Part shown: in pieces, positions 1 through 64,000 of the stretch
Numbering within the stretch: position 1 is the stretch's first letter
Layout of the letters: each line of letters opens with the position of its first letter
DNA from: Candidatus Bathyarchaeota archaeon
GTDB taxonomy: Archaea; Thermoproteota; Bathyarchaeia; Bathyarchaeales; Bathycorpusculaceae
Length of the DNA: 64,000 nt
Reading direction: 5' to 3'
Assembly: GCA_026014585.1 (NCBI GenBank)
Contig: JAOZIA010000013.1
Coordinates: forward strand, 1 to 64,000
Notes under the pieces: generated by a model
Seen by the model: the letters and a program-made list of their open reading frames with translations, nothing else
Database searches by the model: none
Told to the model about the DNA's origin: nothing
Translations under genes and position numbers: made by a program

Positions 1-351
1 GGCAAATTAAATCAAACAGTCATCAGCCAATACGAAGTCACCGACTGGCCATATGACCCATACACAGTATACACTTGGAACTGCAACACAACACTACCAC
101 AGCTACCAAACGGAACACACAACATAACCATCTACGAAGGACCCAACCGTGACAGCCCTAAAGTGTACTATACCCCCCTGCTAACGTTCTACTTCACCAT
201 CAACGCGACAGCCCCAACCAGCACGCACCCCAACCTAACAGAAACCACCACACTAATCACAGGCACAGTTATTGCATCCGTGGTTGCTGCTACAGGCGTG
301 GCAGTGTACCGTTTTAGGCACTCTAAACCAGCCAAAACACAGCCAATTTAG
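1..351 (+). CDS. C-terminal part of a surface protein with membrane anchor (5' end outside window)
   Basis: The reading frame is open from the first base, so this is the last 116 residues of a longer protein. The visible part is rich in Asn, Thr and Tyr with several N-glycosylation-type sequons (NTT, NGT, NIT, NAT, NLT), then a Thr/Pro-rich stretch, one hydrophobic segment of about 20 residues (TGTVIASVVAATGVAVYRF) and a short basic tail. This is the usual layout of an archaeal secreted protein held by a C-terminal membrane helix. No enzyme domain can be named from this fragment. A GTG at 163 would give only the last 62 residues and is not a credible start because coding character continues upstream. 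Confidence 0.7.
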   Translation, partial: GKLNQTVISQYEVTDWPYDPYTVYTWNCNTTLPQLPNGTHNITIYEGPNRDSPKVYYTPLLTFYFTINATAPTSTHPNLTETTTLITGTVIASVVAATGVAVYRFRHSKPAKTQPI

Positions 352-451
352 GGTTCACTTGGTTGTTGCTTTAAAGGGAGGAAGGTCTAAGGCGGAACAA
401 CAGCGCTTTTTATTTTAGTATTAAGGCTTATCAAAACAAGATAATTCCAAT

Positions 452-931
452 TTAACAATCTTTGATTTCAATAATGCAAGTTGCTGGCGGTCCATAATTT
501 GCTTGCCCCTTAAGTTCAACTGTAACTGTGTAGTTTCCTGGCATCACTTGAGTTCCATTCTCGAAGATGTTGTTTTGGTGCCAGTCGATAGTTCTGTATA
601 AAGTTGTATTATGAGGCGGAAATGATGGTCCTCCGTAAAGGTGAGGCGACTGGCCAAAGATGTCTGCCCAGACATTGTGGATACCGCAAGTATAGCTGTA
701 GGGATAGAAGACACGCCAATTTTGCGGGTTATAAACATAGATTGAAAAGTGCACTGTTTCGCCCGGACTGTATGATTGTTTATCAGACGTAACCGTAATT
801 TCAACAGGTCCCGGACTAGCATAGGTTAGCTGGAACACAACAAAACCAGTCAGGACTAAGACAAAAACAAGTACTACTGTGCAGAGTTTTTTGTATTTCT
901 TTGGTTTTGTTTGCATAACAGAATTTTTCAT
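452..931 (-). CDS. small exported protein with macroglobulin-like beta domain
   Basis: About 159 residues. The N-terminus is basic (KPKKYKK) followed by a hydrophobic helix (VVLVFVLVLTGFVVFQL), so it is exported or anchored. The rest begins with a pattern common in MG2/BsuPI-type Ig-like domains (VTVTSDKQSYSPGETVHF) and ends GNYTVTVELKG, typical of a single beta-sandwich. A cysteine pair (TCGIH, PATCII) could form a disulfide. A TATA-like tttttatact (minus strand, 951-960) lies about 25 nt upstream of the ATG at 931, which favours a leaderless start there; in-frame ATGs at 943 and 946 are alternatives. Function unknown. Confidence 0.6.
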   Translation of the reverse strand: MKNSVMQTKPKKYKKLCTVVLVFVLVLTGFVVFQLTYASPGPVEITVTSDKQSYSPGETVHFSIYVYNPQNWRVFYPYSYTCGIHNVWADIFGQSPHLYGGPSFPPHNTTLYRTIDWHQNNIFENGTQVMPGNYTVTVELKGQANYGPPATCIIEIKDC

Positions 932-1064
932 CAATTTTTGCATCATATTAAGTATAAAAAATACAGCATATAAAATTTTAGAAATTCTTTGGTTTTTAAC
1001 AGTCTTCTTTGCAGGCAGAACCTTAAAACAGGCAACAAAATCAACCGAGAATGACTATACGAAC

Positions 1065-1113
1065 CTATTTGGAGCCTAATAGCCAATGTATGCAGAAACG
1101 ATAGAGAGAGGTC
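1065..1113 (+). repeat. dispersed 49-bp intergenic repeat, copy A
   Basis: Matches the pattern CTATTTGGAGCCTATTAG, 8 variable bases, TGCAGAAAC, 1 base, ATAGAG, then RGAGGTC without gaps. This copy has CTAATAG for CTATTAG. It lies between two divergently transcribed small genes. Other copies are at 13128, 26939, 41440 and 41494. Confidence 0.85.
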
Positions 1114-1167
1114 TTGAAAAAGCTTTTAAGTCAAAACCGAACAACAAGAATCAAGGGGGCGCTTTAA

Positions 1168-1362
1168 GTGATTAAAACAAGCTTTGTACTGATTCTTCTT
1201 TGTTGCCTGTTAATTGTTTCGGCTTTTGTCAGTTTAGCATCAGCCAATCCAGTAAGAACTGGCAGAGGAGACGTTGACCCCGCTATAATTATTTCAGTTG
1301 TTATGGTACCATCCCTTGTGGGACTTTTTGTTTTATACCTGATTCGCCGCAGACAAACATAA
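1168..1362 (+). CDS. small membrane protein
   Basis: 64 residues from a GTG start, preceded by a G-rich ribosome site (aaggggg at 1153-1159). Two hydrophobic helices flank a short polar loop (NPVRTGRGDVD): an N-terminal one that looks like a signal sequence ending in ASA, and a second (IIISVVMVPSLVGLFVLYL) followed by a basic RRRQT tail. The topology would leave a tiny outward loop. No homologue recognised. The ribosome site and clean membrane pattern support it as a real gene. Confidence 0.5.
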   Translation: MIKTSFVLILLCCLLIVSAFVSLASANPVRTGRGDVDPAIIISVVMVPSLVGLFVLYLIRRRQT

Positions 1363-1436
1363 ACAGAAAAACTGACCCAGCAGTTACGGGTTAATTTTTT
1401 AGAGATTTAAGAAAAAACAAAAAATGAAAGAAAGTG

Positions 1437-4331
1437 TTATGCTGATGCTGGAGCTACTTCTTTAGATTCTTTGGCTTCTTCTTTTTTTGGAGCAGCTTCT
1501 TTTGCTGGTGCGGCTTCCGCTTTGGGGGCTTCTTGTTTTGCTGATTCCTGTTTAGCGGCGGGGGCGGTTTCTTTGGGTGCTTCTGCGGCTTGTGCACGGA
1601 ATACGGCGACGTTTTGTGGTCTGAGGCAGCGTGAATCGTAGTCTTCATCTTGGAGGTCAAGGGTGCCTTTGACTGTGCCATCCTTTAAGTATTCAATCTT
1701 GAAGCCCATCTTCTTAGTTAAGCTGAGCGCGCGGTAATTGTCGGGCAGCATGATAGCGTAAACTTTGGTGATGCCTTTTTCGCGGGCGATGTCAAGCACG
1801 TAATCAACGATTTTTGTGCCCAAGCCCAAGCCTTGCCATTTGTCGCTGACAAGGAAGGACATTTCGCCTGTTTCACCTTCAATTTCAAAGTTTAAGCGAC
1901 CCACACCAAGCAGTTTACGTTTGCCTTGCTCAACGATTTCCGCGACGATAGCGACTTCTCTGTCGTAGTCGATGTTGCAGTAGCGGACGCGGACTTCGTG
2001 GGGTGTGTCTTTGAGCATTTGGAAGAATCGGTATCTGATGGATTCCTCAGAGAGGCTTTGGAACATTTCCAGCCACATAGGTTCATCCTCAGGCTTAATT
2101 GGACGCAACAGTACTTCTTGCCCATTCTTTAGAGACCATAGTGCCTCGTACTTTTTGGGATAGGGGCTGATGACTAAGTGCTCGTGGGGTTCAACTTTTT
2201 TGCAGATTTTGTCTTTGTCAATGACGATTCGGGCGTCAAGGATGCTTATGTCGTTTTGGTGGATAAGCAAGGGGTTAATGTCTATTTCTTTGATTTGTGG
2301 GAAGTCAACCAGTAAGTCACTAAACAGCAGCATGGTTTCTTCCAGACGCTTAATGTCTGCTGGTGCAGAACCTCTGTAGCCTTTGAGAAGACGATAAATC
2401 TTGGTTTCACCCATCATCAGCTTAATCAATGTAGAGTTCAATGGCGGCAAGCCGATTGTGTAGTCTTTGAAGAGTTCAACACCTACACCGCCCATACCGA
2501 ACAAAATGATTGGACCAAACAATGGGTCAGTTTTTGCACCCAGAATCACTTCAGTGCCTTTCTTGTCAACCATTGGCTGCACAGTGACACCGATGATTTG
2601 TGCGTTGGGGTTGTAAGCGTTTGCACGTTGAATTAGCAACTCGAAAGCTTCACGAACCTGTTCTGGACTGCGAACGTTAAGGATAACGCCTCCAGCATCG
2701 CTTTTGTGAACAATTTGTGGAGAAAGAATCTTTAGCACAACTGGGAAACCCATTTCATGCGCGTACGCGATTGCTTCATCAACTGTGTTTGCCGCTGCGG
2801 TTCGGACAACTGGGAAGTTGTAGTATTTGAGGATTTTTTTAGCTTCGTCCTCGGTGAGGATTTCTCTTCCTTCAAATGCTGCGTTTCGCAAAATCACCAT
2901 GATTGGGCGTTTTGGCGGTGCAACATCAACAGGTAATTCTTCAGGGGTTTCATAGAGGAGACCAACGTTGCTTTGGTAGTGGTACATGGACATGTATGTT
3001 TTAATGGCTTGCTCAGGTGTGCTGTAGGTTGGAATATTGTTTTGGTTTAGGATTTTGTTTGCTTCTTCGACAGCACCAAATCCGATAAACGAGGTTAGCA
3101 CCGTCTTGTTTTGGTATGGCTGAGATCTAACCAGTTCTGCTATTGCTTTTGCGATTTCAACTGCCTCGGAAACCGCTTGCTGAGTGAAAATAACCAAAAC
3201 ACCATCAACGTTTTCATCTTTTAAGCATGCTTCAAGCGCGGCTTTGTAACGGTCATGCTTGGCATCACCCAAAACATCAACTGGGTTACCGTGACTCCAA
3301 AACGGTGGCAAAACAGCATTAAGAGAATCAATGGATTTCTGGCTGATTTTTGCGATTTTTCCTCCGTGGGCAATCAATGAGTCAGTTGCCATAACTCCTG
3401 GCCCGCCAGCGTTAGTGATAACTGCTAAGCGTGGACCTTTAGGAAGCGGCTGAGTGCCCAAAACCTCGGCTGAATTGAATAAATCTGCGATTTCATCAAC
3501 ACGGACAACACCTGCACGTTTGAAAGCAGCATCGTAAATGTCATCTTCACCTGACATTGAGCCAGTGTGTGACGCGGCTGCCTTTGCGCTTTCTGCAAAT
3601 TTGCCTGATTTAATAACAATGATTGGTTTGGTTCTTGCGAAGTGTCGGGCTGCACTCATGAATTTACGGGCTTCGGTTAAACCTTCAACGTACATGAGAA
3701 TGCTTTTTGTTTTTGGGTCACTGCCAAAATAATCAATTAAATCGCCAAAGTCAACGTCAAGCATGCTGCCGACAGAAACGAAATTGCTAAAACCAATGTT
3801 TTCATGAATTGCCCAGTCCAAAATTGCTGAACCCAACGCGCCGCTTTGAGATAGAAACGCGATGTTTCCGGGTTTGGGCATTTTGTCCACAAAAGTAGCG
3901 TTTAAGCCTATTCTTGGTCGGATGATACCGATACAGTTGGGACCGATTACGCGGATTTTGTTTTTCTTTGCGATTGCCGCAATTTGGTCTTCCAAAGCTT
4001 TTCCTTCTGGACCAGTCTCTTTGAATCCAGCTGAAACAATAATTACGCCTTTTACCTGTGCTTTTGCACATTCCTCCATTACTGCTGGAACAGTTTTTGC
4101 GGGGGTAGCAATTATTACCAAGTCAATTGGTTCGGGAACCTTGTCAACTGATGGATAAGTTTTTACGCCGAGAATTTCAGGTTTTCTGATGTTAACGTAA
4201 AAAACTTTGCCTTCAAAGCCATGTTGAAAATTCTTCACTATTGCATATCCAACTGAGCCTTCAGCATCACTTGCGCCGATAATAGCTACGCTTTGAGGAT
4301 TAAAGATTTTATCAAGATTTAAAGTAACCAT
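1437..4331 (-). CDS. ADP-forming acyl-CoA synthetase fused to GNAT acetyltransferase
   Basis: 964 residues. Order of domains: CoA-binding Rossmann domain (about 1-135, with AIIGAS), succinyl-CoA-ligase-like flavodoxin fold (about 150-300) carrying SHTGSMSG with His255, the expected phosphohistidine of NDP-forming acyl-CoA synthetases, a second ligase domain (to about 460), an ATP-grasp domain (about 490-705) and a GNAT domain (about 740-890) with the acetyl-CoA loop WQGLGLGTK. The last 50 residues are a low-complexity Ala/Pro/Lys/Glu tail. Archaeal ACDs make ATP from acetyl-CoA; the GNAT-fused family includes bacterial protein acetyltransferases (Pat/PatZ), which often lack catalysis in the ligase half. 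Because His255 is kept here, synthetase activity is plausible together with lysine acetylation. Which activity dominates cannot be read from sequence. Confidence 0.9.
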   Translation of the reverse strand: MVTLNLDKIFNPQSVAIIGASDAEGSVGYAIVKNFQHGFEGKVFYVNIRKPEILGVKTYPSVDKVPEPIDLVIIATPAKTVPAVMEECAKAQVKGVIIVSAGFKETGPEGKALEDQIAAIAKKNKIRVIGPNCIGIIRPRIGLNATFVDKMPKPGNIAFLSQSGALGSAILDWAIHENIGFSNFVSVGSMLDVDFGDLIDYFGSDPKTKSILMYVEGLTEARKFMSAARHFARTKPIIVIKSGKFAESAKAAASHTGSMSGEDDIYDAAFKRAGVVRVDEIADLFNSAEVLGTQPLPKGPRLAVITNAGGPGVMATDSLIAHGGKIAKISQKSIDSLNAVLPPFWSHGNPVDVLGDAKHDRYKAALEACLKDENVDGVLVIFTQQAVSEAVEIAKAIAELVRSQPYQNKTVLTSFIGFGAVEEANKILNQNNIPTYSTPEQAIKTYMSMYHYQSNVGLLYETPEELPVDVAPPKRPIMVILRNAAFEGREILTEDEAKKILKYYNFPVVRTAAANTVDEAIAYAHEMGFPVVLKILSPQIVHKSDAGGVILNVRSPEQVREAFELLIQRANAYNPNAQIIGVTVQPMVDKKGTEVILGAKTDPLFGPIILFGMGGVGVELFKDYTIGLPPLNSTLIKLMMGETKIYRLLKGYRGSAPADIKRLEETMLLFSDLLVDFPQIKEIDINPLLIHQNDISILDARIVIDKDKICKKVEPHEHLVISPYPKKYEALWSLKNGQEVLLRPIKPEDEPMWLEMFQSLSEESIRYRFFQMLKDTPHEVRVRYCNIDYDREVAIVAEIVEQGKRKLLGVGRLNFEIEGETGEMSFLVSDKWQGLGLGTKIVDYVLDIAREKGITKVYAIMLPDNYRALSLTKKMGFKIEYLKDGTVKGTLDLQDEDYDSRCLRPQNVAVFRAQAAEAPKETAPAAKQESAKQEAPKAEAAPAKEAAPKKEEAKESKEVAPASA

Positions 4332-4445
4332 GCTGATATCTTCCTTGTTTTAAGATACTTCGTCCTTTTCGTTCGTGCTTTTCAGCAAATTAAATGTTGC
4401 GTATCGTGGCTATAATTCTTAACTTCTCAACCTTAATTTTTTGGG

Positions 4446-4464
4446 GTTATGAAATGTTCATAAC
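4446..4464. promoter_or_regulatory. perfect 8-bp inverted repeat upstream of the synthetase gene
   Basis: GTTATGAA, 3 bases, TTCATAAC. It lies about 115 nt upstream of the start at 4331. The compact, nearly continuous palindrome is more like a dimeric repressor site than a terminator, since no T-run follows in either direction. Confidence 0.4.
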
Positions 4465-4546
4465 TGATTGAATAAGGGTGAACACAAATAGACTATTTAA
4501 GATATTGTTAATATAGCGCACAAACCCAAAACCAAAAACCAGTCAA

Positions 4547-5281
4547 TTAAGCTGGAACACTTTTTACAATCGACACACAATCGCCCAACTGTGCCGTGGA
4601 TGTTTCATCTAATTCATAAATAATTTTCAAGCCTTCACTGGTCTGCAGCACAAACCCGCAATCACGCAACCGTTTCATTTGCCAAGTCAACGCCTGAGAA
4701 GAAACCGCAACCTCATCAGCTAACCTGCCATGAGATAACCGCTTTCTGCGCAATAAAACCTCAACAATCCGCCGTGCTGTCCCGTGTCTGAGCAGAGAAA
4801 TCCAAGTCATCTCTTTCTTGGAAAAACGCTTAGAAATAAAAAATCGCTTGTAGCGACCGTCTCTGACAAATGAAACCAATCCAGCTCGCACTAAAACACC
4901 TAAATGATACTGTGCAAGTCCAACAGGAACACAAAGACCAGCACAGAGAACCCTAAAGGAAACTCCGGGGTTTTGGTTGACAAAATTGTAGATTTGCATG
5001 CGGGTTGTGTTAAAGGCAACTGCTGCATCAGCAAACCCGTTGTGGGTTGGAATAGAAAAAGTTGACGTAACCGCAAAAAACAGGGGTTTTTCAAAGCCAA
5101 ACAGGTGTAGGCTATCGGCTACTGAGTACGTATGCAGTTTTTTGACGGGTTGGTTTTGGCTGTTGCTGGTTAGAACAAAGTTTTTTTGTTGATGCAATGT
5201 GGCGGCAAAGCAGATGACAAGGATAATTATGAGCAGGGATGCAACTGTTGCTTTTTTGAAACCCAAACTGTAACTCTCCAC
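4547..5281 (-). CDS. membrane-tethered double winged-helix protein
   Basis: 244 residues from GTG at 5281. One transmembrane helix near the N-terminus (VASLLIIILVICFAATL), then a linker of about 60 residues, then two winged-helix units: the first around NPGVSFRVLCAGLCVPVGLAQYH continuing to a wing (FVRDGRYKRFF), the second around RLSHGRLADEVAVSSQALTW. ArsR/MarR-like HTHs of this kind bind DNA, so this looks like a one-component membrane-bound regulator. A longer reading frame exists to 5461, but it would overlap the conserved gene at 5393 on the other strand. An A/T-rich TATA-like site (5302-5313) sits about 26 nt from 5281, supporting that start. Ligand and targets unknown. Confidence 0.6.
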   Translation of the reverse strand: MESYSLGFKKATVASLLIIILVICFAATLHQQKNFVLTSNSQNQPVKKLHTYSVADSLHLFGFEKPLFFAVTSTFSIPTHNGFADAAVAFNTTRMQIYNFVNQNPGVSFRVLCAGLCVPVGLAQYHLGVLVRAGLVSFVRDGRYKRFFISKRFSKKEMTWISLLRHGTARRIVEVLLRRKRLSHGRLADEVAVSSQALTWQMKRLRDCGFVLQTSEGLKIIYELDETSTAQLGDCVSIVKSVPA

Positions 5282-5392
5282 CCAAAAGGTGTATTCTTGC
5301 TGGTTTTTATTGGTATTTGTAAACAAATGTACTAGAAAATGGTATCTAAAAACGCTTATAACGTCTGCTGAGGTAGCTTCTTGCGATGTAGC

Positions 5393-5605
5393 ATGACGCT
5401 TGAAGGGTATGTAGAGTATAAACGTAGAGAATTCTGCAAAGACATCAAATGCCCCGTACAACTGGAGTTAAACCGGCAATCTGAAGGCTCCTCTGAATAT
5501 GAGCAAACACGCAAAAAATGCAGCAACGCCTGCCTCTACACCACATGGCAGTTCCATCACTGGCTCATAGAAAAAGGATATTTAATCTTAAAACCAAACC
5601 AATAA
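5393..5605 (+). CDS. small cysteine-containing conserved archaeal protein
   Basis: 70 residues from ATG 5393. Four cysteines are grouped as C-x4-C (FCKDIKCPVQ) and C-x3-C (KKCSNACLY), followed by TTWQFHHWLIEKGYLIL. The spacing of cysteines and the two adjacent His residues suggests a metal-binding or iron-sulfur fold, but no named family is assigned. A TATA-like cttataacg lies at 5355-5363. An in-frame TTG at 5381 would add only four residues. Confidence 0.6.
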   Translation: MTLEGYVEYKRREFCKDIKCPVQLELNRQSEGSSEYEQTRKKCSNACLYTTWQFHHWLIEKGYLILKPNQ

Positions 5606-5610
5606 GGGCA

Positions 5611-6027
5611 CTAATTTTTCAGAGCCTTCACCTGGAATTGGGTTTTGGCGGTTTTGATTTCGCGGTAAGCCTTGAGAGCGAACGTGATTGTTAGTACTGA
5701 GAAGACATACATTAGTATGGTGCCCCACCAGTTGCTCACTGGGTCATGTGGTCCAAAGTCTGCCATTTGACTTAAAGCCGCTACAATGAATACGGACTGT
5801 AACACTATAAAGACGGCATCCAAACCAACCATGCCCATGAGTGCTATTCTTTTGCCTAACAAAAATAGGGCGGTAAAGATGCCAACTAGACCATATATCA
5901 GAAGAACCGTCAACGTGCTTTCAAAGTCATTGAAGCGGTACTGATCCATTCCAATCAAGTATCCACCAAAAAACAAACGGAAAAGCAAGATCACAACTAA
6001 CGCTTTACCACTTCCAGTGAGCTCCAC
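5611..6027 (-). CDS. four-helix membrane protein, function unknown
   Basis: 138 residues with about four transmembrane segments (around ALVVILLFRLFFGGYLIG, TVLLIYGLVGIFTALFLL, MVGLDAVFIVLQSVFIVAA and WGTILMYVFSVLTITFAL) and a lysine-rich C-terminus. The GTG start at 6027 is chosen because aaggagggg precedes it by about 5 nt; a longer frame to 6180 would run into the nitroreductase gene. It starts about 30 nt after that gene ends and is probably co-transcribed. Confidence 0.65.
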   Translation of the reverse strand: MELTGSGKALVVILLFRLFFGGYLIGMDQYRFNDFESTLTVLLIYGLVGIFTALFLLGKRIALMGMVGLDAVFIVLQSVFIVAALSQMADFGPHDPVSNWWGTILMYVFSVLTITFALKAYREIKTAKTQFQVKALKN

Positions 6028-6058
6028 CAGACCCCTCCTTAAACAGTTAACTGGATAC

Positions 6059-6670
6059 CTATATCCATTTGATTGCAGGTTCTTTTTTGATAGGTTTGAT
6101 TGAATCCAGAGCGGCTGCAACTTCTGGGCTAGGATTGACTTTAGGGTAGCCAAGCAGGATAGGTCCAAATATTGCTTCATCCTCCTTTAGCTCAAGAGCT
6201 TGCACGATTTCAGCGTTACCTTTGACCATTCCGCCAAATCCAACGTAGCAGCTTCCCAGACCCAAGGATTGTGCAGCAATCATCATGTTTTCGCATGCAA
6301 GCAAGCTACTAAACGGGTTGTTAGCTGGACTGACAACGAAGATAATTACGGGTGCGTTGTAGTAGATTACGTCTTTGGGTTCGTCAATGGCATCGTAGAG
6401 GAGTGTTGCCATTTTGTAGAGTTCAGGTTGAGCCTGCTTTAGAGGTTCAATGGTTTGTTTCCAGAATGGCAATGTTGTTTGGAGAAGTTTTTGTTTAAAT
6501 TAAGAGTTTTCGACTACAACAAACCTCCATGGCTGCGAGCGAGTCATAGACGTGAATGGCGCCTGATTACCTGCCTCAATTACTTTTTCAATTAATTCTT
6601 TGGGGACTGGTTTTTGTTCGTAGACCCTTGTGGATCTTCTGTTGTTTATTGCGTCAAATACTTCATTCAT
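6059..6670 (-). pseudogene. nitroreductase interrupted by an in-frame TAA
   Basis: From ATG 6670 the frame reads a typical nitroreductase N-terminus (NNRRSTRVYEQKPVP, then QAPFTSMTRSQPWRFVVVEN), meets TAA at codon 57 (6500-6502), and continues in the same frame through QSLGLGSCYVGF, GPILLGYPK and a normal C-terminus to 6059. Without the stop the protein would be about 202 residues, the usual family length. TAA could come from GAA by one substitution. TAA is not the pyrrolysine codon, so readthrough is unlikely and this is most simply a decayed FMN-dependent oxidoreductase. An internal TTG at 6472 could start a fragment, but it would lack the FMN-phosphate-binding Arg motif. An intact relative lies at 9821-10438. 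Confidence 0.8.
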
Positions 6671-7084
6671 GATTTCATCACTGTCAAATTAATCCTTTAA
6701 CCATGCGACGGAAATTGTGTTTCCATTAAGCTTTCTAAAGGTTTACAATGTTTTGTAATGCAAGCGTAAAGAAGTAAACAGAGAGACCTGAGAAGAAAAA
6801 GAATAAGCCAACTCCAATTGGTGAATCCAACCTAACATTTTCTTTACCATTTCTAAATCCACTTCTTCACCTCCATCAACGGTCTCTTAAGATTCTCCAC
6901 TAAATCTTGTGATTATACTTCTGTGGAAATGATTAAGATTCAAACGTAATAATTCTAAAACACATTTATGGTTAACATGTGCTCAATCGGTTTATACAAT
7001 TAAGTTTTATAAATGTTATTTGTTTCCAAAATTTATAGCCATTCAGAATCTAAATAGCCAAAAAGAGATGAAAGATGGATAGAA
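6671..7084. other. 414-bp gap between nitroreductase pseudogene and next gene
   Basis: A/T-rich. The only coding candidate is a 31-codon hydrophobic frame on the minus strand (6735-6830). No repeat copy, RNA gene or clear hairpin-plus-T-run terminator was seen. Confidence 0.4.
6735..6830 (-). CDS. possible 31-residue hydrophobic peptide
   Basis: A TTG-initiated frame encodes a short polar start (LDSPIGVG) and a single hydrophobic helix (LFFFFSGLSVYFFTLAL). No strong ribosome site is visible and the frame could be chance in A/T-rich DNA. Listed because its pattern is that of a one-helix membrane peptide. Confidence 0.2.
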   Translation of the reverse strand: MDSPIGVGLFFFFSGLSVYFFTLALQNIVNL

Positions 7085-7690
7085 TTAAGCTTGTGTTGCA
7101 GTAACCACTACATCATAGCTGTAGCTGAAAGCTTGGTCAGGCGTGTAATCTGAAGTTGTAGGTGTTAAAAAAGCAATCATGGACATATAGTAGGCTTTTC
7201 CAGGTTGTATGGGTTGCTGGTCGGTGGCTTGCTCTGAGAAGTGGCTGCCCGCGATGGTTCCGTACCAGCCACAGTTCAACGTTAAATCCATATCAGAAGG
7301 AATTTTCTTGTTGGCTACAGATGCATTAACCGTTATGGGCACATTGCCATCGTTACGAACTACGATGCAGGTGGCTGTCCAGCCAGCGTTGTGACCTGTT
7401 AGGGGGTCTACGACTACGGTGTTGACTCCGCCATTAAGTGACCCAGTGGTTGATGTGGGAAAAGATTCCCCGTTTGGAGTGAAAAGGGTGAATTGGATTG
7501 TTTGGCTACTGCTTGAGGTCGGTGTGGGTATCGGTGTAGGTGTTGGCGAACCAGAGGGGGGAACATTGTGTGGATATTTTGAGTTACCTTCAATGTGAAT
7601 TGTCAAAGTTTTTGTTAACACCGCAACAACTATAGGCAGAGTTATCACTAAAGCCACTATAATGGCTAAAATTAGCAACTTTCGTTTCAA
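7085..7690 (-). CDS. exported protein with Pro/Thr/Ser linker and beta domain
   Basis: 201 residues. TTG start at 7690 is set by gaggtga placed 6-7 nt upstream. An N-terminal hydrophobic segment (LAIIVALVITLPIVVAVL) is followed by a proline/threonine/serine linker (about 45-62) and a domain with WTATCIVVRNDGNVPITV and YDVVVTATQA, an Ig-like or TasA/camelysin-like beta fold by appearance only. Probably cell-surface. Function unknown. Confidence 0.65.
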   Translation of the reverse strand: MKRKLLILAIIVALVITLPIVVAVLTKTLTIHIEGNSKYPHNVPPSGSPTPTPIPTPTSSSSQTIQFTLFTPNGESFPTSTTGSLNGGVNTVVVDPLTGHNAGWTATCIVVRNDGNVPITVNASVANKKIPSDMDLTLNCGWYGTIAGSHFSEQATDQQPIQPGKAYYMSMIAFLTPTTSDYTPDQAFSYSYDVVVTATQA

Positions 7691-7775
7691 CTATTTCACC
7701 TCTAAAAAAGCCGATGATTAAATGTTGTTTTGGGTTGATTTATACCTGTGTTTCAACCTGAAAAAACAACATTAC

Positions 7776-7812
7776 GTTTTTCAGAAAATAAACCCTCTAA
7801 ATGTTGAAAAAC
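7776..7812. repeat. 8-bp inverted repeat in intergenic DNA
   Basis: GTTTTTCA and TGAAAAAC separated by 21 bases, about 90 nt upstream of the TTG at 7690 and about 140 nt upstream of the aldolase gene. May be chance in A/T-rich sequence. Confidence 0.25.
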
Positions 7813-7949
7813 AAAAAAATCAAAAAACAACCCGCACAAACCCTTAGCCTTCGCGGTCAAGCAAACAGGGCAGCAAACAACGGATAATACATCGTTTGAG
7901 CATAAAGTTATTTAATTCTTAAACCAACTGCTCTCTCGAGGAAAAAGTT

Positions 7950-8744
7950 ATGGAATGGGGTATGAAAAACCGATTAAGCAGGCTTATCCAGAAAGATGGA
8001 AAAGCATTATTTTTACCAATTGACCACGGATACTTCCAAGGACCAACACACTGCCTTGAACATCCCGCAGAAACAATCAAAAATATTTACCAATACGCAG
8101 ACGGCATCATGCTCACACGTGGCGTCCTGCGAAACTGCATCGACCCAGCAATCGAAAAACCCATCATCATGAGAGTTAGCGGAGCAGTCTCCGTCGTAGG
8201 CGAAGACCTAGCCAACGAAAGCATCGTTACATCCATCCAAGAAATAATCAGGCTAAACGCCTCCGCGGTTTCCATGTCCGTTTTCGTGGGCAGCAAATAC
8301 GAAAACAAAAGCCTAAGCAACCTATCAAAACTCGTTGATGAATGCGAGGACTATGGCATTCCAGTTATGGCAGTAAACGCGGTAGGCAAAGAACTGGAGA
8401 AGCGTGAGGCAAGGTATTTGGCGTTGGCTGCAAGGATTTCTGCTGAAATTGGCGCCCGCGTGGTTAAGACTTATTATTGTGAGAACTTCCGCAAGGTTGT
8501 TGATGGTTGTCCCGTGCCCGTTGTGATTGCTGGTGGACCACGAACGGAAACCCAAAAGGAAGTTTTCGATTTTGTCTATGATGGGATGCAGGCTGGCGCT
8601 ATCGGCGTGAATTTGGGCAGAAACATTTGGCAAACAGAGAATCCAGTGGCGGCAATTCGGGCTATTCGCAGTATAATTCATGACAACTACACCGCACAGG
8701 AAGCAGACGACCTCTACAATCAAGTTATAGCAGGCAAAGCCTAA
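7950..8744 (+). CDS. class I aldolase of the DhnA/FbaB-LsrF family
   Basis: 264 residues forming one TIM barrel. Diagnostic pieces are LPIDHGYFQG (about 22-31), the Schiff-base lysine in ARVVKTYY (Lys173), and the phosphate-binding end VVIAGGPRTE and AIGVNLGRNIWQ. The tail (PVAAIRAIRSIIHDNY) resembles LsrF-type thiolases/aldolases. In archaea this family includes fructose-bisphosphate aldolase and the 2-amino-3,7-dideoxyheptulosonate synthase that opens the alternative shikimate route; the substrate cannot be fixed here. ATG at 7950 follows cgagg; ATG 7962 is an alternative. The dehydrogenase 20 nt downstream suggests a sugar-phosphate or polyol route. Confidence 0.75.
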   Translation: MEWGMKNRLSRLIQKDGKALFLPIDHGYFQGPTHCLEHPAETIKNIYQYADGIMLTRGVLRNCIDPAIEKPIIMRVSGAVSVVGEDLANESIVTSIQEIIRLNASAVSMSVFVGSKYENKSLSNLSKLVDECEDYGIPVMAVNAVGKELEKREARYLALAARISAEIGARVVKTYYCENFRKVVDGCPVPVVIAGGPRTETQKEVFDFVYDGMQAGAIGVNLGRNIWQTENPVAAIRAIRSIIHDNYTAQEADDLYNQVIAGKA

Positions 8745-8764
8745 CCCTTTTTTGGTGAACCCTC

Positions 8765-9796
8765 ATGCAGGTCGCCGTCTACTACAACAATCATGACGTC
8801 CGAATCGAAGAATTATCCAAACCCACAATCACTGATGAAGAAGTTCTGCTGAAAGTGATGGCAAGCGGAATCTGCGGAAGCGACGTTATCGAGTGGTACC
8901 GCGTTCCCAAAGCCCCGCGTGTGCTGGGGCATGAAGCAACCGGCGTCATCGAAGATGTAGGTGCAAACGTTAGGGGCGTAAAAGTGGGTGACCGCGTGTT
9001 TGTTTCGCATCATGTTCCCTGCAATGCTTGTCGACACTGCGACCGTGGACACCACACCGCATGTCAAACCCTGCACACAACCAACTATTACCCCGGCGGC
9101 TTTAGCCAATACATCAAAGTCCCCAAAATCAACGTGGACTTTGGCATCTACAAGCTACCTGACCAGATGAGTTTTGAAGAAGGCACCTTCATAGAGCCAT
9201 TGGCGTGCGTTGCGCGTGGGCAACGTTTGGCAAAACTGCAAAAGTCCGATTCTGTGCTAATAATCGGTAGCGGGATTTCAGGGATTTTGCATGTTCAGCT
9301 TGCCAAATTTAAGGGCGTCAAAAAGGTGGTTGTCGCAGACATTAACCCGTACCGCATGGAACTTGCCAAGAAATTCGGCGCTGACGATGCAATCAACGCC
9401 AAAGAGAACCTGCCTGAGAAACTCAAAGACACCAATGAGGGACGCTTGGCGGATGTAGTGATTGTCTGCACTGGAGCAACCTCTGCTGCTTTGGCGGCGC
9501 TTGATTGCGTGGAGCCTGGTGGAACAATTTTGTTCTTTGCCGTACCTGACCCAACCGTGAAGCTGCCTGTCCCGATTAATCAGTTCTGGCGAAACGAAAT
9601 CACCATGCAAACCAGCTACGGCGCGGCACCTGTGGATTTAGAGGAATCCTTGGCGGTGCTTGCAACGGGACGCCTAAACATCAAAGACATGATAACACAC
9701 AGGCTCAGCTTGCAGGATGCACAGGAAGGCTTCCGATTGATGGCGGAAGCAGGCACCAGCCTCAAAGTCATCTTGCTGCCAAACAGCAATCCCTAA
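8765..9796 (+). CDS. zinc-dependent medium-chain alcohol/polyol dehydrogenase
   Basis: 343 residues, normal for the MDR family. Catalytic zinc ligands are Cys37 (SGICGSD) and the GHE at 55-57; the structural zinc site is Cys86, Cys89, Cys92 and Cys100. The NAD(P)-binding segment is IIGSGISGILHV. Closest in pattern to sorbitol, threonine or galactitol-phosphate dehydrogenases, but substrate is uncertain. It follows the aldolase by 20 nt and precedes the nitroreductase by 24 nt, so the three may form one transcript. Confidence 0.85.
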   Translation: MQVAVYYNNHDVRIEELSKPTITDEEVLLKVMASGICGSDVIEWYRVPKAPRVLGHEATGVIEDVGANVRGVKVGDRVFVSHHVPCNACRHCDRGHHTACQTLHTTNYYPGGFSQYIKVPKINVDFGIYKLPDQMSFEEGTFIEPLACVARGQRLAKLQKSDSVLIIGSGISGILHVQLAKFKGVKKVVVADINPYRMELAKKFGADDAINAKENLPEKLKDTNEGRLADVVIVCTGATSAALAALDCVEPGGTILFFAVPDPTVKLPVPINQFWRNEITMQTSYGAAPVDLEESLAVLATGRLNIKDMITHRLSLQDAQEGFRLMAEAGTSLKVILLPNSNP

Positions 9797-9820
9797 AAAC
9801 CAAAACCCCAATTTTATTTT

Positions 9821-10438
9821 ATGCCAAACACAACAGATGCCATACGTAAACGCCGCAGCATCAGAAAATTCTCACCTCGACCCGTCCCCAGAAAGCTGGT
9901 TTTGGAAGTTTTGGAAGTAGCAGGTTGGGCTCCTTCAGCACATAATGTTCAGCCATGGCGATTTATAATTTTGGAAGATTTGAAGGCGCGGCGGGAATTA
10001 GCAGAGGCAATGGCTAATGCACGAGCAACTGACTTGGCTAAGGATGGCATAAAAATCTCCGAAGTCGACTACAAAGCGTCCACGCAACGATTCGCCGACG
10101 CCCCCGTCCTGATTCTGGCGTGTCTCTCCATGGAAGACATGAAAAAATTTGCGGACCCAACGCGGCAGGGTTTTGAGAGGGATTTAGCTGTGCAAAGCTT
10201 GGGCGCGGCAGTGCAGAGCCTGTTTTTGGCTGCTTATCAGAAGGGTTTGGGCGGTTGTTGGTATTGTGCCCCGATTTTCTGCAAAGACACCGTTAGGCAA
10301 GCCCTAAAAATTCCTGAAAATGTAGAGCCAGCAGCGTTAATAACTCTGGGTTATCGCGCCGATGAGCCGCCAGTACCAAGCAGAAAACCAGTTGAAAAAT
10401 ACTGTTTTCTGGATTGCTGGGGAGAAAAACTGAGGTAA
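9821..10438 (+). CDS. nitroreductase family oxidoreductase
   Basis: 205 residues, full length. The FMN-binding arginine motif is at the start (IRKRRSIRKFSPRPVP), followed by AGWAPSAHNVQPWRF and the C-terminal half QKGLGGCWYCAP and ALITLGYRADEPP. The family uses FMN and NAD(P)H to reduce varied acceptors. It is the intact counterpart of the interrupted gene at 6059-6670, although the two differ enough to be separate subfamilies. Confidence 0.85.
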   Translation: MPNTTDAIRKRRSIRKFSPRPVPRKLVLEVLEVAGWAPSAHNVQPWRFIILEDLKARRELAEAMANARATDLAKDGIKISEVDYKASTQRFADAPVLILACLSMEDMKKFADPTRQGFERDLAVQSLGAAVQSLFLAAYQKGLGGCWYCAPIFCKDTVRQALKIPENVEPAALITLGYRADEPPVPSRKPVEKYCFLDCWGEKLR

Positions 10439-10520
10439 GTGAATTAATAATTGTTAGTCAAATTTGCTACACATCTTTGCCTTTATAGTCAAAGCGTGTA
10501 ATCCATTTAATCGATGAAGT

Positions 10521-11588
10521 ATGCTCAAATCAATTAAATTATCAATGTGTTTTGTAGCCCTCATGTTGTTTATTATAGTTGTGAACACTGAGAGTGCATA
10601 TGCAAATAATCTACCAACAGCGGTTTTGCCTTCTCAAGAGCACACCTGCAACGAAGGCGACTATCTTAGCATCCAATTAAACGGAAGCGGTTCATATGAT
10701 CCAGAAGGAAACTCGTTGCATTACCGATGGGACATTGGAAACACAGGCGTATGGACGCCATGGTCTACCTCAGCCGTCACAAGCATAACAAGGCAATTTC
10801 TCGTTAACACAACAATAGAGGTAAAACTTAAAGTTACAGATGGCTTACTTGAAAGCACAACCACTGCAACGGTAAGTGTCACCGTTAATAATCTGCCACC
10901 CACCGTAAATGCTGGTCCAGATATTCAAGCCTACCCTAACATACCCGTTGAGTTTAAAGGAAATTACTCAGACCCAGGCAATGACGTTACCGAAGTAACA
11001 TGGGATTTTGGTGATGGAACAACAGCGACAGGAACACTACTACCTACACACATCTATACCGCAACTGGAGATTACACTGTTTCCTTAATAGTAACAGACG
11101 CTCAAGGTGCCACGGCAACAGACCAGTTACTTGTACAAGTTCAAACGCGACCATCATCTGAAGTATGCGATGCATCAGGAAACCCAAAAAGCGTATTCTG
11201 GGAAAACGAACAAGTTTATGTTAAAGGAATAGACTTACCACCAAACACGGACATACCTGTTTACGTAGTGAGTCATACCACTTGGAGCGATGGATTGCCT
11301 TTATCATCGTTAACTTGGCAGTCAGGCGCTTTGGTGTATACAGATTCTTCGGGTGCGATAGTACCAACTATGATTTGGGAGCCGCGTTTGTTAAGTGGGT
11401 ACTATGATGTTTTCATTGATGTAAATTCCAACTCGGTTTACGATGAAGGAACAGATAAACTGATTAATTTTCAACTTGATGAATCCTACGGGTTTTTTGT
11501 TACCCCTGAAACACCTTTTGGAGCACTGGCGCCTTTCCTTGCAGGCATCGCCGCATTTGGCATATTTAAACTAAAAAAACAAGAATAA
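10521..11588 (+). CDS. surface protein with two PKD domains and C-terminal anchor
   Basis: 355 residues. Signal-like N-terminus (CFVALMLFIIVVNTESAYA), then two PKD domains: a divergent one (LNGSGSYDPEGNSLHYRWD) and a canonical one (VTWDFGDGTTATG, HIYTATGDYTVSLIVTDAQG). A further beta region follows, ending in a short Pro motif, a hydrophobic helix and basic tail (TPETPFGALAPFLAGIAAF, then KLKKQE). PKD domains mediate surface protein or polysaccharide contacts. The ending resembles archaeal sorting or anchor signals, but no archaeosortase gene is in view. Confidence 0.8.
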   Translation: MLKSIKLSMCFVALMLFIIVVNTESAYANNLPTAVLPSQEHTCNEGDYLSIQLNGSGSYDPEGNSLHYRWDIGNTGVWTPWSTSAVTSITRQFLVNTTIEVKLKVTDGLLESTTTATVSVTVNNLPPTVNAGPDIQAYPNIPVEFKGNYSDPGNDVTEVTWDFGDGTTATGTLLPTHIYTATGDYTVSLIVTDAQGATATDQLLVQVQTRPSSEVCDASGNPKSVFWENEQVYVKGIDLPPNTDIPVYVVSHTTWSDGLPLSSLTWQSGALVYTDSSGAIVPTMIWEPRLLSGYYDVFIDVNSNSVYDEGTDKLINFQLDESYGFFVTPETPFGALAPFLAGIAAFGIFKLKKQE

Positions 11589-11630
11589 ATCCTCCAATAC
11601 ACCTTTTTCTTTTTTTAAGAAAAAACAGTG

Positions 11631-12020
11631 TTAAGCTTTTTTGTCTGGGATGAAATCCATTGAGATAGAATTTACGCAGTGCCGAGTATCTTTTGAGGTG
11701 AAGCCTTCACCAGTAAAGACATGCCCAAGATGTGCTCCGCAGTTAGCACATTGAATTTCAGTTCGCACCCCGTCGGCGTCAGGCAGACGTTTTACTGCTC
11801 CAGGGATTTCGTCCTCAAAGCTTGGCCATCCACAACCTGATTCGAACTTGCTCTCGGAACGGTAGAGTTTTGCGCCGCAACGTTTGCAAACGTAGGTGCC
11901 TTTGTCCCAAAACGCGTAGTATTTGCCTGTGAATGGGGTTTCGGTTGCCTTGCTTTCTATGACGCTTTTCTCTTGGGAAGTTAATTGTTTGTGAACTGGG
12001 TGTTTTTGAGAAGTCGACAT
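11631..12020 (-). CDS. msrB: peptide methionine-R-sulfoxide reductase
   Basis: 129 residues from ATG 12020; an upstream in-frame ATG at 12053 adds 11 residues without family similarity. All marks of MsrB are present: two CxxC zinc pairs (CKRCGAKLY and CANCGAHLGHVF), the GCGWPSF loop and the catalytic cysteine in RHCVNSISMDF. The enzyme repairs R-methionine sulfoxide in proteins, using thioredoxin-type reductants. A stand-alone oxidative-repair gene in an otherwise anaerobic gene set. Confidence 0.93.
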   Translation of the reverse strand: MSTSQKHPVHKQLTSQEKSVIESKATETPFTGKYYAFWDKGTYVCKRCGAKLYRSESKFESGCGWPSFEDEIPGAVKRLPDADGVRTEIQCANCGAHLGHVFTGEGFTSKDTRHCVNSISMDFIPDKKA

Positions 12021-12081
12021 AAAAACCACATTGTTAATTATGTCTGGCTGCACAAAAAGACTTTGGTTACCGCAACTGTTT

Positions 12082-12321
12082 TTACTGTTTTTTGTAGACT
12101 ATTAGTAACTCTTCAAGTTTTGTTGTTTCCAGCTTGTTTTTGTGAGCAATTTTTTGGACGCAGTCTTCGAGTATTTGGTTGTTTTGGCTGTCGATTTGGA
12201 TTTGTATGCCTTCAGAGAGACCGTTGGTGGGTTTTAGCATAAGCGTTATAGATTTTCCATGCAGACAAGGACATTTTTCAACAATCTGCTTGATTATTTC
12301 TACTGCTTTTTCTCGTTCCAA
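12082..12321 (-). CDS. small cytoplasmic protein (79 aa), divergent partner of 12464 gene
   Basis: TTG start at 12321. The predicted fold is helix (KAVEIIKQIVEK), strand (SITLMLKPTNG), strand (GIQIQIDS), helix, final strand (LEELLIVYKK). Length and strand order match the divergent 79-residue product encoded from 12464, suggesting ancient paralogues. No named family. One CPC motif. Confidence 0.5.
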   Translation of the reverse strand: MEREKAVEIIKQIVEKCPCLHGKSITLMLKPTNGLSEGIQIQIDSQNNQILEDCVQKIAHKNKLETTKLEELLIVYKKQ

Positions 12322-12463
12322 TTTTTACCAGCAATCAAAAAATTTAAAATTTAATATTTATAGCTCATTCCCAAATTCGACATATCAACCAAACCAGTTT
12401 TCACACCCAAATTCGAACAAAAGAGACTTTTATCTGAAACACCTTTAAAGAACCAGAAAGGTA

Positions 12464-12703
12464 GTGCGGTTGAAGAGGCAAAAAACACTGGCTTTGTTAC
12501 GGGAAATCTTAGAAGTAACAAACCAAGTTGACGTTGAAGCCATCACCTTACTAAAAGACAACAATGGGGATTATGCCCTAAAAATTAATTGTTTTGTGGA
12601 TGACACAGTATTGAAGCTTATTCAGCCCATACTCAAAAGAAACAACTTAACCCTCAAACACAACTGCCATTTTATCATTATATCTTCAACCAAAAACGAA
12701 TAA
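12464..12703 (+). CDS. small cytoplasmic protein (79 aa), divergent partner of 12082 gene
   Basis: GTG start at 12464 with aaaggt just upstream; a TTG at 12470 is also possible. Fold pattern: helix (TLALLREILEV), strand (VEAITLLKDNNG), strand (YALKINCFVD), helix (VLKLIQPILKRNNL), strand (CHFIIISS). Unknown function. Followed about 70 nt later by a PRC-barrel-like gene. Confidence 0.5.
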   Translation: MRLKRQKTLALLREILEVTNQVDVEAITLLKDNNGDYALKINCFVDDTVLKLIQPILKRNNLTLKHNCHFIIISSTKNE

Positions 12704-12773
12704 AACCCTTAAAGGAGTGGAGTTCTGAAAACAGATATAAGACTGCCGCGGCTTTTTCTATTTGGGGTTTTTT

Positions 12774-13055
12774 ATGGTTGAAATTACACGTTTGTTTTGG
12801 AAAAGAGTCTACTCTTCTGATGGAGTTTTACTTGGAGAAGTCAACAGCGCAGACCTTGATGAGGCAACATGGCAAGTCAAAAGCTTTTTTGTGGTTTTAA
12901 CAGACGAATCCATTGAAAAATTTGGTTTCCGTCGCCCTTTTCTGGGTAAAGTAATTGTGTGCCTACCGGTAGCCACCATTGATGCATTCAAAGAGCACTT
13001 GATGCTAAAAGTTCCCTTCAAAGAACTAATGACCCTAAAAGAATGCAAAGAATAA
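12774..13055 (+). CDS. PRC-barrel-like small protein
   Basis: 93 residues from ATG 12774; a TTG at 12762 would add four residues. The segment WKRVYSSDGVLLGEVNSADLD followed by WQVKSFFVVLTD is the usual PRC-barrel pattern (strand, Gly-x-x-hydrophobic-Gly turn, strand), and GKVIVCLPVATIDAF fits the rest of the barrel. Archaeal PRC-barrel proteins include RNA-processing and division-linked adaptors; which applies here is unknown. Confidence 0.6.
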   Translation: MVEITRLFWKRVYSSDGVLLGEVNSADLDEATWQVKSFFVVLTDESIEKFGFRRPFLGKVIVCLPVATIDAFKEHLMLKVPFKELMTLKECKE

Positions 13056-13127
13056 ACAGTTACTATCCACCGCAGGGACGAAAAGAAAAAAGGTTTAGAA
13101 AATCCAAATTACACTTCACAAACCAAC

Positions 13128-13176
13128 CTATTTGGAGCCTATTAGAAAGTCTATGCAGAAACCATAGAGGGCTCTA
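13128..13176 (+). repeat. dispersed 49-bp intergenic repeat, copy B
   Basis: Perfect CTATTTGGAGCCTATTAG at its start, then 8 bases, TGCAGAAAC, one base, ATAGAGGG. It diverges in its last bases (CTCTA). It lies between the convergent ends of the PRC-barrel gene and cbiH. Confidence 0.85.
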
Positions 13177-13261
13177 CAAAGCTCTGAAAGGAGAGGGCTG
13201 TATTGGCGCGTTTTCTACCCAAAAATTAGTGCAACAAAAAAGGACAGTGTGTGAGGTACCG

Positions 13262-13987
13262 CTAGATGTCGTAGCCTCTTGCAGTAACCATTTTGCCCTC
13301 AACAACCCGCGTCATCGAGTTGCCCACGACAATCGTGGTTACCATGTCAATTTCGCAGTTGAGCAGGTCCTTGAGTGTGGTTATGGTAGCTTTTTCGCCT
13401 TCACGTCCCGCCTGCCTGACGATGCCGACGGGTGTGTCAGGGTTGATGTGTTTGAGCATTATCTCATACGCCTTCATCAACGGCTCGATGCGTCCTTGAC
13501 TTTGCGGGTTATAGAGCACAATTGAGAAGTCCGCAGATGATGCAGCTTCGAGACGTTTTTCAATTTTTTCCCAAGGAGTCAACAAATCGCTTAAGCTGAT
13601 AACGGCAAAATCGCTGATTAGGGGTGCCCCCAAAATGGCTGATGCTGCTGTTGCTGCGGTAACACCTGGCACAATTTCAACTGGCACCTTAATTTTTTCT
13701 TGTGCAGCAACCTCTAAAACGATGCCTGCCATGCCATACACGCCTGGGTCTCCACTGCTAACCATCACAACTGCTTTGCATTCTTGGGCTTTGTCTACGG
13801 CGATTTTGGCGCGTTCTACTTCTTTGCCCATTGTACCAGAATAAACTTCTGCGTTTTTGCTTATGATACCCTGTATTAGTTTGATGTATGTACCGTAGCC
13901 CACGACGACATCAGCGGTTTCTATTGCATTTTTTGCTTTAGGTGTCAAGTGTTCGGCGCTGCCTGGTCCGATGCCGACAACGCTTAT
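13262..13987 (-). CDS. cbiH: cobalt-precorrin-3B C17-methyltransferase, probable AUA start
   Basis: SAM-dependent ring-contraction methyltransferase of the anaerobic corrin pathway. Motifs: SSGDPGVYGMAG, VEIVPGVTAATAAS, LSDLLTPWEKIEKR, SIVLYNPQSQGR. The first canonical start (TTG 13948) would remove the essential SAM loop, yet the frame continues upstream as SVVGIGPGSAEHL, exactly what the family requires. No ATG, GTG or TTG precedes that loop; an ATA at 13987 overlaps the cbiG stop (ATAA), in the place where ATGA would normally couple the two genes, and agagg lies 4 nt upstream. AUA initiation, or a base error, is therefore inferred. Last gene of the leftward hemA-cbi run. Confidence 0.85.
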   Translation of the reverse strand: MSVVGIGPGSAEHLTPKAKNAIETADVVVGYGTYIKLIQGIISKNAEVYSGTMGKEVERAKIAVDKAQECKAVVMVSSGDPGVYGMAGIVLEVAAQEKIKVPVEIVPGVTAATAASAILGAPLISDFAVISLSDLLTPWEKIEKRLEAASSADFSIVLYNPQSQGRIEPLMKAYEIMLKHINPDTPVGIVRQAGREGEKATITTLKDLLNCEIDMVTTIVVGNSMTRVVEGKMVTARGYDI

Positions 13988-15069
13988 TCTGCCTCTGCTA
14001 ATGCTACAGTCACCCCGTTCTGTTTGGTTTTTTTGAGAATCAACTTGGAATTGTTTCCTGCTGCTAGTAATGCTGCTCGTTCACAAACTCCTCCTACACC
14101 AATCTTTTCCATAACCATTTTTGAATCAGGTGAAAGCTCACCCGAACTAACATTGCTCAGTTGCTCTGCACTGAAAAACTGCAAAGGCAACCCCATATCC
14201 GCAAACGCTTCAACCAGTGGTTTTGAGTCCTTTTTTATGTCAACCGTTGCTGCGCCATTAATGCGGGACAGGGGCAAATTTGCTGTGGCTAAGGCAGCTT
14301 TTACTGTTTTTATGATGCGTTCTTTGCTGATTACTTTTCTTGCGCCTACGCCTACAACGATTTTTTTAGGTTTCAGAATCGTAAAGGGCTTAACAAACTT
14401 GGCAATCGAGAGCGGTTTTTGGGCAACGATTATGCCTGCATCGTAAGCGCTAATGATTTCCATGGCTTGTGCTCCATTCTTTGCCTTTTTTACTTCAAAG
14501 CAACCCACGTTCTCCAGCGGAACCTTCACATCACCAACCAGCACCAAAACCAAACTGTCACCATTAACAATCGCCGTATTCACAGCAACTAAACTCTCAG
14601 GATTCTTTATAGAAAAATGCATAATCCTTGCAAGTTCATCAACACTCAATTTCCCAGAAACCTCAGTTGCTGTAGTAATCACTGCTTCTGCGCCGATGCC
14701 ACCTGCGATAATTTTGGTTAACTCATTAGCGCCACCAAAATGCCCCGAGAGCAGACTTATCACAAATTTTCCAGTCGTATCTACACCAACAACTGCGGGG
14801 TCAGAAAGTTTGCTCTCCAACATTGGGGCGATACTGCGGATGATTATACCTGTTGCCATAACCCCAACCAGCGCGTCCACGGTGTTGTAAGTGTCCCTGA
14901 TAAAAGCGGATACGGGTTCTTGGATGACCGTGACTCCTTTTTGACTGTATTTTTTAGGAGCATAAACAATGGTGGATATGCCCCGCTGCTGTAGTGTATC
15001 TTTGATTTGTTGTGCGGTTTCTACACCGCGTCGTGTAATTGCAACAACTGCGACTCCATTAGCATACAT
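13984..15069 (-). CDS. cbiG: cobalt-precorrin-5A hydrolase
   Basis: 361 residues. Shows the three-part CbiG pattern: N-terminal region (VAVVAITRRGVETA), middle with LVGVMATGIIIRSIAP and VISLLSGHFGGANEL, and C-terminal domain with VGVGARKVISKERI and FFSAEQLSNVS. CbiG opens the delta-lactone and releases acetaldehyde after CbiF acts. It begins directly after the cbiF stop and its own stop overlaps the unusual cbiH start. Confidence 0.93.
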   Translation of the reverse strand: MYANGVAVVAITRRGVETAQQIKDTLQQRGISTIVYAPKKYSQKGVTVIQEPVSAFIRDTYNTVDALVGVMATGIIIRSIAPMLESKLSDPAVVGVDTTGKFVISLLSGHFGGANELTKIIAGGIGAEAVITTATEVSGKLSVDELARIMHFSIKNPESLVAVNTAIVNGDSLVLVLVGDVKVPLENVGCFEVKKAKNGAQAMEIISAYDAGIIVAQKPLSIAKFVKPFTILKPKKIVVGVGARKVISKERIIKTVKAALATANLPLSRINGAATVDIKKDSKPLVEAFADMGLPLQFFSAEQLSNVSSGELSPDSKMVMEKIGVGGVCERAALLAAGNNSKLILKKTKQNGVTVALAEAE

Positions 15070-15834
15070 TCAAGTTTCGCCTTTCCTAAATCCAGTAGTG
15101 AACTTAGGGTCATAAAGCTTAGATAAATCGTACGCTTGCGGATCCAAAACCCGACCAACAAAAATCAAAGCAGTCTCCGTAATCCCCTCAGCCCGCACCT
15201 TTTCCACAATATCTGCTATGGTACCTTTCACGATTTTCTGCTCAGGCCACGTTGCCTTATACACAACCTGCACAGGAGTATCTTTGGGGTAACCGCCAGC
15301 ATGCAAATCCTCCATCACACGCGCAATATGCGGAGTGCCAAGGAAAATAACCATGGTTGCTTGGTGCACGGCGAGTTTTTGGATGCTTTCTGCCTCGGGA
15401 ACAGGTGTTCTGCCTGCAGGTCGCGTGATTATGACGGTTTGGCTGATGTTTGGCAGGGTTAATTCACGGTTAAGCGCAGCTGCACCACCCAAGAGGCAGG
15501 TGATGCCTGGAATTCTGAAGTACTCTATGCCTTCTTTGTCCAGTGCTGTCATGACTTCTTGGATTGCACCATAAAAGCTTGGGTCACCATCATGGAGCCG
15601 CACGACCAGTTTGTCTGCTTTAACGCCTGCAATCATTACTTTAAGCATCTCTGGCAAACTCATCTTTGCACTATCATAGAGTTCCGCATCCTTTTTGCAG
15701 TACTTGAGGTATTCAGGGTTAAGAAGACTGCCTGCGTACACGACAATGTCGGCTTGTTCAAGGTATCTTTTGCCTTTGAGTGTGATAAGCTCGGGGTCAC
15801 CTGAGCCTGCACCAATGATAATTACTTTATTCAT
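15070..15834 (-). CDS. cbiF: cobalt-precorrin-4 C11-methyltransferase
   Basis: 254 residues. SAM-binding start IIIGAGSGDPELITLKG, followed by VVYAGSLLNPEYLKYC, RLHDGDPSFYGAIQE, FRIPGITCLLGGAAALN and TVIITRPAGRTPVPE, all diagnostic of CbiF/CobM. It acts after CbiH and before CbiG. Its ATG overlaps the cbiL stop by 4 nt. Confidence 0.95.
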   Translation of the reverse strand: MNKVIIIGAGSGDPELITLKGKRYLEQADIVVYAGSLLNPEYLKYCKKDAELYDSAKMSLPEMLKVMIAGVKADKLVVRLHDGDPSFYGAIQEVMTALDKEGIEYFRIPGITCLLGGAAALNRELTLPNISQTVIITRPAGRTPVPEAESIQKLAVHQATMVIFLGTPHIARVMEDLHAGGYPKDTPVQVVYKATWPEQKIVKGTIADIVEKVRAEGITETALIFVGRVLDPQAYDLSKLYDPKFTTGFRKGET

Positions 15835-16598
15835 TTTTTATCACTTTTACCGTTTTGTTTCCAATGAATCGGAACATCACTTTTCTTAACAATCACCACT
15901 GAGAAATAATCCTCAGAAATATCCCAGCCAGCTACATCGCCCAGTTTGCCCACGTATACTTTCTCATTTGGCAACGTACAGCGCTTTACCAATGCAACTG
16001 TTGAATCAGCATTAAAGCCTGAACGCAAAAGCAACGGAACAAACTCTTTAACACGAAAAGCACATTTCATGAAGACCAAGTTTTCTGCATGTTTAGCTGT
16101 GTCCTCAATAAGTGCGGGGTCAAGGTCTGTTGGCATAATCGTGACAACCTCGTCTTTTTCTGCCAATGGTAGATTGCTGCTTGCTGCTGCCGCTGTTACG
16201 GAGGTTACGCCTGGGATGATTTCCAGTTCAATTTCGGGGTACGTCTCTTTTAGGCACTCATACAGGTACAAAAAAGTGCTATACAGCATGGGGTCGCCAA
16301 GGGTGATGAATGCGACTGTGCCCTGTTTGGCTTTGGCTGCGACGGTTTGGGCGCTTTCCAACCAGAGTTTGCGGTTGTTAAGTTCATCTTTGGTCATGGG
16401 AAACACGAGCTCCACCACTTCTGCGGGTTTTGCTCGTTCGTCAAGAACCTGTTTAACTATGCCGAGCGCCATGCTGGGTTTGTTTGCGTGGGGTTTAGGA
16501 ATACAGATGACATCTGCGGTTTTGAGGGCTTTGGCTGCTTTTAGCGTTAATAGTTCGGGGTCGCCTGGTCCAACGCCGATTCCAATAAACTTTTTCAT
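15831..16598 (-). CDS. cbiL: cobalt-precorrin-2 C20-methyltransferase
   Basis: 255 residues. N-terminal SAM loop GIGVGPGDPELLTLKA, then VICIPKPHANKPSMAL, LGDPMLYSTFLYLYE and EIIPGVTSVTAAAASS, matching CbiL/CobI. It adds the C20 methyl group to cobalt-precorrin-2 made by the CbiX domain encoded upstream. ATGA overlap with cbiT. Confidence 0.95.
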   Translation of the reverse strand: MKKFIGIGVGPGDPELLTLKAAKALKTADVICIPKPHANKPSMALGIVKQVLDERAKPAEVVELVFPMTKDELNNRKLWLESAQTVAAKAKQGTVAFITLGDPMLYSTFLYLYECLKETYPEIELEIIPGVTSVTAAAASSNLPLAEKDEVVTIMPTDLDPALIEDTAKHAENLVFMKCAFRVKEFVPLLLRSGFNADSTVALVKRCTLPNEKVYVGKLGDVAGWDISEDYFSVVIVKKSDVPIHWKQNGKSDKK

Positions 16599-17203
16599 GT
16601 AGTTTCCCTCGTTGCTGAAACGATTGTTATTGGGTTTCTTGCCATCATCATAGTACCTGAGTCAACCTGTTTTCCTTTAGCTATCAAAACCTGTGCTACA
16701 TCAATGTCTTTGAAGCCTAACTTTTTGAGTTCAGCTATAGCGGTGCATGCGGTTTCCAGCAGAATCGCATTAACAACCACTCTACCTGAGGGTTTGAGTT
16801 TTTGCTTGCAAACGGTCAGAACTTCGTGTAGGTTTTTGCTTCCGCCCACAAGAACCGCATCAACCTGAGGCAGCTTTTCTAATGCTTCAGGAGCCTTGCC
16901 CTGAATTATGGAAACAACTTCTTGTACCTCAAATTTTTCGATGTTAGCTTTTGTTAATTTTGTTGCTTCTGGGTTTTCATCAATTGCGTAAATTTTTCCT
17001 GTTGGAGCAACTTGGAGCGCGGCTTCAACGGTTAATCCTCCCGTGCCACATCCCACATCAATCACGGTGCCGCCAGTGTTTAGGCGTGCTTTGCTTATGG
17101 TTATCACTCGGATTTCTTCTTTGGTTGGTCCAGGAACCAAATCATTTTGTATGAACAGTTCGTCTGGTATTCCTGAAGTCTTGTAAGTCCACGTTTTTAC
17201 CAT
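16595..17203 (-). CDS. cbiT: cobalt-precorrin-6B C15-methyltransferase (decarboxylating)
   Basis: 202 residues, a class I SAM methyltransferase: VIDVGCGTGGLTVEAA (motif I), IYAIDENPEA (motif II), VDAVLVGGSKNLHEV (motif IV). CbiT methylates C15 and decarboxylates the C12 acetate, with CbiE doing C5. The N-terminus SGIPDELF is typical. It follows cbiE by 20 nt. Confidence 0.93.
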   Translation of the reverse strand: MVKTWTYKTSGIPDELFIQNDLVPGPTKEEIRVITISKARLNTGGTVIDVGCGTGGLTVEAALQVAPTGKIYAIDENPEATKLTKANIEKFEVQEVVSIIQGKAPEALEKLPQVDAVLVGGSKNLHEVLTVCKQKLKPSGRVVVNAILLETACTAIAELKKLGFKDIDVAQVLIAKGKQVDSGTMMMARNPITIVSATRETT

Positions 17204-17223
17204 TGGTCTTTCCCTTTAGAGAT

Positions 17224-17880
17224 TTACTGTGAATTTTTGATTACCATAACACACAACGAGGCAACCTTTATGCCTGTAACCTCAGAAAGTGTGGTTTCTG
17301 TGATCTTCTCATTTTCTAAGGTTAGGTTTTCACACAAGAAAACCCGTGTTTTTCCATCTATTCTTCTGCGAATAAGGTAGCCTGTGATTTCGCTGGGCGG
17401 AAACGCTTTAGGGTCAGGCAAAACAAACACGTTTTTGCCTAAACGAACAATCTCGGCAAGTTCGCCTTTTTTTTCTTCGGTTGCGCCTTCATGGAAACTC
17501 AGCAGTCTTACGTTATCCCAAAGCATACCAAGCCGTGCTGCGCATACCTGCAGTGAACTGACTGCTGGAACCACATTAACCTCACTTGGAGAAAGCAGGT
17601 TACGTTCCAAAACCGAGCGTAATAATCCTGCGAATCCTGGGTCACCTGTTGATAGCAGCACAGTGTTCACGTTTTTTGCTGAGTCAACTGCAAGTTTTAG
17701 TGTTTCTTCAACGTTTTGGGCAGTTAAAACTTTAACTTCGCCTGAAATGTGCTCTTTAACTAAGTCTATGCTTCTTTGTGCGCCTATAACCAGTTGTGCT
17801 TGACTAACCACCAATTTTGCGGCTTCTGTTACGTAATCCGGGGAACCCGGTCCAACTCCAACTATGTTAAGTTTTGCCAA
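17224..17880 (-). CDS. cbiE: cobalt-precorrin-7 C5-methyltransferase
   Basis: 218 residues from TTG 17880: LNIVGVGPGSPDYVTEAA, VLLSTGDPGFAGLLR, VNVVPAVSSLQVCAARLGM, VRLLSFHEG. These are the marks of CbiE/CobL-N. The start codon lies inside cbiD (19-nt overlap), indicating translational coupling. CbiE and CbiT are separate here rather than fused as in CobL. Confidence 0.93.
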   Translation of the reverse strand: MAKLNIVGVGPGSPDYVTEAAKLVVSQAQLVIGAQRSIDLVKEHISGEVKVLTAQNVEETLKLAVDSAKNVNTVLLSTGDPGFAGLLRSVLERNLLSPSEVNVVPAVSSLQVCAARLGMLWDNVRLLSFHEGATEEKKGELAEIVRLGKNVFVLPDPKAFPPSEITGYLIRRRIDGKTRVFLCENLTLENEKITETTLSEVTGIKVASLCVMVIKNSQ

Positions 17881-18962
17881 GGTTTATTGCACCGTGCATT
17901 CTGGTCCATTCCAAGGACTTTTCCATCCATTGCTACAATAATCACGTTTATCTTGATTTTGTTTTCTAATCTGTCACTCACCCGCTGATGCACCCGATTG
18001 GCAATCCGCTCATAAGTCGGCTCCAACAGGTCAGCTTGCCGCAAAATCTCACTTGCCTCATCAGTAGTGTTAGCTGATAGCAACTCGTTTATGGTTTGGG
18101 TTGATGCGCCCACCGCGCCAGCATAAGAAGCGATAACTTCGTTGCGGGCATCCCCCATCTTATAATGTGTGTTAAAAATGTTAGCTGCTAATTTGACAAT
18201 TTTTCCAGAGTGCCCAAGCAGAATGATTTCTGGTACACCTTTCTCGACAGCTTTTTCAAGCATATAGCCGACAAAGTCGCCTGTTTGGACAATCGCGTCA
18301 CCTGGTGCTCCGAATTGTTCTTTTGCAATTCGTTCTCCGATGTTTCCGGGAACAACAAAAATGCGTTTGTAACCTTTGGCTAAGGCAACATCAATTTGAG
18401 GAACCAATGAGCGTCTGCATGCATCTGAAGAGAGCGGTTTAACCACGCCTGTTGTACCCAAAATGGAAACGCCGCCTTCAACGCCTAGCTTTGCATTCAT
18501 GGTTTTCTTGGCAACCAATACGCCCTCTGGCGCGCTGATGATTACTTCAACGCCTACTCCTTGAGGTAAAACTTCTTTGACTGCCTCAGTTATCATGCTT
18601 CTTGGCACAGGATTGATTGCTCCCTCACCAACTGGAACCTGCAGACCCGGCTTAGTGACTTTTCCAACACCTACGCCGCTTTTGATTGTCACTTGCCCGT
18701 CACCGGTTAACTTCACTGTGGCGGTTATATCCATCTTATCGGTGACATCAACATCTTCACCTGCATCCTTAACCACAACTGCTTCTGCCATGCCTTCACC
18801 GAGTTTTCGGCTGGATTTTATAGGAACCTCAAAACGCAAACCAATCGGCGTGGGAATAACAACCCGCTCAACAGGCGCATTTAAGGCGGCTATTGTTGCT
18901 GCTTTTGCTGCGGCTGCTGCGGTTGCTCCTGTGGTTATGCCGTATTTGAGGAACCTAGCCAT
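17862..18962 (-). CDS. cbiD: cobalt-precorrin-5B C1-methyltransferase
   Basis: 366 residues. N-terminus YGITTGATAAAAAKAAT, then VGVGKVTKPGLQVPVGEGAIN and ISILGTTGVVKPLS-like segment (VSILGTTGVVKPL), VVPGNIGERIAKEQFG, LLGHSGKIVKLAANIFNTH. This is unmistakable CbiD, found only in the oxygen-independent route. It sits 2 nt after cbiXC. Confidence 0.96.
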   Translation of the reverse strand: MARFLKYGITTGATAAAAAKAATIAALNAPVERVVIPTPIGLRFEVPIKSSRKLGEGMAEAVVVKDAGEDVDVTDKMDITATVKLTGDGQVTIKSGVGVGKVTKPGLQVPVGEGAINPVPRSMITEAVKEVLPQGVGVEVIISAPEGVLVAKKTMNAKLGVEGGVSILGTTGVVKPLSSDACRRSLVPQIDVALAKGYKRIFVVPGNIGERIAKEQFGAPGDAIVQTGDFVGYMLEKAVEKGVPEIILLGHSGKIVKLAANIFNTHYKMGDARNEVIASYAGAVGASTQTINELLSANTTDEASEILRQADLLEPTYERIANRVHQRVSDRLENKIKINVIIVAMDGKVLGMDQNARCNKPWQNLT

Positions 18963-18964
18963 TC

Positions 18965-20011
18965 CTAATTTTCCTCTGCCATACCCAAAAGCGCGTTGAA
19001 AATGGCTACGGCGATTGTGCTTCCGCCCTTGCGTCCTTTGATGATGATGTATGGAACTGGGAGTTTTGCGATGGCTTCTTTGGATTCTGCTGCTCCGACA
19101 TAGCCAACCTCTGTTGCAACAATTAAGGCGGGTTTAGCTTTGCCTGCCTCAACAAGTTGTGCTAGTTCAAATGCTGCTGTTGGAGCGTTTCCTATAAGAA
19201 AAATTGCGCCATCAGCACCATCTTCGACTGCTAATCGTGAAGCTGCAGTGGAGCGTGTTATACCTTCTTCGTTTGCCATTTTTATGGCTTGCTTATCTTC
19301 AACGTATGTGAGGATTTTTATGCCAAACTTTTCCAGACGTGTTTCGTTGATGCCTGCCTTAATCATTTTTACATCAGTGATTACTTTGGCTCCTGCTTTA
19401 ATAGCGGCAACACCTGACTCAACGGCTGTGTCGCTGATTTCCAGTAGTTTAGCAAATTCGGGGTCAGCTGTAGTGTGAACGACCCGTTCAATGATTGAGG
19501 CATGCGTGTTTGGTGCTTTTTTGAGTTCATCTTGGATTTCTGGGCGGATTAACGTCATGCTTTTGTCAAAAATTTGTTTTCCAGCAAAAGGCGTAACAAT
19601 TGGTTCATCGGTTATTTTTTGTCCAAGAGCTTTTAGAGCTTTTTCTTCTAAAATAACGGCTATGCGTTGGTCTGCACCGATTGGTTCGCCATAGTATGTT
19701 TTAATTCCTTTGGCTGAAAGCTGCGATTGCTTATCTTTTACTTCGATGAGTTCAGGGATTTCTTGGGTTGTATGTACGCCTTGTGCGATAAAGGCAGGAA
19801 CCAAAACGATTTTGTTTACGCCTTTTTGGACTACAGTGTCTATTGCTTCAGAGATTGTGGGTGTGTTGCGCACCATAAAAGAGATTTCAACGATGCTGAA
19901 ACTGGAGTTTTTGCGCATGTTTTCGGCTAGTTTTTCAAGGTTTTCTCTGTTATGGGGCAGTTTGCTTCCATGCCCAATGAGGATTAATCCTACTTTATCT
20001 TGTTTTGTCAT
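18965..20011 (-). CDS. cbiXC: CbiX-CbiC fusion: sirohydrochlorin cobaltochelatase / cobalt-precorrin-8 methylmutase
   Basis: 348 residues from ATG 20011, which is preceded by ggagag and lies within the end of hemA. Residues 1 to about 130 are a short archaeal-type CbiX with the two metal-inserting histidines His14 (LIGHGSKLPHN) and His80 (FIAQGVHTTQEIPE). Residues from about 150 are a complete CbiC/CobH with the catalytic His179 (ERVVHTTADPEF), then KAGAKVITDVKMIKAGI, IFLIGNAPTAAFEL and IVATEVGYVGAAESKE. One chain therefore carries the first (cobalt insertion) and near-last (C11 to C12 methyl shift) steps of the corrin ring pathway. A longer frame to 20092 is not needed. Confidence 0.92.
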   Translation of the reverse strand: MTKQDKVGLILIGHGSKLPHNRENLEKLAENMRKNSSFSIVEISFMVRNTPTISEAIDTVVQKGVNKIVLVPAFIAQGVHTTQEIPELIEVKDKQSQLSAKGIKTYYGEPIGADQRIAVILEEKALKALGQKITDEPIVTPFAGKQIFDKSMTLIRPEIQDELKKAPNTHASIIERVVHTTADPEFAKLLEISDTAVESGVAAIKAGAKVITDVKMIKAGINETRLEKFGIKILTYVEDKQAIKMANEEGITRSTAASRLAVEDGADGAIFLIGNAPTAAFELAQLVEAGKAKPALIVATEVGYVGAAESKEAIAKLPVPYIIIKGRKGGSTIAVAIFNALLGMAEEN

Positions 20012-21302
20012 CAACTGATTTCTCTCCATTTTTACCAAACAATTTAACTGCTGTTTCGATGAGTTGTTGGTCACCGTTAACTGCTGCTGCACGCAAATTT
20101 TCCACTATAGGAACAAAGGTTTGCTTGAGCAGTATACTGGTTAAATCCTCAAGCACTTTACGCTCTTTTTCATTCACTTCTCCCAGTATGCTTAGGGCTT
20201 TGGCGAGCGCTTTTTGCCTGACTTCTTCGGTGTGTGAAAGTAAATCTGAAATAATCAGCCTCACTGACTGGCTTTTCACGTCACAGGTTAACTCGTCAAG
20301 TTCTTCTTGAATGATTGATTCAGCGGTCTCTGTGCACTTTTGTCTTTCCAGCTTATTTTTGTCAGTGATTACCTGTAAATCATCAATGTTGTAGAGTTTA
20401 ATACCTGAAATTTCTGTAACTGCTTTTTCCACGTTTCGGGGATTAGAAATATCTACTATGACTAAGTCGTTTTTGTTTGTGCGTTTGGTTTTCAGTTTAG
20501 AAATAATTTCTTTAGTTAACAGGTAATGCGGTGCCCCAGTTGAACAAATAACCACGTCAGCATCAACCAAAACATTCTCCAACTGGTCAAACTTTACTGC
20601 TTGCCCCGAAAGCTCCTCTGCCAGCCTTACTGCGCGATCATGTGTTCGGTTTGCAATAAAAATGGGACTCAGACAACGCCTCGCCAATGCTTTTGCAACT
20701 AGTGTACCTATTTCTCCAGCACCCATAACTAGGATTTTCTTGTCTTCTAGGCTTCCTGTTATGGTTGCTGCCAGTTCAACTGCTGCTGAACCAATTGAAA
20801 CAGCGCCTTTGTTTATGCCTGTTTCTTTTCTCACGCGGTTACCCACTTTTATTGCCCTGTTAAACATCAGATTTAAGATTGGCCCGGCGGTTTTAGCTTT
20901 TTCCGCTTCTAAATATGCATCCCAAACTTGATTTAAAACTTGATCTTCGCCGATAACCATTGATTCTAAACCAGAGGCAACCCGCAATAAATGACCCAGC
21001 GCTTCTTGATCCGATGAAGTTTCAATCGCGCCTATAGCTTCCTGCGAGCATGACCCAGCACGGTTAGCTAAATAGGTCTTTGCCAAAACCAGAGCATCAA
21101 AGCCATCTTCACAAACCAGATAAAGTTCAATGCGGTTGCAAGTCTGCAAAATCAGTGCTTCTTCAAGACTGCTAAATAAATTGAGTTCTTTGAGAGCGGA
21201 TTCTTTGTCTTTGAATGCCACAGCTTCCATTAACGGCACATGCGCCGTTTTGTGTGTTATTCTGACGTTGATTATGTGGTCAGTCTTCGCTGAGGCATTC
21301 AT
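19995..21302 (-). CDS. hemA: glutamyl-tRNA reductase
   Basis: 435 residues from ATG 21302. Catalytic Cys55 lies in ILQTCNRIELYL; other marks are LLRVASGLESMVIGEDQVL, NRAIKVGNRVRKETGINKGAVSIGSAAVEL, the NADPH-binding VMGAGEIGTLVAKAL and VVICSTGAPHYL. It reduces Glu-tRNA to glutamate semialdehyde, the entry step for all tetrapyrroles. ATG 21317 is an alternative start, but a TATA box centred about 26 nt from 21302 makes the latter the likely leaderless start. First gene of the leftward run; partner hemL is in the rightward run. Confidence 0.95.
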   Translation of the reverse strand: MNASAKTDHIINVRITHKTAHVPLMEAVAFKDKESALKELNLFSSLEEALILQTCNRIELYLVCEDGFDALVLAKTYLANRAGSCSQEAIGAIETSSDQEALGHLLRVASGLESMVIGEDQVLNQVWDAYLEAEKAKTAGPILNLMFNRAIKVGNRVRKETGINKGAVSIGSAAVELAATITGSLEDKKILVMGAGEIGTLVAKALARRCLSPIFIANRTHDRAVRLAEELSGQAVKFDQLENVLVDADVVICSTGAPHYLLTKEIISKLKTKRTNKNDLVIVDISNPRNVEKAVTEISGIKLYNIDDLQVITDKNKLERQKCTETAESIIQEELDELTCDVKSQSVRLIISDLLSHTEEVRQKALAKALSILGEVNEKERKVLEDLTSILLKQTFVPIVENLRAAAVNGDQQLIETAVKLFGKNGEKSVDDKTR

Positions 21303-21321
21303 GGTTGGATAAACCATCCCG

Positions 21322-21334
21322 CTTAAATATAAGG
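21322..21334 (-). promoter_or_regulatory. TATA box for hemA-cbi operon
   Basis: Minus-strand ccttatatttaag. Its centre is about 26 nt upstream of ATG 21302, the standard archaeal distance to a transcription start, so the mRNA would begin at the start codon. Confidence 0.55.
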
Positions 21335-21359
21335 CTTCTGTAAATAAAGGCGGAGGACG

Positions 21360-21439
21360 CTTGGTGGGCGGTAAAAGCTACGACAGCAATCACGCTTTAT
21401 TCCAACTGGGTGAAAAAATTCAAAAATCCGCTCACCAAG
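21360..21439. repeat. 12-bp inverted repeat in hemA/sirC divergent region
   Basis: CTTGGTGGGCGG (21360-21371) and CCGCTCACCAAG (21428-21439) pair with a single mismatch and 56 bases between. The arms bracket almost all of the 26-codon ORF at 21364-21444, so they may be an RNA fold or paired operators for the two divergent tetrapyrrole operons. Confidence 0.5.
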
Positions 21440-21444
21440 TATAA
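21364..21444 (+). CDS. possible 26-residue leader protein upstream of sirC
   Basis: GTG start 7 nt after a clean GGAGG (21352-21356); the frame encodes a short glycine/lysine/aspartate start (GGKSYDSN) then a helix-like segment (HALFQLGEKIQKSAHQV) and a TAA. The next gene starts 36 nt later. Good ribosome site and an amphipathic pattern argue for translation, but the sequence is too short to be sure. No homologue recognised. Confidence 0.4.
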   Translation: MGGKSYDSNHALFQLGEKIQKSAHQV

Positions 21445-21480
21445 CTATAACCCAATTACATTTAATGGACGCTGGCAAAC

Positions 21481-22155
21481 TTGCTAATTGACCTAAAATT
21501 GAATGACAAAACCGTTTTCGTAATCGGTGCAGGTGCAGAAGCCCACCGAAAACTCCTCAACTTTTCGGGTTCAGGAGCAAAAATCTGGGTCATAAGCAAA
21601 ACCTTCTCCAATGCCATTCAAGAACTAAGTCAAGAAAAAACGTTAAGCCTGCTTCAAACCGAAATCCACGATGCCCAATCCTTCTTTGACAGCCTCAACC
21701 CAAAACCCGATATCTTGCTAGCTGTAACTGATAATTCCGCACTTAACCGTGAACTGGTAACGGTTGCTAAAGCCGCAGGATGCATAGTATACTGCGTGGA
21801 TAGCCCTGATTTATCAGATTTTATTTTTCCTGCGGTTGCGCGGTTGGGTGAGGTGAAGGTTGCGGTTTCAACTTCAGGTCAAAGCCCTGCGATGGCAAGG
21901 GAACTTAGGCAACGCATTGAACGGTTAATCACACCAGAGGATTTGCTGGAAATAGAGCTACAAAAGGATATGCGTAAGGTTGTTAAGGAAAAAATTCCAA
22001 GTCAAAAAGACAGAAGCCAGATTCTTCACGAAATCCTAAATAACCCAGACATTAAAAAACTCATAAAAGAAAACAAACTCAAAGAGGCAAAAGAAATCGC
22101 CCTTAACCATTTAGAAAAACAAGTTACCAATAATCATGAGGAGACCAAAAAATGA
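21481..22155 (+). CDS. sirC: precorrin-2 dehydrogenase (siroheme synthase N-domain type)
   Basis: 224 residues. NAD-binding start KTVFVIGAGAEAHRKLLNF, then LLAVTDNSALNRELV, CVDSPDLSDFIFPAVARLGEVKVAVSTSGQSPAMAREL, the pattern of CysG-N/Met8p/SirC. It oxidises precorrin-2 to sirohydrochlorin, the substrate of the CbiX domain encoded on the other side of the divergent promoter. The start is TTG 21481, with an in-frame stop 18 nt upstream leaving no better choice. Four-base overlap (ATGA) with hemB. Confidence 0.88.
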   Translation: MLIDLKLNDKTVFVIGAGAEAHRKLLNFSGSGAKIWVISKTFSNAIQELSQEKTLSLLQTEIHDAQSFFDSLNPKPDILLAVTDNSALNRELVTVAKAAGCIVYCVDSPDLSDFIFPAVARLGEVKVAVSTSGQSPAMARELRQRIERLITPEDLLEIELQKDMRKVVKEKIPSQKDRSQILHEILNNPDIKKLIKENKLKEAKEIALNHLEKQVTNNHEETKK

Positions 22156-23132
22156 GTTTTCCAACCGTACGAATGAGAAGACTACGCAAAACCGCTGCGA
22201 TGCGGCAAATGCTCAATCAAGTCCACATCCAACCCAGCAACCTAATCTACCCAATCTTCGTGGATGAAACCATCAAAAAACCCGCAGCAATCACCTCCAT
22301 GCCAGGCTACAGCCGCCTGCCACTGGGGCAAGTAGCAGCAGAAGCTAAACAGGCACAAGATTTGGGTGTTAAAAGCGTGATTTTGTTTGGTGTTCCCACC
22401 AAAAAAGATGAGCAAGGCACCAGCGCTTACGCTAAAAATGGTGTAATCCAAAAAGCCACACGTGAAATCAAAAAGGAACTTGGCGACGCAATGGTAGTTG
22501 TGGGTGACGTGTGTCTGTGTGAGTACATGAGCCATGGTCACTGTGGCATAATCGAAGATGACCAAGTTCTAAATGACCAGACCTTGGATGTTTTAGGCAA
22601 GGTTGCCGTGAGCCAAGCTGAGGCAGGAGCAGATATTGTGGCACCTTCCGCAATGATGGACGGACAAGTCGGCGCAATCCGCGAAGCCTTAGATGATGCA
22701 GGATTTGAAATGACCCCCATTATGGCTTACTCCGCCAAGTACGCCTCAGGTTTTTATGGTCCCTTCCGTGAAGCCGCTGAGTCCACGCCAAAATTTGGTG
22801 ACAGACGTAGCTACCAAATGAGCCAAAGCAACATCGCAGAAGCTCTGCGGGAAATCGAACTCGACATTGCAGAGGGCGCAGACATGGTCATGGTTAAACC
22901 CGCCCTTGCATACCTAGACATTATCGCCTTGGCAAAAGCCAGCTTCAACGTACCAATCGTTGCCTTCAACGTGAGCGGCGAATACTCCATGGTAAAAGCC
23001 GCAGCACTCAACGGATGGATAGACGAAAAAACCGTCGTTAACGAAGTCGTAACCAGCATCAAACGAGCAGGAGCCGACCTCATAATTACCTATCATGCTA
23101 AAGATGTGAAATCATGGTTGAATCAGCAATAA
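22152..23132 (+). CDS. hemB: porphobilinogen synthase (delta-aminolevulinate dehydratase)
   Basis: 326 residues. Zinc-type active site VCLCEYMSHGHCG (three cysteines), Schiff-base lysines in PIMAYSAKYASGFYGPFR and DMVMVKPALAYLD. Condenses two aminolevulinate molecules. Start ATG overlaps the sirC stop; its end overlaps hemL by 19 nt. Confidence 0.97.
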   Translation: MSFPTVRMRRLRKTAAMRQMLNQVHIQPSNLIYPIFVDETIKKPAAITSMPGYSRLPLGQVAAEAKQAQDLGVKSVILFGVPTKKDEQGTSAYAKNGVIQKATREIKKELGDAMVVVGDVCLCEYMSHGHCGIIEDDQVLNDQTLDVLGKVAVSQAEAGADIVAPSAMMDGQVGAIREALDDAGFEMTPIMAYSAKYASGFYGPFREAAESTPKFGDRRSYQMSQSNIAEALREIELDIAEGADMVMVKPALAYLDIIALAKASFNVPIVAFNVSGEYSMVKAAALNGWIDEKTVVNEVVTSIKRAGADLIITYHAKDVKSWLNQQ

Positions 23133-24415
23133 GCAAATCAGCCGCGCTCTTTGAACGAGCCAAAAAGGTTTTGCCTGGCGGCGTAAACAGTCCCGTTCGA
23201 GCTTTTGACCCATATCCCTTCTTTGTAAAATGCGCTAACGGCTCCAAACTGGTCAGCGAAGATAACCAATCCTATGTGGATTACTGCATGTCTTATGGCG
23301 CGTTGCTCTTTGGGCACGCATATCCCGAAATAATGGATGAAGTAAAAAGCCAGCTCTCAAACGGGACACTTTATGGTGCACCCACTAAAAGAGAAGTTGA
23401 GCTTGCTGAGTTAATCCAAAACGCTTCACCCTGCATGGACATGCTACGGCTGGTCAACTCAGGCACAGAAGCCACAATGCACGCCATCCGCGCCGCAAGA
23501 GGCTACACGGGACGCAAAAAAATCATCAAATTCGAAGGAGGCTTCCATGGCTCCCATGACAACGTGCTAGTCAAAGCAGGTTCAGGAGCATCAACGTTTG
23601 GCACACCCACCTCACTTGGTGTCCCCCAAGAAACCACACAAAACACCATTGTGCTATCCTACAATGACATCGAATCCTTAGAAAATGTGCTGCAAAAGGA
23701 AGGCAACGACATCGCCGCAGTCATTATCGAGCCTGTAATGGCAAATGTCGGATTGATTTTGCCAAAAAAAGATTACCTGCAAAAACTGCGTAAACTAACC
23801 AGTCAGTATGGTGTCGTGTTGGTTTTTGATGAAATCATCATGGGATTCCGCTTGGCACTGGGTGGCGCTCAGGAATATTTCAACATTACCCCTGACATGG
23901 CAACGCTGGGAAAAGTTCTCGGCGGCGGTTTTCCCTTGGCGGCGTTTGGCGGTAAAAAAGAAATTATGCAAAACATTTCCCCTGTTGGCAAGGTGTATCA
24001 GGCGGGAACATTTAGCGGCAACCCTGTTTCAGCAACTGCAAGTTTTACTGCACTAAGCATTTTGAGCCAAAAGAAAAACCAGATTTACCCCACACTCGAA
24101 AAGAACTGCACCCAACTGGCAAAGGCTTTGTCAGATTTAGCCCAAAACTACAAAGTACCCGCGCAAGTCTACAACATTGCCTCACTATACCAAATATTCT
24201 TCACTAATACGCCAATCACAGATTATGGCTGCGCTAAACAGTCCAACATTAACATGTTTAATGCGTACTTCCACGAACTCCTAAAACAAGGAGTCTTCAT
24301 TCCACCAGCACAGTTTGAAACCTGCTTCCTCTCAACCGCACACACCGAAGAAGACCTGAAATTTACAATTAATGCTTTTGACAATGCACTAAAAGCTGCA
24401 AAAGGAGCAAATTAG
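23114..24415 (+). CDS. hemL: glutamate-1-semialdehyde 2,1-aminomutase
   Basis: 433 residues. PLP-dependent class III fold: LPGGVNSPVRAF, LRLVNSGTEATMHAIRAARGYTG (shown in part as NSGTEATMHAIRAARG), KFEGGFHGSHD, VVLVFDEIIMGFR, and the PLP lysine in TLGKVLGGGFPLAAFGG. It makes aminolevulinate from the HemA product. Starts inside hemB and ends 1 nt before hemC. Confidence 0.97.
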   Translation: MVESAISKSAALFERAKKVLPGGVNSPVRAFDPYPFFVKCANGSKLVSEDNQSYVDYCMSYGALLFGHAYPEIMDEVKSQLSNGTLYGAPTKREVELAELIQNASPCMDMLRLVNSGTEATMHAIRAARGYTGRKKIIKFEGGFHGSHDNVLVKAGSGASTFGTPTSLGVPQETTQNTIVLSYNDIESLENVLQKEGNDIAAVIIEPVMANVGLILPKKDYLQKLRKLTSQYGVVLVFDEIIMGFRLALGGAQEYFNITPDMATLGKVLGGGFPLAAFGGKKEIMQNISPVGKVYQAGTFSGNPVSATASFTALSILSQKKNQIYPTLEKNCTQLAKALSDLAQNYKVPAQVYNIASLYQIFFTNTPITDYGCAKQSNINMFNAYFHELLKQGVFIPPAQFETCFLSTAHTEEDLKFTINAFDNALKAAKGAN

Positions 24416-24416
24416 G

Positions 24417-25352
24417 ATGATTTTGACTGTTGGGACACGAGGAAGCAAACTGGCAGTAACCCAAACCGAACGAGTTCGTGCACAACTCAAAGTTTTGCAT
24501 CCGCACTTAGAGTTTAAACTAAAAATTATCAAAACCACAGGAGACAAAGAACACGGCAAACCCCTCTTCACCATTGACTGCAAAGGTCTTTTCGAAAAAG
24601 AAATCGACCAGCAAGTCGTCTCAGGCGAAGTGGACTTTGCAGTACACAGCCTAAAAGACGTGCCCATCGTAGAGCAGCAAGCAGGAACCATAATCGCCGC
24701 AATCCCCAAACGAGACTCACAATGCGACGTTTTCATCTCAAAAAACAATACCCCCCTCAAAGACTTACCCGCAAGAGCAGTCGTTGGAACAGGCAGCCTA
24801 CGCAGATTGGCAGAGCTCAAGTTTATTCGCCCAGACCTTGAAGTGGAACCCATCCGTGGAAACATTGACACACGCATCGGCAAAGTCCGCAAAGGCGAAC
24901 TGGCAGGTGTAGTGATTGCTGAGGCAGGGCTAGAGCGGATGAATTTGAAATCAGAAATTGCCGAGCGCTTACCCTTAGACCAGTTTCCATCAGCGGCGGG
25001 TCAAGGTGCATTAGCGATTGCTGCTAAAGAAGGCAACAAAGACGTAATTGCGCTTCTTGAGGGCGCTAACGATAAGGCATCCCGAGCAGAGATTACGGCT
25101 GAGCGCAGTTTAGTATTGGCGCTGGAAGGTGGCTGCCGCGTGCCTATCGGCGCAGTTGGAAAAGTCACGGGTGATGAGTTATCCTTGTTTGGCTGCGTTT
25201 ACTCACTTAAGACCCGAAACAGGATTACCGCATCTGCTAAAGGTAGCTTAAGACAAGCTGAAGAACTCGGCAGACGTGTTGGCACGGATTTGATTGCTCA
25301 AGGAGCTAAAGAGTTTGAAAAAGAATGGAGAGAAACCTATGGCACATGGTAA
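24417..25352 (+). CDS. hemC: hydroxymethylbilane synthase
   Basis: 311 residues. GTRGSKLAVTQTERV, HSLKDVPI, GTGSLRRLAELK, IRGNIDTRIGKV, AAGQGALAI and the dipyrromethane-binding cysteine in LEGGCRVPIGA. Builds the linear tetrapyrrole. Overlaps the next gene by 14 nt. Confidence 0.97.
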   Translation: MILTVGTRGSKLAVTQTERVRAQLKVLHPHLEFKLKIIKTTGDKEHGKPLFTIDCKGLFEKEIDQQVVSGEVDFAVHSLKDVPIVEQQAGTIIAAIPKRDSQCDVFISKNNTPLKDLPARAVVGTGSLRRLAELKFIRPDLEVEPIRGNIDTRIGKVRKGELAGVVIAEAGLERMNLKSEIAERLPLDQFPSAAGQGALAIAAKEGNKDVIALLEGANDKASRAEITAERSLVLALEGGCRVPIGAVGKVTGDELSLFGCVYSLKTRNRITASAKGSLRQAEELGRRVGTDLIAQGAKEFEKEWRETYGTW

Positions 25353-26094
25353 AGTGTATCTTGTAGGCGCAGGACCAGGCGACCCCCAATTACTTACAAT
25401 CAAGGCAGTTAAAGCAATAAAAGATGCAGACGTGCTCATCTACGACAGGCTAGTTGGACCTGAAATCCTTCTTTTAGCGCCCGAAAAAGCAGAGATGCTC
25501 TACGTCGGTAAACGCACAGGCAAACACGAAGTTCCCCAAGACAAAATAACTGAACTAATCGTCGAAAAAGCCCAAGCAGGCGGCAACATTGTACGCCTTA
25601 AAGGTGGTGACCCATTCATTTTTGGCAGAGGCGGAGAAGAAGCCGAAGCCTTAGCGGAAGCGGGTATCGAGTTTGAGATTGTGCCAGGCGTCAGCTCATC
25701 AGTGGCGGCGCCAATGTATGCTGGAATCCCCTTGACGCATCGGGATTATGCGGCTTCTGTTGCCATCATAACTGGGCATCGTGCAGGTGATGCTGAAAAA
25801 CCTGTGGACTGGGTGAAAATCTCCAATGCGGTGGATACGATGGTGGTTTTGATGGGCGTAGAATCGCTCGATGGCATCGTTGGTAAACTCTTAGACGGGG
25901 GAGTCAACCCTGAAAAGCCCGTTGCTATTGTTCAGTCAGGAACGTACCCTGAGCAGCGTACACTAATCAGCACCTTAGGCACCATTATAAAAGAAGCACA
26001 AGAGCACGACATCAAGCCGCCATCAGTCATTGTTATCGGTGAAGTAGCCAATTTAGGGAGGAAACTGGCATGGTTCAAAAAACCCCTAACCTAA
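25339..26094 (+). CDS. cobA: uroporphyrinogen-III C-methyltransferase
   Basis: 251 residues from ATG 25339, which has ggagag 6 nt upstream; a frame to 25294 has no support. VYLVGAGPGDPQLLTIKA, VLIYDRLV, VRLKGGDPFIFGRGGEEAEAL, EIVPGVSSSVAAPMYAGIPLTHR and MVVLMGV identify SUMT. It makes precorrin-2, feeding SirC. Overlaps hemD by 25 nt. Confidence 0.96.
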   Translation: MAHGKVYLVGAGPGDPQLLTIKAVKAIKDADVLIYDRLVGPEILLLAPEKAEMLYVGKRTGKHEVPQDKITELIVEKAQAGGNIVRLKGGDPFIFGRGGEEAEALAEAGIEFEIVPGVSSSVAAPMYAGIPLTHRDYAASVAIITGHRAGDAEKPVDWVKISNAVDTMVVLMGVESLDGIVGKLLDGGVNPEKPVAIVQSGTYPEQRTLISTLGTIIKEAQEHDIKPPSVIVIGEVANLGRKLAWFKKPLT

Positions 26095-26891
26095 ACGGAA
26101 AAACCATCGCAATCACCCGTCCAGCAGGGCAAATCCAAGAAGCCCAAGAGCAAATCACCGCGTTAGGCGGCAAACCCTACTTTATCCCAGCCATAGAAAT
26201 CAAAGGTCTAACCGACTTTTCCCAAATAAAACAATTCATCACCGAACTCAAAGCGGGCAGCGTTGATTGGGTTGTTTTCATGAGCACCAACGGCATCAAA
26301 CATCTCCTCGAAGCCGCAAAAACCCTCAAACAAACCACGGATTTGATGACTGGGTTGGCAACATCGTTTGTGGTTGCAGTTGGTCCCAAAACGGCAGAGG
26401 CTTGCCTTGATTTTGGTGTGCATGTGGATATGGTTCCTGCTAAATACAGTAGTGAAGGCTTAATCGAAACCATAAAAGACATGGACTTGCGAGGCAAAAA
26501 AATCCGAATCCCAAGAACCACTAGTGCAACCCCCATCCTTAAAGACAAACTCAAAGAAATGGGGGCAGATGTGCAGGAAATTTATGTTTACGAGTCAGGC
26601 TTACCCGTGGACGAGGAGCTTAAGGCGCGTTTTTATGAAGATTTATCCACAGGGCGAATTGATGCGGTAGTGTTTGGTAGCGGCTTGAGCGTAAAAAACA
26701 TTTTTAAAATGCTCACCGAAAAAGCAACGCCCCAACAGGTCAAAGCCCTTCTGAATGGTAAAGTTACGACGGTGGCTATTGGTCCAACTACTGCTGAAGC
26801 TCTAAAGGAATTGGGCGTGAAGGTTGATGTGATGCCGCAGAATTACCTGTTTGAGCGGGCGCTATCTGATTTAGTCAGGTTCTGGGGCTAA
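26070..26891 (+). CDS. hemD: uroporphyrinogen-III synthase
   Basis: 273 residues. The family is poorly conserved, but AITRPAGQIQEAQEQI, DWVVFMSTNGIKHL, IRIPRTTSATPILKDKL, YVYESGLP, VVFGSGLSVKNIF and VTTVAIGPTTAEALKELG match both HemD lobes. ATG 26070 has gggaggaa upstream, inside cobA. Last gene of the rightward run. Confidence 0.92.
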   Translation: MVQKTPNLNGKTIAITRPAGQIQEAQEQITALGGKPYFIPAIEIKGLTDFSQIKQFITELKAGSVDWVVFMSTNGIKHLLEAAKTLKQTTDLMTGLATSFVVAVGPKTAEACLDFGVHVDMVPAKYSSEGLIETIKDMDLRGKKIRIPRTTSATPILKDKLKEMGADVQEIYVYESGLPVDEELKARFYEDLSTGRIDAVVFGSGLSVKNIFKMLTEKATPQQVKALLNGKVTTVAIGPTTAEALKELGVKVDVMPQNYLFERALSDLVRFWG

Positions 26892-26938
26892 AAACCCGTT
26901 TTTCAATAAACACAATTTCTTTCACTACTATTTGGCGT

Positions 26939-26987
26939 CTATTTGGAGCCTATTAGTTAATCATTGCAGAACCTATAGAGGGAGGTC
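26939..26987 (+). repeat. dispersed 49-bp intergenic repeat, copy C
   Basis: CTATTTGGAGCCTATTAG, 8 bases, TGCAGAACC (one change), one base, ATAGAG, GGAGGTC. Fully matches the consensus ending. Lies 48 nt after the hemD stop. Confidence 0.85.
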
Positions 26988-27346
26988 ACTAATAGTGCAT
27001 TTTTACTCATTAGATATTGAAAATTCTTTCGGGGTGCAGACTGATTTACAGCAACAAGACTCTAAAGAAGTTTGAAAAGCGATAAATCAAACATTTTTCT
27101 GTGAAAAATTCTAAAACAAGTGTTCACGTATGCCAAAGATTTTCGTGCAAAAGCACAGTTTCAACTCTGCTTCTTCAATAAACACCACTCTTTAGCAGGC
27201 AAGCTTCGCCATTTGTTGATGTGATGTAAAAAGAAAAACGTGGTAGCTCAAAATTTGTGTTTATTCATGGATGTTTTTTTAATGTTTTATCTGAATGTTT
27301 ATGTATATGTTTGGGGCTTTGGGAATAGTCGTTAGCACTGTACAGA

Positions 27347-27360
27347 GTGTTAAAATTTAG
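27347..27360 (+). promoter_or_regulatory. TATA-like site for hdrC operon
   Basis: gtgttaaaatttag lies about 22-25 nt upstream of ATG 27376. No ribosome site precedes that ATG, which fits a leaderless mRNA. Confidence 0.4.
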
Positions 27361-27375
27361 GTTAGTTGAAGCGTT

Positions 27376-27924
27376 ATGAGTGAGGCAGTTACACCAAAAG
27401 TCGGTGAGCAGCCGATTAAAGCTTCCGAGATTGACCCCAGCTTCAAATACGAACTGGCGAAAATCCATGGAAGCGAAAAAATTCTGAAATGTTTTCAGTG
27501 TGGAACATGCACATCTGATTGCCCCGTAGCACGTTACAGCGACACATACCGCCCAAGAACCCTAATTTACATGGCAAAACTGGGCTTAAAAGAACGCGTA
27601 CTGTCCAGCGACACCCTGTGGCTTTGTGCCGCATGCTTCACCTGCACCGACCGCTGCCCCCAAGACGTAGAAGTTGCCAGTGTAATACGGGTTCTTCGCA
27701 ACATGGCAGCAGAAAGAGGCTGCATCCCAACCGTTTTCAAAGAACAAGCCGCAGCTGTAATTGAGTCAGGTTATGCATACAAAATTCCTGAGTTGCGAAT
27801 CAAAAAACGGGAACAATTGGGGCTACCGCCGCTGCCAAAAGGTAACCCTGAGGCGGTACGTAAGGTTCTCAAAGGCGTAAAATTTATGGAAAAACAGGCA
27901 GGAGCAAAAGCAAATGAGCAGTAA
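27376..27924 (+). CDS. hdrC: heterodisulfide reductase subunit C-like iron-sulfur protein
   Basis: 182 residues. Two [4Fe-4S] motifs: Cys39, 42, 45, 49 (CFQCGTCTSDCPV) and Cys84, 87, 90, 94 (CAACFTCTDRCPQDVE). This matches HdrC, which passes electrons between HdrA and the HdrB active site. In non-methanogens HdrBC-like pairs often work on disulfides other than CoM-S-S-CoB. Overlaps hdrB by 11 nt. Confidence 0.9.
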   Translation: MSEAVTPKVGEQPIKASEIDPSFKYELAKIHGSEKILKCFQCGTCTSDCPVARYSDTYRPRTLIYMAKLGLKERVLSSDTLWLCAACFTCTDRCPQDVEVASVIRVLRNMAAERGCIPTVFKEQAAAVIESGYAYKIPELRIKKREQLGLPPLPKGNPEAVRKVLKGVKFMEKQAGAKANEQ

Positions 27925-28804
27925 ATACCTGATTTTTTTGGGCTGCGCAGTACCCTACCGTGTCAGTTCCTACGAAATTTCCTCACGCAAAGTCTTGGCA
28001 AAGCTGGGTATTGAATTGGTGGAGATGCCAGAGTTTAACTGCTGCGGCTTACCGCTTGATGCAGTCAGTCACGAAACCATGCTGATATTAGCCGCTAAGA
28101 ATCTTGCGTTGGCAGAACAACAGGGACTAGACATTTTGACGCTTTGTCCAGGTTGTGCGGGAACCTTAAAGAAAGTTAACAAAATCCTCAAAGAGGACAC
28201 AGCGCTCAAGGACCAAATTAATAGTCACCTCAAAGAAGCGGGACTTGAGTTTAAAGGCACTATCCAAACAAAACATCTCCTACAAGTGCTAAAAGAGGAT
28301 GTGGGTTACGATAAAATCCGAGATGCAGTTACAAGACCGCTCACTGACCTAAAAGTTGCCGAACACAACGGCTGCCACATACTGCGACCTAAAGAGTACA
28401 TTGGGTTTGATGACCCCGAAGACCCCCAAACACTCAAAGAACTAGTCGAAGCCACAGGAGCCACATGCCTTGACTACATTGACGAAACAGAATGCTGCGG
28501 TGCCCCAAGTGTTGGCGTCAGCGACAAAATCGCGTTGCAACTGGCAAGAAACAAGCTTAACCACATAAAAATGGTGGATGCACAGGCGTTAATCACGATT
28601 TGCCCATTCTGCCACATTATGTATGATACAAACGAGTTGCGTATAGAAAAAATGTTTAATGAGGTGTATGGTATTCCCATACTCCACTATCCTCAATTGC
28701 TAGGCTTAGCCTTGGGCATGTCACCTGATGAGCTTGCTTTTGGGGATCTCAGGGTTAAAGCGTCAAAAATAATGGAGCAAATAACGCAAGGAGCAACAAA
28801 CTAA
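27914..28804 (+). CDS. hdrB: heterodisulfide reductase subunit B-like protein (two CCG domains)
   Basis: 296 residues. Two CCG repeats: FNCCGLPLD with LCPGCAGTL in the first half and TECCGAPSVG with ICPFCHIMYD in the second. These cysteines bind the two noncubane [4Fe-4S] clusters that split the disulfide in methanogen HdrB. ATG follows aggagc. Its stop overlaps the next gene's start by 1 nt, so it is coupled to the hydrogenase. Confidence 0.9.
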   Translation: MSSKYLIFLGCAVPYRVSSYEISSRKVLAKLGIELVEMPEFNCCGLPLDAVSHETMLILAAKNLALAEQQGLDILTLCPGCAGTLKKVNKILKEDTALKDQINSHLKEAGLEFKGTIQTKHLLQVLKEDVGYDKIRDAVTRPLTDLKVAEHNGCHILRPKEYIGFDDPEDPQTLKELVEATGATCLDYIDETECCGAPSVGVSDKIALQLARNKLNHIKMVDAQALITICPFCHIMYDTNELRIEKMFNEVYGIPILHYPQLLGLALGMSPDELAFGDLRVKASKIMEQITQGATN

Positions 28805-29781
28805 TGACTGAAAAATTGAAAATAGCCTTTTACTGGGCTGCAAGCTGCGGCGGATGCGAAATAGCCGTACTTGACATAAACGAGAAAATCTTGGACGTAG
28901 TCAAAATCGCTGACATAGTATTTTGGCCAGTAGCTATCGATGTCAAGTACAAGGATGTTGAAGCATTACCCGATAAACACATTGACATAACCTTCTTTAA
29001 CGGTTCAATCCGCAACAGCGAACAAGAACACATGGCAAAAGTCCTCAGATCAAAATCCAAAACTCTGATTGCTTTTGGTTCATGCGCCCACGAAGGAAGC
29101 ATTCCAGGGCTAGCTAACCTGAGCGACAAAAACGGAGTATTTGAGCAAGTTTACATCAAAGACAAATCAAACATTAACTCACAAGCAACCATGCCAAAAA
29201 CAGAAACCCAAGTAAAAGAAGGCACACTCAAAATCCCCGAGTTCTACGACACGGTCAAAACTTTGGCGCAAACTGTTGATGTGGACTATTATCTGCCAGG
29301 TTGTCCGCCCCCAGTTCAACTAATCGTTGCAGCAATAGACGCAATTGCAAGCGGAAAACTGCCACCGAAAGGCAGCGTACTTGCCCCACCCAAAGCAGTC
29401 TGCGACGAATGCCCACGCAAAAGGGAAAACAAGAAAATTGACAAAATCTACCGCGTCTACGAAAAAGAACCTGACCCCGAAAGATGTCTGCTTGAGCAGG
29501 GAATCCTCTGTATGGGTCCAGCAACTCGAAGTGGCTGCGGTGCACAATGCCTCAAAGTTGATATGCCATGCACTGGTTGCGGTGGTGCGGCTCCAAATGT
29601 TCCAGAGCAAGGCGCGGCTATGATTAGTGCTCTTGCATCTATTCTTGGTTATGATGGAAAGGAAACGTATACGGAAGAGGAAATTGAGGAACTAATGGCG
29701 CAGATAAAGGACCCTGTGGGAACCTTTTACATGTACAGTCTTCCTGCCTCAATTCTGAAACGTAAGGTGATTAAAAAATGA
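28804..29781 (+). CDS. mvhG: [NiFe]-hydrogenase small subunit, MvhG-like
   Basis: 325 residues. Proximal cluster ligands ASCGGCEIAVLD, FGSCAHEGSIPG and YLPGCPPPVQLI; a cysteine-rich C-terminal part (CDECPRKRENK, CLLEQGILCMGPATRSGCGA, PCTGCGGAAP) as in group 3 F420-non-reducing hydrogenases. It relays electrons from the NiFe site. No twin-arginine signal, so cytoplasmic. ATGA overlap with mvhA. Confidence 0.92.
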   Translation: MTEKLKIAFYWAASCGGCEIAVLDINEKILDVVKIADIVFWPVAIDVKYKDVEALPDKHIDITFFNGSIRNSEQEHMAKVLRSKSKTLIAFGSCAHEGSIPGLANLSDKNGVFEQVYIKDKSNINSQATMPKTETQVKEGTLKIPEFYDTVKTLAQTVDVDYYLPGCPPPVQLIVAAIDAIASGKLPPKGSVLAPPKAVCDECPRKRENKKIDKIYRVYEKEPDPERCLLEQGILCMGPATRSGCGAQCLKVDMPCTGCGGAAPNVPEQGAAMISALASILGYDGKETYTEEEIEELMAQIKDPVGTFYMYSLPASILKRKVIKK

Positions 29782-31232
29782 AAGAAGTAGTAATTGACCC
29801 AATCACGCGCCTTGAAGGACACGGAAACGTATCCATATTCCTAAACGAGCAAGGCGAAGTAGAAAACGCTTACCTAAAAATCCCAGAACTCCGCGGTTTC
29901 GAAAAATTCTGCATCGGCAGAAGAGCAGAACTCATGCCACAATTAACCACCAGAATCTGCGGTGTCTGCCCAGTCGCACACCACATGGCAGCAGTAAAAG
30001 CATTAGACGCAGCATTTGACGTGGAACCCACATCTGCAGCTAAGAAACTACGTGAACTAATGTACACAGCCTACTTCATCTACGACCACACCCTTCACTT
30101 CTACTATCTGGGTGGTCCAGACTTTATCGTTGGACCAGACGCGCCAGCAGAAAAACGCAACATCCTCGGCGTCATCGAAAAAGCAGGCATGGACGTTGCC
30201 AAAGATGTCATTAAACACCGCGCGTATGGACAGAAAATCACTGAAATCATCGGCGGAAAAGCAACCCATCCCGTCTGTGCATTACCAGGCGGAATCTCAA
30301 AGGCACTAACTGAGGAAAACCGTGCAGAAATCGAAAAGATGGCAACTTCCTGTGTTGATTTTGCCAAGTTCTCGCTAAAACTGTTCCATGAAATCGTCTT
30401 AGGCAACATCGGCTACGTAGACATGATTAAGAGTCAGGCCTACACGATGCCCACTTATTATATGGGAACCGTGGATGAAAACAACAAAGTGAACTTCTAC
30501 GACGGAAAAGTCCGTGTGGTTGACCCATCAGGCAAAGAATGTCTAAAGTTCAACAGTCAAGATTATCTTGAGCACATCGGCGAGCACGTTGAAGAATGGA
30601 CATACAGCAAATTCCCATACCTTAAAGCAGTTGGCTGGAAAGGTGAAGTTGCAGGTGCAGACAGCGGAATTTATCGTGTTGGACCCTTGGGCAGGCTAAA
30701 TGCAGCAGAGGGTATGGCTACACCTTTGGCGCAGGCTGAGTATGAGGAAATGTACAAGACGCTTGGCGGCAAACCAGTCCACAGCACCTTAGCATTCCAC
30801 TGGGCAAGATTAGTGGAGCTTCTCTACGCGTCTGAACGAGCCGTAGAGCTTGTTAAAGACCCCGAAAGTACCAGCACAAATGTACGCAACAAACCCGGCG
30901 AACCAGGTCAAGGTGTCGGCATCGTTGAAGCGGCACGCGGTACACTGATTCACGATTACACACTAGACAAAGACGCAATGGTAAAAGATGTTAACATGAT
31001 TGTGGCGACAACCAACAATTATCCCGCAATCTGCATGAGCATACGCGACGCAGCTAAAGGCTTAATCCACGAAGGCAAAATTGACCAAGGCATCCTAAAC
31101 AAGGTTGAAATGGCATTCCGCGCCTATGACCCCTGCTTTGGATGCGCAACACACGCTGCAGTTGGACAAATGCCTCTTACTGTGGAAGTTTTTAACGCTC
31201 AAAAGCAACGTGTCAGCTCAGTAAGCAGATAA
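29778..31232 (+). CDS. mvhA: [NiFe]-hydrogenase large subunit, MvhA-like
   Basis: 484 residues. NiFe ligands are Cys61 and Cys64 (RICGVCPVAHH) and Cys453 and Cys456 (DPCFGCATH). About 25 residues follow His459, the tail normally removed by the maturation protease whose gene lies at 31899. With mvhG and hdrCB it forms a soluble H2-linked Hdr module. No mvhD or hdrA is adjacent. Confidence 0.94.
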   Translation: MKEVVIDPITRLEGHGNVSIFLNEQGEVENAYLKIPELRGFEKFCIGRRAELMPQLTTRICGVCPVAHHMAAVKALDAAFDVEPTSAAKKLRELMYTAYFIYDHTLHFYYLGGPDFIVGPDAPAEKRNILGVIEKAGMDVAKDVIKHRAYGQKITEIIGGKATHPVCALPGGISKALTEENRAEIEKMATSCVDFAKFSLKLFHEIVLGNIGYVDMIKSQAYTMPTYYMGTVDENNKVNFYDGKVRVVDPSGKECLKFNSQDYLEHIGEHVEEWTYSKFPYLKAVGWKGEVAGADSGIYRVGPLGRLNAAEGMATPLAQAEYEEMYKTLGGKPVHSTLAFHWARLVELLYASERAVELVKDPESTSTNVRNKPGEPGQGVGIVEAARGTLIHDYTLDKDAMVKDVNMIVATTNNYPAICMSIRDAAKGLIHEGKIDQGILNKVEMAFRAYDPCFGCATHAAVGQMPLTVEVFNAQKQRVSSVSR

Positions 31233-31236
31233 ATTA

Positions 31237-31269
31237 GCCCGTTTTTTAGGGCGCAATTTTATTTTTTTT
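31237..31269 (+). terminator. hairpin and T-run after the hydrogenase operon
   Basis: GCCC (31237-31240) pairs with GGGC (31249-31252); T-rich stretches fill the loop and the sequence after it (31257-31269). The stem is short, but position directly after mvhA fits termination. Confidence 0.45.
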
Positions 31270-31343
31270 CATTTATCTGATTTAATTTTTAATAAATTTT
31301 ATATCATTAATCAACCAATTTAGCTTTGATAAGAGGCATAGAA

Positions 31344-31859
31344 ATGAAAAGTCTTATCGTTTATTATTCTCGAACTGGTAATGCCAAGTTTGTCGCTGAA
31401 ACCATAGCAGCTGAAATTGGCGCGGATATAGAAGAAATTGTAGACCAGAAAAACCGAAGCGGACCAATGGGCTGGCTGAGCGGTGGTAAAGATGCACGCA
31501 AGGGCGCAGAAACCGAGATTACACCCATCAAGAAATCGCCTGCGGATTACGATTTGATTGTTGTTGGCACGCCTAATTGGGCAAGCCGCATAACCCCAGC
31601 AATCCTAACTTACCTTAAGAAGAACAGTTTAGCAGAGAAAAAAGTTGCCTCGTTCATTGTTCAAGATGGTGATAAACCCTTATCACCTGACCAAATCAAA
31701 GCATTAGTTCCAGACTCCATTTGGCTTGGAGACATTTCAATCACTAAAGCCTTAAAAAATAAGTCTGAGACAGAAAAGCAAATCATTGAATGGTGCAAAA
31801 CCATAATGGAAAAACCTGCAAGTGTAGATTCAGGTGATGCGTTCACTAAAGGGCTCTGA
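31344..31859 (+). CDS. flavodoxin
   Basis: 171 residues from ATG 31344, with aagaggc 6 nt upstream; a TTG at 31326 would add six residues. The FMN-phosphate loop is IVYYSRTGNAKFVAETIA; VVGTPNWASRITPAI forms the second loop. Its place between the hydrogenase and its protease suggests it is an electron carrier for the H2-linked system, for example replacing ferredoxin, but that is inference. Confidence 0.85.
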   Translation: MKSLIVYYSRTGNAKFVAETIAAEIGADIEEIVDQKNRSGPMGWLSGGKDARKGAETEITPIKKSPADYDLIVVGTPNWASRITPAILTYLKKNSLAEKKVASFIVQDGDKPLSPDQIKALVPDSIWLGDISITKALKNKSETEKQIIEWCKTIMEKPASVDSGDAFTKGL

Positions 31860-31898
31860 GAGGAAACTTTTTTCCAGCCAACACCATTAATTTTTGAC

Positions 31899-32393
31899 AT
31901 GCAAAACAAAATTGAGCAGGAACTAAAAAACTGGTTTAAGGGCGCAGATAAGGTTGTCATTGCAGGCATAGGCAACCCAATCCGCAAAGATGATTATGTC
32001 GGCTTAAAAATTGTAGAAACCCTAAACAGCAAAGTCCAAAATAACGTGCGGTTGCTGGAGTGCGAAATAGTCCCAGAAAGCTACCTCCAAGACATCCAAG
32101 ATTTCCAACCCACACATGTACTTTTGATTGACGCCGCATTCCTCAACCTCAAGGCAGGCGACAGCAAACTGGTTGAACCCAAGGAAATCACATGCACTGC
32201 CGCATACACCTCACATCTATTGCCACTGCGAATATTTTGTGAGCTAATCCAGCAAACAACAAAAACAAAACTTGCACTTTTGCTGATTCAGCCGGGACAC
32301 GTAGATTTTGGTGAAGGCTTAACAGGAAAAGTTGAAACTACTGCTCATAGAGTCTCAACATTACTGCTGGAGTTGTTTGGAAACAAAAAATAG
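31899..32393 (+). CDS. hydrogenase maturation protease
   Basis: 164 residues of the HycI/HyaD family: VVIAGIGNPIRKDDYVGLKI, LLECEIVPESY with the nickel-sensing Glu, LLIDAAFL and the His in YTSHLLPLRIF. It trims the C-terminus of the NiFe large subunit after nickel insertion. mvhA, 670 nt upstream, has the expected tail. Confidence 0.9.
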   Translation: MQNKIEQELKNWFKGADKVVIAGIGNPIRKDDYVGLKIVETLNSKVQNNVRLLECEIVPESYLQDIQDFQPTHVLLIDAAFLNLKAGDSKLVEPKEITCTAAYTSHLLPLRIFCELIQQTTKTKLALLLIQPGHVDFGEGLTGKVETTAHRVSTLLLELFGNKK

Positions 32394-32416
32394 ATAGGGC
32401 AAAAAATTGCCTGGAT

Positions 32417-32920
32417 TTATTGTTCTTTTGCTTCTTTTTCTTGGAAGAGTTTTTTGATTGCGCTGATTCTTGCCTTCTGCGCCAACACATCGCTTGTGGT
32501 GACAGTTAAGGCTTCTTCAGGACACCACTTAACACACTGAGGACCATCAGCTTTGTCTTTGCATAGGTCACAGACGTAGACAACTTTGGTTTCTGGGTGC
32601 AACATGATTGCGCCGTAATCGCAGGCTTCAATGCACCAGCCACATCCATTGCATTTGTCAGGGTCAAGCACGATGTTTCCTGTATCTTCTGATTGGGAGA
32701 GCGCATCTCTTGGGCAAGCTGCAACACATGCTGGGTCTTCGCATAATCTGCAGGCTACTGCCATGTTTGCTATTTGGTTTACTCGGACTACGCGTATGCG
32801 GGATTTTAGGGGGTTGAATGCTTTTTCCTTGTTAAAGGAGCACGCATATTCACAGATTTGGCAGCCGACACATTTTTCGGGGTCAACAGAAACGAATTTT
32901 CTTTGGTGAAGTTTTGGCAT
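32417..32920 (-). CDS. four-cluster ferredoxin paired with AOR (copy 1)
   Basis: 167 residues with 16 cysteines in four groups: CVGCQICEYACS, CRLCEDPACVAACP, CNGCGWCIEAC and CDLCK...CVKWCP. This can hold four [4Fe-4S] clusters, like HycB/AorB-type subunits. The ATG has aaggagg upstream and begins 2 nt after the AOR gene, so it is its dedicated electron acceptor. Nearly identical in layout to the copy at 34890. Confidence 0.88.
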   Translation of the reverse strand: MPKLHQRKFVSVDPEKCVGCQICEYACSFNKEKAFNPLKSRIRVVRVNQIANMAVACRLCEDPACVAACPRDALSQSEDTGNIVLDPDKCNGCGWCIEACDYGAIMLHPETKVVYVCDLCKDKADGPQCVKWCPEEALTVTTSDVLAQKARISAIKKLFQEKEAKEQ

Positions 32921-32922
32921 TT

Positions 32923-34779
32923 TTATTCCTCCTTTCCTTCAACTATAGCAGAGTACTCTTCTAAACCCAGTTTTTTGAGGGTATCTTTTGTTGGGTAACC
33001 TTCAAAGCTCCAACCACGTGCCACATAATAATCATCCAACAACAGGTCAAGTTCATCTTGGGTTACTTTAGCGCCTTTCACTGGACCATCATCTGGGACT
33101 GGTTCATTCATGACTTTCCAGGGTAGCGTATCATCTTTACGGCTTAAGCCTTCACGTGTATTAATGAGTCTTGCCAACGTGATTATTCGTTCACCTGCAA
33201 GGATTAAGTCTTCAGCAGTTACAGATTCACCAGTAATTAGGTTGTAGAGTTTTGCCATATCCGCAGTTTCATTGTAGAGTGTTCCTCTTGAGTTCTTGCA
33301 GATAATTAAGGAGTCAATAAGGGCATAGTTATCTTCTAAGTCTTTGATTATTTTGCCTCTACCCTTCTCAGCTTTTAAGCGGTCAACTTTACCTTTCAGG
33401 TCCACCGCGTAAGCGTTGCTTCTGTTATGGTCTGCGCCACGGAACGAAACTGCGTAGCCCAAAGCGGCAGTTTTAAGGCAACGCATATCATAACCAGTAA
33501 CTTCCAAACCCTTAATCTGCATAGCAAGCTTTTCAGAGCCTTTACCGATTTTCTCGGAAGCAACTTTGACGCCGTCACCTAGAATTTCTCCGATACCCTC
33601 TCGTTTGCCAATTTTCTCAATCAGCTGCACCATAGCATCAGCGTTTCCAAAGTGAGCATCAATTCCGCCGAGGTCTTCATGTGAAAGGATGCCTCTTTCA
33701 TGGCAGTCCATCACAAAAGCAACAGTTACACCTGTGCTTTGTGCATCTAAACCGTAATTGTTGCAGAGTTCAGCGGCTTTTATTATTGCATCAAGTTTAT
33801 CAACGCCACAGTTTGGACCAAAAGCCCAAAGATTATCGTATTCGATTCTTGCCATTGTACCTTTGTATGGACCATCACGGATGACTGCCTCATGCTCACA
33901 ACGCATTGCACAAGAGTTACACGCGATAATTTTTGCGATGTAGCGGTCGTTGATGATTTCTGGAGATAGTTTATCGGCGTGTTCAAAAGTTGAAGTTGAA
34001 TAGTTACGGGTTGGCATACAGTAAGATGCATTTTGGATTGGGAGGTTCTCCACGGTGCCAAGGGTTCGGTATTTTTGAGTTGAAGGACCTTTCATTCGTT
34101 CATGGAATTCTTTTACCATGTCAATAAATTCTTCAGGCTCGGCAACTGTAATGTCTCGTGTTCCTCTGACCGCGATGGCTTTTAGGTTCTTGCTGCCCAT
34201 AACTGCGCCAAGACCAGTTCTGCCAGCAGCACGTGTTTTCTCGTTAAGAATGCAAGCTATTTTGGAGAGTTTCTCGCCAGCTGAACCAATTGAGGCAACG
34301 CGAACATAGTAGTCGCCGATTTCATCTTTAATGGCTTCTTCTGTTTCAGCAGGTGTTTTGCCCCAGAGTTTTTCAGCATCCATTAGCTGGGTTGCATCAT
34401 CGTCAATCCATAAATAGACTGGTTTTTCGGCTTTTCCAGTCAAGATTAATGCGTCGTATCCTGCACGTTTGATTTCTGCGCCAAATGTTCCGTGGCTTAC
34501 CGCTTCGCCTAATCCGTTTGTTGCCGGCGATTTTGAAATAAAAGCGTGCCCATTGCCACCTGTTGGGAACATTGTTCCTGATACGGGCCCAACTGCTAGA
34601 ACCAAGGGATTTTCGGGGTCAAATGGTTTTATTCCTGCTTTGGTGTTGTTCAGCCAAAGCCTCATGCCTAAGCCTATGCCGCCAACGTATTTTTTGGCGG
34701 TTTCTTTATCTAATTTTTCAATTTGAGTTTTGCCTGTTGTTAAATCTATGCGTAGAATTCTCCCTGCGTAACCGAGCAA
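32923..34779 (-). CDS. aor: aldehyde ferredoxin oxidoreductase (copy 1)
   Basis: 618 residues, family length. Tungstopterin-binding N-domain (YVGGIGLGMRLWL, GPVSGTMFPTGGNGHAF, SHGTFGAEIKRAGYDALI), AGRTGLGAVMGSKNLKAIAV, and the cluster ligands Cys287, 290 and 294 (ACNSCAMRCEHE) with a later cysteine in SLIICKNSRG. Oxidises aldehydes to acids, or reduces acids with low-potential ferredoxin. TTG start with gggagg 8 nt upstream. Substrate unknown; the ACD at 1437 could couple to it. Confidence 0.93.
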   Translation of the reverse strand: MLGYAGRILRIDLTTGKTQIEKLDKETAKKYVGGIGLGMRLWLNNTKAGIKPFDPENPLVLAVGPVSGTMFPTGGNGHAFISKSPATNGLGEAVSHGTFGAEIKRAGYDALILTGKAEKPVYLWIDDDATQLMDAEKLWGKTPAETEEAIKDEIGDYYVRVASIGSAGEKLSKIACILNEKTRAAGRTGLGAVMGSKNLKAIAVRGTRDITVAEPEEFIDMVKEFHERMKGPSTQKYRTLGTVENLPIQNASYCMPTRNYSTSTFEHADKLSPEIINDRYIAKIIACNSCAMRCEHEAVIRDGPYKGTMARIEYDNLWAFGPNCGVDKLDAIIKAAELCNNYGLDAQSTGVTVAFVMDCHERGILSHEDLGGIDAHFGNADAMVQLIEKIGKREGIGEILGDGVKVASEKIGKGSEKLAMQIKGLEVTGYDMRCLKTAALGYAVSFRGADHNRSNAYAVDLKGKVDRLKAEKGRGKIIKDLEDNYALIDSLIICKNSRGTLYNETADMAKLYNLITGESVTAEDLILAGERIITLARLINTREGLSRKDDTLPWKVMNEPVPDDGPVKGAKVTQDELDLLLDDYYVARGWSFEGYPTKDTLKKLGLEEYSAIVEGKEE

Positions 34780-34822
34780 TACTCTATTCCTCCCTTAACT
34801 TGAAGATATGTAGTCAAGCGTA

Positions 34823-34834
34823 CAGTATATTAAG
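34823..34834 (-). promoter_or_regulatory. TATA box for AOR copy 1
   Basis: Minus-strand cttaatatactg, placed about 45-55 nt upstream of the TTG start, leaving a short leader that contains the gggagg ribosome site. AOR copy 2 has a similar box. Confidence 0.4.
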
Positions 34835-34889
34835 TTAATGGGGTATTGTAGCCAAAATTGACGATTTGGCTCTTTTTTTTATTTACCGC

Positions 34890-35378
34890 TTAGCCTGTTT
34901 GGAAGAGTTTTTTGATTGCGCTGATTCTTGCCTTCTGCGCCAACACATCAATTGTGGTGACAGTTAAGGCTTCTTCAGGACACCACTTAACACACTGAGG
35001 ACCATCAGGTCGGTACTTGCACAAGTCGCAAACGTAGACTGTTTTTGTTTCAGGATGCATCATCATTGCGCCATAACTGCACGCTTCAATACACCAACCG
35101 CAACCATTACATTTGTCCTTGTCAATGACAATGTTGCCTGTATCAGCTGATTGTGTTAAGGCATCTCTTGGGCAGGCTGCAACACATGCTGGGTCTTGGC
35201 ATAATCTGCAGGTAACTGCGATGTTGTGTACTTGGTCTTGCCTGACGACTCGGATGCGGGATTTTACGGCGTTGAAAACTTTTTCTTTAGCAAATGAGCA
35301 AGCATATTCACAGACTTGGCAACCAACACATTTGTTTGGGTCAGCTGAGATGAATCTTCGTTCGTGTAGTTTAACCAT
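34890..35378 (-). CDS. four-cluster ferredoxin paired with AOR (copy 2)
   Basis: 162 residues from ATG 35378 (gaggggt upstream; the ATG at 35396 lies inside the AOR gene). Same 16-cysteine pattern as copy 1: CVGCQVCEYACS, CRLCQDPACVAACP, CNGCGWCIEAC, CDLCKYRPDGPQCVKWCP. The two ferredoxins are about 80 percent alike by eye, much closer to each other than would be expected for unrelated recruitment, so the pair arose by local duplication. Confidence 0.87.
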   Translation of the reverse strand: MVKLHERRFISADPNKCVGCQVCEYACSFAKEKVFNAVKSRIRVVRQDQVHNIAVTCRLCQDPACVAACPRDALTQSADTGNIVIDKDKCNGCGWCIEACSYGAMMMHPETKTVYVCDLCKYRPDGPQCVKWCPEEALTVTTIDVLAQKARISAIKKLFQTG

Positions 35379-35382
35379 TTTT

Positions 35383-37236
35383 TTACCCCTCAACATCCTT
35401 GATTAGGTTTGAGAACTTTTCTAAGTCTAATTCCTTAAGTTTAGCTTCGGTTGGGAAACCCTTTTTGGTCCAACCACGTGCCGTATAATAATCATCCAGC
35501 ATCAGGTTAAGTTCCTCTTGGGTGACAATTGCGCCTTGTGCTGGCCCCTCATCTTGAACTGGCTGGTTCATGACTTTCCAAGGTAGAGTATCATCTTTAC
35601 GGCTTAAGCCTTCACGAGTGTTTATGAGTTTAGCAAGTGTGTGTATTCGTTCACCCATAATAGCTAATTCTTCAGCTGTAACTTCAAAGCCTGTAACAGC
35701 GCTGTATATTTTTGTCAAATCAACAAGATCGCCATACAAGGTGCCTTTAGCGTTTTTACAGATAATAAAGGAATCAAGCAAATCATAACTATCCTCAAGA
35801 TCCTTTACCAGTTTACCGCGTCCTTCCTCAGCTTTTAAGCGGTCAACGGTATTACTCAAATCCAACGTGTAAGCGCTACTTCTGCTATGGTCAGCACCTC
35901 GGAAAGAAACCGCAGAGCCCAAAGCGGCAGTCTTTAAACTGCGCAGGTCATAACCGGTAACTTCTAAGCCTTTAATGTGCATTGCAAGCAAAAGCGAGTT
36001 TTTGCCGATTTTCTCAGCGGCAACCTTTACGCCATCAGCCAAGAGATCACCAATGCCTTCACGTTTACCTATTTTTTCAATAAGGTTCACCATGGCATTT
36101 CCGGTGCCAAAGTGTGCGTCAACGCCGCCAAGCTGTTCAGAGGTTAATATGCCCTTTTCGTAGCATTCCATAACAAAACTAATACTCACACCTGTGCTCT
36201 GTGCATCCAAGCCGTAATGGTTGCAGCGTTCAGCAGCTTTGATTATAAAGTTTGGTTCAGACACGCCACAGTTTGGACCCAAAGCCCAAAGATTGTCATA
36301 TTCAAGGCGCGCCATAGTTCCTGTATAGAAGCCCTCTTTAAGGACAACTTCGTGTTCACAGCGCATTGCACAGGAGTTGCATGCGATGATTTTTGTGACA
36401 AAGTGCTCGTTTAATACTTCGGGATTGATTTTTTGTGCATCAAAATGAGCTGCATTATAGTTTTGGGTTGGCATGCAGCAGTGTTCATTGTTTATGGCAA
36501 GGTTTTCAATTGAGCCGAGAGTGCGGTATTTCTGTGCAGCTGGACCTTTCATTCTTTCGTGAAATTCTTCCACCATATCCATGAATTCGACTGGTTTAGC
36601 AACAGCTACATCACATGTGCCGCGAACGGCAATGGCTTTTAGGTTTTTGCTGCCCATAACTGCGCCAAGACCAGTCCTGCCTGCAACACGTGTTTTATCG
36701 TTGACTATGCAAGCTATTTTGGAGAGTTTCTCGCCTGCCAGACCGATTGAGGAGACACGAATGTAGTGGTCACCAATTTTGTCTTTTAGTTCGTCTTCAG
36801 TTTGGGCTGGTGATTTACCCCAAAGGTCGCTGGCGTCTCGAAGTTGAACATTGTTATCATCTATCCAAAGATAGACTGGTTTTTCTGATTTACCTACTAT
36901 GATTACTGCATCATAGCCGGCTCTTTTTAGTTCAGTGCCAAATGTTCCATGACTTACAGCTTCTCCGACACCGCCTGTCGCTGGTGACTTTGAAATAAAA
37001 GCGTGCCCATTGCCACCTGTAGGAAACATTGTACCTGCTAAGGGTCCTAGTGAAAGGATAAGCGGGTTCTCGGGGTTAAAGGGGTCAACTCCTGCTTTGG
37101 AGTTGGAGAGCCAAAGATACATTCCTAAGCCGATACCGCCAACATATTTTTTGGCGACTTCTTGGGTTAATTTTTCTGTTCGTATTTTTCCTGTTGTTAA
37201 ATTAACGTTTAATAGGGTTCCCGCGTAGCCAAACAA
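35383..37236 (-). CDS. aor: aldehyde ferredoxin oxidoreductase (copy 2)
   Basis: 617 residues, collinear with copy 1. The same motifs are present: GPLAGTMFPTGGNGHAF, SHGTFGTELKRAGYDA, AGRTGLGAVMGSKNLKA, ACNSCAMRCEHEVVL and FIICKNAKGTLYG. Differences cluster in the middle (residues about 240-275, for example HCCMPTQNYNAAHF against SYCMPTRNYSTSTF), a region likely to line the substrate channel, so substrate ranges may differ. TTG start; ribosome site weaker than in copy 1. Confidence 0.93.
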   Translation of the reverse strand: MFGYAGTLLNVNLTTGKIRTEKLTQEVAKKYVGGIGLGMYLWLSNSKAGVDPFNPENPLILSLGPLAGTMFPTGGNGHAFISKSPATGGVGEAVSHGTFGTELKRAGYDAVIIVGKSEKPVYLWIDDNNVQLRDASDLWGKSPAQTEDELKDKIGDHYIRVSSIGLAGEKLSKIACIVNDKTRVAGRTGLGAVMGSKNLKAIAVRGTCDVAVAKPVEFMDMVEEFHERMKGPAAQKYRTLGSIENLAINNEHCCMPTQNYNAAHFDAQKINPEVLNEHFVTKIIACNSCAMRCEHEVVLKEGFYTGTMARLEYDNLWALGPNCGVSEPNFIIKAAERCNHYGLDAQSTGVSISFVMECYEKGILTSEQLGGVDAHFGTGNAMVNLIEKIGKREGIGDLLADGVKVAAEKIGKNSLLLAMHIKGLEVTGYDLRSLKTAALGSAVSFRGADHSRSSAYTLDLSNTVDRLKAEEGRGKLVKDLEDSYDLLDSFIICKNAKGTLYGDLVDLTKIYSAVTGFEVTAEELAIMGERIHTLAKLINTREGLSRKDDTLPWKVMNQPVQDEGPAQGAIVTQEELNLMLDDYYTARGWTKKGFPTEAKLKELDLEKFSNLIKDVEG

Positions 37237-37276
37237 TTATGTCCCGTCCTAAGTATAGGAGTATGGAAAAATTGGA

Positions 37277-37306
37277 CAATATATTAATCTAGTGGGTTCA
37301 TAACCC
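37277..37306 (-). promoter_or_regulatory. TATA box and GGGTT/AACCC palindrome for AOR copy 2
   Basis: Minus-strand attaatatattg (37277-37288) is the TATA candidate. Just upstream lies GGGTT, 3 bases, AACCC (37294-37306), a compact inverted repeat in the position of an activator or TFB-linked site. The core TTCATAAC is shared with the palindrome at 4446-4464. Confidence 0.4.
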
Positions 37307-37354
37307 GATTAATTTCATGCCAATGAACAAATTAGGTCTGTTTATGCACATTTG

Positions 37355-37390
37355 AATAATTCATCGGGGGGGAGATTCCAATGAATTATT
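37355..37390. repeat. 10-bp perfect inverted repeat with G-tract loop
   Basis: AATAATTCAT and ATGAATTATT pair perfectly around a 16-base loop that contains seven consecutive G. It is between AOR copy 2 (upstream side) and the end of the CBS gene. It could act as a terminator for the CBS gene, an operator for AOR, or a structured RNA. Confidence 0.5.
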
Positions 37391-37443
37391 GATAAATCAG
37401 CGTTAATTTCCACTGTAATAGCATTTATGAACTTTTCCGCATC

Positions 37444-38271
37444 TTATCGGGCGTAGGCTTCAACTAGGTCACGCGCAGTGATTATTCCAACAATTTTATC
37501 ATCTTTAACAATTGGCAGTCGTCTTATTTGTTTCATGGACATCGTAGCTGCTGCTGTATGCACACTAGTTCCTGAAGGTATTGTTATTAGCTTTGGTGAA
37601 GCACAGGTTCCAACTGCTCTCTCTAAGGCTTCGGTTTTTGTTAGAAAACAATTAAGCAAATCTCTCTCAGTAAATATACCTGATACTTTTCCGTTAATAT
37701 TCACTAGAACGCTTCCTATACGTTTCTCACCCAACAGTTTAGCGACAGTTCTAAGAGACACATCTGATTCTGCAATTTCAACAGGTTCACTCATAAAATC
37801 GTCAACTAAAGCTTTTGTCTCCGGAATATCAGGCAAGCTTCGAATCAAATCTGATGCAGTGACGATGCCAACCATTTTTCCAGAATCAAAAACGGTTAAT
37901 CTGGCCTTCTTTTTAATCATGGTTTGTGCTGCTTCTTTGATTTTTGCTGTTGAACGAATGGCAACTAGGGGATAAGACATTACCTCTTCTACTTTTACAT
38001 CAGAGGGGTCTTTGTCTTGTGCAAAAACTTTCGTTAACAAGTCTCGTTCAGTTACTATTCCAACTGCAGTTTCGTATTTTTTTACAATTAGGCTGCCGAC
38101 GTGTTTTTCGCCCATGCTTTTGGCAGCTGTGTACATTGACTCTTCAGGCGATATAGTATAAACAATAGGTGTCATAATTTCTTCTACGAGTTTGTAGCGT
38201 TGCAAGTCAAGCTTGTACTGTTCATAAGCGCTGTCAAGAATACTTGGGAACTCTTTGTCAACTATTCCCAT
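37444..38271 (-). CDS. four-CBS-domain protein
   Basis: 275 residues made of four CBS motifs: EEIMTPIVYTISPEES to GIVTERDLL, EEVMSYPLVAIRST to GIVTASDLI, DFMSEPVEIAESDV to GIFTERDLL, and the last ending GIITARDLVEAYA. Paired CBS domains bind adenosine nucleotides (AMP, ATP, SAM). No catalytic domain is attached, so it is probably an energy-state sensor. The ribosome site gggag is 8-9 nt before ATG 38271. Confidence 0.85.
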   Translation of the reverse strand: MGIVDKEFPSILDSAYEQYKLDLQRYKLVEEIMTPIVYTISPEESMYTAAKSMGEKHVGSLIVKKYETAVGIVTERDLLTKVFAQDKDPSDVKVEEVMSYPLVAIRSTAKIKEAAQTMIKKKARLTVFDSGKMVGIVTASDLIRSLPDIPETKALVDDFMSEPVEIAESDVSLRTVAKLLGEKRIGSVLVNINGKVSGIFTERDLLNCFLTKTEALERAVGTCASPKLITIPSGTSVHTAAATMSMKQIRRLPIVKDDKIVGIITARDLVEAYAR

Positions 38272-38339
38272 GCAAGAACTCCCTCAGTAATATTAACCCT
38301 TATCAAGCTTAATTAAGATTAATCAAAATCCTTAAATCT

Positions 38340-38350
38340 GCATAAAAGAT
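38340..38350 (+). promoter_or_regulatory. TATA box for GYD gene
   Basis: gcataaaagat centred 26 nt upstream of TTG 38371, so the transcript would start at or next to the start codon. Confidence 0.45.
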
Positions 38351-38370
38351 GTTGTCTTTAGGGATGTTTT

Positions 38371-38667
38371 TTGGCAATCTATATTCTTTTATCATCCTTG
38401 ACTTCTGAAGGAAGAAAAACAATCAAAGAACGACCTGAAAGAATAAAAGAAGTAAACAAAGAAGTCGAAAAATTCGGCGCAAAAATCATCCAACAATACG
38501 CAACCCTTGGCAGATATGACTTTGTAAACATTGTAGAAGCCCCCAACAACGACACAATAACACGCGTATCAATCGAGTTGGGCTCCCGCGGAACCGTGCA
38601 CATCATGAGCATGCCGGCCAAAACAATGGATGACTTTCTAACAATACTCAAAACAACAATAGCATAA
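38371..38667 (+). CDS. GYD domain protein
   Basis: 98 residues from TTG 38371. IYILLSSLTSEGRKTIKERPERI, then GAKIIQQYATLGRYDFVNIVEAPNND and SRGTVHIMSMPA are the GYD family signature (ferredoxin-like alpha/beta dimer). Function of the family is unknown. Divergent from the CBS gene. Confidence 0.8.
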   Translation: MAIYILLSSLTSEGRKTIKERPERIKEVNKEVEKFGAKIIQQYATLGRYDFVNIVEAPNNDTITRVSIELGSRGTVHIMSMPAKTMDDFLTILKTTIA

Positions 38668-38746
38668 CGCTTACAGAGCTTTTAAGGTCATGCATATTTT
38701 GTAGATGTAACTATAGATGAAGACATTAGGCAAAAAAGAGTGAGAA

Positions 38747-40228
38747 TTACTTGTTGTTTGATTTCTGCCGTTTTTTCAGCATTAAAGCCGTTGTTGCAAC
38801 AACCAAGCCTACAGCCGCGACAACGACGTAAATTATGTATCCCAGATAACTGTTTTCAGGCGGGTTTGGTGAATCCAGATTTATCATGACTTGATGAGAG
38901 CTATGATGATACGTGAAGGACAAAAGCCAATTTTCACTTAAAGATTCAACAGTATAGTCAATTTGGTTGCCATCCAAGGTCAAGGTTAAGCCTGAAGTGT
39001 CATTCATAAGTGATTTTGGAATAGAAACATCAACAAACCCTGTCGAGCCTGACTCACCAGTAACGTTAAAGCTTAACGTTTTCTGGGTAGAATCAAACGA
39101 AAACGCCGTCACGGTTGAGTTTGAAGTAACTGAAAACGCGCTCTGCGATGAGAAGGGTTCAACAACAAAACTAACCACATTGGTTTCGCCCAAATGGGTT
39201 TCGTCACCGCGATACACTGCCTTTAGCATATAGTTACCAGTAGCGCTAAGCATCCACAGCGCCGAGTAGTCACCGTCAGCATTAGTATTTACAAGAGTTA
39301 AATCCTGCCAAGTTTCTCCTCCAGTAACACTGTAAGAGAGATAAATTGGCGCATCTATTATGCCTTCATCATTAAAAGCCAATTGCCCCGTAATTTGTAC
39401 ATAAAAATTTGTTTGTGTAACGCTGGGCACACATGAAGTTGTTAGTGTTGGCGTATTAAGACTACTGGCAGAGATTGAAACATCATCCACTATGTGATAG
39501 CGACTCCCACATTGACCATTTGCAGCACTAAACCCAAATCCACTAAAAGTCCGATCTAATGTGCCATTCCATTGTAGCACTAAGTCTTGATCGATGAAAA
39601 CGTTAACTGATGCCAAATCAACCTCAACGGTTACGTTGTGCCATTGACCATCATAAATCCGTGGGTCATCTACATAGGCTAAATGGTTGCCTGTAAAGTC
39701 TTTCACAAGCGCAATATGTTCACTGGAGGGGTCACCAAGCGGGTTTTGTTCTGCACCAGTTAACTGCTCGAAATCTTCAGGAATATTTTGCCAGTCGTCA
39801 AACTCGATCCCGTAACCTGGTATTATTGATCCAGTGTTAAAGCCTGAACGCCAACCAGCAGTAGAGTTTTGACTGAAACTATCAAAGAAATCAATGTTTT
39901 TGGGATATTGTTGTTTGTAGAAAAACATTGTAAATCCGTCGCTGGGGTGGTCACTACGGTAGCGGAAATTAGCTGTAAAGGGTCCTTGGATTGGAGAGTT
40001 AAAGTATGCTACGCCTGCCTGCATAGAACCTTCGGGGTTCAAGATAAGATTTTGGTTTACAGCGTCACGATGGGCCACTCCAAAATATTGCCACTGCGTC
40101 GAATCAGAACTGAAATCATCTGAGAATGTATTTTCCTGTGCCATAACAGGCTGAATAACCGTGCAAAAACTGATTAGAAAACCAGTTACTAAAAGAGCAA
40201 TAAAAAACATAATGAGGCTGTGCTTCAT
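38747..40228 (-). CDS. lectin-like surface protein with C-terminal anchor
   Basis: 493 residues from ATG 40228 (aggggaaaac upstream). Signal peptide (FFIALLVTGFLISFCTVIQPVMA), then a concanavalin-like jelly roll: FSDDFSSDSTQWQYFG, RYRSDHPSDGFTMFFYKQ, GIEFDDWQN, HNVTVEVDLASVNVFIDQ, DVSIS. An Ig-like domain follows (YLSYSVTGGETWQDL, NYMLKAVYRGDETHLG), then a transmembrane helix (YIIYVVVAAVGLVVATTAL) and KKRQK tail. Probably binds sugars at the cell surface. Confidence 0.75.
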   Translation of the reverse strand: MKHSLIMFFIALLVTGFLISFCTVIQPVMAQENTFSDDFSSDSTQWQYFGVAHRDAVNQNLILNPEGSMQAGVAYFNSPIQGPFTANFRYRSDHPSDGFTMFFYKQQYPKNIDFFDSFSQNSTAGWRSGFNTGSIIPGYGIEFDDWQNIPEDFEQLTGAEQNPLGDPSSEHIALVKDFTGNHLAYVDDPRIYDGQWHNVTVEVDLASVNVFIDQDLVLQWNGTLDRTFSGFGFSAANGQCGSRYHIVDDVSISASSLNTPTLTTSCVPSVTQTNFYVQITGQLAFNDEGIIDAPIYLSYSVTGGETWQDLTLVNTNADGDYSALWMLSATGNYMLKAVYRGDETHLGETNVVSFVVEPFSSQSAFSVTSNSTVTAFSFDSTQKTLSFNVTGESGSTGFVDVSIPKSLMNDTSGLTLTLDGNQIDYTVESLSENWLLSFTYHHSSHQVMINLDSPNPPENSYLGYIIYVVVAAVGLVVATTALMLKKRQKSNNK

Positions 40229-40362
40229 GTTTTCCCCTAAAAAATAGTTAGATAGGTTCTCTTTTAACACTTGTCCAAATCCACGACTCTAAAGCAGAAA
40301 CCCCTACCAACATTGCTAAATACCTCAAACAAAACCTACCTAAACGGCAGAGGAAACAAGGA

Positions 40363-41355
40363 ATGTTAAGCGGAGAAATTGAAGACAAAATTGTGTCTTG
40401 GAGAGTTCTAGACATACCAGTGTACGGAACCCTGACTGTTCCAACCGACAAAAACATTCATGGCGCAGTAGTGTTTGTAGCTGGCAGTGGACCAACTGAC
40501 CGCGACTGGTGCTCACCTCTTCTACCCGGAAGCAAGGGAAGCGGTAAACTGCTAGCTGATGCACTTGCCAAGCAGGGCTTTATCACACTGCGTTACGACA
40601 AAGTAGCATCTGGACCACACATTAGAGAAAACATAACCCGACTAATAGGCAAAATCAGCATGCAAAGCCACATGCAAGAACTGGAAGGCGCAGTTGAAAC
40701 CATTCTTGCCCAAGAAAACGTCGACAAAAACAACCTTTTTGTATTAACCAACAGTGAAGGCGCAATTCACGCCGTAAACTACCAGTTACAAGCGAAAAAT
40801 AATCGTTTTAAGGGTTTAGTGTTAACTGGAGCACCAGGCAGGTCAGTGGGGGAACTGGGACGTAGCCAAATCTTTGAACAAATTAAAAATTTGCCCAACG
40901 CAGAAAACATCATGAAGCTCTATGATGATGCCATCGCTGAATTTTTGGCAGATAAACCAGTAACGATTGATGCTTCTCTGCCTGACCTTCTGAAAATGGT
41001 GTTGGGTAGCTTATCGACTCCAGCGAATTTGCCGTTTAGCCGAGAATTATGGATGTATTGTCTTCCTGAGCAACTTGCAAGAATTGTTGAGCCCACATTG
41101 GTTGTGATTGGCAAAAAAGACATTCAGGTTGACTGGCAAATCGACGGCGAACTGCTGCAAAAAGCAACCAGCCAAAACAGGTCAGTATCTTTTGCTTATC
41201 CAGAACACGCCAATCACGTACTAAAACATGAAGAAACGCCAAAAGAGCAGCTAAACGCCCAAGCCGCCACCCTAAACTACAACTCACCAAACACTCAACT
41301 GGACACGGAAGCTGCAGAGGCAATTTATAACTGGCTCAAAAAACAAGTTGCCTAA
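40363..41355 (+). CDS. alpha/beta hydrolase
   Basis: 330 residues. VVFVAGSGPTDRDW forms the oxyanion region; LTNSEGAIHA is the nucleophile elbow, with N-S-E-G replacing the usual G-x-S-x-G; LVVIGKKDIQVDW supplies the acid and ANHVLKH the histidine. Similar to acyl-transferring hydrolases acting on small esters. agaggaaac precedes the ATG. Confidence 0.8.
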   Translation: MLSGEIEDKIVSWRVLDIPVYGTLTVPTDKNIHGAVVFVAGSGPTDRDWCSPLLPGSKGSGKLLADALAKQGFITLRYDKVASGPHIRENITRLIGKISMQSHMQELEGAVETILAQENVDKNNLFVLTNSEGAIHAVNYQLQAKNNRFKGLVLTGAPGRSVGELGRSQIFEQIKNLPNAENIMKLYDDAIAEFLADKPVTIDASLPDLLKMVLGSLSTPANLPFSRELWMYCLPEQLARIVEPTLVVIGKKDIQVDWQIDGELLQKATSQNRSVSFAYPEHANHVLKHEETPKEQLNAQAATLNYNSPNTQLDTEAAEAIYNWLKKQVA

Positions 41356-41439
41356 CACCTTATTTTATGACAACGGGACTTTTTGTTGCAAAATCAGTCG
41401 GGTGTTCAACATTTAATGAGTAAAAACAGGCCATTAGGG

Positions 41440-41488
41440 CTCTACCCTCTATAGTTTCTGCAATGAATTTCTAATAGGAACCAAATAG
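41440..41488 (-). repeat. dispersed 49-bp intergenic repeat, copy D2
   Basis: Reverse orientation: CTATTTGGTTCCTATTAG, 8 bases, TGCAGAAAC, one base, ATAGAG. Ends differ from the consensus (GGTAGAG). Forms a tandem pair with copy D1, with a 54-bp period. Confidence 0.8.
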
Positions 41489-41493
41489 AGTTT

Positions 41494-41542
41494 GACCTCT
41501 CTCTATCGTTTCTGCATACGTTGACTAATAGGAGCCTAATAG
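41494..41542 (-). repeat. dispersed 49-bp intergenic repeat, copy D1
   Basis: Reverse orientation: CTATTAGGCTCCTATTAG, 8 bases, TGCAGAAAC, one base, ATAGAG, AGAGGTC. Its right half is identical to copy A from the TATGCAG onward. Lies between convergent hydrolase and NicO genes. Confidence 0.8.
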
Positions 41543-41593
41543 ACAGCAAATATGAATGGGTGACTACCTCAAATCAAGAGGGATTTGAATCCT

Positions 41594-42304
41594 TTATAGA
41601 ACTCCAAGAAGCATGGCAGCTGCCATTATGATGAGGATTGCACCGCTGATTTTAGGAATATACCGCTCATATTTGCCGATGCGTTCTTTGACGCGTTCGT
41701 ACATTTTTATGCCCAAAACAGTCACCGCGATAAGCGCCGCAGCCACCGCTAACCCATACGCAACCATCAACAACACGGGATTAACGCCGCCAACCGCCAA
41801 AGCTAACAATGCAAACTCTTCCTCATGCGCAAACCCCAACACAAACGCGCAGCTTGCCAGCTTCCAAAGACTCATGTTGAGGCGTTTGGGATGTGTGTGC
41901 TCGTGTGTGTGATTGCCAAGGTCGTCGTGAGTGTGTTCGTGAAGGTGGGTTAAGTCGCAGGTGTTATCGTGGAAGTGCCCGTGTTGCCCTTCAAGCTCGG
42001 AAACAACCTTCTCTGTTAACATGCGAATACCTAAAATCACCAAGACTATGGCGGCGATGTAGGTTAAAATTGGGCTTGAGAAATCGTAAAATGAGCTAAC
42101 CACCACGTAGACGACCACGACGGCTATGGATGAGATGAAATGTGCAGCCGCCAAAATGCTTGAGCTGACAAAGGCGTAAAATGTTGGGCGCGTGGTTTTT
42201 GCTGAGTACAGTAGCGCCAGTGGCCATCCGTGTCCGGGTTCTAGCCCGTGAAGAAGTCCTATGATGATGACGCCGATGATGGATGCTTCAACGATTGCGC
42301 TCAT
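41594..42304 (-). CDS. NicO-type nickel/cobalt membrane transporter
   Basis: 236 residues with about six transmembrane helices. The metal motif HGLEPGHG (19-26) in the first helix is typical of NicO/RcnA proteins, and a cytoplasmic or outward loop (106-140) holds 11 histidines and one cysteine. FAHEEEFALLAL in the fourth helix is a second likely metal site. As the last gene of the cbiMNQO operon (4-nt overlap with cbiO) it may export excess cobalt or assist uptake; direction cannot be read from sequence. Confidence 0.78.
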   Translation of the reverse strand: MSAIVEASIIGVIIIGLLHGLEPGHGWPLALLYSAKTTRPTFYAFVSSSILAAAHFISSIAVVVVYVVVSSFYDFSSPILTYIAAIVLVILGIRMLTEKVVSELEGQHGHFHDNTCDLTHLHEHTHDDLGNHTHEHTHPKRLNMSLWKLASCAFVLGFAHEEEFALLALAVGGVNPVLLMVAYGLAVAAALIAVTVLGIKMYERVKERIGKYERYIPKISGAILIIMAAAMLLGVL

Positions 42305-43173
42305 TTGCTTTCATTCTTAGTTGTTTGAGTGTTGTTGTCGTTTAGGAGTTTGAGGATGGCTTTTCGGGATTCACTAATCGTTAAAGGCAAAGCCTCTCCA
42401 ATGGGCAAATTGTCTTCGGTTTTCAAAACCTCAAAGAGGTGCGTTAGGCGTGGCGAACGTAAATTCACTTTCCTAATCAGCTCACTATCAGAGAAAGTTT
42501 CTTTAGGGGTACCCTCAGAAACCAGTTTACCCCTGTTTAGAATAAACATTTTCGTTGCAAACAATGGCACCATGTCCACGTCGTGGGTTGCCAGCAGAAG
42601 CGTTATGTCCTTTTCCTTGTTTAGCTGCAAGAGCAAGTGCAGGATTTCGCTGGTGGCTCGAGGGTCAAGATTAGAGGTTGGTTCATCCATGATGATGATT
42701 TCTGGCTCCATCGCCAAAACACCCGCAAGAGCAACCCGTTTCTTTTGCCCGAGACTAAGAAAATGCGGCGGTTTTTCTTCAAACTCTGCCATACCAACAA
42801 CTTGCAAGGCATCTACAACGATTTTTTTGACCTGCTCGGGCGCAATCCCAAGGTTTAGAGGACCAAACGCAACGTCTTGTTTTACGGTGGGGGCGAAGAG
42901 TTGGTCGTTTGGGTCTTGGAAAACAAATCCTACGCGGCGTCGTAGTTCAAGCAAGCCTTTGCCGCTGTATTGTAGGGGTTGTTCTTCGAAGTAAATGTTG
43001 CCTGATGTGGGTTTTAGGATGCCGTTGAAGTGGTTGAGGAGCGTGGTTTTTCCTGAACCGTTCGTACCCAAAAGTGCGATACGCTCACCTTTCTCAAAAC
43101 CCAATGTAACGTTATCTAATGCGGTTGTTCCATCTGAATACTGATGTACAAGATTTTCTACTCTAAACAGCAT
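42301..43173 (-). CDS. cbiO: cobalt ECF transporter ATPase
   Basis: 290 residues. Walker A LLGTNGSGKTTLLNHF, Q-loop FVFQDPNDQLFAPTV, signature SLGQKKRVALAGVLAMEP, Walker B IIIMDEPTSNLDP and switch LLATHDVDMVPLF. The signature has SLGQK rather than LSGGQ, common in CbiO. Works with CbiQ and CbiMN. Confidence 0.94.
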   Translation of the reverse strand: MLFRVENLVHQYSDGTTALDNVTLGFEKGERIALLGTNGSGKTTLLNHFNGILKPTSGNIYFEEQPLQYSGKGLLELRRRVGFVFQDPNDQLFAPTVKQDVAFGPLNLGIAPEQVKKIVVDALQVVGMAEFEEKPPHFLSLGQKKRVALAGVLAMEPEIIIMDEPTSNLDPRATSEILHLLLQLNKEKDITLLLATHDVDMVPLFATKMFILNRGKLVSEGTPKETFSDSELIRKVNLRSPRLTHLFEVLKTEDNLPIGEALPLTISESRKAILKLLNDNNTQTTKNESK

Positions 43174-43174
43174 T

Positions 43175-43978
43175 TTACAATACGACTCCCATGTTTAATG
43201 TTAAAAAGACGCCAGCCACAAGACAAACCTCAAACAGCACAATCGCCGCAAGTACAACCAAGTTTGGTTTAGGTAAGTCCTCAAGAACATGAATGGTTCC
43301 ATCATAACCCCGTGCATTCATCGCCACAAACGTGCGCTCACCTTGCTCTAGCATTCGAATGAAAAGGTTGCTTGCAAGCAGGGCTAAGCCGCGGATTTTT
43401 TTTATCCAGCCGCCTTTGCCCATTCGCATGGTTTGGGCAGTAGTCATTTGTGCGGCGACTTCTAGGAACACGAAGATGTATCGGTAGATTAGCAGGGATA
43501 TTTCTGTTAGTACTTGTGGAACATGGGCGCGTCTTAGGATTATGCTTAGGTCCATTATTGATGTGGTTAGGACTAAGAAGAACAGGCAGGAAATGGCGCC
43601 TTGGACTCTTAGGAATATGGTTAAGGCAAAGGTTATGCCTTCTTTGAAAATTGTCCATGTGAACCATGGAAAGGTCACTTGTGCAAAGGGTGTGCCGCCT
43701 GAACCCCAGAATAAACCGAGAATTATGCAGGTTAACCCAACCATAAAAGTGGGGTAAGCGAGCAGGTCAAGGTAGAAGTGAGGTTTTATTCGTACATAAC
43801 CCAAAGTTAAAGTTGTGAATATGCAAAAAACTATGATTGGCACAATGATTGTTTGAGAACAAACCGTCACAATTAAGGTGGTTAAGGCAAAAAAAGCCTT
43901 GGTTATGGGGCTACATTTGGCTATTTTGTTTGTGTATGCGTATCTGTCGATTTGGGCGTAGTAGTCGCTATGAGCCAT
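43175..43978 (-). CDS. cbiQ: cobalt ECF transporter transmembrane subunit
   Basis: 267 residues, five to six hydrophobic segments. RRAHVPQVLTEISLLIYRYIF and MRMGKGGWIKKIRGLALL are the T-component coupling helices; ERTFVAMNARGYDG is the second Ala-Arg-Gly motif. Adjacent to cbiO (1-nt gap). Confidence 0.92.
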   Translation of the reverse strand: MAHSDYYAQIDRYAYTNKIAKCSPITKAFFALTTLIVTVCSQTIIVPIIVFCIFTTLTLGYVRIKPHFYLDLLAYPTFMVGLTCIILGLFWGSGGTPFAQVTFPWFTWTIFKEGITFALTIFLRVQGAISCLFFLVLTTSIMDLSIILRRAHVPQVLTEISLLIYRYIFVFLEVAAQMTTAQTMRMGKGGWIKKIRGLALLASNLFIRMLEQGERTFVAMNARGYDGTIHVLEDLPKPNLVVLAAIVLFEVCLVAGVFLTLNMGVVL

Positions 43979-44003
43979 CTGAGCCTTTCAACCAAGTTTA
44001 CTG

Positions 44004-44294
44004 CTATTGGGTGTCCTTTATTTCTTTTTTCACTCTTTTTCCTCGTTCATACCCGACGAAGTAGCCTATGATCATGGCACCGATTGCTGCTTGCAGCGCA
44101 AACAGTAGGCTTTCGATTTCACCGCTTGGGGGTTCCCAAATGGGACTAAACCATGGTTCATATCCTGCATCAGTAATTGCGTCGTCTGCAGCACCGTCTG
44201 CTCCGCCATATTCTGCGTTTGGAGCAATAATCAATGGAATGACAAAGATAATGATGCAAACAGCAATCAAGACGAGATAGTGTTTGCTGTTCAT
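44004..44294 (-). CDS. cbiN: cobalt transport protein CbiN
   Basis: 96 residues, two transmembrane helices joined by an extracytoplasmic loop ([20 protein letters not shown], then [20 protein letters not shown]), the CbiN signature. It helps load Co(II) into CbiM. ATGA overlap with cbiM. Confidence 0.93.
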
Positions 44295-44980
44295 TGCTTT
44301 GCCTCCTTTGCGCCTTTACCAGGTAGCTTTATCACTTTGAGTGCAGCTAACAGTTGACCTTTGTATTTTGACAGGAAGTCAAAGAGTATTACTGCCAGTA
44401 TGCCTTCACCGATTGCTAAGGGAATCTGTGTTACTGCAAATATGCCGCCGAACAGTAGGAAGCTATCGACAAATCCGCCAGCTACAGGGAGTGCCAATGC
44501 CATCTGGAATGATGTGACAACGTATGTGAATAAGTCGCCGAATGTTGCTGCTAAGAATATGCCTATGTGACGTGGAACGTTGAGTTTTTTGCATGCTATC
44601 CATATGCCGTATGCTAGAAATGGACCTGCTATACCCATTGAGAAGAGGTTTGCGCCAAGAGTTGTTAAGCCTCCGTGTGCCAGTAGTAGAGCTTGGAAAG
44701 TTAGGACGATAAGCGAGAGCACCGCGGTTATGCCGGGTCCAACGATTACAGCGGATAAGCCTGCGCCTGTGGGGTGTGAGCAGCTGCCTGTTACGGAGGG
44801 TAGTTTGAGTGCTGATAGGACAAAGATGAATGCACCCATTAGTGCGAGCAGCGGTTTTGACTCGGGGACTGCTTTTGTTACTTTGGATATTCTGTAGATT
44901 CCGTATATTACGATTGGTATTGAGATTATGAACCATATTTCCCACCATGGGTGGGGTAGAACGCCTTCCATTATGTGCAT
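44291..44980 (-). CDS. cbiM: cobalt-binding S component CbiM
   Basis: 229 residues. ATG 44980 is chosen over the upstream ATG (45022) because the family needs Met1-His2 at the extreme N-terminus for cobalt binding: [14 protein letters not shown]. Further metal-site motifs are SHPTGAG (in [14 protein letters not shown]) and [20 protein letters not shown]. First gene of the operon. Confidence 0.94.
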
Positions 44981-45022
44981 GTGTCTATTGCCTCGTTCTT
45001 TTCTGGATGGATTATCCAACAA

Positions 45023-45061
45023 GCTTATAAACCTTCATTTAACTTAGGTTAACATTAAGTT
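45023..45061. promoter_or_regulatory. cbiM promoter and inverted repeat between cbiM and the divergent regulator
   Basis: Minus-strand aaggtttataagc (45023-45035) is a strong TATA/BRE for cbiM, leaving a leader of about 23 nt. AACTTA (45041-45046) and TAAGTT (45056-45061) form an inverted repeat around GGTTAACAT, lying 6-26 nt upstream of that box and 9-30 nt before the regulator's ATG. It is well placed as an operator for both directions. Confidence 0.55.
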
Positions 45062-45069
45062 GAACACTT

Positions 45070-45927
45070 ATGCACAAGAAACTCGACCCCCTACTACGAG
45101 ACAAAGGAGAATTCACCAGATTTCAAATTCTCCTAGAAGTCATGTGCAACCAACCTCACATTAAACAAAAAGACATCAGCGACAAACTTGGTATAACCAT
45201 TCAAGCTGTGAGTAAGTATTTTAAAAAACTCCAAAAAGAAGGCTACCTCGAATCAGGCGACGAACGCGCAAACTACCACCTAACACCCAAAGCAGTAGCA
45301 AAACTCAAAGACGACCTAAGAAACATGGAAAACTACACCAACACCATCAAAAACCAAATAAAAATAGAACGCGCCTGGCCAGCAATCGCAACCGAACCTG
45401 TAAAGGCAGAACAAGAAGTAGGGTTAGTCATGAAAGAAGGCGTCATGTACACTGTACCTATAGGCAGCACAGTTACTGATGCTAAAGCCATAACGCTCTC
45501 CGACGCCAAAGCAGGCGAAGATTTAGGCTTAAAAGACATGCAAGGCAAAGTCAAAGTCAAGCAAGGTAAAATCCTAATTGTTAAGCTGCCCAGCATACGC
45601 AAAGGCGGTTCACGTGCAGTAGACCTCGAAAAAGTTAAAGAGTTATATGACGAGTTCAAACCCGACCGTATAGGCGTTATGGGTGCTGTGGGGCGCGCTG
45701 TTCTAGCCAAACTGGGCTTAAAAGCAGACATCGAATTTGGAATCAGTCGCTCCGCCGCAATCGCTGCTTCAAGGGGATTGGATATTTTTGTGCTGGTAGT
45801 TGGTAGGATGAGCAACCGCATGACACAGGAAATTGAAAACATTAACATGAAAAATATTACCAAAATAACTTATGAGGTGCGGGACGCCAAAATCATTCAG
45901 ACGCCAGAAGACGCCCTAACTCGTTAA
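45070..45927 (+). CDS. winged-helix regulator with C-terminal sensor domain, probable cobalt regulator
   Basis: 285 residues. N-terminal winged helix (about 15-80): QKDISDKLGITIQAVSKYFKKL, wing YLESGDERANYHLT. The remainder (about 115-285) has VGLVMKEGVMYTVPIGSTV, KILIVKLPSIRKGGSRAV, RIGVMGAVGRAVLAKLG and SRGLDIFVLVVGRMSNRM, as in the COG1497 group of archaeal predicted regulators. Being divergent from cbiMNQO across 90 nt with an inverted repeat, it likely controls that operon; the ligand (cobalt or a corrinoid) is inferred. Confidence 0.75.
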   Translation: MHKKLDPLLRDKGEFTRFQILLEVMCNQPHIKQKDISDKLGITIQAVSKYFKKLQKEGYLESGDERANYHLTPKAVAKLKDDLRNMENYTNTIKNQIKIERAWPAIATEPVKAEQEVGLVMKEGVMYTVPIGSTVTDAKAITLSDAKAGEDLGLKDMQGKVKVKQGKILIVKLPSIRKGGSRAVDLEKVKELYDEFKPDRIGVMGAVGRAVLAKLGLKADIEFGISRSAAIAASRGLDIFVLVVGRMSNRMTQEIENINMKNITKITYEVRDAKIIQTPEDALTR

Positions 45928-46759
45928 GATTATCAAACATGACACAGTGACCCTTCCCGGTGAAAATCTCCAAATCCGCAGACACCGCAAGAGCAATCGC
46001 GTAGGCGTTACTTACTCGGCAGGTTTTGTCCTGTTCACCATGCCAAATATGCAGTTTCCCAGGTGGAACACGGGAAAAAGGCAAAGTCCATGGTTTTAAG
46101 AAAAGCTTATGCTCCTCAACAGTTGAGTCTACATCCTGACGGAAAGCCTCCACCATCGACTGATACATCAGGGGCATCCATGCAGAATCAGAAAAAAATT
46201 CTAAATCCCTCTGTGAACAACCATGAAGCAGTTGCCTGCCCTGTGGCGTCCGCAAAAAAACCTTTAAATCACCATTTGCCCTGAGCAGTTGACGGCGAAG
46301 CCCCTTCATAGCTATACGCCCAATAAAGGGAAATTTCATTAAGTAACGGGCGAAGGGTACATCATGCGCAGTTGAGGCATCAAAAGGCAATGATGGTGCA
46401 CCAACGATTACTGCATTGGTTACTTTTTTTGGAAAAAAAGAAAGGTACGCAAGAGCAAAGGCGCCGCCGCCAGACCAACCTAGCACTGCAAATTGCCTAA
46501 TGCCCAAATGGCTAGTGACATAGTTGACGTCTACGTTGAAGTCTTGCAGGCTTTTTCGGTGCTTAAAGCTGGATAAGCCATAGCCTGGACGGTCAATACT
46601 GATTATTTGCAGTTGAGCATCTTCGGCTAATTTTTTTAGCAGTAAAGCTTCTAAGCGGCTGCTGGCGGTTCCATGAAAATACACCACAGGCTGCCCCGAA
46701 CCCACTACTAGGTAGCCGAGTTTGCGCCCGTCAGGCAAAGATAGGACTTGTCCGTTCAA
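45893..46759 (-). CDS. alpha/beta hydrolase
   Basis: 288 residues from TTG 46759. VVYFHGTASSRLEALLL (oxyanion), IDRPGYGLSS, nucleophile elbow VLGWSGGGAFALAY, HIWHGEQDKTCRV (acid) and GKGHCVMF (His). Typical proline-iminopeptidase/MhpC-like fold; substrate unknown. Its 3' end overlaps the regulator's 3' end by 35 nt on opposite strands. Confidence 0.85.
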   Translation of the reverse strand: MNGQVLSLPDGRKLGYLVVGSGQPVVYFHGTASSRLEALLLKKLAEDAQLQIISIDRPGYGLSSFKHRKSLQDFNVDVNYVTSHLGIRQFAVLGWSGGGAFALAYLSFFPKKVTNAVIVGAPSLPFDASTAHDVPFARYLMKFPFIGRIAMKGLRRQLLRANGDLKVFLRTPQGRQLLHGCSQRDLEFFSDSAWMPLMYQSMVEAFRQDVDSTVEEHKLFLKPWTLPFSRVPPGKLHIWHGEQDKTCRVSNAYAIALAVSADLEIFTGKGHCVMFDNLNELGRLLASE

Positions 46760-46818
46760 GTTTTGTCTCCGATACCTTTTGATTATGAAAGCTTGGTTAA
46801 TAAAAAATGGGTTGGTAG

Positions 46819-47565
46819 TTACACGCTGCTTTTCTTAAGAGATACCATGCAACCCACAAAGAAAATCACGCCGAAAATACAAAGCCCCACAAATGCCAAC
46901 CAAGGAAACGCTTGGTCCAGCACAGTTGCCCTTAACAGTTCGCTTGCATGTGTCAAAGGCAACAGGTACAGGGCTGCTTTTGCAACTTCAGGCAGTTGAT
47001 TTAGTGAGAAGAAGGTTCCGCACAGAAAAGTCATCGGCAGTATCACCAGTGTGCTAAAAGTGCTCATGCCCTGATGTGAAGTGATAACCAACGCAATCAA
47101 CACTCCAAACAGGCCAAATACGAAGCAGGAAAGCAGTAGCATCACAAAGAAGAGCGGGCTGATTGCTAAGGTGGGAACGAGTACGAAGCCCACAGCGAGT
47201 ACGGCAAGTGAGCTAATCATGCCTCTGATGACTCCGATTAGGGCTTTGCCTATAACGATGGATTCTAAGCTTACAGGTGACATGAGCAGTTCGTCAAAGC
47301 TTTTGTAGAAGAATTTGTCAACTTGCAGTTTTGAGGCGGCGCCGTTAAAGCTGATTGAAAACGCCGTTAACGCTACGATACCGGGGATAACAAAGGCTAG
47401 ATAGTTAATGTTATCCACAGTCAAGTCACGCCCTAGCCCGTAGCCGAAAGCAACCAAGTACAATAACGGCAACATGAGGCTGGTGGCAACTGTGCTTTTC
47501 CAGTGGCGGCGCATGTTACGCAAATCTACCCAAAGCACCGCATAAATATCACTTAGTGCGTTCAT
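46819..47565 (-). CDS. ABC-2 type transporter permease
   Basis: 248 residues, six transmembrane helices. FGYGLGRDLT, YLAFVIPGIVALTAFSISF, DELLMSPVSLESIVIGKAL and TFLCGTFFSLNQLPEVAKAALYL (seen in pieces) mark the DrrB/NodJ family. ATGA overlap with its ATPase. Likely exports a lipid-like or toxic compound. Confidence 0.9.
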   Translation of the reverse strand: MNALSDIYAVLWVDLRNMRRHWKSTVATSLMLPLLYLVAFGYGLGRDLTVDNINYLAFVIPGIVALTAFSISFNGAASKLQVDKFFYKSFDELLMSPVSLESIVIGKALIGVIRGMISSLAVLAVGFVLVPTLAISPLFFVMLLLSCFVFGLFGVLIALVITSHQGMSTFSTLVILPMTFLCGTFFSLNQLPEVAKAALYLLPLTHASELLRATVLDQAFPWLAFVGLCIFGVIFFVGCMVSLKKSSV

Positions 47566-48425
47566 TGGTCACCCACCTTCTCGCCGGTCTGTTCAATAAA
47601 CACGTCCTCAAGGTTAGAGTCACGGATGATAACGGTTTTAGCTTCTGAGGACACGGTTTTAACGTAACTGTTTGCGGCTTCACGGTCAGCAAAAAACTGA
47701 TAATTAGTTTTTTTATTCGCATCAAGCGTTTCAACCACAATTGAACCCAGTTTTCTGCGAAGCTCAAGGGGCTTATCAACAGCAATTAAGCGTCCATGAT
47801 GCATTATGCCTACACGGTCGCAAAGAACCTCGGCTTCTTCAATATAATGAGTTGTGAGGAAAATTGTTGTTCCATCACTGTTGAGGCGACGCATTAAATC
47901 CCACAAACGCCGTCTTGCTTGAGCATCCAACCCAACCGTGGGTTCATCTAAAAACAGCAGTTTAGGTTCATGAAGCAAGCTACAAACGATAGCAGCTTTC
48001 TTTTTCATTCCACCCGAGAGCATATCCACCATTTTATCGGCAGAATCAGTTAACTCCACGTACTCGAGCAACTCAGCTATGCGGGCTTTTCGTTTAGAAG
48101 CCTCAATATGGTGTATGCGAGCATGAAACTCCATGTTTTCCCTAACGGTCAAGTCACGGTCCAAACTCAAATGCTGCTGCACAACACCAATTACTTTTTT
48201 GACTTCGCCAGATTGCTTTGTAACATCAAAACCGCCAACAGAGGCAAATCCTGAAGTTGGCTGAGTTAGGGTGGTTAAGACACGGATGGTTGTTGTTTTT
48301 CCTGCACCGTTGGGTCCCAGAAAACCAAAAATTTCTCCGCTATGCACCAGCAGGTCCAGATTGTTTATGGCTTTAACGGTTCCATAGTTTTTTGTTAGGT
48401 TTTCAGTGTAAATACAATCAATCAC
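47562..48425 (-). CDS. ABC transporter ATPase (DrrA/NatA type)
   Basis: 287 residues from GTG 48425. Walker A FLGPNGAGKTTTIRVL, Q-loop VVQQHLSLDRDLT, signature MLSGGMKKKAAIVCSLL, Walker B LLFLDEPTVGLD, switch FLTTHYIEEAEVL, and the C-terminal accessory domain of the DrrA group. Begins 18 nt after cbiZ and is probably in the cobN transcript. Confidence 0.93.
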   Translation of the reverse strand: MIDCIYTENLTKNYGTVKAINNLDLLVHSGEIFGFLGPNGAGKTTTIRVLTTLTQPTSGFASVGGFDVTKQSGEVKKVIGVVQQHLSLDRDLTVRENMEFHARIHHIEASKRKARIAELLEYVELTDSADKMVDMLSGGMKKKAAIVCSLLHEPKLLFLDEPTVGLDAQARRRLWDLMRRLNSDGTTIFLTTHYIEEAEVLCDRVGIMHHGRLIAVDKPLELRRKLGSIVVETLDANKKTNYQFFADREAANSYVKTVSSEAKTVIIRDSNLEDVFIEQTGEKVGDQ

Positions 48426-48442
48426 GAAACGTTTGCACCTTG

Positions 48443-49195
48443 TTAGTTGTCATGTTTTTTTAATGCTTCTGCTACAGCAGTTTTAGCGGTAAACCCTATA
48501 AGCTCGCCCATTTTGGTGTGTCCACCTGTGTGGCGAATCAGAATTTTTGGGTCAACACCTGAAACAATAATCATGTTATCGGTTCCTGTGCCCGTAGCAC
48601 CTACCTTAGGAGTAGGTGTGCTTCTATAATTTAAGTCTTGAAGCGCAGCGGTTTTGCCTTCCGTAGCAGTCACAAGTGCCCGCGCCATGGCACCCCAAGT
48701 CAAGTACGCGTTGGTTAAGATTAGGATGTTTATGGTACCGGGTTTAGCTTGAAAAGCCTCTTCTTTTTCAGTCCAAAGACCCTTATCCACACCTGCTCGG
48801 AGCGCATTATTTCGTGCACCACCAGTTGCAATACAGCAAACATGGAGATCTTCAAATGATTGTTCACAGAAAGCCACTTTCTCCATGTCCACACCTGTGC
48901 TTATGAAGGTAATGTTGCTACGGCGGATTCCTAAAGTTGAGGGCAGGCGCCTGACGAATTTGGCGTATTCGGTTAAGCACATTGTTTTGTTAGATAGGGC
49001 ACCTGGAACGTACACGTTTGCTACGTTGCTTACTCGTTTGACTCCATCAAGTGTTGAGAGCACTCGTCGTTTTTCGCCAAACGAAACAAGTGTTGTGTTT
49101 AAGATTATGCCGTCATATTGATGGTAGATTACCTTGGCATCTGCTTCTTTAAATTGCAAATTCAATTTGGTTTCTTTGAATCTTGTAGACTTCAT
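48443..49195 (-). CDS. cbiZ: adenosylcobinamide amidohydrolase
   Basis: 250 residues from ATG 49195. ISTGVDMEKVAFC, CCIATGGARNNALRAG, NILILTNAYLTWGAMARAL, TEGKTAALQDLNYRS and ATGTGTDNMIIVSG are clear CbiZ motifs. CbiZ cuts the aminopropanol or pseudo-coenzyme tail from imported corrinoids so that they can be rebuilt. Directly follows cobN (21 nt), tying cobN to corrinoid salvage. Confidence 0.94.
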   Translation of the reverse strand: MKSTRFKETKLNLQFKEADAKVIYHQYDGIILNTTLVSFGEKRRVLSTLDGVKRVSNVANVYVPGALSNKTMCLTEYAKFVRRLPSTLGIRRSNITFISTGVDMEKVAFCEQSFEDLHVCCIATGGARNNALRAGVDKGLWTEKEEAFQAKPGTINILILTNAYLTWGAMARALVTATEGKTAALQDLNYRSTPTPKVGATGTGTDNMIIVSGVDPKILIRHTGGHTKMGELIGFTAKTAVAEALKKHDN

Positions 49196-49216
49196 CGTTC
49201 TATTTTTCTCCAATTG

Positions 49217-52200
49217 TTACTTTTCATTGGCTTCTTCAAGCAAACCTTCCACGCTTAGGTACAGCCGCTGAAGCTCCTTTTTCATTTCCTCAGAAGCATT
49301 CCACATGCCCCGGCTTATAGCCTCCAGTAACCGCTCAACCATGTTCTGAAGAGCATACGGATTCACTTCCTTGAGCCACTCCTGCATCTGCTTGTCCAAC
49401 ACGTACTTTTCAGCCAAACTCTCATACATCCAATCCTCAACAACCTCAACAGTGGCATCCCAGCCGAAAACAAAATCCATCGTCCGCGACAAATCCGCCG
49501 CACCCTGATAACCATGCTTTACCATGCTCTGAATATACTTAGGATTGAGAAGGCGGAAACGGAAGACATGGCAGGTTTCCTCAGTCGTGCTCACAGCTTT
49601 AACCCTATCAGGGTCAGAACTGTCGCCACAGAAGGAACGGGGAGCTTTGCCACCGAGGACTTTAACAGCATTAATCATGCCACCATGTGAGTCATACCAG
49701 TCATCGCCATCGAGGATGTCATATTCGCGGGAATCCTGATTCTTCACCGTCACATTGATTTTGCTCAGACGTGCCTTGAATTGTTCTGGGACTTGACGTC
49801 CATAGTTTTTGCGACTGTAAGCATAACTACCCCAGGTTACGAAAATGTCGCTGAGGTCTTTTTGTTCCTTCCAGTTCTTAGCATCAATAGCTTCGCTGAC
49901 ACCGCAGCCATAAGCGCCTGGGCGGTCACCAAAAATCCTGTAATACGCTTCTTCTCGTGCGGTTTCTATGTCAACGCCGTTGGCAACGTTTTGGGCAACT
50001 TCTGTTTCGACGTGTTTAGCGATAAAGTTCTGTTCAGCAGGTTCTTTGAGCCCAGCAACCCGCAATATTGCATCATCGATGAGGTGAACCACATTGGGGA
50101 AGGTGTCTCGAAAAAGCCCGCTCATGCGGATAGTAACATCAACACGGGGGCGCTTGAGCGTTTCAAGAGGGATAGCTTCAACGCCGACGACGCGACCGCT
50201 GGATTGTTCCCAGACGGGTTTTACGCCCATAAGGTAGAGGATTTCGGCGATGTCATCTCCTCGGGTTTTCATGGTGTCGGTTGCCCAAATTATGATTCCG
50301 ACGCTTTCAGGATATTTTCCTTCCTCTTTGAGGTAACGGTTTAGTAGGGTGTCACCTAAAGCTACACCCACCTGCCAAGAGGCGACTGTTGGAACAGATC
50401 GGGGGTCAACGGAGAAAAAGTTCCTGCCAGTAGGCAAAATATCAGCCATACCTCTTGTTATGGAACCAGAGGGACCAGGCGGGATGTAGCCCGCAGAAGA
50501 AGCAGCGGTGGTGTAGGTTATCTCGTCAGTTGTTGAAGCTAAAGCGGGGGCAAGAAAAGCTCCGACGTAGGAGAGACAGCTGTGGACTTTAGAGGCGCTT
50601 TTACCCAGAGCATCCAAAATTAGTGTGTCGATTTTTTCTTCATCATAGTTTGCAGCACGGAACTTTTGTATCAACTCAAGAGATAGCGCGTTTAACTCTT
50701 TGAGCTTGTCGCCGTTGGTTTTGCCATCACTGCCAAGCTTGCCTCTATGTGCCAGCATATCCTCGTAGTCGTAGCCTTTCACTTCAGCAAGTGACTGCCT
50801 AAGAGAAGGCACCGAACCGTTGCTTAGTCTGGTTAAGGTGACCATGAACTCTTCTAAACGCAAATCCACAGGTGGCTCACCAAGAGTATGCAAGCCATCC
50901 CGAATTTGAGCATCCGACAACTCATTGATATATCCGTGTAACTGTTCAAGGAACTCATCGAAATCCGCAAAGGCAGAGTCTTGGGTAACGTTTAGGTCGT
51001 GGTCTAGTTTTGCCTGAATCACGTTTTCCCAAATTAGCTTCTGCAGTACAGGCAGTTTGGCTTGGTCAACCGCTTTGTCTTGATAGTACTCTTGCAGTTG
51101 AACCTCCAATGCGGCAAGCTCCTCATAAGAGTCAGCGTTGTGCATTGCGGGAACCAAGTGCTCGATGATGCAGCAGTAGCTGCGCCGCTTAGCCTGTGTG
51201 CCTTCGCCAGGGTTGGTGATTACATATGGGTAAATGTTGGGCAAATCTGAAATGGTTATGTCAGAGGAACAGGATGCGGAGAGCCCCACGGATTTTCCAG
51301 GCAACCATTCGAGACTGCCGTGGGTGCCGATGTGCATGATTACGTTGGCGCCAAAGATGTCTCGTATCCATCGATAATATGCATAGTAGTGGTGGGGCAT
51401 TGCAATGTCAGGGCTGTGGTAAATACTGGAAGGGTTTTCAAGGTAGCCCCTTGGAGGCTGTAACCCAATAAACACGTTACCAGTTGAGATTCCTGCAATC
51501 AGCAAGTCACCATTATAACTGAAAAGATTGCCAGGTGTCTTGCCCCAGTCTTTTTCCATTTTCTCTTGAACATCTGCAGGTAATTCACTAAACCATGCAG
51601 CGTACTGCGTGCGGGAGATTTTGTCTAAGGAGCGTTCGGCGAGTTCTTTGCTACTGGCCCAGCGGCGGTCGTTGGTTAAACCGTTAATTATTGTGTCCAT
51701 CATTTTCTGGCTACTCTCGGGCATTTCCAGTTGGTAACCGTGCTCTTTGAGGTCACGCAGAATATTCATAACTGACACAGATGAGTCCAAGCCGAAAGCG
51801 TGTCCGATAGTATCGTTTCTGGGTGGGTAATTGTGGAAGATTATTGCAACTTTCTTTTGGCTGTTTGGCAGTTTTCGTAGTTTTCCCCAGTTTATGCCTA
51901 AACGTGCCAGTTTGGTGATTCGTTCAGGGATAGGTTCGAAGGTGATTATTCGTGTGCCTGTGAGGGGGTTGGTTTTAGAGAAGTCCATTGCAGCGATGGG
52001 CACTGTGATTAGAGCACCGTCAAATTCGGGCATAGCAATGTTGGCGGGTATATCCATAAGGCTCAAGCCTTGCAGGGTGCCACTCCATTCTTCGAATGTG
52101 TTGCAGGTTGTGATTGCCTTAATCACTGGAACATCAAGTTTTTTCAGAACATCAGGCACGTTACCGCCAGATAACGCGGTACCCAAAGAAAAAGACAGCA

Positions 52201-52957
52201 CATTGAGCACTACATCAACGATGGGTTTGCCGTCTTTCATGAAATAATTATCAACTACCCACTCTAACCCTTTCACGCCTAAACTGGGGTCGCGGGGTCC
52301 ACTGAAAAAAGCAGGCAAAACATTAGCGCCTTGCCCTTCAACCTCACGAATTAAGTCATCTATGAAGCCAGTGTTGGCGCCTTGCCAGTAACTTTGATGG
52401 AACCAAATGCCAACAGTAATTTTGTTTGGCAAAATCTTCTTTTCCACATACTCTGCTAGTTCTGGAACATATTCAAAGTCTGGATGGTAGAGACCTTCCC
52501 AGTAAGACGGCGTAGGCGCGTTAACTTCAAAGGATGCACCTGTAAATCGGTTTGCCGCGTACAAAATCAGGTTTTCGAAGTTCTTTTTTCCGCCACATGT
52601 AAGATAGCGGTAAATTTTTGGGTAATCCTCAGGCTCCACAGTGGAGATACTTCGGGATTCTTTTTCTTGCCCCATTACTGAAGACGCAACCAGAAGTGGT
52701 GCACCTGAACTTTTCAGGGTTTCCTCAAGCGTGTTCAACTCGGGAAGGTTACCCATTAAATGTACAAGAGTAACGTGAGCTGTTTTGGCGAACTGGATAA
52801 AGTCCGATGAGCTGCCGAAGTCTCGGAAGTCTCCGCCAGTCCACATACGAGCTTGCACTATATCGCCGTAACGTTGGTTTATGGTTTTCACTGCTTCAAT
52901 AAAGGGGATTGTATCACTTGGAATTGTAGTTGCTAGCGCTATTTTGAGTTGTTTCAT
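49217..52957 (-). CDS. cobN: CobN-type cobaltochelatase large subunit
   Basis: 1246 residues from ATG 52957, whose ATGA overlaps the preceding gene's stop. It runs the full CobN/BchH length: TTCNTFEEWSGTL, IFHNYPPRNDTIGHAFGLDS, VIMHIGTHGSLEWLPGK, SYCCIIEHLVPAMHNADSYE, YIPPGPSGSITRGMADILPTG, VGIIIWATDTMKTRGDDIAE, PGAYGCGVSEAIDA, WYDSHGGMINAV. CobN inserts cobalt into hydrogenobyrinate diamide in aerobes using CobST; archaeal homologues pair with ChlI/ChlD-like proteins, and none is in this window. It coexists with the CbiX-type chelatase of the early-insertion pathway, so its substrate here is open. Confidence 0.93.
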   Translation of the reverse strand: MKQLKIALATTIPSDTIPFIEAVKTINQRYGDIVQARMWTGGDFRDFGSSSDFIQFAKTAHVTLVHLMGNLPELNTLEETLKSSGAPLLVASSVMGQEKESRSISTVEPEDYPKIYRYLTCGGKKNFENLILYAANRFTGASFEVNAPTPSYWEGLYHPDFEYVPELAEYVEKKILPNKITVGIWFHQSYWQGANTGFIDDLIREVEGQGANVLPAFFSGPRDPSLGVKGLEWVVDNYFMKDGKPIVDVVLNVLSFSLGTALSGGNVPDVLKKLDVPVIKAITTCNTFEEWSGTLQGLSLMDIPANIAMPEFDGALITVPIAAMDFSKTNPLTGTRIITFEPIPERITKLARLGINWGKLRKLPNSQKKVAIIFHNYPPRNDTIGHAFGLDSSVSVMNILRDLKEHGYQLEMPESSQKMMDTIINGLTNDRRWASSKELAERSLDKISRTQYAAWFSELPADVQEKMEKDWGKTPGNLFSYNGDLLIAGISTGNVFIGLQPPRGYLENPSSIYHSPDIAMPHHYYAYYRWIRDIFGANVIMHIGTHGSLEWLPGKSVGLSASCSSDITISDLPNIYPYVITNPGEGTQAKRRSYCCIIEHLVPAMHNADSYEELAALEVQLQEYYQDKAVDQAKLPVLQKLIWENVIQAKLDHDLNVTQDSAFADFDEFLEQLHGYINELSDAQIRDGLHTLGEPPVDLRLEEFMVTLTRLSNGSVPSLRQSLAEVKGYDYEDMLAHRGKLGSDGKTNGDKLKELNALSLELIQKFRAANYDEEKIDTLILDALGKSASKVHSCLSYVGAFLAPALASTTDEITYTTAASSAGYIPPGPSGSITRGMADILPTGRNFFSVDPRSVPTVASWQVGVALGDTLLNRYLKEEGKYPESVGIIIWATDTMKTRGDDIAEILYLMGVKPVWEQSSGRVVGVEAIPLETLKRPRVDVTIRMSGLFRDTFPNVVHLIDDAILRVAGLKEPAEQNFIAKHVETEVAQNVANGVDIETAREEAYYRIFGDRPGAYGCGVSEAIDAKNWKEQKDLSDIFVTWGSYAYSRKNYGRQVPEQFKARLSKINVTVKNQDSREYDILDGDDWYDSHGGMINAVKVLGGKAPRSFCGDSSDPDRVKAVSTTEETCHVFRFRLLNPKYIQSMVKHGYQGAADLSRTMDFVFGWDATVEVVEDWMYESLAEKYVLDKQMQEWLKEVNPYALQNMVERLLEAISRGMWNASEEMKKELQRLYLSVEGLLEEANEK

Positions 52958-54431
52958 GAGAGTATCACAGACCAAACTGATGTACCAAATATACTGACTT
53001 GTACGGTTGCATCAGAAGAGGATGAATCTACTTTTGAGTCAATTAAAACGGATTGAACAATGTCACGATAAGGATACAGCGTTAACAAGTCATCCTCACT
53101 TAGCCACAAGGAACCTGAAGCGCTGAAAGTTTTCTCTACCACACCAGAGCCAGCGGCAGTATCTTTATCAAAGAAGCCCAAACGGAATCTGACAGTAACA
53201 TTCTCGTTTTGGCTAAAACTGCCGTCTACTGTTATGGATGCTTTAAAGCTGGAGATTGTAGAGGGTGCCACTTTGAAAACTGTTGGGCTATCAGAATAAT
53301 CGGGGGTATTTACTGGGATGCCAATGTTTTCCTGTTTGAAGGCAACACCCGCACCTTCGCCTTGAACGTCACTGTTTAGGGGGTTATGAATCATGTTGGT
53401 CCAAGAGCCAAGAAAAGTGATGCCTTCTTGAAGAATAGGGGTTTGGAAATCTGTGTCTATGTCTACTGCATAGAGAGCAGCACTACTTAGGTCTCCTTTG
53501 GCAAACGACTCGAAAACTACGCCGTCCATAATTGTCTGATATAGGGAACCACTGACTTTAAGTCCTGTCTGGTTGAAATTTTGACCCCCATAGCTTGCTA
53601 CCCAAAGGTGAAGGTTCGTGAATTGACTATCAGTTACTCCCGCATCTTTCTCGACATTTATTCCAACAGAATTGTCAATTAAGTTAAAGTAACACCTTGA
53701 AACGGATATGCACTGATAAGAGCCTGTGCCTGGTGCTATTGGTGCGCGGAAAACTATTCCTTGGGTACATTGTACAAAGTGGCAATCATCAATCTTGTTA
53801 CTTTCTGACCAATCGAAAGTGTTGGCAAGTTCAATTCCGACAGGGCAATTGATAAAATTTATGTCATTGACTATTGTTCGGAAAGAGTTTTCCAGCCTCA
53901 GGGTACCGTTATAGATTGTGAATCCCGAGATTTGGTCGTATTGGGAATCTTCGCAGGAGTCACCGACAATTTTTATAAGGTGATTATTACAAAATAGTGT
54001 CGCGCTCTCCCCTGTTATAATTGCGCCTTTTTTATTGTGACAAAATACATCTGAGTATAACTGGTAATAGCCACTTTTCACGTAAACACTGTTTTTATGT
54101 TCCAATGCATAATTAAGGGCTAAGGCAACGTCTGTGGAGTTAAATTCCACTTTGCCTGTTTCACCATTTTTCACAAAACAGATGCTTGATAGGAGGTCTT
54201 CTCCATAGATCGTGTAATCGTATTCTTGCAGTGGCAGTTTATTGGTTAAGTCAGTGAGTTGTCCTGTTGCTTCTTGTTTAAATTCATCTAGTTGGTCAGC
54301 TTGAGTAGCTAAAGAGGACTCAAGGTCACCAATTCTGATGTAAGCAGCCGCGAAGGCGCTTGTGAAAATACAGGCTATTATGATAAATGCTGCAGCAGTG
54401 TATAGGGTTGTTGTTTTCGTTTTTAGGCCAT
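52954..54431 (-). CDS. membrane-anchored beta-helix surface protein, start region frameshifted or non-canonical
   Basis: About 490 residues. An N-terminal transmembrane helix (YTAAAFIIIACIFTSAFAAA), a coiled-coil-like stretch (SLATQADQLDEFKQEATGQL), then a right-handed beta-helix (pectate-lyase superfamily appearance): ITGESATLFCNN, YDQISGFTIYNGTLRL, NDINFINCPVGIELANT, IDDCHFVQCTQGIVF, and a C-terminal beta-sandwich. The first canonical in-frame start (GTG 54174) would remove the helix and coiled coil. An ATG at 54431, just after a TATA-placed start site, is out of frame by one base and meets TAA at codon 3. A one-base indel, or an unusual start, is inferred. Its stop overlaps the cobN ATG, so the two are translationally coupled. 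Confidence 0.7.
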
Positions 54432-54604
54432 CCTCAGAATTTGTTTGTCAATAATGTATTTAACTATAGCTTCAATTAAGGTTTATATCAGGTTGATTAA
54501 AAAAATTCTGAAATAGTGAATTTAAAAAAATTTTTAACATAAAAATATACTTCAACGTAATCATAACAAAGACGCAACGCATCACACCACTAAGAAAGCA
54601 TCAA

Positions 54605-55777
54605 TCAGCCAGAAATAGCTTTAACGTTACGTATTATCATGTTTGCTTCTCCGGTACCTTCAATAGTAATCGTTAACCAGTCCGCCCCATCCTGATGAGA
54701 AATTGACATATCATCAGGCAGCGCACTATTCAGAACAAACTCAAGCTGAGTAAGAGAGTTCGTGAAGTTATAACCTGTAAAAGAAAAAGCCAAATCTATC
54801 TTGGTAAATGTATAGTTTGTCAACAAAGTATCGTACGTTTCTAATCCAATGCCCACTGATTCTGACCCACTAATAGTTCCAAAATTGCTACTACTAATAT
54901 TATACAAATCCAAACATAACAAGTCACCAACCCAGTAAATATGAGAGGCAGAGGTCATCGCTGAGATTCCTGCTTCCAGCGCAGTTGTTCCCCACGGCGT
55001 TGCCATATACGCAAGAGGAAAACCATTTGACTTATAATATAATGCACCACAGGCAGTGTAAGTTATATTGGCAGTTGAAGGCTGAAGCGAGTTCAAAAAC
55101 AACATACATGATGATGAATTAGTTTCAAATTGTACATGTGAAGTGTTAGCTATTTTTGAAGTTAAGTTATAGATGGGGGATAACAAGTTAAGTTCAAGCG
55201 AGTCACCAGAAAACATGGAGTAATTATAGTAAGCGGACTCTGAGTTAGCTGTAACATTGAGCTGTAACCTCATAAAGTCTGTCGTGTTATTGAGCCATTG
55301 TGAACTAATCTGTGTAGCTACTTGCAGGTCTTGACCACTTGTAAAGTTGCAGGAGGCAGCAATATTTTCAGTCACATTAGTAAAATAGTAGTAAACCTCA
55401 GATATGTCAGCCACAGTTATATTTTGAGGTTCCGGAGATTTCGTGAAGAATCTTTCTTCACTCACTAGCTGTGTCGCATTTTCAACAGTAACATTAACGC
55501 CTATTGAAGGCAAATAACCCAACTGCCCCGTGTAAGTTGCAGGCGAAAAGAAGGGTGTGCCAGAGTAAGATAAGGAAAGTGTGGATGTCCCTTCACTGTA
55601 CAGTTTTTCAAAATTGTAGAGAATGTTTTGAGAATGCGAAAAAGCATTCTGCCTATCTAACTCGGGAACAATATACGCTTGAAAAGTAATTGAAACAGTC
55701 ACGATAGCTGCAAGCAATATTGAAGCAGCAACTACCGAAGAAACAGCTTTCTTGTTAGATTTTAATTTGAACTTCAA
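54605..55777 (-). CDS. large type IV pilin-like protein
   Basis: 390 residues from TTG 55777 (TTGA overlap with the next gene's stop). Class III signal: SNKKAVSSVVAASILLAAIV, with cleavage expected after KKA. The long exported region is rich in Asn/Thr/Ser sequons with beta pattern and ends MIIRNVKAISG. At 390 residues it is far larger than a typical major pilin, so it may be a minor pilin or adhesive tip. Confidence 0.75.
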   Translation of the reverse strand: MKFKLKSNKKAVSSVVAASILLAAIVTVSITFQAYIVPELDRQNAFSHSQNILYNFEKLYSEGTSTLSLSYSGTPFFSPATYTGQLGYLPSIGVNVTVENATQLVSEERFFTKSPEPQNITVADISEVYYYFTNVTENIAASCNFTSGQDLQVATQISSQWLNNTTDFMRLQLNVTANSESAYYNYSMFSGDSLELNLLSPIYNLTSKIANTSHVQFETNSSSCMLFLNSLQPSTANITYTACGALYYKSNGFPLAYMATPWGTTALEAGISAMTSASHIYWVGDLLCLDLYNISSSNFGTISGSESVGIGLETYDTLLTNYTFTKIDLAFSFTGYNFTNSLTQLEFVLNSALPDDMSISHQDGADWLTITIEGTGEANMIIRNVKAISG

Positions 55778-56250
55778 ATTTTCTCGCCTACCTCTGCAAG
55801 GATTTGGGTTTTAGAACTCAACGTATAGTAAACGGTACCGTGTGACAACTCGTCCAAGGTTACACTTATTTGGAATTGTTCCCCGAATTTGACATTGTAA
55901 AGATAGAAGTTTCCAGGCTCTGTATAAACATCTCCAGGCACCGTCTCTGTTGTGCCGTTATAGGTAAGTGTTGTTGGGAGGGTACATGTGGTGCCGTTTT
56001 CGTATTCAAAGTATATTCGTCCTGTAATGCTTGTTGGGTCACCGCCTGAATGAATCGTTGTAAAATTCATAGTGTCATCTTTTGTTACAGTCCACACATG
56101 GACTTTGGTGAGTTCTTTGTCTTTGATGTAGTAGGAAACGTTGCTCTGCAGGGAAACTATGAAAGTAATAGACAGTATAACGACCATAACCAGTATGAGC
56201 ATTTCTGAAACCACATTAGATAAAGCTAATTTTGACCTGTTTTTCCTCAT
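55774..56250 (-). CDS. type IV pilin-like protein
   Basis: 158 residues from ATG 56250, overlapping the platform gene stop as ATGA (a GTG at 56259 is less likely). RSKLALSNVVSEMLILVMVV is the prepilin N-helix with Lys before the hydrophobic core; the rest is a beta domain (TGRIYFEYENGTTC, FYLYNVKFGEQFQISVTLD). Placed in the pilus operon. Confidence 0.75.
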   Translation of the reverse strand: MRKNRSKLALSNVVSEMLILVMVVILSITFIVSLQSNVSYYIKDKELTKVHVWTVTKDDTMNFTTIHSGGDPTSITGRIYFEYENGTTCTLPTTLTYNGTTETVPGDVYTEPGNFYLYNVKFGEQFQISVTLDELSHGTVYYTLSSKTQILAEVGEKI

Positions 56251-58070
56251 GGACCCCACCCCAATATAAGCACTGCAACCAGAACCATTACAAAACTATG
56301 CTTCAACCCTGAGACCACGCTGCTCTCAAGCATCGTACCGATAATTAAACCAAGAAAAACAGCTAGAAACAGTGATGTAAAATAGCCCTGAACCATAATC
56401 GGTGAGAAAACCGCCATGCTCCCGCCAAACCCAGCTATGTTTGAGAATGAAGCAAAAAACTGCGTTTTCAGCGTGTAATAAATGTATATGTAGACGCCAA
56501 AACTGACGTATGTCGCTATGAGTTGCCCAACAAGGCTGGAGGTTCGGTCCCGCTTTACTTTCATGTAGGCTTCTGCATCATCAGCTGCCATAATCAGGAC
56601 TTCTTTCATGTTCTTTGTTGATTCAGACGCAATAATTATTAAACTGACAACCCGTTTGAGAACGATAGAAGCGGTTCGGTACTCCACCATCAACAAAGCA
56701 CGTTTCAGGGGAATGCCAAGTTTGGTTGAGTGAATTTTTTGCATTTCCCTACCCAGCAAACCTAACTTGCTTTTAAGCACCAAATCTATCGCTTTCAAAA
56801 CTGAACCTTCCCGCTCAACCGTTTCAGATAGTCCCCTCAAAAAGTCAGGAATTCTCCGTTCAATCGAGGAGATATAGTGGGTCTGGATTTCATGTGGAAC
56901 CAGAATTATCAAGCACACCGCTAGTAACGTGTAGACCCCAACTTGGTATACGCCAGTTCCTGTTAGATACAGATAGACTAAGAAGATAGCTGTTGGAATA
57001 GAGGCTACAAGTGGGAAAAACCATGGGTAAAGAAAAAGCATGTTAATTGGCTTTTTAAGAGCATTTTTGAAACGCATAATTACATCGCGGCGTTCAAAAT
57101 CTGCGCTTTTACTTTTAGTATCAGGTAACACATCTATGTTTTCCATCGTTGGAATTGGAACCACAGTTTTTATAACTGAAACCAGTTTGGGTGATGGAAA
57201 AATAGCTTTCACATACAATAAGACAAGCAATGCGGACAGGGGCATAACCAGCAGCAGGTACAAGTTGCAGATGCTTACGATGCTAGGGTTTAAAACACCT
57301 AAAGAAACACCCGTAGCAAGCACCAAAGTCGGTGTCACCGCAACAACTATAACCGCGACTTCCCCAATTAGGCTAATGTTCTCATTTAGCGTGGTTCTTT
57401 CACGTTTTTCCTTTTCAAAGTACTCATCGAACTTTGTTTTGAAAAAAGTACTAACTGAAAGAGACTGCTCAGTTGCCAAAATAAAACTGTAGATGAATTC
57501 TCTGAGTTTCTTGGAGCTGGTTGTTTTGGCAACGTACCGCAAGGAAGTGTTTAGGCTTTCACCCAGGTTATTTACTCGCTTGACCACCATGCCAAACTCT
57601 TCAGAGATTGCGCCATACACGGTCTTGTTTTGAGAGAGTCGCTCCAATGCTTCAATTGGTTGCAGACCACTTTTAGTCATAGTATAAAGAAAAGCGCTTG
57701 CATGGTGTATGTTTTGGTCTATGTTATTTCGTCGGGCAATCATATCATATCTTGGTCTAAAATAGAAAAACAGTAAAATCAAAACCAGCGCGATTAAGGG
57801 AAGATAAAGTATAACTTCGCCAAGCACAAAAAAAACTATGTTAACACCTTGAATAAGCTCAAGTAACCCCATAAATTTCATTACAAAAACAAAAGGAATC
57901 ATAAATAACGCAGACAAAAACGCCTGAGCAAGACTATAGCTAAGGTACATGTCTCCAGGCGTTGATATTCTGGCGTTGGTTAAAGTTTTCTCAGTTGATT
58001 CTGCCAGCTTATCAAACGGTTTATGCTTAAATAAGCCGCCAAAAATTCGAAAACTCAGGGAATCTTTCAA
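56247..58070 (-). CDS. archaeal type IV pilus platform protein (T2SSF/ArlJ-like, two domains)
   Basis: 607 residues from TTG 58070 (TTGA overlap with the ATPase stop). Two T2SSF domains: the first around HHASAFLYTMTKSGLQPIEAL to ILATEQSLSVSTFFK, the second around RIPDFLRGLSETVEREGSV to IASESTKNMKEVLIMAADDA; about nine transmembrane helices between and after them. It is the inner-membrane base of archaeal pili. Confidence 0.88.
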   Translation of the reverse strand: MKDSLSFRIFGGLFKHKPFDKLAESTEKTLTNARISTPGDMYLSYSLAQAFLSALFMIPFVFVMKFMGLLELIQGVNIVFFVLGEVILYLPLIALVLILLFFYFRPRYDMIARRNNIDQNIHHASAFLYTMTKSGLQPIEALERLSQNKTVYGAISEEFGMVVKRVNNLGESLNTSLRYVAKTTSSKKLREFIYSFILATEQSLSVSTFFKTKFDEYFEKEKRERTTLNENISLIGEVAVIVVAVTPTLVLATGVSLGVLNPSIVSICNLYLLLVMPLSALLVLLYVKAIFPSPKLVSVIKTVVPIPTMENIDVLPDTKSKSADFERRDVIMRFKNALKKPINMLFLYPWFFPLVASIPTAIFLVYLYLTGTGVYQVGVYTLLAVCLIILVPHEIQTHYISSIERRIPDFLRGLSETVEREGSVLKAIDLVLKSKLGLLGREMQKIHSTKLGIPLKRALLMVEYRTASIVLKRVVSLIIIASESTKNMKEVLIMAADDAEAYMKVKRDRTSSLVGQLIATYVSFGVYIYIYYTLKTQFFASFSNIAGFGGSMAVFSPIMVQGYFTSLFLAVFLGLIIGTMLESSVVSGLKHSFVMVLVAVLILGWGP

Positions 58071-59683
58071 GTCTGCGTCTCCTGGGGAGGATGAATTAAG
58101 TCAGCACCTATCTTTTGGCGGTAAGTATCGATTGCATTTGTGAACTCCACGTAGTTTTGGGTACCGCTTGAAAGCAACTCTTCTAGGAAGTTTTGTCTTT
58201 GGCGTATTTCATTGAGGATGTCTTCTTGGTTTTTGCCGGTTAGACGTTTGAGTTTTTCAAACACTCTTTTCATCGGCTGGGTTTTTTCCATCCTGTCGGT
58301 TTGAGAGTTCCAAGTGTAGAGTGGACTGCAAACGGCTTTCTGGTTTTCCACGTCTACCTCTTTTATTTCAGAGAGCGAAACACATCGCCTTACTTCTTTG
58401 TGACCAGACTGGACTAGGGATTGTACCAGTACAAGGTCGAGAGGAAGAATCATGGCAGGAGGCACAGAAATTGGGGGGTTAAAGAGACGTATGAATACTT
58501 CATCCACACTGCCCGCGTGGATTGTGGAAAACACGATGTGCCCAGTGTTCATAGCTTGGAATAAAATGCTGGCTTCTTCACCTCTGACTTCGCCGACAAG
58601 CAGGTATTCAGGTCTAAGTCTTAGGGCTCTTTTTAGCAGAAACATTTCATCGATTCCTGAGGTTAACCCAGCAATTTTTTTGTCTTGACGGGTTACGAGG
58701 GGAACCCAGTTATCGTGCATGAGGCGAAGTTCACGGGTGTCTTCTATACTTACGATTCTGCGGTTTTTGGGGATAAACAAGCTTAGAGCGTTTAGGGTAG
58801 TTGTCTTTCCAGATGCAGTTCCCCCAATGACTAAGATGTTTATTTTGTGTTCAATAAGATACCATACTAAACCCATCAACTCCGAGTTGAACGTACCAAG
58901 CCTGATGAGATCAGTTGGGGAAAACGGGTTTAGGCGGATTTTGCGGATTCCAAAAGAACTGCCGCGGTCGCTGATTTCGTTTCTCCAAAACGCGGTGAGA
59001 CGTGACCCATCTTTTAGGGAAGCTTCCGCCACGGGTTCGCCGATGCAGATGTGTCTGTTCGCGAGCTCGGCTAGGTGTGAGGTGAAATCGTCTAGGTTGT
59101 TTTCGCTGTAGGTTATGTTTGTGGGCATAAAGCCGTATTCGATGTGATAAACATATACGGGCAGGTTTGGTCCATTGCAGGTGATTTCCTCAATTAAAGA
59201 GTCTTTGTAGAGGGGGTCTATGCTGTCGTAGCCGAGGCTTTTTCTTTTCAGGAAGTAGGAAAGTTTTGCTTCTTGAATTTTGTTAACTTTTAAGTACGCG
59301 TGTATGATGCTTGCGGCTTCACTGTTAAACACTTTTTCAGGGTCTTGCTCGGTTAAGCTAAGCCGGTCAACCAGCCTGTTGTAGACACGGTTTAAAACAT
59401 CATATTCTGAAGAGGACAATGTTGGCGTGATAATGTTGTAGACGTAATCAATTTTTTCCCTGGTTATTGCCACGGCAGCAAAGGGTTTTTCCAGCCAGTA
59501 CCAAGTCGCGATTTCCGCTGGAACAGGAGGATTTCCAGTGGATAAGTTGGATATTTTGTGTTCTATTTCTTGGGATAAGTCTGTTTGAAAATCTGGTACA
59601 GGAACCTTTTTGCTTTTAGCTTTCTTAGAATCAGCGGAATTGACGACTGGCTTTTTACTTTTTTTTGGAGAGATTAACTTCAT
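58067..59683 (-). CDS. archaeal type IV pilus/secretion ATPase (ArlI/GspE-like)
   Basis: 538 residues. Lysine-rich N-terminus, then the N-domain and a RecA-like core: Walker A GGTASGKTTTLNAL (287-300), Asp box SIEDTREL, Walker B YLLVGEVRGEEA (360-371) and His box GHIVFSTIHAGS (381-392). It powers pilus assembly. No arlF, arlG or arlH lies nearby, so this is a pilus rather than an archaellum. Confidence 0.9.
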   Translation of the reverse strand: MKLISPKKSKKPVVNSADSKKAKSKKVPVPDFQTDLSQEIEHKISNLSTGNPPVPAEIATWYWLEKPFAAVAITREKIDYVYNIITPTLSSSEYDVLNRVYNRLVDRLSLTEQDPEKVFNSEAASIIHAYLKVNKIQEAKLSYFLKRKSLGYDSIDPLYKDSLIEEITCNGPNLPVYVYHIEYGFMPTNITYSENNLDDFTSHLAELANRHICIGEPVAEASLKDGSRLTAFWRNEISDRGSSFGIRKIRLNPFSPTDLIRLGTFNSELMGLVWYLIEHKINILVIGGTASGKTTTLNALSLFIPKNRRIVSIEDTRELRLMHDNWVPLVTRQDKKIAGLTSGIDEMFLLKRALRLRPEYLLVGEVRGEEASILFQAMNTGHIVFSTIHAGSVDEVFIRLFNPPISVPPAMILPLDLVLVQSLVQSGHKEVRRCVSLSEIKEVDVENQKAVCSPLYTWNSQTDRMEKTQPMKRVFEKLKRLTGKNQEDILNEIRQRQNFLEELLSSGTQNYVEFTNAIDTYRQKIGADLIHPPQETQT

Positions 59684-59738
59684 TAGAGATTACCCATTCA
59701 CGCGTTTTTTGTAACCGATGTCTTCTCTTCAAGCAAAA

Positions 59739-59783
59739 TTTGGCTGTTTAGCCAAAATCTTGCACCATCCAATTTTGTGCAAG
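59739..59783 (-). promoter_or_regulatory. two adjacent stem-loops in the pilus ATPase leader
   Basis: TTTGGCT (59739-59745) pairs with AGCCAAA (59750-59756) over a 4-base loop; CTTGCAC (59759-59765) pairs with GTGCAAG (59777-59783) over an 11-base loop. They lie between the predicted transcription start (about 59824) and the ATG at 59683, so both would be in the mRNA leader. Confidence 0.45.
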
Positions 59784-59844
59784 CAAAGACGAAGAGTCCT
59801 TGCTGCTGGCAGTCATTTGCCCAGTTCGGAAAGATTCAGTCATA

Positions 59845-59869
59845 AGCTTTTATAAACCTTAGTTTAACA
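59845..59869 (-). promoter_or_regulatory. promoter of pilus ATPase operon
   Basis: Minus-strand TGTTAAAC, then taag, then GTTTATAAAAGC, read 5' to 3'. The TATA part is near-identical to that of cbiM, and the upstream TGTTRAAC box recurs before the pilin gene at 61561. Confidence 0.55.
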
Positions 59870-60005
59870 AAAAGTAATGTGAGGTTGATTAACTAAGAAT
59901 TAACTATTATCCGTTCTGCACAAAAAAAGCTGTAGCTGAAAAAATTACGTGTACAAGAGTAAAATTCACAAAAAAAATGGGGGAGGGTTAAATACGGAAA
60001 GGTGT

Positions 60006-60545
60006 TTAACTTGATACTGTTACGGTTGTAGCAGTCACAGGCTGACTGTTCATGCTTATTTCAACGATGAATTGGTAACCTGCTTCTACCTGCTGCATCA
60101 TGAAACCGTATTCAAAGCAATAGTCAAGATTCAGCACCAGAGTTTCACCAGGGCCAAATTCACCGCCGTGACCAGCTGAATCCACAGGGTGTGGATGTTC
60201 TTTCACAGCGTAATAGAAGTTACGGTATGGGTCTTCGTTTTCAGAGTCTAGATTTTGATTTATGTCCACGACATATTTTTGTCCTGCATATGCACCTGAA
60301 GTGATGTATGTTGATAAGGCAATCACTTGTGTGTTCACTGTGTCACCGCCGACGTTTGTGATTCTTAATTCGTTTTCACCAAGAGAAGCGGTTCCCTGAA
60401 GTTGCAGTTGCAGTGGTTTCTGTGCTATCGTTGCTTGAGGTACTGTTGAGGCAAGAGCCACGCCGAGAATGACAACGAGTGCGACGAGTAATGCTGTTGC
60501 AACTATTGTTGATACACCTTTATTATTTCTAAGTATGCGTTTCAT
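60006..60545 (-). CDS. type IV pilin-like protein
   Basis: 179 residues from ATG 60545 (agggtgata upstream); a frame to 60578 overlaps the previous gene. Signal NNKGVSTIVATALLVALVVI has the classical KG/VS cleavage site of archaeal pilins. The exported part is a beta domain (NELRITNVGGDTVNTQVIAL, YQFIVEISMN). Follows the 336-residue pilin by 5 nt, so the two are co-transcribed. Confidence 0.82.
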   Translation of the reverse strand: MKRILRNNKGVSTIVATALLVALVVILGVALASTVPQATIAQKPLQLQLQGTASLGENELRITNVGGDTVNTQVIALSTYITSGAYAGQKYVVDINQNLDSENEDPYRNFYYAVKEHPHPVDSAGHGGEFGPGETLVLNLDYCFEYGFMMQQVEAGYQFIVEISMNSQPVTATTVTVSS

Positions 60546-60550
60546 GTTTA

Positions 60551-61561
60551 TCACCCTACTATCACGTCTCCTTGCCAAAGTATCTGACCGTTTCCAGTTG
60601 AAACAATAGCCACCTTTACGACATCACCAGATTTAAGAGAACTCCAGTTGGAGATAACACTGTTAATATCATCTGTTGGGTTTGCAAGATAAGATGTTCC
60701 TATTGCTCTAGCAGTAAGCCCTGGACTCAAAGAGTATTCACCGAAGTTTAGCGCTGGATTAGAAGAGGGGTTACCAGTAGCTATATCCCACAGCCATGGA
60801 GAACAATACTCAGCTACATGCAGAATTATTCCTTGACCATTATCTAAGCCAATAGAGGCATCCCAGACGGATATTGCTGTGCTTACGATCTTGCCTGTGC
60901 TTGTTGATGTCACATTGATTAGCTTATATGTGCTGCCTCCAGTGAGTTCTGGCAAAAGGTATTCGACGTAAACTTCTGGATGCCCAAATACATCATAGAG
61001 AACTGGTGTTGTTCTTCCTGTTGGTACTGCGTCAACCCATGTGGTTCCATCTGTGGTCGCCTGGATAGGCAGAGCTTGCCCTGTTTCCTGATTATTTACT
61101 GCAAGCCAAACGTGTGCTACTGCTGGATCGGAATCGGCAGGATAGGGTACATCTGGGTCTGCCTTAGGAGCGGCAAAGAACTTAGCTCTATCAGCATCAG
61201 ATTTGATTTTCATGTCTTGTGGAAAACTAGATTCCAGATAGAATGTGTTGTTTTCTCCCGGTGTGATTGTTGTTGTTACGCCCTGTGCAGTGAACGTTAG
61301 TTTGAGGTTGGCGGTGTCAACTGGGTCTCCGCTGAGTTGCCTGATTCTCATATCACCATAGAAAAACGAGCCAGCAGCTTTAGAGATAGTTACGTCAAAT
61401 GTTGCTGAAATTGGTTTTTGGCTTGATGTTGTTGGGGTAGTGGTTGAAACTGCGTATCCGACTGCTGCTACGAGTGCGATTGTGATTGCTAGCAGTAGTG
61501 CTACTGCGATTGCAGGTATTAGTGCTTTTTTGCTGTTTCTAAATGTGTTTTTTAGTTTCAT
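60551..61561 (-). CDS. large type IV pilin-like protein
   Basis: 336 residues. RNSKKALIPAIAVALLLAIT is the class III signal and N-helix; the exported part (FFYGDMRIRQLSGDPVDTAN, YVEYLLPELTGGSTYKLINV, DVVKVAIVSTGNGQILWQ) has archaellin/pilin-type beta strands. The start has ggagaag upstream and is preceded by a leader of about 50-60 nt with a hairpin. First gene of a two-pilin transcript ahead of the ATPase operon. Confidence 0.8.
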   Translation of the reverse strand: MKLKNTFRNSKKALIPAIAVALLLAITIALVAAVGYAVSTTTPTTSSQKPISATFDVTISKAAGSFFYGDMRIRQLSGDPVDTANLKLTFTAQGVTTTITPGENNTFYLESSFPQDMKIKSDADRAKFFAAPKADPDVPYPADSDPAVAHVWLAVNNQETGQALPIQATTDGTTWVDAVPTGRTTPVLYDVFGHPEVYVEYLLPELTGGSTYKLINVTSTSTGKIVSTAISVWDASIGLDNGQGIILHVAEYCSPWLWDIATGNPSSNPALNFGEYSLSPGLTARAIGTSYLANPTDDINSVISNWSSLKSGDVVKVAIVSTGNGQILWQGDVIVG

Positions 61562-61583
61562 TTTTTCTTCTCCTCATTTGTGT

Positions 61584-61606
61584 ACGCTGTTTCTTTTTTA
61601 CAGCGT
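61584..61606 (-). promoter_or_regulatory. stem-loop in the pilin mRNA leader
   Basis: ACGCTGT (61584-61590) and ACAGCGT (61600-61606) pair perfectly around a 9-base A-rich (minus-strand) loop, about 10 nt upstream of the ribosome site. May stabilise the mRNA or gate translation of an abundant pilin. Confidence 0.5.
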
Positions 61607-61632
61607 GTTGGTTGGATTATCCACCCTTTCTA

Positions 61633-61664
61633 GTATTTAACCTTTGGTTCAACAAATGTTAACC
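61633..61664 (-). promoter_or_regulatory. promoter of pilin operon with upstream GTT-box
   Basis: Minus-strand GGTTAAATAC (TATA-like) preceded by TGTTGAACC and then GGTTAACA. The arrangement TGTTRAAC-Y-AA-GGTTWAWA matches the pilus ATPase promoter, suggesting joint control. Confidence 0.5.
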
Positions 61665-61792
61665 CAGGTTTAATAAACAAAAGTTGACACCGCAAGCAAC
61701 CCACACTTAAAAGCGCCAAGTCTCCAGACACAAAACTAAACATCTGCAATAAACTCTGCCTTCAAAACAGCCGCAAACTCTTTTCTGGATAA

Positions 61793-62632
61793 TCACTTTT
61801 TCTTTACGGGTTTCACGATAAGTTCTGTGGGGAACATCAGGTCTTTTATTCGGTTGCTACTAGAAAGCATGGGTGTAATCTGAGGCTTGTTTAGAAGTGA
61901 GCTGGTCACTTGGGCTTTGATGTCATAAACGGCTTCGATGTTGTTTTCCGTTAAAACTACTTCAGGAGAGCCAGCCGCAAATATTTTACCGTGTTTTAGC
62001 ATAATCATTTTGTCACAGAAACGACTTGCTAAATTCAAGTCATGCATCGACACTATGACAGAACAATGCTCAGTTTGAGCCAGTTCTTGAAGTATGCAAA
62101 GAATCTCCAGTTGATACTTTATATCAAGTGAACTAGTCGGTTCATCAAGCAGTATAAGTTGAGGTTGCTGAGCCAGTGCTCTTGCAATAACCACTTTCTG
62201 CTGTTCGCCACCACTTAGTTCGGTGAAATGCCGCATAGCCAAATTGCCTATACCCAGAAAATCCAAAATAAGCCCCACTATTTCGTTGTCTTTCTCGCTA
62301 AGACGCCAGTTAATGTAGGGTCTTCGCCCCATCAGCACGATATCAAAAACTGTGAAGGGAAAAGTGCTGTTTGAGCTTTGAGGAACATACCCCACTATTT
62401 TGGACATTTCTTTGAGCTTTATTTTGCTGATGCACCTTTCATCAAGCAACACCGTGTTGTGCTTGGTTTTCAGGATGCCATTTAAGCATTTTAAAAGAGT
62501 GCTTTTCCCAGAACCGTTTGGTCCAACAAGACTCAGCATTTCACCCTGTCCAATAGTAAAATTAACCTCGTTCAGAATAGAAATTGATCCGTAATTGAAA
62601 GATAAACCGTCAACTGTTAACTTCAACCCCAA
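61793..62632 (-). CDS. btuD: corrinoid/siderophore ABC importer ATPase, BtuD/FecE type
   Basis: 279 residues from TTG 62632. Walker A LVGPNGSGKSTLLKCL, Q-loop VGYVPQSSNSTFPFTV, signature ELSGGEQQKVVIARALAQQP, Walker B LILLDEPTSSLD, switch VSMHDLNLASRF. Specificity between vitamin B12 and ferric siderophores cannot be told from the ATPase alone; corrinoid is favoured by the surrounding genes. Confidence 0.85.
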   Translation of the reverse strand: MGLKLTVDGLSFNYGSISILNEVNFTIGQGEMLSLVGPNGSGKSTLLKCLNGILKTKHNTVLLDERCISKIKLKEMSKIVGYVPQSSNSTFPFTVFDIVLMGRRPYINWRLSEKDNEIVGLILDFLGIGNLAMRHFTELSGGEQQKVVIARALAQQPQLILLDEPTSSLDIKYQLEILCILQELAQTEHCSVIVSMHDLNLASRFCDKMIMLKHGKIFAAGSPEVVLTENNIEAVYDIKAQVTSSLLNKPQITPMLSSSNRIKDLMFPTELIVKPVKKK

Positions 62633-63696
62633 CTTCGCCTCCGTCTATTAAGCAACATGTAAATGAAAAAGGGCACACCAAGCAGTGAAGTAATAATTCC
62701 AACGGGAATCTCTGTGGGTGCAATAATTAACCGTGCAATGGTGTCAGAAGACAAAAGCAAAAGGCTGCCCACGAGTACACTGCAAGGTATCAAAAATCGA
62801 TGGTCACTTCCAATTAGCATACGCGAGAGATGGGGTGAAATCAGGCAGATGAAACCGATTACCCCTGTGAACGCAACGATACTAGCCGTTGCCAAAGTAG
62901 CCAGCACCATACATATCGAGAGCACATGTTTTGAATTAACGCCGATACTTTTTGCAACTTCCTCACCTAAACTTAGGACGTTCATGTCCCAAGACATTTT
63001 CGTCATAAGAATTGCTGTAATCACAACAATGGGAAAAACCAAAGCGATGTTTTCCCAGCTTGCAGCAGTTAACCCGCCCATAAGCCAGAACACCACAGCT
63101 CGTAACGCCTCAGGCTCAGGTGACATATACTGAATAAGGGATAACAGAGCAGAAAAAAGGTAGCTCACAGCAACACCTGCCAAAATTACCGTTTCACTAG
63201 TCATAAACCGCAACCTAGCGATACCGTACACGATAACCATTGCCAGTATGCCAAAGATGAAAGCATTTGCGACCACTATGTAGCTGCCGGCAGTAGTAAA
63301 AATGCTCACTCCAAAAACAAGAGCCAACGCAGCACCAAACCCTGCAGCAGCAGAAACACCTAAGATGTATGATGAAACAAGCGGGTTACGAAGTACACCC
63401 TGCAATGTAGCGCCAGATGCAGCAAGTCCAGCGCCGGCGATGATACCCATTATGATGCGGGGTAATCGGATTTCTAAAACGATTGCCTGAGTTGTTTCGG
63501 GTCCAGGATTAATATTAAGGAAGGGAAAAGCTTTGGAAGCAAGAACAGTCATTGCTTCCAGAATTCTAGGAGACCCCGCGCCTAAACTAATAGCAGCAAT
63601 GACCGCTATTATAAGAGCTATAAAAACGAGGAGAAGAGCAAGGACTTTTTTTGCTCTTGATTTAGTGTAGGATTTTTTTATTTCAGCAGCGCTCAT
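62623..63696 (-). CDS. btuC: corrinoid/siderophore ABC importer permease, BtuC/FecCD type
   Basis: 357 residues, about ten transmembrane helices. Family signatures: LEIRLPRIIMGIIAGAGLAA, GATLQGVLRNPLVSSYILGV, AAGFGAALAL, FTGVIGFICLISPHLSRMLIG and AIARLIIAPTEIPVGIITSLLG (read in parts). Start ATGA overlaps the binding-protein gene; the end overlaps the ATPase by 10 nt. Confidence 0.9.
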   Translation of the reverse strand: MSAAEIKKSYTKSRAKKVLALLLVFIALIIAVIAAISLGAGSPRILEAMTVLASKAFPFLNINPGPETTQAIVLEIRLPRIIMGIIAGAGLAASGATLQGVLRNPLVSSYILGVSAAAGFGAALALVFGVSIFTTAGSYIVVANAFIFGILAMVIVYGIARLRFMTSETVILAGVAVSYLFSALLSLIQYMSPEPEALRAVVFWLMGGLTAASWENIALVFPIVVITAILMTKMSWDMNVLSLGEEVAKSIGVNSKHVLSICMVLATLATASIVAFTGVIGFICLISPHLSRMLIGSDHRFLIPCSVLVGSLLLLSSDTIARLIIAPTEIPVGIITSLLGVPFFIYMLLNRRRRSWG

Positions 63697-64000
63697 GGAT
63701 AAGCGTAGACTCCGTGTGGTGTTGTTCCATAGAAGGTCTGCATGTAATCAGCGTAGACAGCAGCAGGATTAATGTCTGAAAACAGGTCTGGATGGAACCA
63801 TGTGGCATAGTACAATAACCCAATTACTTCATGTGCAACAATTATTGTGTCTCTAACGACGTAGACTTTGCCGTTTTGAACAGCAGGCACCTGATTTAAC
63901 CCAGCTCTATTCATCATTTCGTTTTGCAAATACTCAAATGCATCTGGGTCAGAGCCATCCAAGTAAGTTGCCATACGAATTATGATGTCTGGTTTGCGTT
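63693..64000 (-). CDS. btuF: periplasmic-type substrate-binding protein, C-terminal part (runs off the window)
   Basis: The frame is open through the right edge; 101 residues are visible. RKPDIIIRMATYL, QVPAVQNGKVYVVRDTIIV and IGLLYYATWFHPDLFSDI are typical of the C-terminal lobe of BtuF/FhuD-type (cluster A-II) proteins. An ATG at 63974 is internal, not the start. First visible gene of the btuFCD transcript. Confidence 0.8.
   Translation of the reverse strand, partial: RKPDIIIRMATYLDGSDPDAFEYLQNEMMNRAGLNQVPAVQNGKVYVVRDTIIVAHEVIGLLYYATWFHPDLFSDINPAAVYADYMQTFYGTTPHGVYAYP

Follow-up and report, generated by a model that had tools for sequence, protein, structure and literature searches.

The window, by which we mean the whole stretch of 64,000 nucleotides analysed, comes from a bathyarchaeal MAG that is 95.6% complete. 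It contains a run of genes for heterodisulfide reductase and [NiFe]-hydrogenase subunits, made up as follows:

27376 to 27924, forward strand: hdrC, heterodisulfide reductase subunit C, with two cysteine-rich [4Fe-4S] motifs (Pfam Fer4_8)
27914 to 28804, forward strand: hdrB, heterodisulfide reductase subunit B, with two CCG domains (Pfam CCG)
28804 to 29781, forward strand: mvhG, [NiFe]-hydrogenase small subunit of the F420-non-reducing (Mvh/Vhu) type (Pfam Oxidored_q6)
29778 to 31232, forward strand: mvhA, [NiFe]-hydrogenase large subunit (Pfam NiFeSe_Hases)
31344 (ATG) to 31859, forward strand: flavodoxin-like ORF (Flavodoxin_4, 33.9 bits against a cut-off of 24), in a frame open from a TTG at 31326
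31899 to 32393, forward strand: hycI, hydrogenase maturation protease (HycI Pfam and TIGR00072, both over cut-off)

The first four genes lie head to tail on the same strand and overlap by 11 nt (hdrC/hdrB), 1 nt (hdrB/mvhG) and 4 nt (mvhG/mvhA), which bears out the overlapping or abutting order given in a preliminary description of this DNA. That description was also correct in placing a flavodoxin gene after mvhA, and hycI, absent from its title, comes next. The operon is preceded by hemD, which ends at 26891, and followed by a ferredoxin/AOR pair on the opposite strand, and its G+C content is that of its surroundings. Neither hdrA nor mvhD, referred to here as the linker genes, adjoins the operon in the window, as had been claimed.

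All four Pfam matches of hdrC to mvhA are over cut-off, and the best NCBIfam models are CoB_CoM_SS_C, CoB_CoM_SS_B, VhuG, and VhuA, respectively. None of the four reaches the curated NCBIfam cut-off, and for this reason the names used here combine best match, PDB relatives and gene order. The PDB chains closest to HdrC are the HdrC chains 8rvv_C and 8rvu_c (E 3.9e-32), and HdrB matches five PDB HdrB chains with E from 2e-69 to 4.2e-64. Residues 5 to 318 of MvhG align to the MvhG chain 5odc_E, with the cysteine motifs retained. MvhA aligns to the [NiFe] large subunit 7t2r_D and has the Ni-Fe ligand motifs RICGVC and DPCFGCATH, with a C-terminal tail beyond the last His. HycI is the probable processing enzyme for this tail, and its gene lies downstream of mvhA in many related loci.

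The operon had been described as being without HdrA or MvhD, which is true of the locus but not of the genome. The proposed search for an hdrA-mvhD fusion finds one on another contig (C21:356781-359246), where a full-length HdrA with MvhD fused at its C-terminus (822 aa) is encoded behind a polyferredoxin, the latter named by eye. The fusion scores 1078 bits as a six-frame match to the HdrA2 model NF040770, below the curated cut-off of 1100 bits, and its MvhD part scores 145.9 bits with FlpD. Compared with the 5odc series, presumably from Methanothermococcus thermolithotrophicus, the HdrA part aligns to 5odc_A (E 4.9e-255) and the MvhD part to 5odc_D (E 7e-36). Residues E379 and K431 of the fusion align with HdrA E356 and K409 of that series, and both are retained in 30/30 aligned fused proteins, as are all five cysteines of the MvhD domain. 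In the accessible text of PMC12054007, E356 and K409 are proposed as marks of bifurcation. The two domains of the window HdrB are the sole CCG matches in the genome at E<=0.001, so no second HdrB was found for HdrA-MvhD. Elsewhere in the genome, contig C2 encodes a further MvhD-bearing protein, with two FlpD matches in a single frame, beside genes that look NfnA- and GltD-like by eye, and there are six FrhB_FdhB_C matches.

The distribution of these proteins was followed in a genus set of 32 genomes, with MvhG scored as present at 80% identity or more. MvhG of this kind occurs in 16 of them (partial in G016), every one of which also has both HdrB and the fused HdrA-MvhD. Overall the fusion is found in 30/32 genomes, two of these as fragments, including 14 of the 16 that lack this MvhG. 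Because the fusion is nearly universal with or without MvhG, finding it alongside MvhAG is not specific, and it must have other jobs; co-occurrence as proof of a complex was dropped on this ground. G005 and G024 have HdrB, with neither HdrA nor MvhG found, so in some settings HdrCB may do without HdrA. Among 20 public genomes with a linker-less locus, 19 encode a near full-length fused HdrA-MvhD, which in 15 is the sole HdrA match at E<=1e-60. The single exception is G046, the MAG of locus L027, in which the block is present and no HdrA match was found. Ten of the 20 share contig coordinates with genomes of the genus set, being the same assemblies, so together the two sets comprise 26 genomes bearing this MvhG, of which 25 have the fusion. 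These counts, and the fusion in the genome itself, support the suggestion that another locus supplies the HdrA. The competing suggestion, that HdrC contacts MvhG directly, was to be given up if an hdrA-mvhD elsewhere always accompanied the operon and was known to bind it; as to the first of these, an hdrA-mvhD does accompany it, with G046 as the one departure.

Related loci show the same block in two settings. Of 80 loci fetched, 38 were classified by their mvhG-hdrCB neighbourhood, and the other 42 either have no such neighbour, are truncated, or are L080 and L083. The four-gene order, whose recurrence had been put forward for checking, is found as hdrC-hdrB-mvhG(-mvhA) without a neighbouring linker gene in 20 of the 80, and with mvhD directly upstream of the block in 18, 16 of which have HdrA as well. 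The same block is thus used with HdrA/MvhD elsewhere. The bathyarchaeal run HdrA-mvhD-hdrC-hdrB-mvhG-mvhA-hycI (e.g., L035 and L039) keeps the hdrCB-mvhGA-hycI order of the window, and the L035 proteins are 79% (HdrC), 81% (HdrB), 73% (MvhG), and 79% (MvhA) identical to those of the window. It differs in having the linker genes upstream in the same run, and in L035 the HdrA is 1007 aa long with both halves HdrA-like, mvhD being a separate gene. A further locus, L089, carries polyferredoxin-HdrA-MvhD-hdrC-hdrB in one run; its HdrA/MvhD show 75%/68% identity, and its HdrC and HdrB are just 48% and 55% identical to the window proteins.

When the MvhG tree is rooted, the linker-less loci group as a single nested clade (SH-aLRT 99), a topology consistent with the linker genes having left the operon once. 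The linker label has to change once on the MvhG tree and twice on the HdrB tree, the latter because L048 is placed away from the rest on a long branch. On these counts, gain of the genes by the linker-less clade or their transfer into it was rejected, and a single loss would be the simplest history, the HdrB of L048 aside.

A loss of this kind could be a real rewiring, in which MvhG passes electrons directly to HdrC in a non-bifurcating H2:disulfide reductase, perhaps with flavodoxin as partner, and the retained HdrA-MvhD serves other reactions only. The direct abutment of mvhG on hdrCB, with no linker gene in the run, would suit this, as would G046, but the linker is encoded in 16/16 MvhG-bearing genus genomes and in 19/20 public linker-less ones (10 shared), its cofactor residues are kept, and close relatives have mvhD upstream of the same block in 18 loci. 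Of the 18 further linker-less loci readable beyond mvhA, two (L024 and L082) have a flavodoxin between this gene and hycI, and most have a short gap or other ORFs there; flavodoxin is an occasional passenger and not a conserved part of the locus, and as a redox partner it was dropped. A new interface was sought in the share of total tree length that falls on the linker-less stem (34 rows, L048 and any row without all four proteins having been left out). The stem change is larger in HdrC (0.021) and MvhG (0.024) than in HdrB (0.015) and MvhA (0.008), as a new HdrC-MvhG contact would also produce, but a linker swap fits these shares equally well and they do not decide. In the fused proteins (30 rows, with L221 of the unclassified L080 counted as linker-adjacent), the MvhD part has no stem excess over the HdrA part (0.024 vs 0.034 of tree length). 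Extra change might be expected there had the fused MvhD domain newly taken over MvhG, so this null result speaks against a swapped linker that co-evolved, and to that extent for direct transfer. By the criteria set, one MvhG position (198 in the window protein) separates the linker-less from the linker-adjacent class, which is little for a new interface. We consider direct transfer from MvhG to HdrC highly improbable, and see hardly any chance that loss of the linker genes marks such a rewiring, with HdrA-MvhD kept for other donors.

We consider it very probable that the two loci together encode an ordinary bifurcating MvhAG-HdrA(MvhD)-HdrBC complex, most likely a familiar machine in rearranged form and not a new one. 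The data show which genes are present, that cofactor residues are conserved, that the proteins co-occur and that the tree fits one linker loss; the physical assembly of the complex, its direction, bifurcation and disulfide are inferred. The MvhA Ni-Fe motifs, the MvhG cluster cysteines, the two CCG domains of HdrB, the two [4Fe-4S] motifs of HdrC, and the HdrA/MvhD ligands are all present; hdrA/mvhD adjoining hdrCB-mvhGA is missing from the window and 20 like loci, and adjacency is not counted as essential. The block would supply MvhAG, which oxidises H2, and HdrBC, which reduces the disulfide, as two halves of a soluble MvhADG-HdrABC-type complex, HycI would mature MvhA, and the type Ia HdrA-MvhD would act as the middle piece in trans. 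Electrons from H2 would enter at the MvhA Ni-Fe site and move through the MvhG clusters to the [2Fe-2S] of the MvhD domain and on to the HdrA FAD, where pairs would be split between ferredoxin, reached through the HdrA ferredoxin domains and perhaps the polyferredoxin, and HdrC, which would pass them to HdrB and a disulfide. The whole path could operate in reverse.

Counting against this two-locus complex, PMC12054007 reports that HdrA of the fused type Ia takes F420H2 as its donor with no hydrogenase involved, and the title of PMC5296606 is cited for the same point. MvhAG and HdrCB could be co-encoded and act apart, with HdrA-MvhD and HdrCB fed by F420H2 or ferredoxin through FrhB-like proteins and MvhAG giving its electrons to something else, for example the polyferredoxin, the double-MvhD protein or flavodoxin. 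The retention of HdrB or HdrA-MvhD or both in all 16 MvhG-less genus genomes would agree with this, as would the six FrhB_FdhB_C matches, the second MvhD-bearing protein and the pairing of HdrABC with FrhB proposed for Bathyarchaeia in the accessible parts of PMC7886697 and PMC10989822. Against it, mvhG adjoins hdrCB in 38 classified loci (though they were classed by that neighbour) and is joined by mvhD in 18, and almost the full length of MvhG can be aligned with its counterpart in the 5odc complex. We regard separate action as unlikely.

The substrate of the two-locus complex is probably other than CoM-S-S-CoB made by MCR, because MCR alpha was not found in this 95.6% complete MAG. Of eight genomes searched, only G063, from which L061 comes, gave a match, and a role in CoM-S-S-CoB reduction is not favoured on this evidence.

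Relatives of MvhA, MvhG, HdrB, HdrC, HdrA, and MvhD are all shared with the methanogen MvhADG-HdrABC complex of the 5odc series, but here HdrA and MvhD are one polypeptide from another locus and MCR alpha was not found. The HdrA2B2C2 system (type Ia, NF040770), which we take to be that of Methanosarcina acetivorans, shares the fusion of HdrA to MvhD, whereas the 1078-bit score falls just under the cut-off and an Mvh-type hydrogenase is encoded with hdrCB here. A split layout is already on record for a circular Bathy-6 MAG, for which the accessible text of PMC11697101 lists MvhD/hdrA as one gene (2887) beside MvhB (2886), with HdrCB at the distant numbers 2744-2745; that MAG differs in having HoxHU/MvhAG (2706-2707) beside NuoGFE/HoxUFE (2708-2710) and not HdrCB. 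Selenium in Bathyarchaeia was set aside as a novelty, as tRNA-Sec and a PSTK-SelB fusion are already reported there (PMC9499178); a 2026 review on selenium names other lineages.

A missing neighbour gene is not a missing subunit, and here the bifurcating core was seemingly dropped from the operon once while being available from another locus. This suggests a modular arrangement in Bathyarchaeia, in which an HdrA-MvhD hub and HdrCB are kept and the hydrogenase MvhAG comes and goes. Should the two-locus complex prove real, archaea with no detected MCR alpha would use H2 to reduce ferredoxin and a disulfide.

The genome holding the window, a bathyarchaeal MAG (2,312,036 bases in 25 contigs, with a completeness of 95.59% and a contamination of 1.81%), carries there a run in which hdrC, hdrB, mvhG and mvhA each overlap the next gene:

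27376-27924, + strand, hdrC (Pfam domain; best NCBIfam model HdrC)
27914-28804, + strand, hdrB (Pfam domain; best NCBIfam model HdrB)
28804-29781, + strand, mvhG (Pfam domain; best NCBIfam model VhuG)
29778-31232, + strand, mvhA (Pfam domain; best NCBIfam model VhuA)
31344 or 31326 to 31859, + strand, flavodoxin-like gene after mvhA
31899-32393, + strand, hycI after the flavodoxin-like gene

All four NCBIfam matches fall below the curated cut-offs. In the PDB, HdrC, HdrB and MvhG have as relatives the subunits of the same names in Mvh-Hdr or Hdr complexes, and the best PDB match of MvhA is 7t2r_D, another [NiFe] large subunit, followed by 9sfi_g and 5odc_F. Neither hdrA nor mvhD lies beside the four genes, and the preliminary description of an overlapping run lacking these linkers and followed by a flavodoxin gene is borne out by gene coordinates and domains. 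The nine best public matches of HdrB are all titled Candidatus Bathyarchaeota, with lower-ranked ones partly titled Crenarchaeota, Nitrososphaerota or Jordarchaeum. Adjoining hycI on the - strand (32417-37236) are two tandem pairs of ferredoxin-like and aldehyde:ferredoxin oxidoreductase genes (domains checked for the first pair); oxidoreductase matches of at least 50% occur in 19 of 80 public loci sampled around HdrB relatives.

The probable linker is encoded on another contig, C21, where a search of the genome for an hdrA-mvhD fusion found one. An 826-codon frame is matched there by the MvhD family PF02662 (145.9 bits) and by the HdrA2 model NF040770 (1078 bits, model positions 1-775 of 777), and represents a single gene for an 822-aa HdrA-MvhD fusion (7782-10250 of the fetched locus L092). 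A gene for a 323-aa polyferredoxin precedes it and overlaps its start. The HdrA2 search revealed no further full-length HdrA in this genome; the remaining 38 matches cover short stretches only, and two of these fall within a double-MvhD protein on contig C2. CCG-domain matches are confined to the two domains of the window HdrB, leaving a single HdrA-MvhD and a single HdrCB in this assembly as candidate partners for each other. A second [NiFe] large-subunit match, in addition to MvhA, lies on C5. The double-MvhD protein (L093:5790-9242; 402 aa, two MvhD (FlpD) matches with ferredoxin motifs between) adjoins NfnA-like and GltD-like genes, named by eye, and forms a second MvhD-bearing electron-transfer unit; many relatives in the genus give similar weak matches.

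The fusion appears equipped for the role of linker. Residues 25-667 align with HdrA of the methanogen complex (5odc_A) and residues 674-809 with its MvhD (5odc_D), while E379 and K431 align with E356 and K409 of 5odc_A, two residues that, according to PMC12054007, have been proposed to mark bifurcating HdrA. Both residues are kept in 30 of 30 aligned fused proteins, as are the five MvhD-domain cysteines (682, 685, 711, 736 and 742); like the gene content, these ligands are directly observed. Of the 29 other cysteines of the fusion in our genome 26 are invariant, the variable ones being 128 (29/30), 228 (16/30) and 425 (28/30). The alignment comprises our protein and 29 of the 30 loci of HdrA matches, leaving out the TGA-containing copy of L219 and matches lacking a fetched locus.

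Selenium genes were seen in two bathyarchaeal genomes with linker-less operons, at L227:5883-17366 (G039:C2) and L219 (G037:C23). In both, one copy of the fusion carries TGA in frame at precisely two sites where cysteine is expected, one each in HdrA and MvhD, and is adjoined by a cysteine copy. A tRNA-Sec over the Rfam cut-off lies near the TGA copy in these two of 12 genomes searched. L227 alone has a polyferredoxin gene upstream and SepSecS-like and PSTK-SelB-fusion-like genes downstream, all named by eye. Selenocysteine in Bathyarchaeota has already been described (PMC9499178); the available literature passages do not name a double-selenocysteine HdrA-MvhD.

The four-gene order proposed for comparison across genomes recurs: hdrC-hdrB-mvhG(-mvhA) with no MvhD match upstream within about 2.3 kb or more is present in 20 of the 80 loci (L012-L025, L027, L030, L031, L034, L048 and L082). 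In 18 others the run includes mvhD ahead of hdrC, at a distance of up to about 0.4 kb in L071 and less elsewhere. Sixteen of these linker-adjacent loci also have matches to the HdrA of L035 (1007 aa), over one of its halves or both; this two-part protein fits "type II" of PMC12054007, and our fusion fits "type Ia". L036 and L071 keep mvhD without such an HdrA beside it. L080 is cut off upstream, L083 has a different gene order, and the other 40 have no MvhG directly downstream of the relevant HdrB or are cut there. In L089, polyferredoxin, fused HdrA-MvhD (75%/68% identity) and hdrC-hdrB (48%, 55%) are consecutive, which is an example of this fused HdrA type encoded together with HdrCB. Ten loci (L037, L046, L049, L050, L059, L060, L062, L064, L065 and L072) have hycI no more than about 1.2 kb past hdrB without mvhG or mvhA between (L060 with only a partial match, 39%), a layout that would result from deletion of the hydrogenase genes with retention of the protease gene. 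In the published passages, a circular Bathy-6 MAG has a single MvhD/hdrA gene beside MvhB with HdrCB distant (PMC11697101), mvhADG is mentioned in a type III hdrA cluster from Bathyarchaeia (PMC12054007), and VhuD and HdrA genes are said to be often fused in archaea (PMC13188914). No discussion of the linker-less block as such was found in these literature passages and listings.

The 40 loci of the two layouts, L080 and L083 (20 linker-less, 18 linker-adjacent from 17 genomes) come from 39 genomes, 38 of which have HdrA matches at E<=1e-60. A near full-length fusion at 69% identity or more is present in 19 of the 20 linker-less genomes (G037 counted by its full-length TGA copy, its second copy being in two pieces), and in 15 it is the only HdrA match at E<=1e-60. 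The exception, G046, from which the linker-less L027 comes and which has no HdrA match at E<=1e-60, counts against a linker supplied in trans. Among the 19 other genomes, 17 have a near full-length fusion at 60% or more, and G060 and G062 have only fragments at that identity.

Within the genus (32 genomes including our own; HdrA-MvhD and MvhG counted at 80% identity or more), the fusion occurs in 30, near full length in 28 and as fragments in G025 and G028, and was not found in G005 and G024. MvhG occurs in 16, one copy (G016) being partial; 11 of the rest have distant paralogues only and five no match. HdrB is present in 28, and the four genomes where it was not found (G003, G012, G025 and G028) all have HdrA-MvhD. 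All 16 genomes with MvhG have both HdrA-MvhD and HdrB, and 14 of the 16 without it have HdrA-MvhD, which makes MvhAG the variable module. The association is complete in one direction, although the near ubiquity of HdrA-MvhD limits its force as a test. G005 (95% complete) and G024 (90%) have HdrB at 71% identity, with HdrA and MvhG of this type not found, and so present HdrCB without any known HdrA partner. Ten of the linker-less genomes are genus genomes, with the same contig, coordinates and scores (e.g., G033 and G019). In the combined sets, 25 of 26 genomes with this MvhG have the fusion (the region upstream of hdrC being covered in all but G020-G023 and G026), so the earlier suggestion that HdrA is recruited from another locus has a linker available.

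A single branch sets all linker-less loci apart in the 36-row MvhG tree (SH-aLRT 98), and rooting with a single outgroup row on a long branch, L083, nests them inside the linker-adjacent rows (SH-aLRT 99). The branch has 100/100 support in a concatenated four-protein tree of 34 rows that leaves out L048, the locus because of which the HdrB tree needs two label changes. From these trees, the simplest history would be one loss of linker genes from an operon that had them. On the stem of the linker-less clade there is no excess of change in the fused MvhD domain, which counts against the trans-linker reading, and HdrC and MvhG changed more than HdrB and MvhA, which also suits a new HdrC-MvhG contact in that clade; against a wholesale new interface, just one MvhG site separates the two classes by the criteria used.

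We regard the block as a real and conserved but ordinary two-locus layout of the known complex. Most likely, by analogy with the methanogen complex, from which assembly, bifurcation and direction are inferred, MvhA would oxidise H2 and electrons would pass from MvhG through the MvhD domain to the HdrA flavin, which would send one to ferredoxin and the second through HdrC and HdrB to a disulfide. MCR alpha was not found in our genome, and PMC7886697 describes the heterodisulfide of the related Bathy-6-A as being of unclear identity. HdrA-MvhD probably has further electron donors, since the fusion persists without MvhAG and six FrhB_FdhB_C matches occur in our genome.
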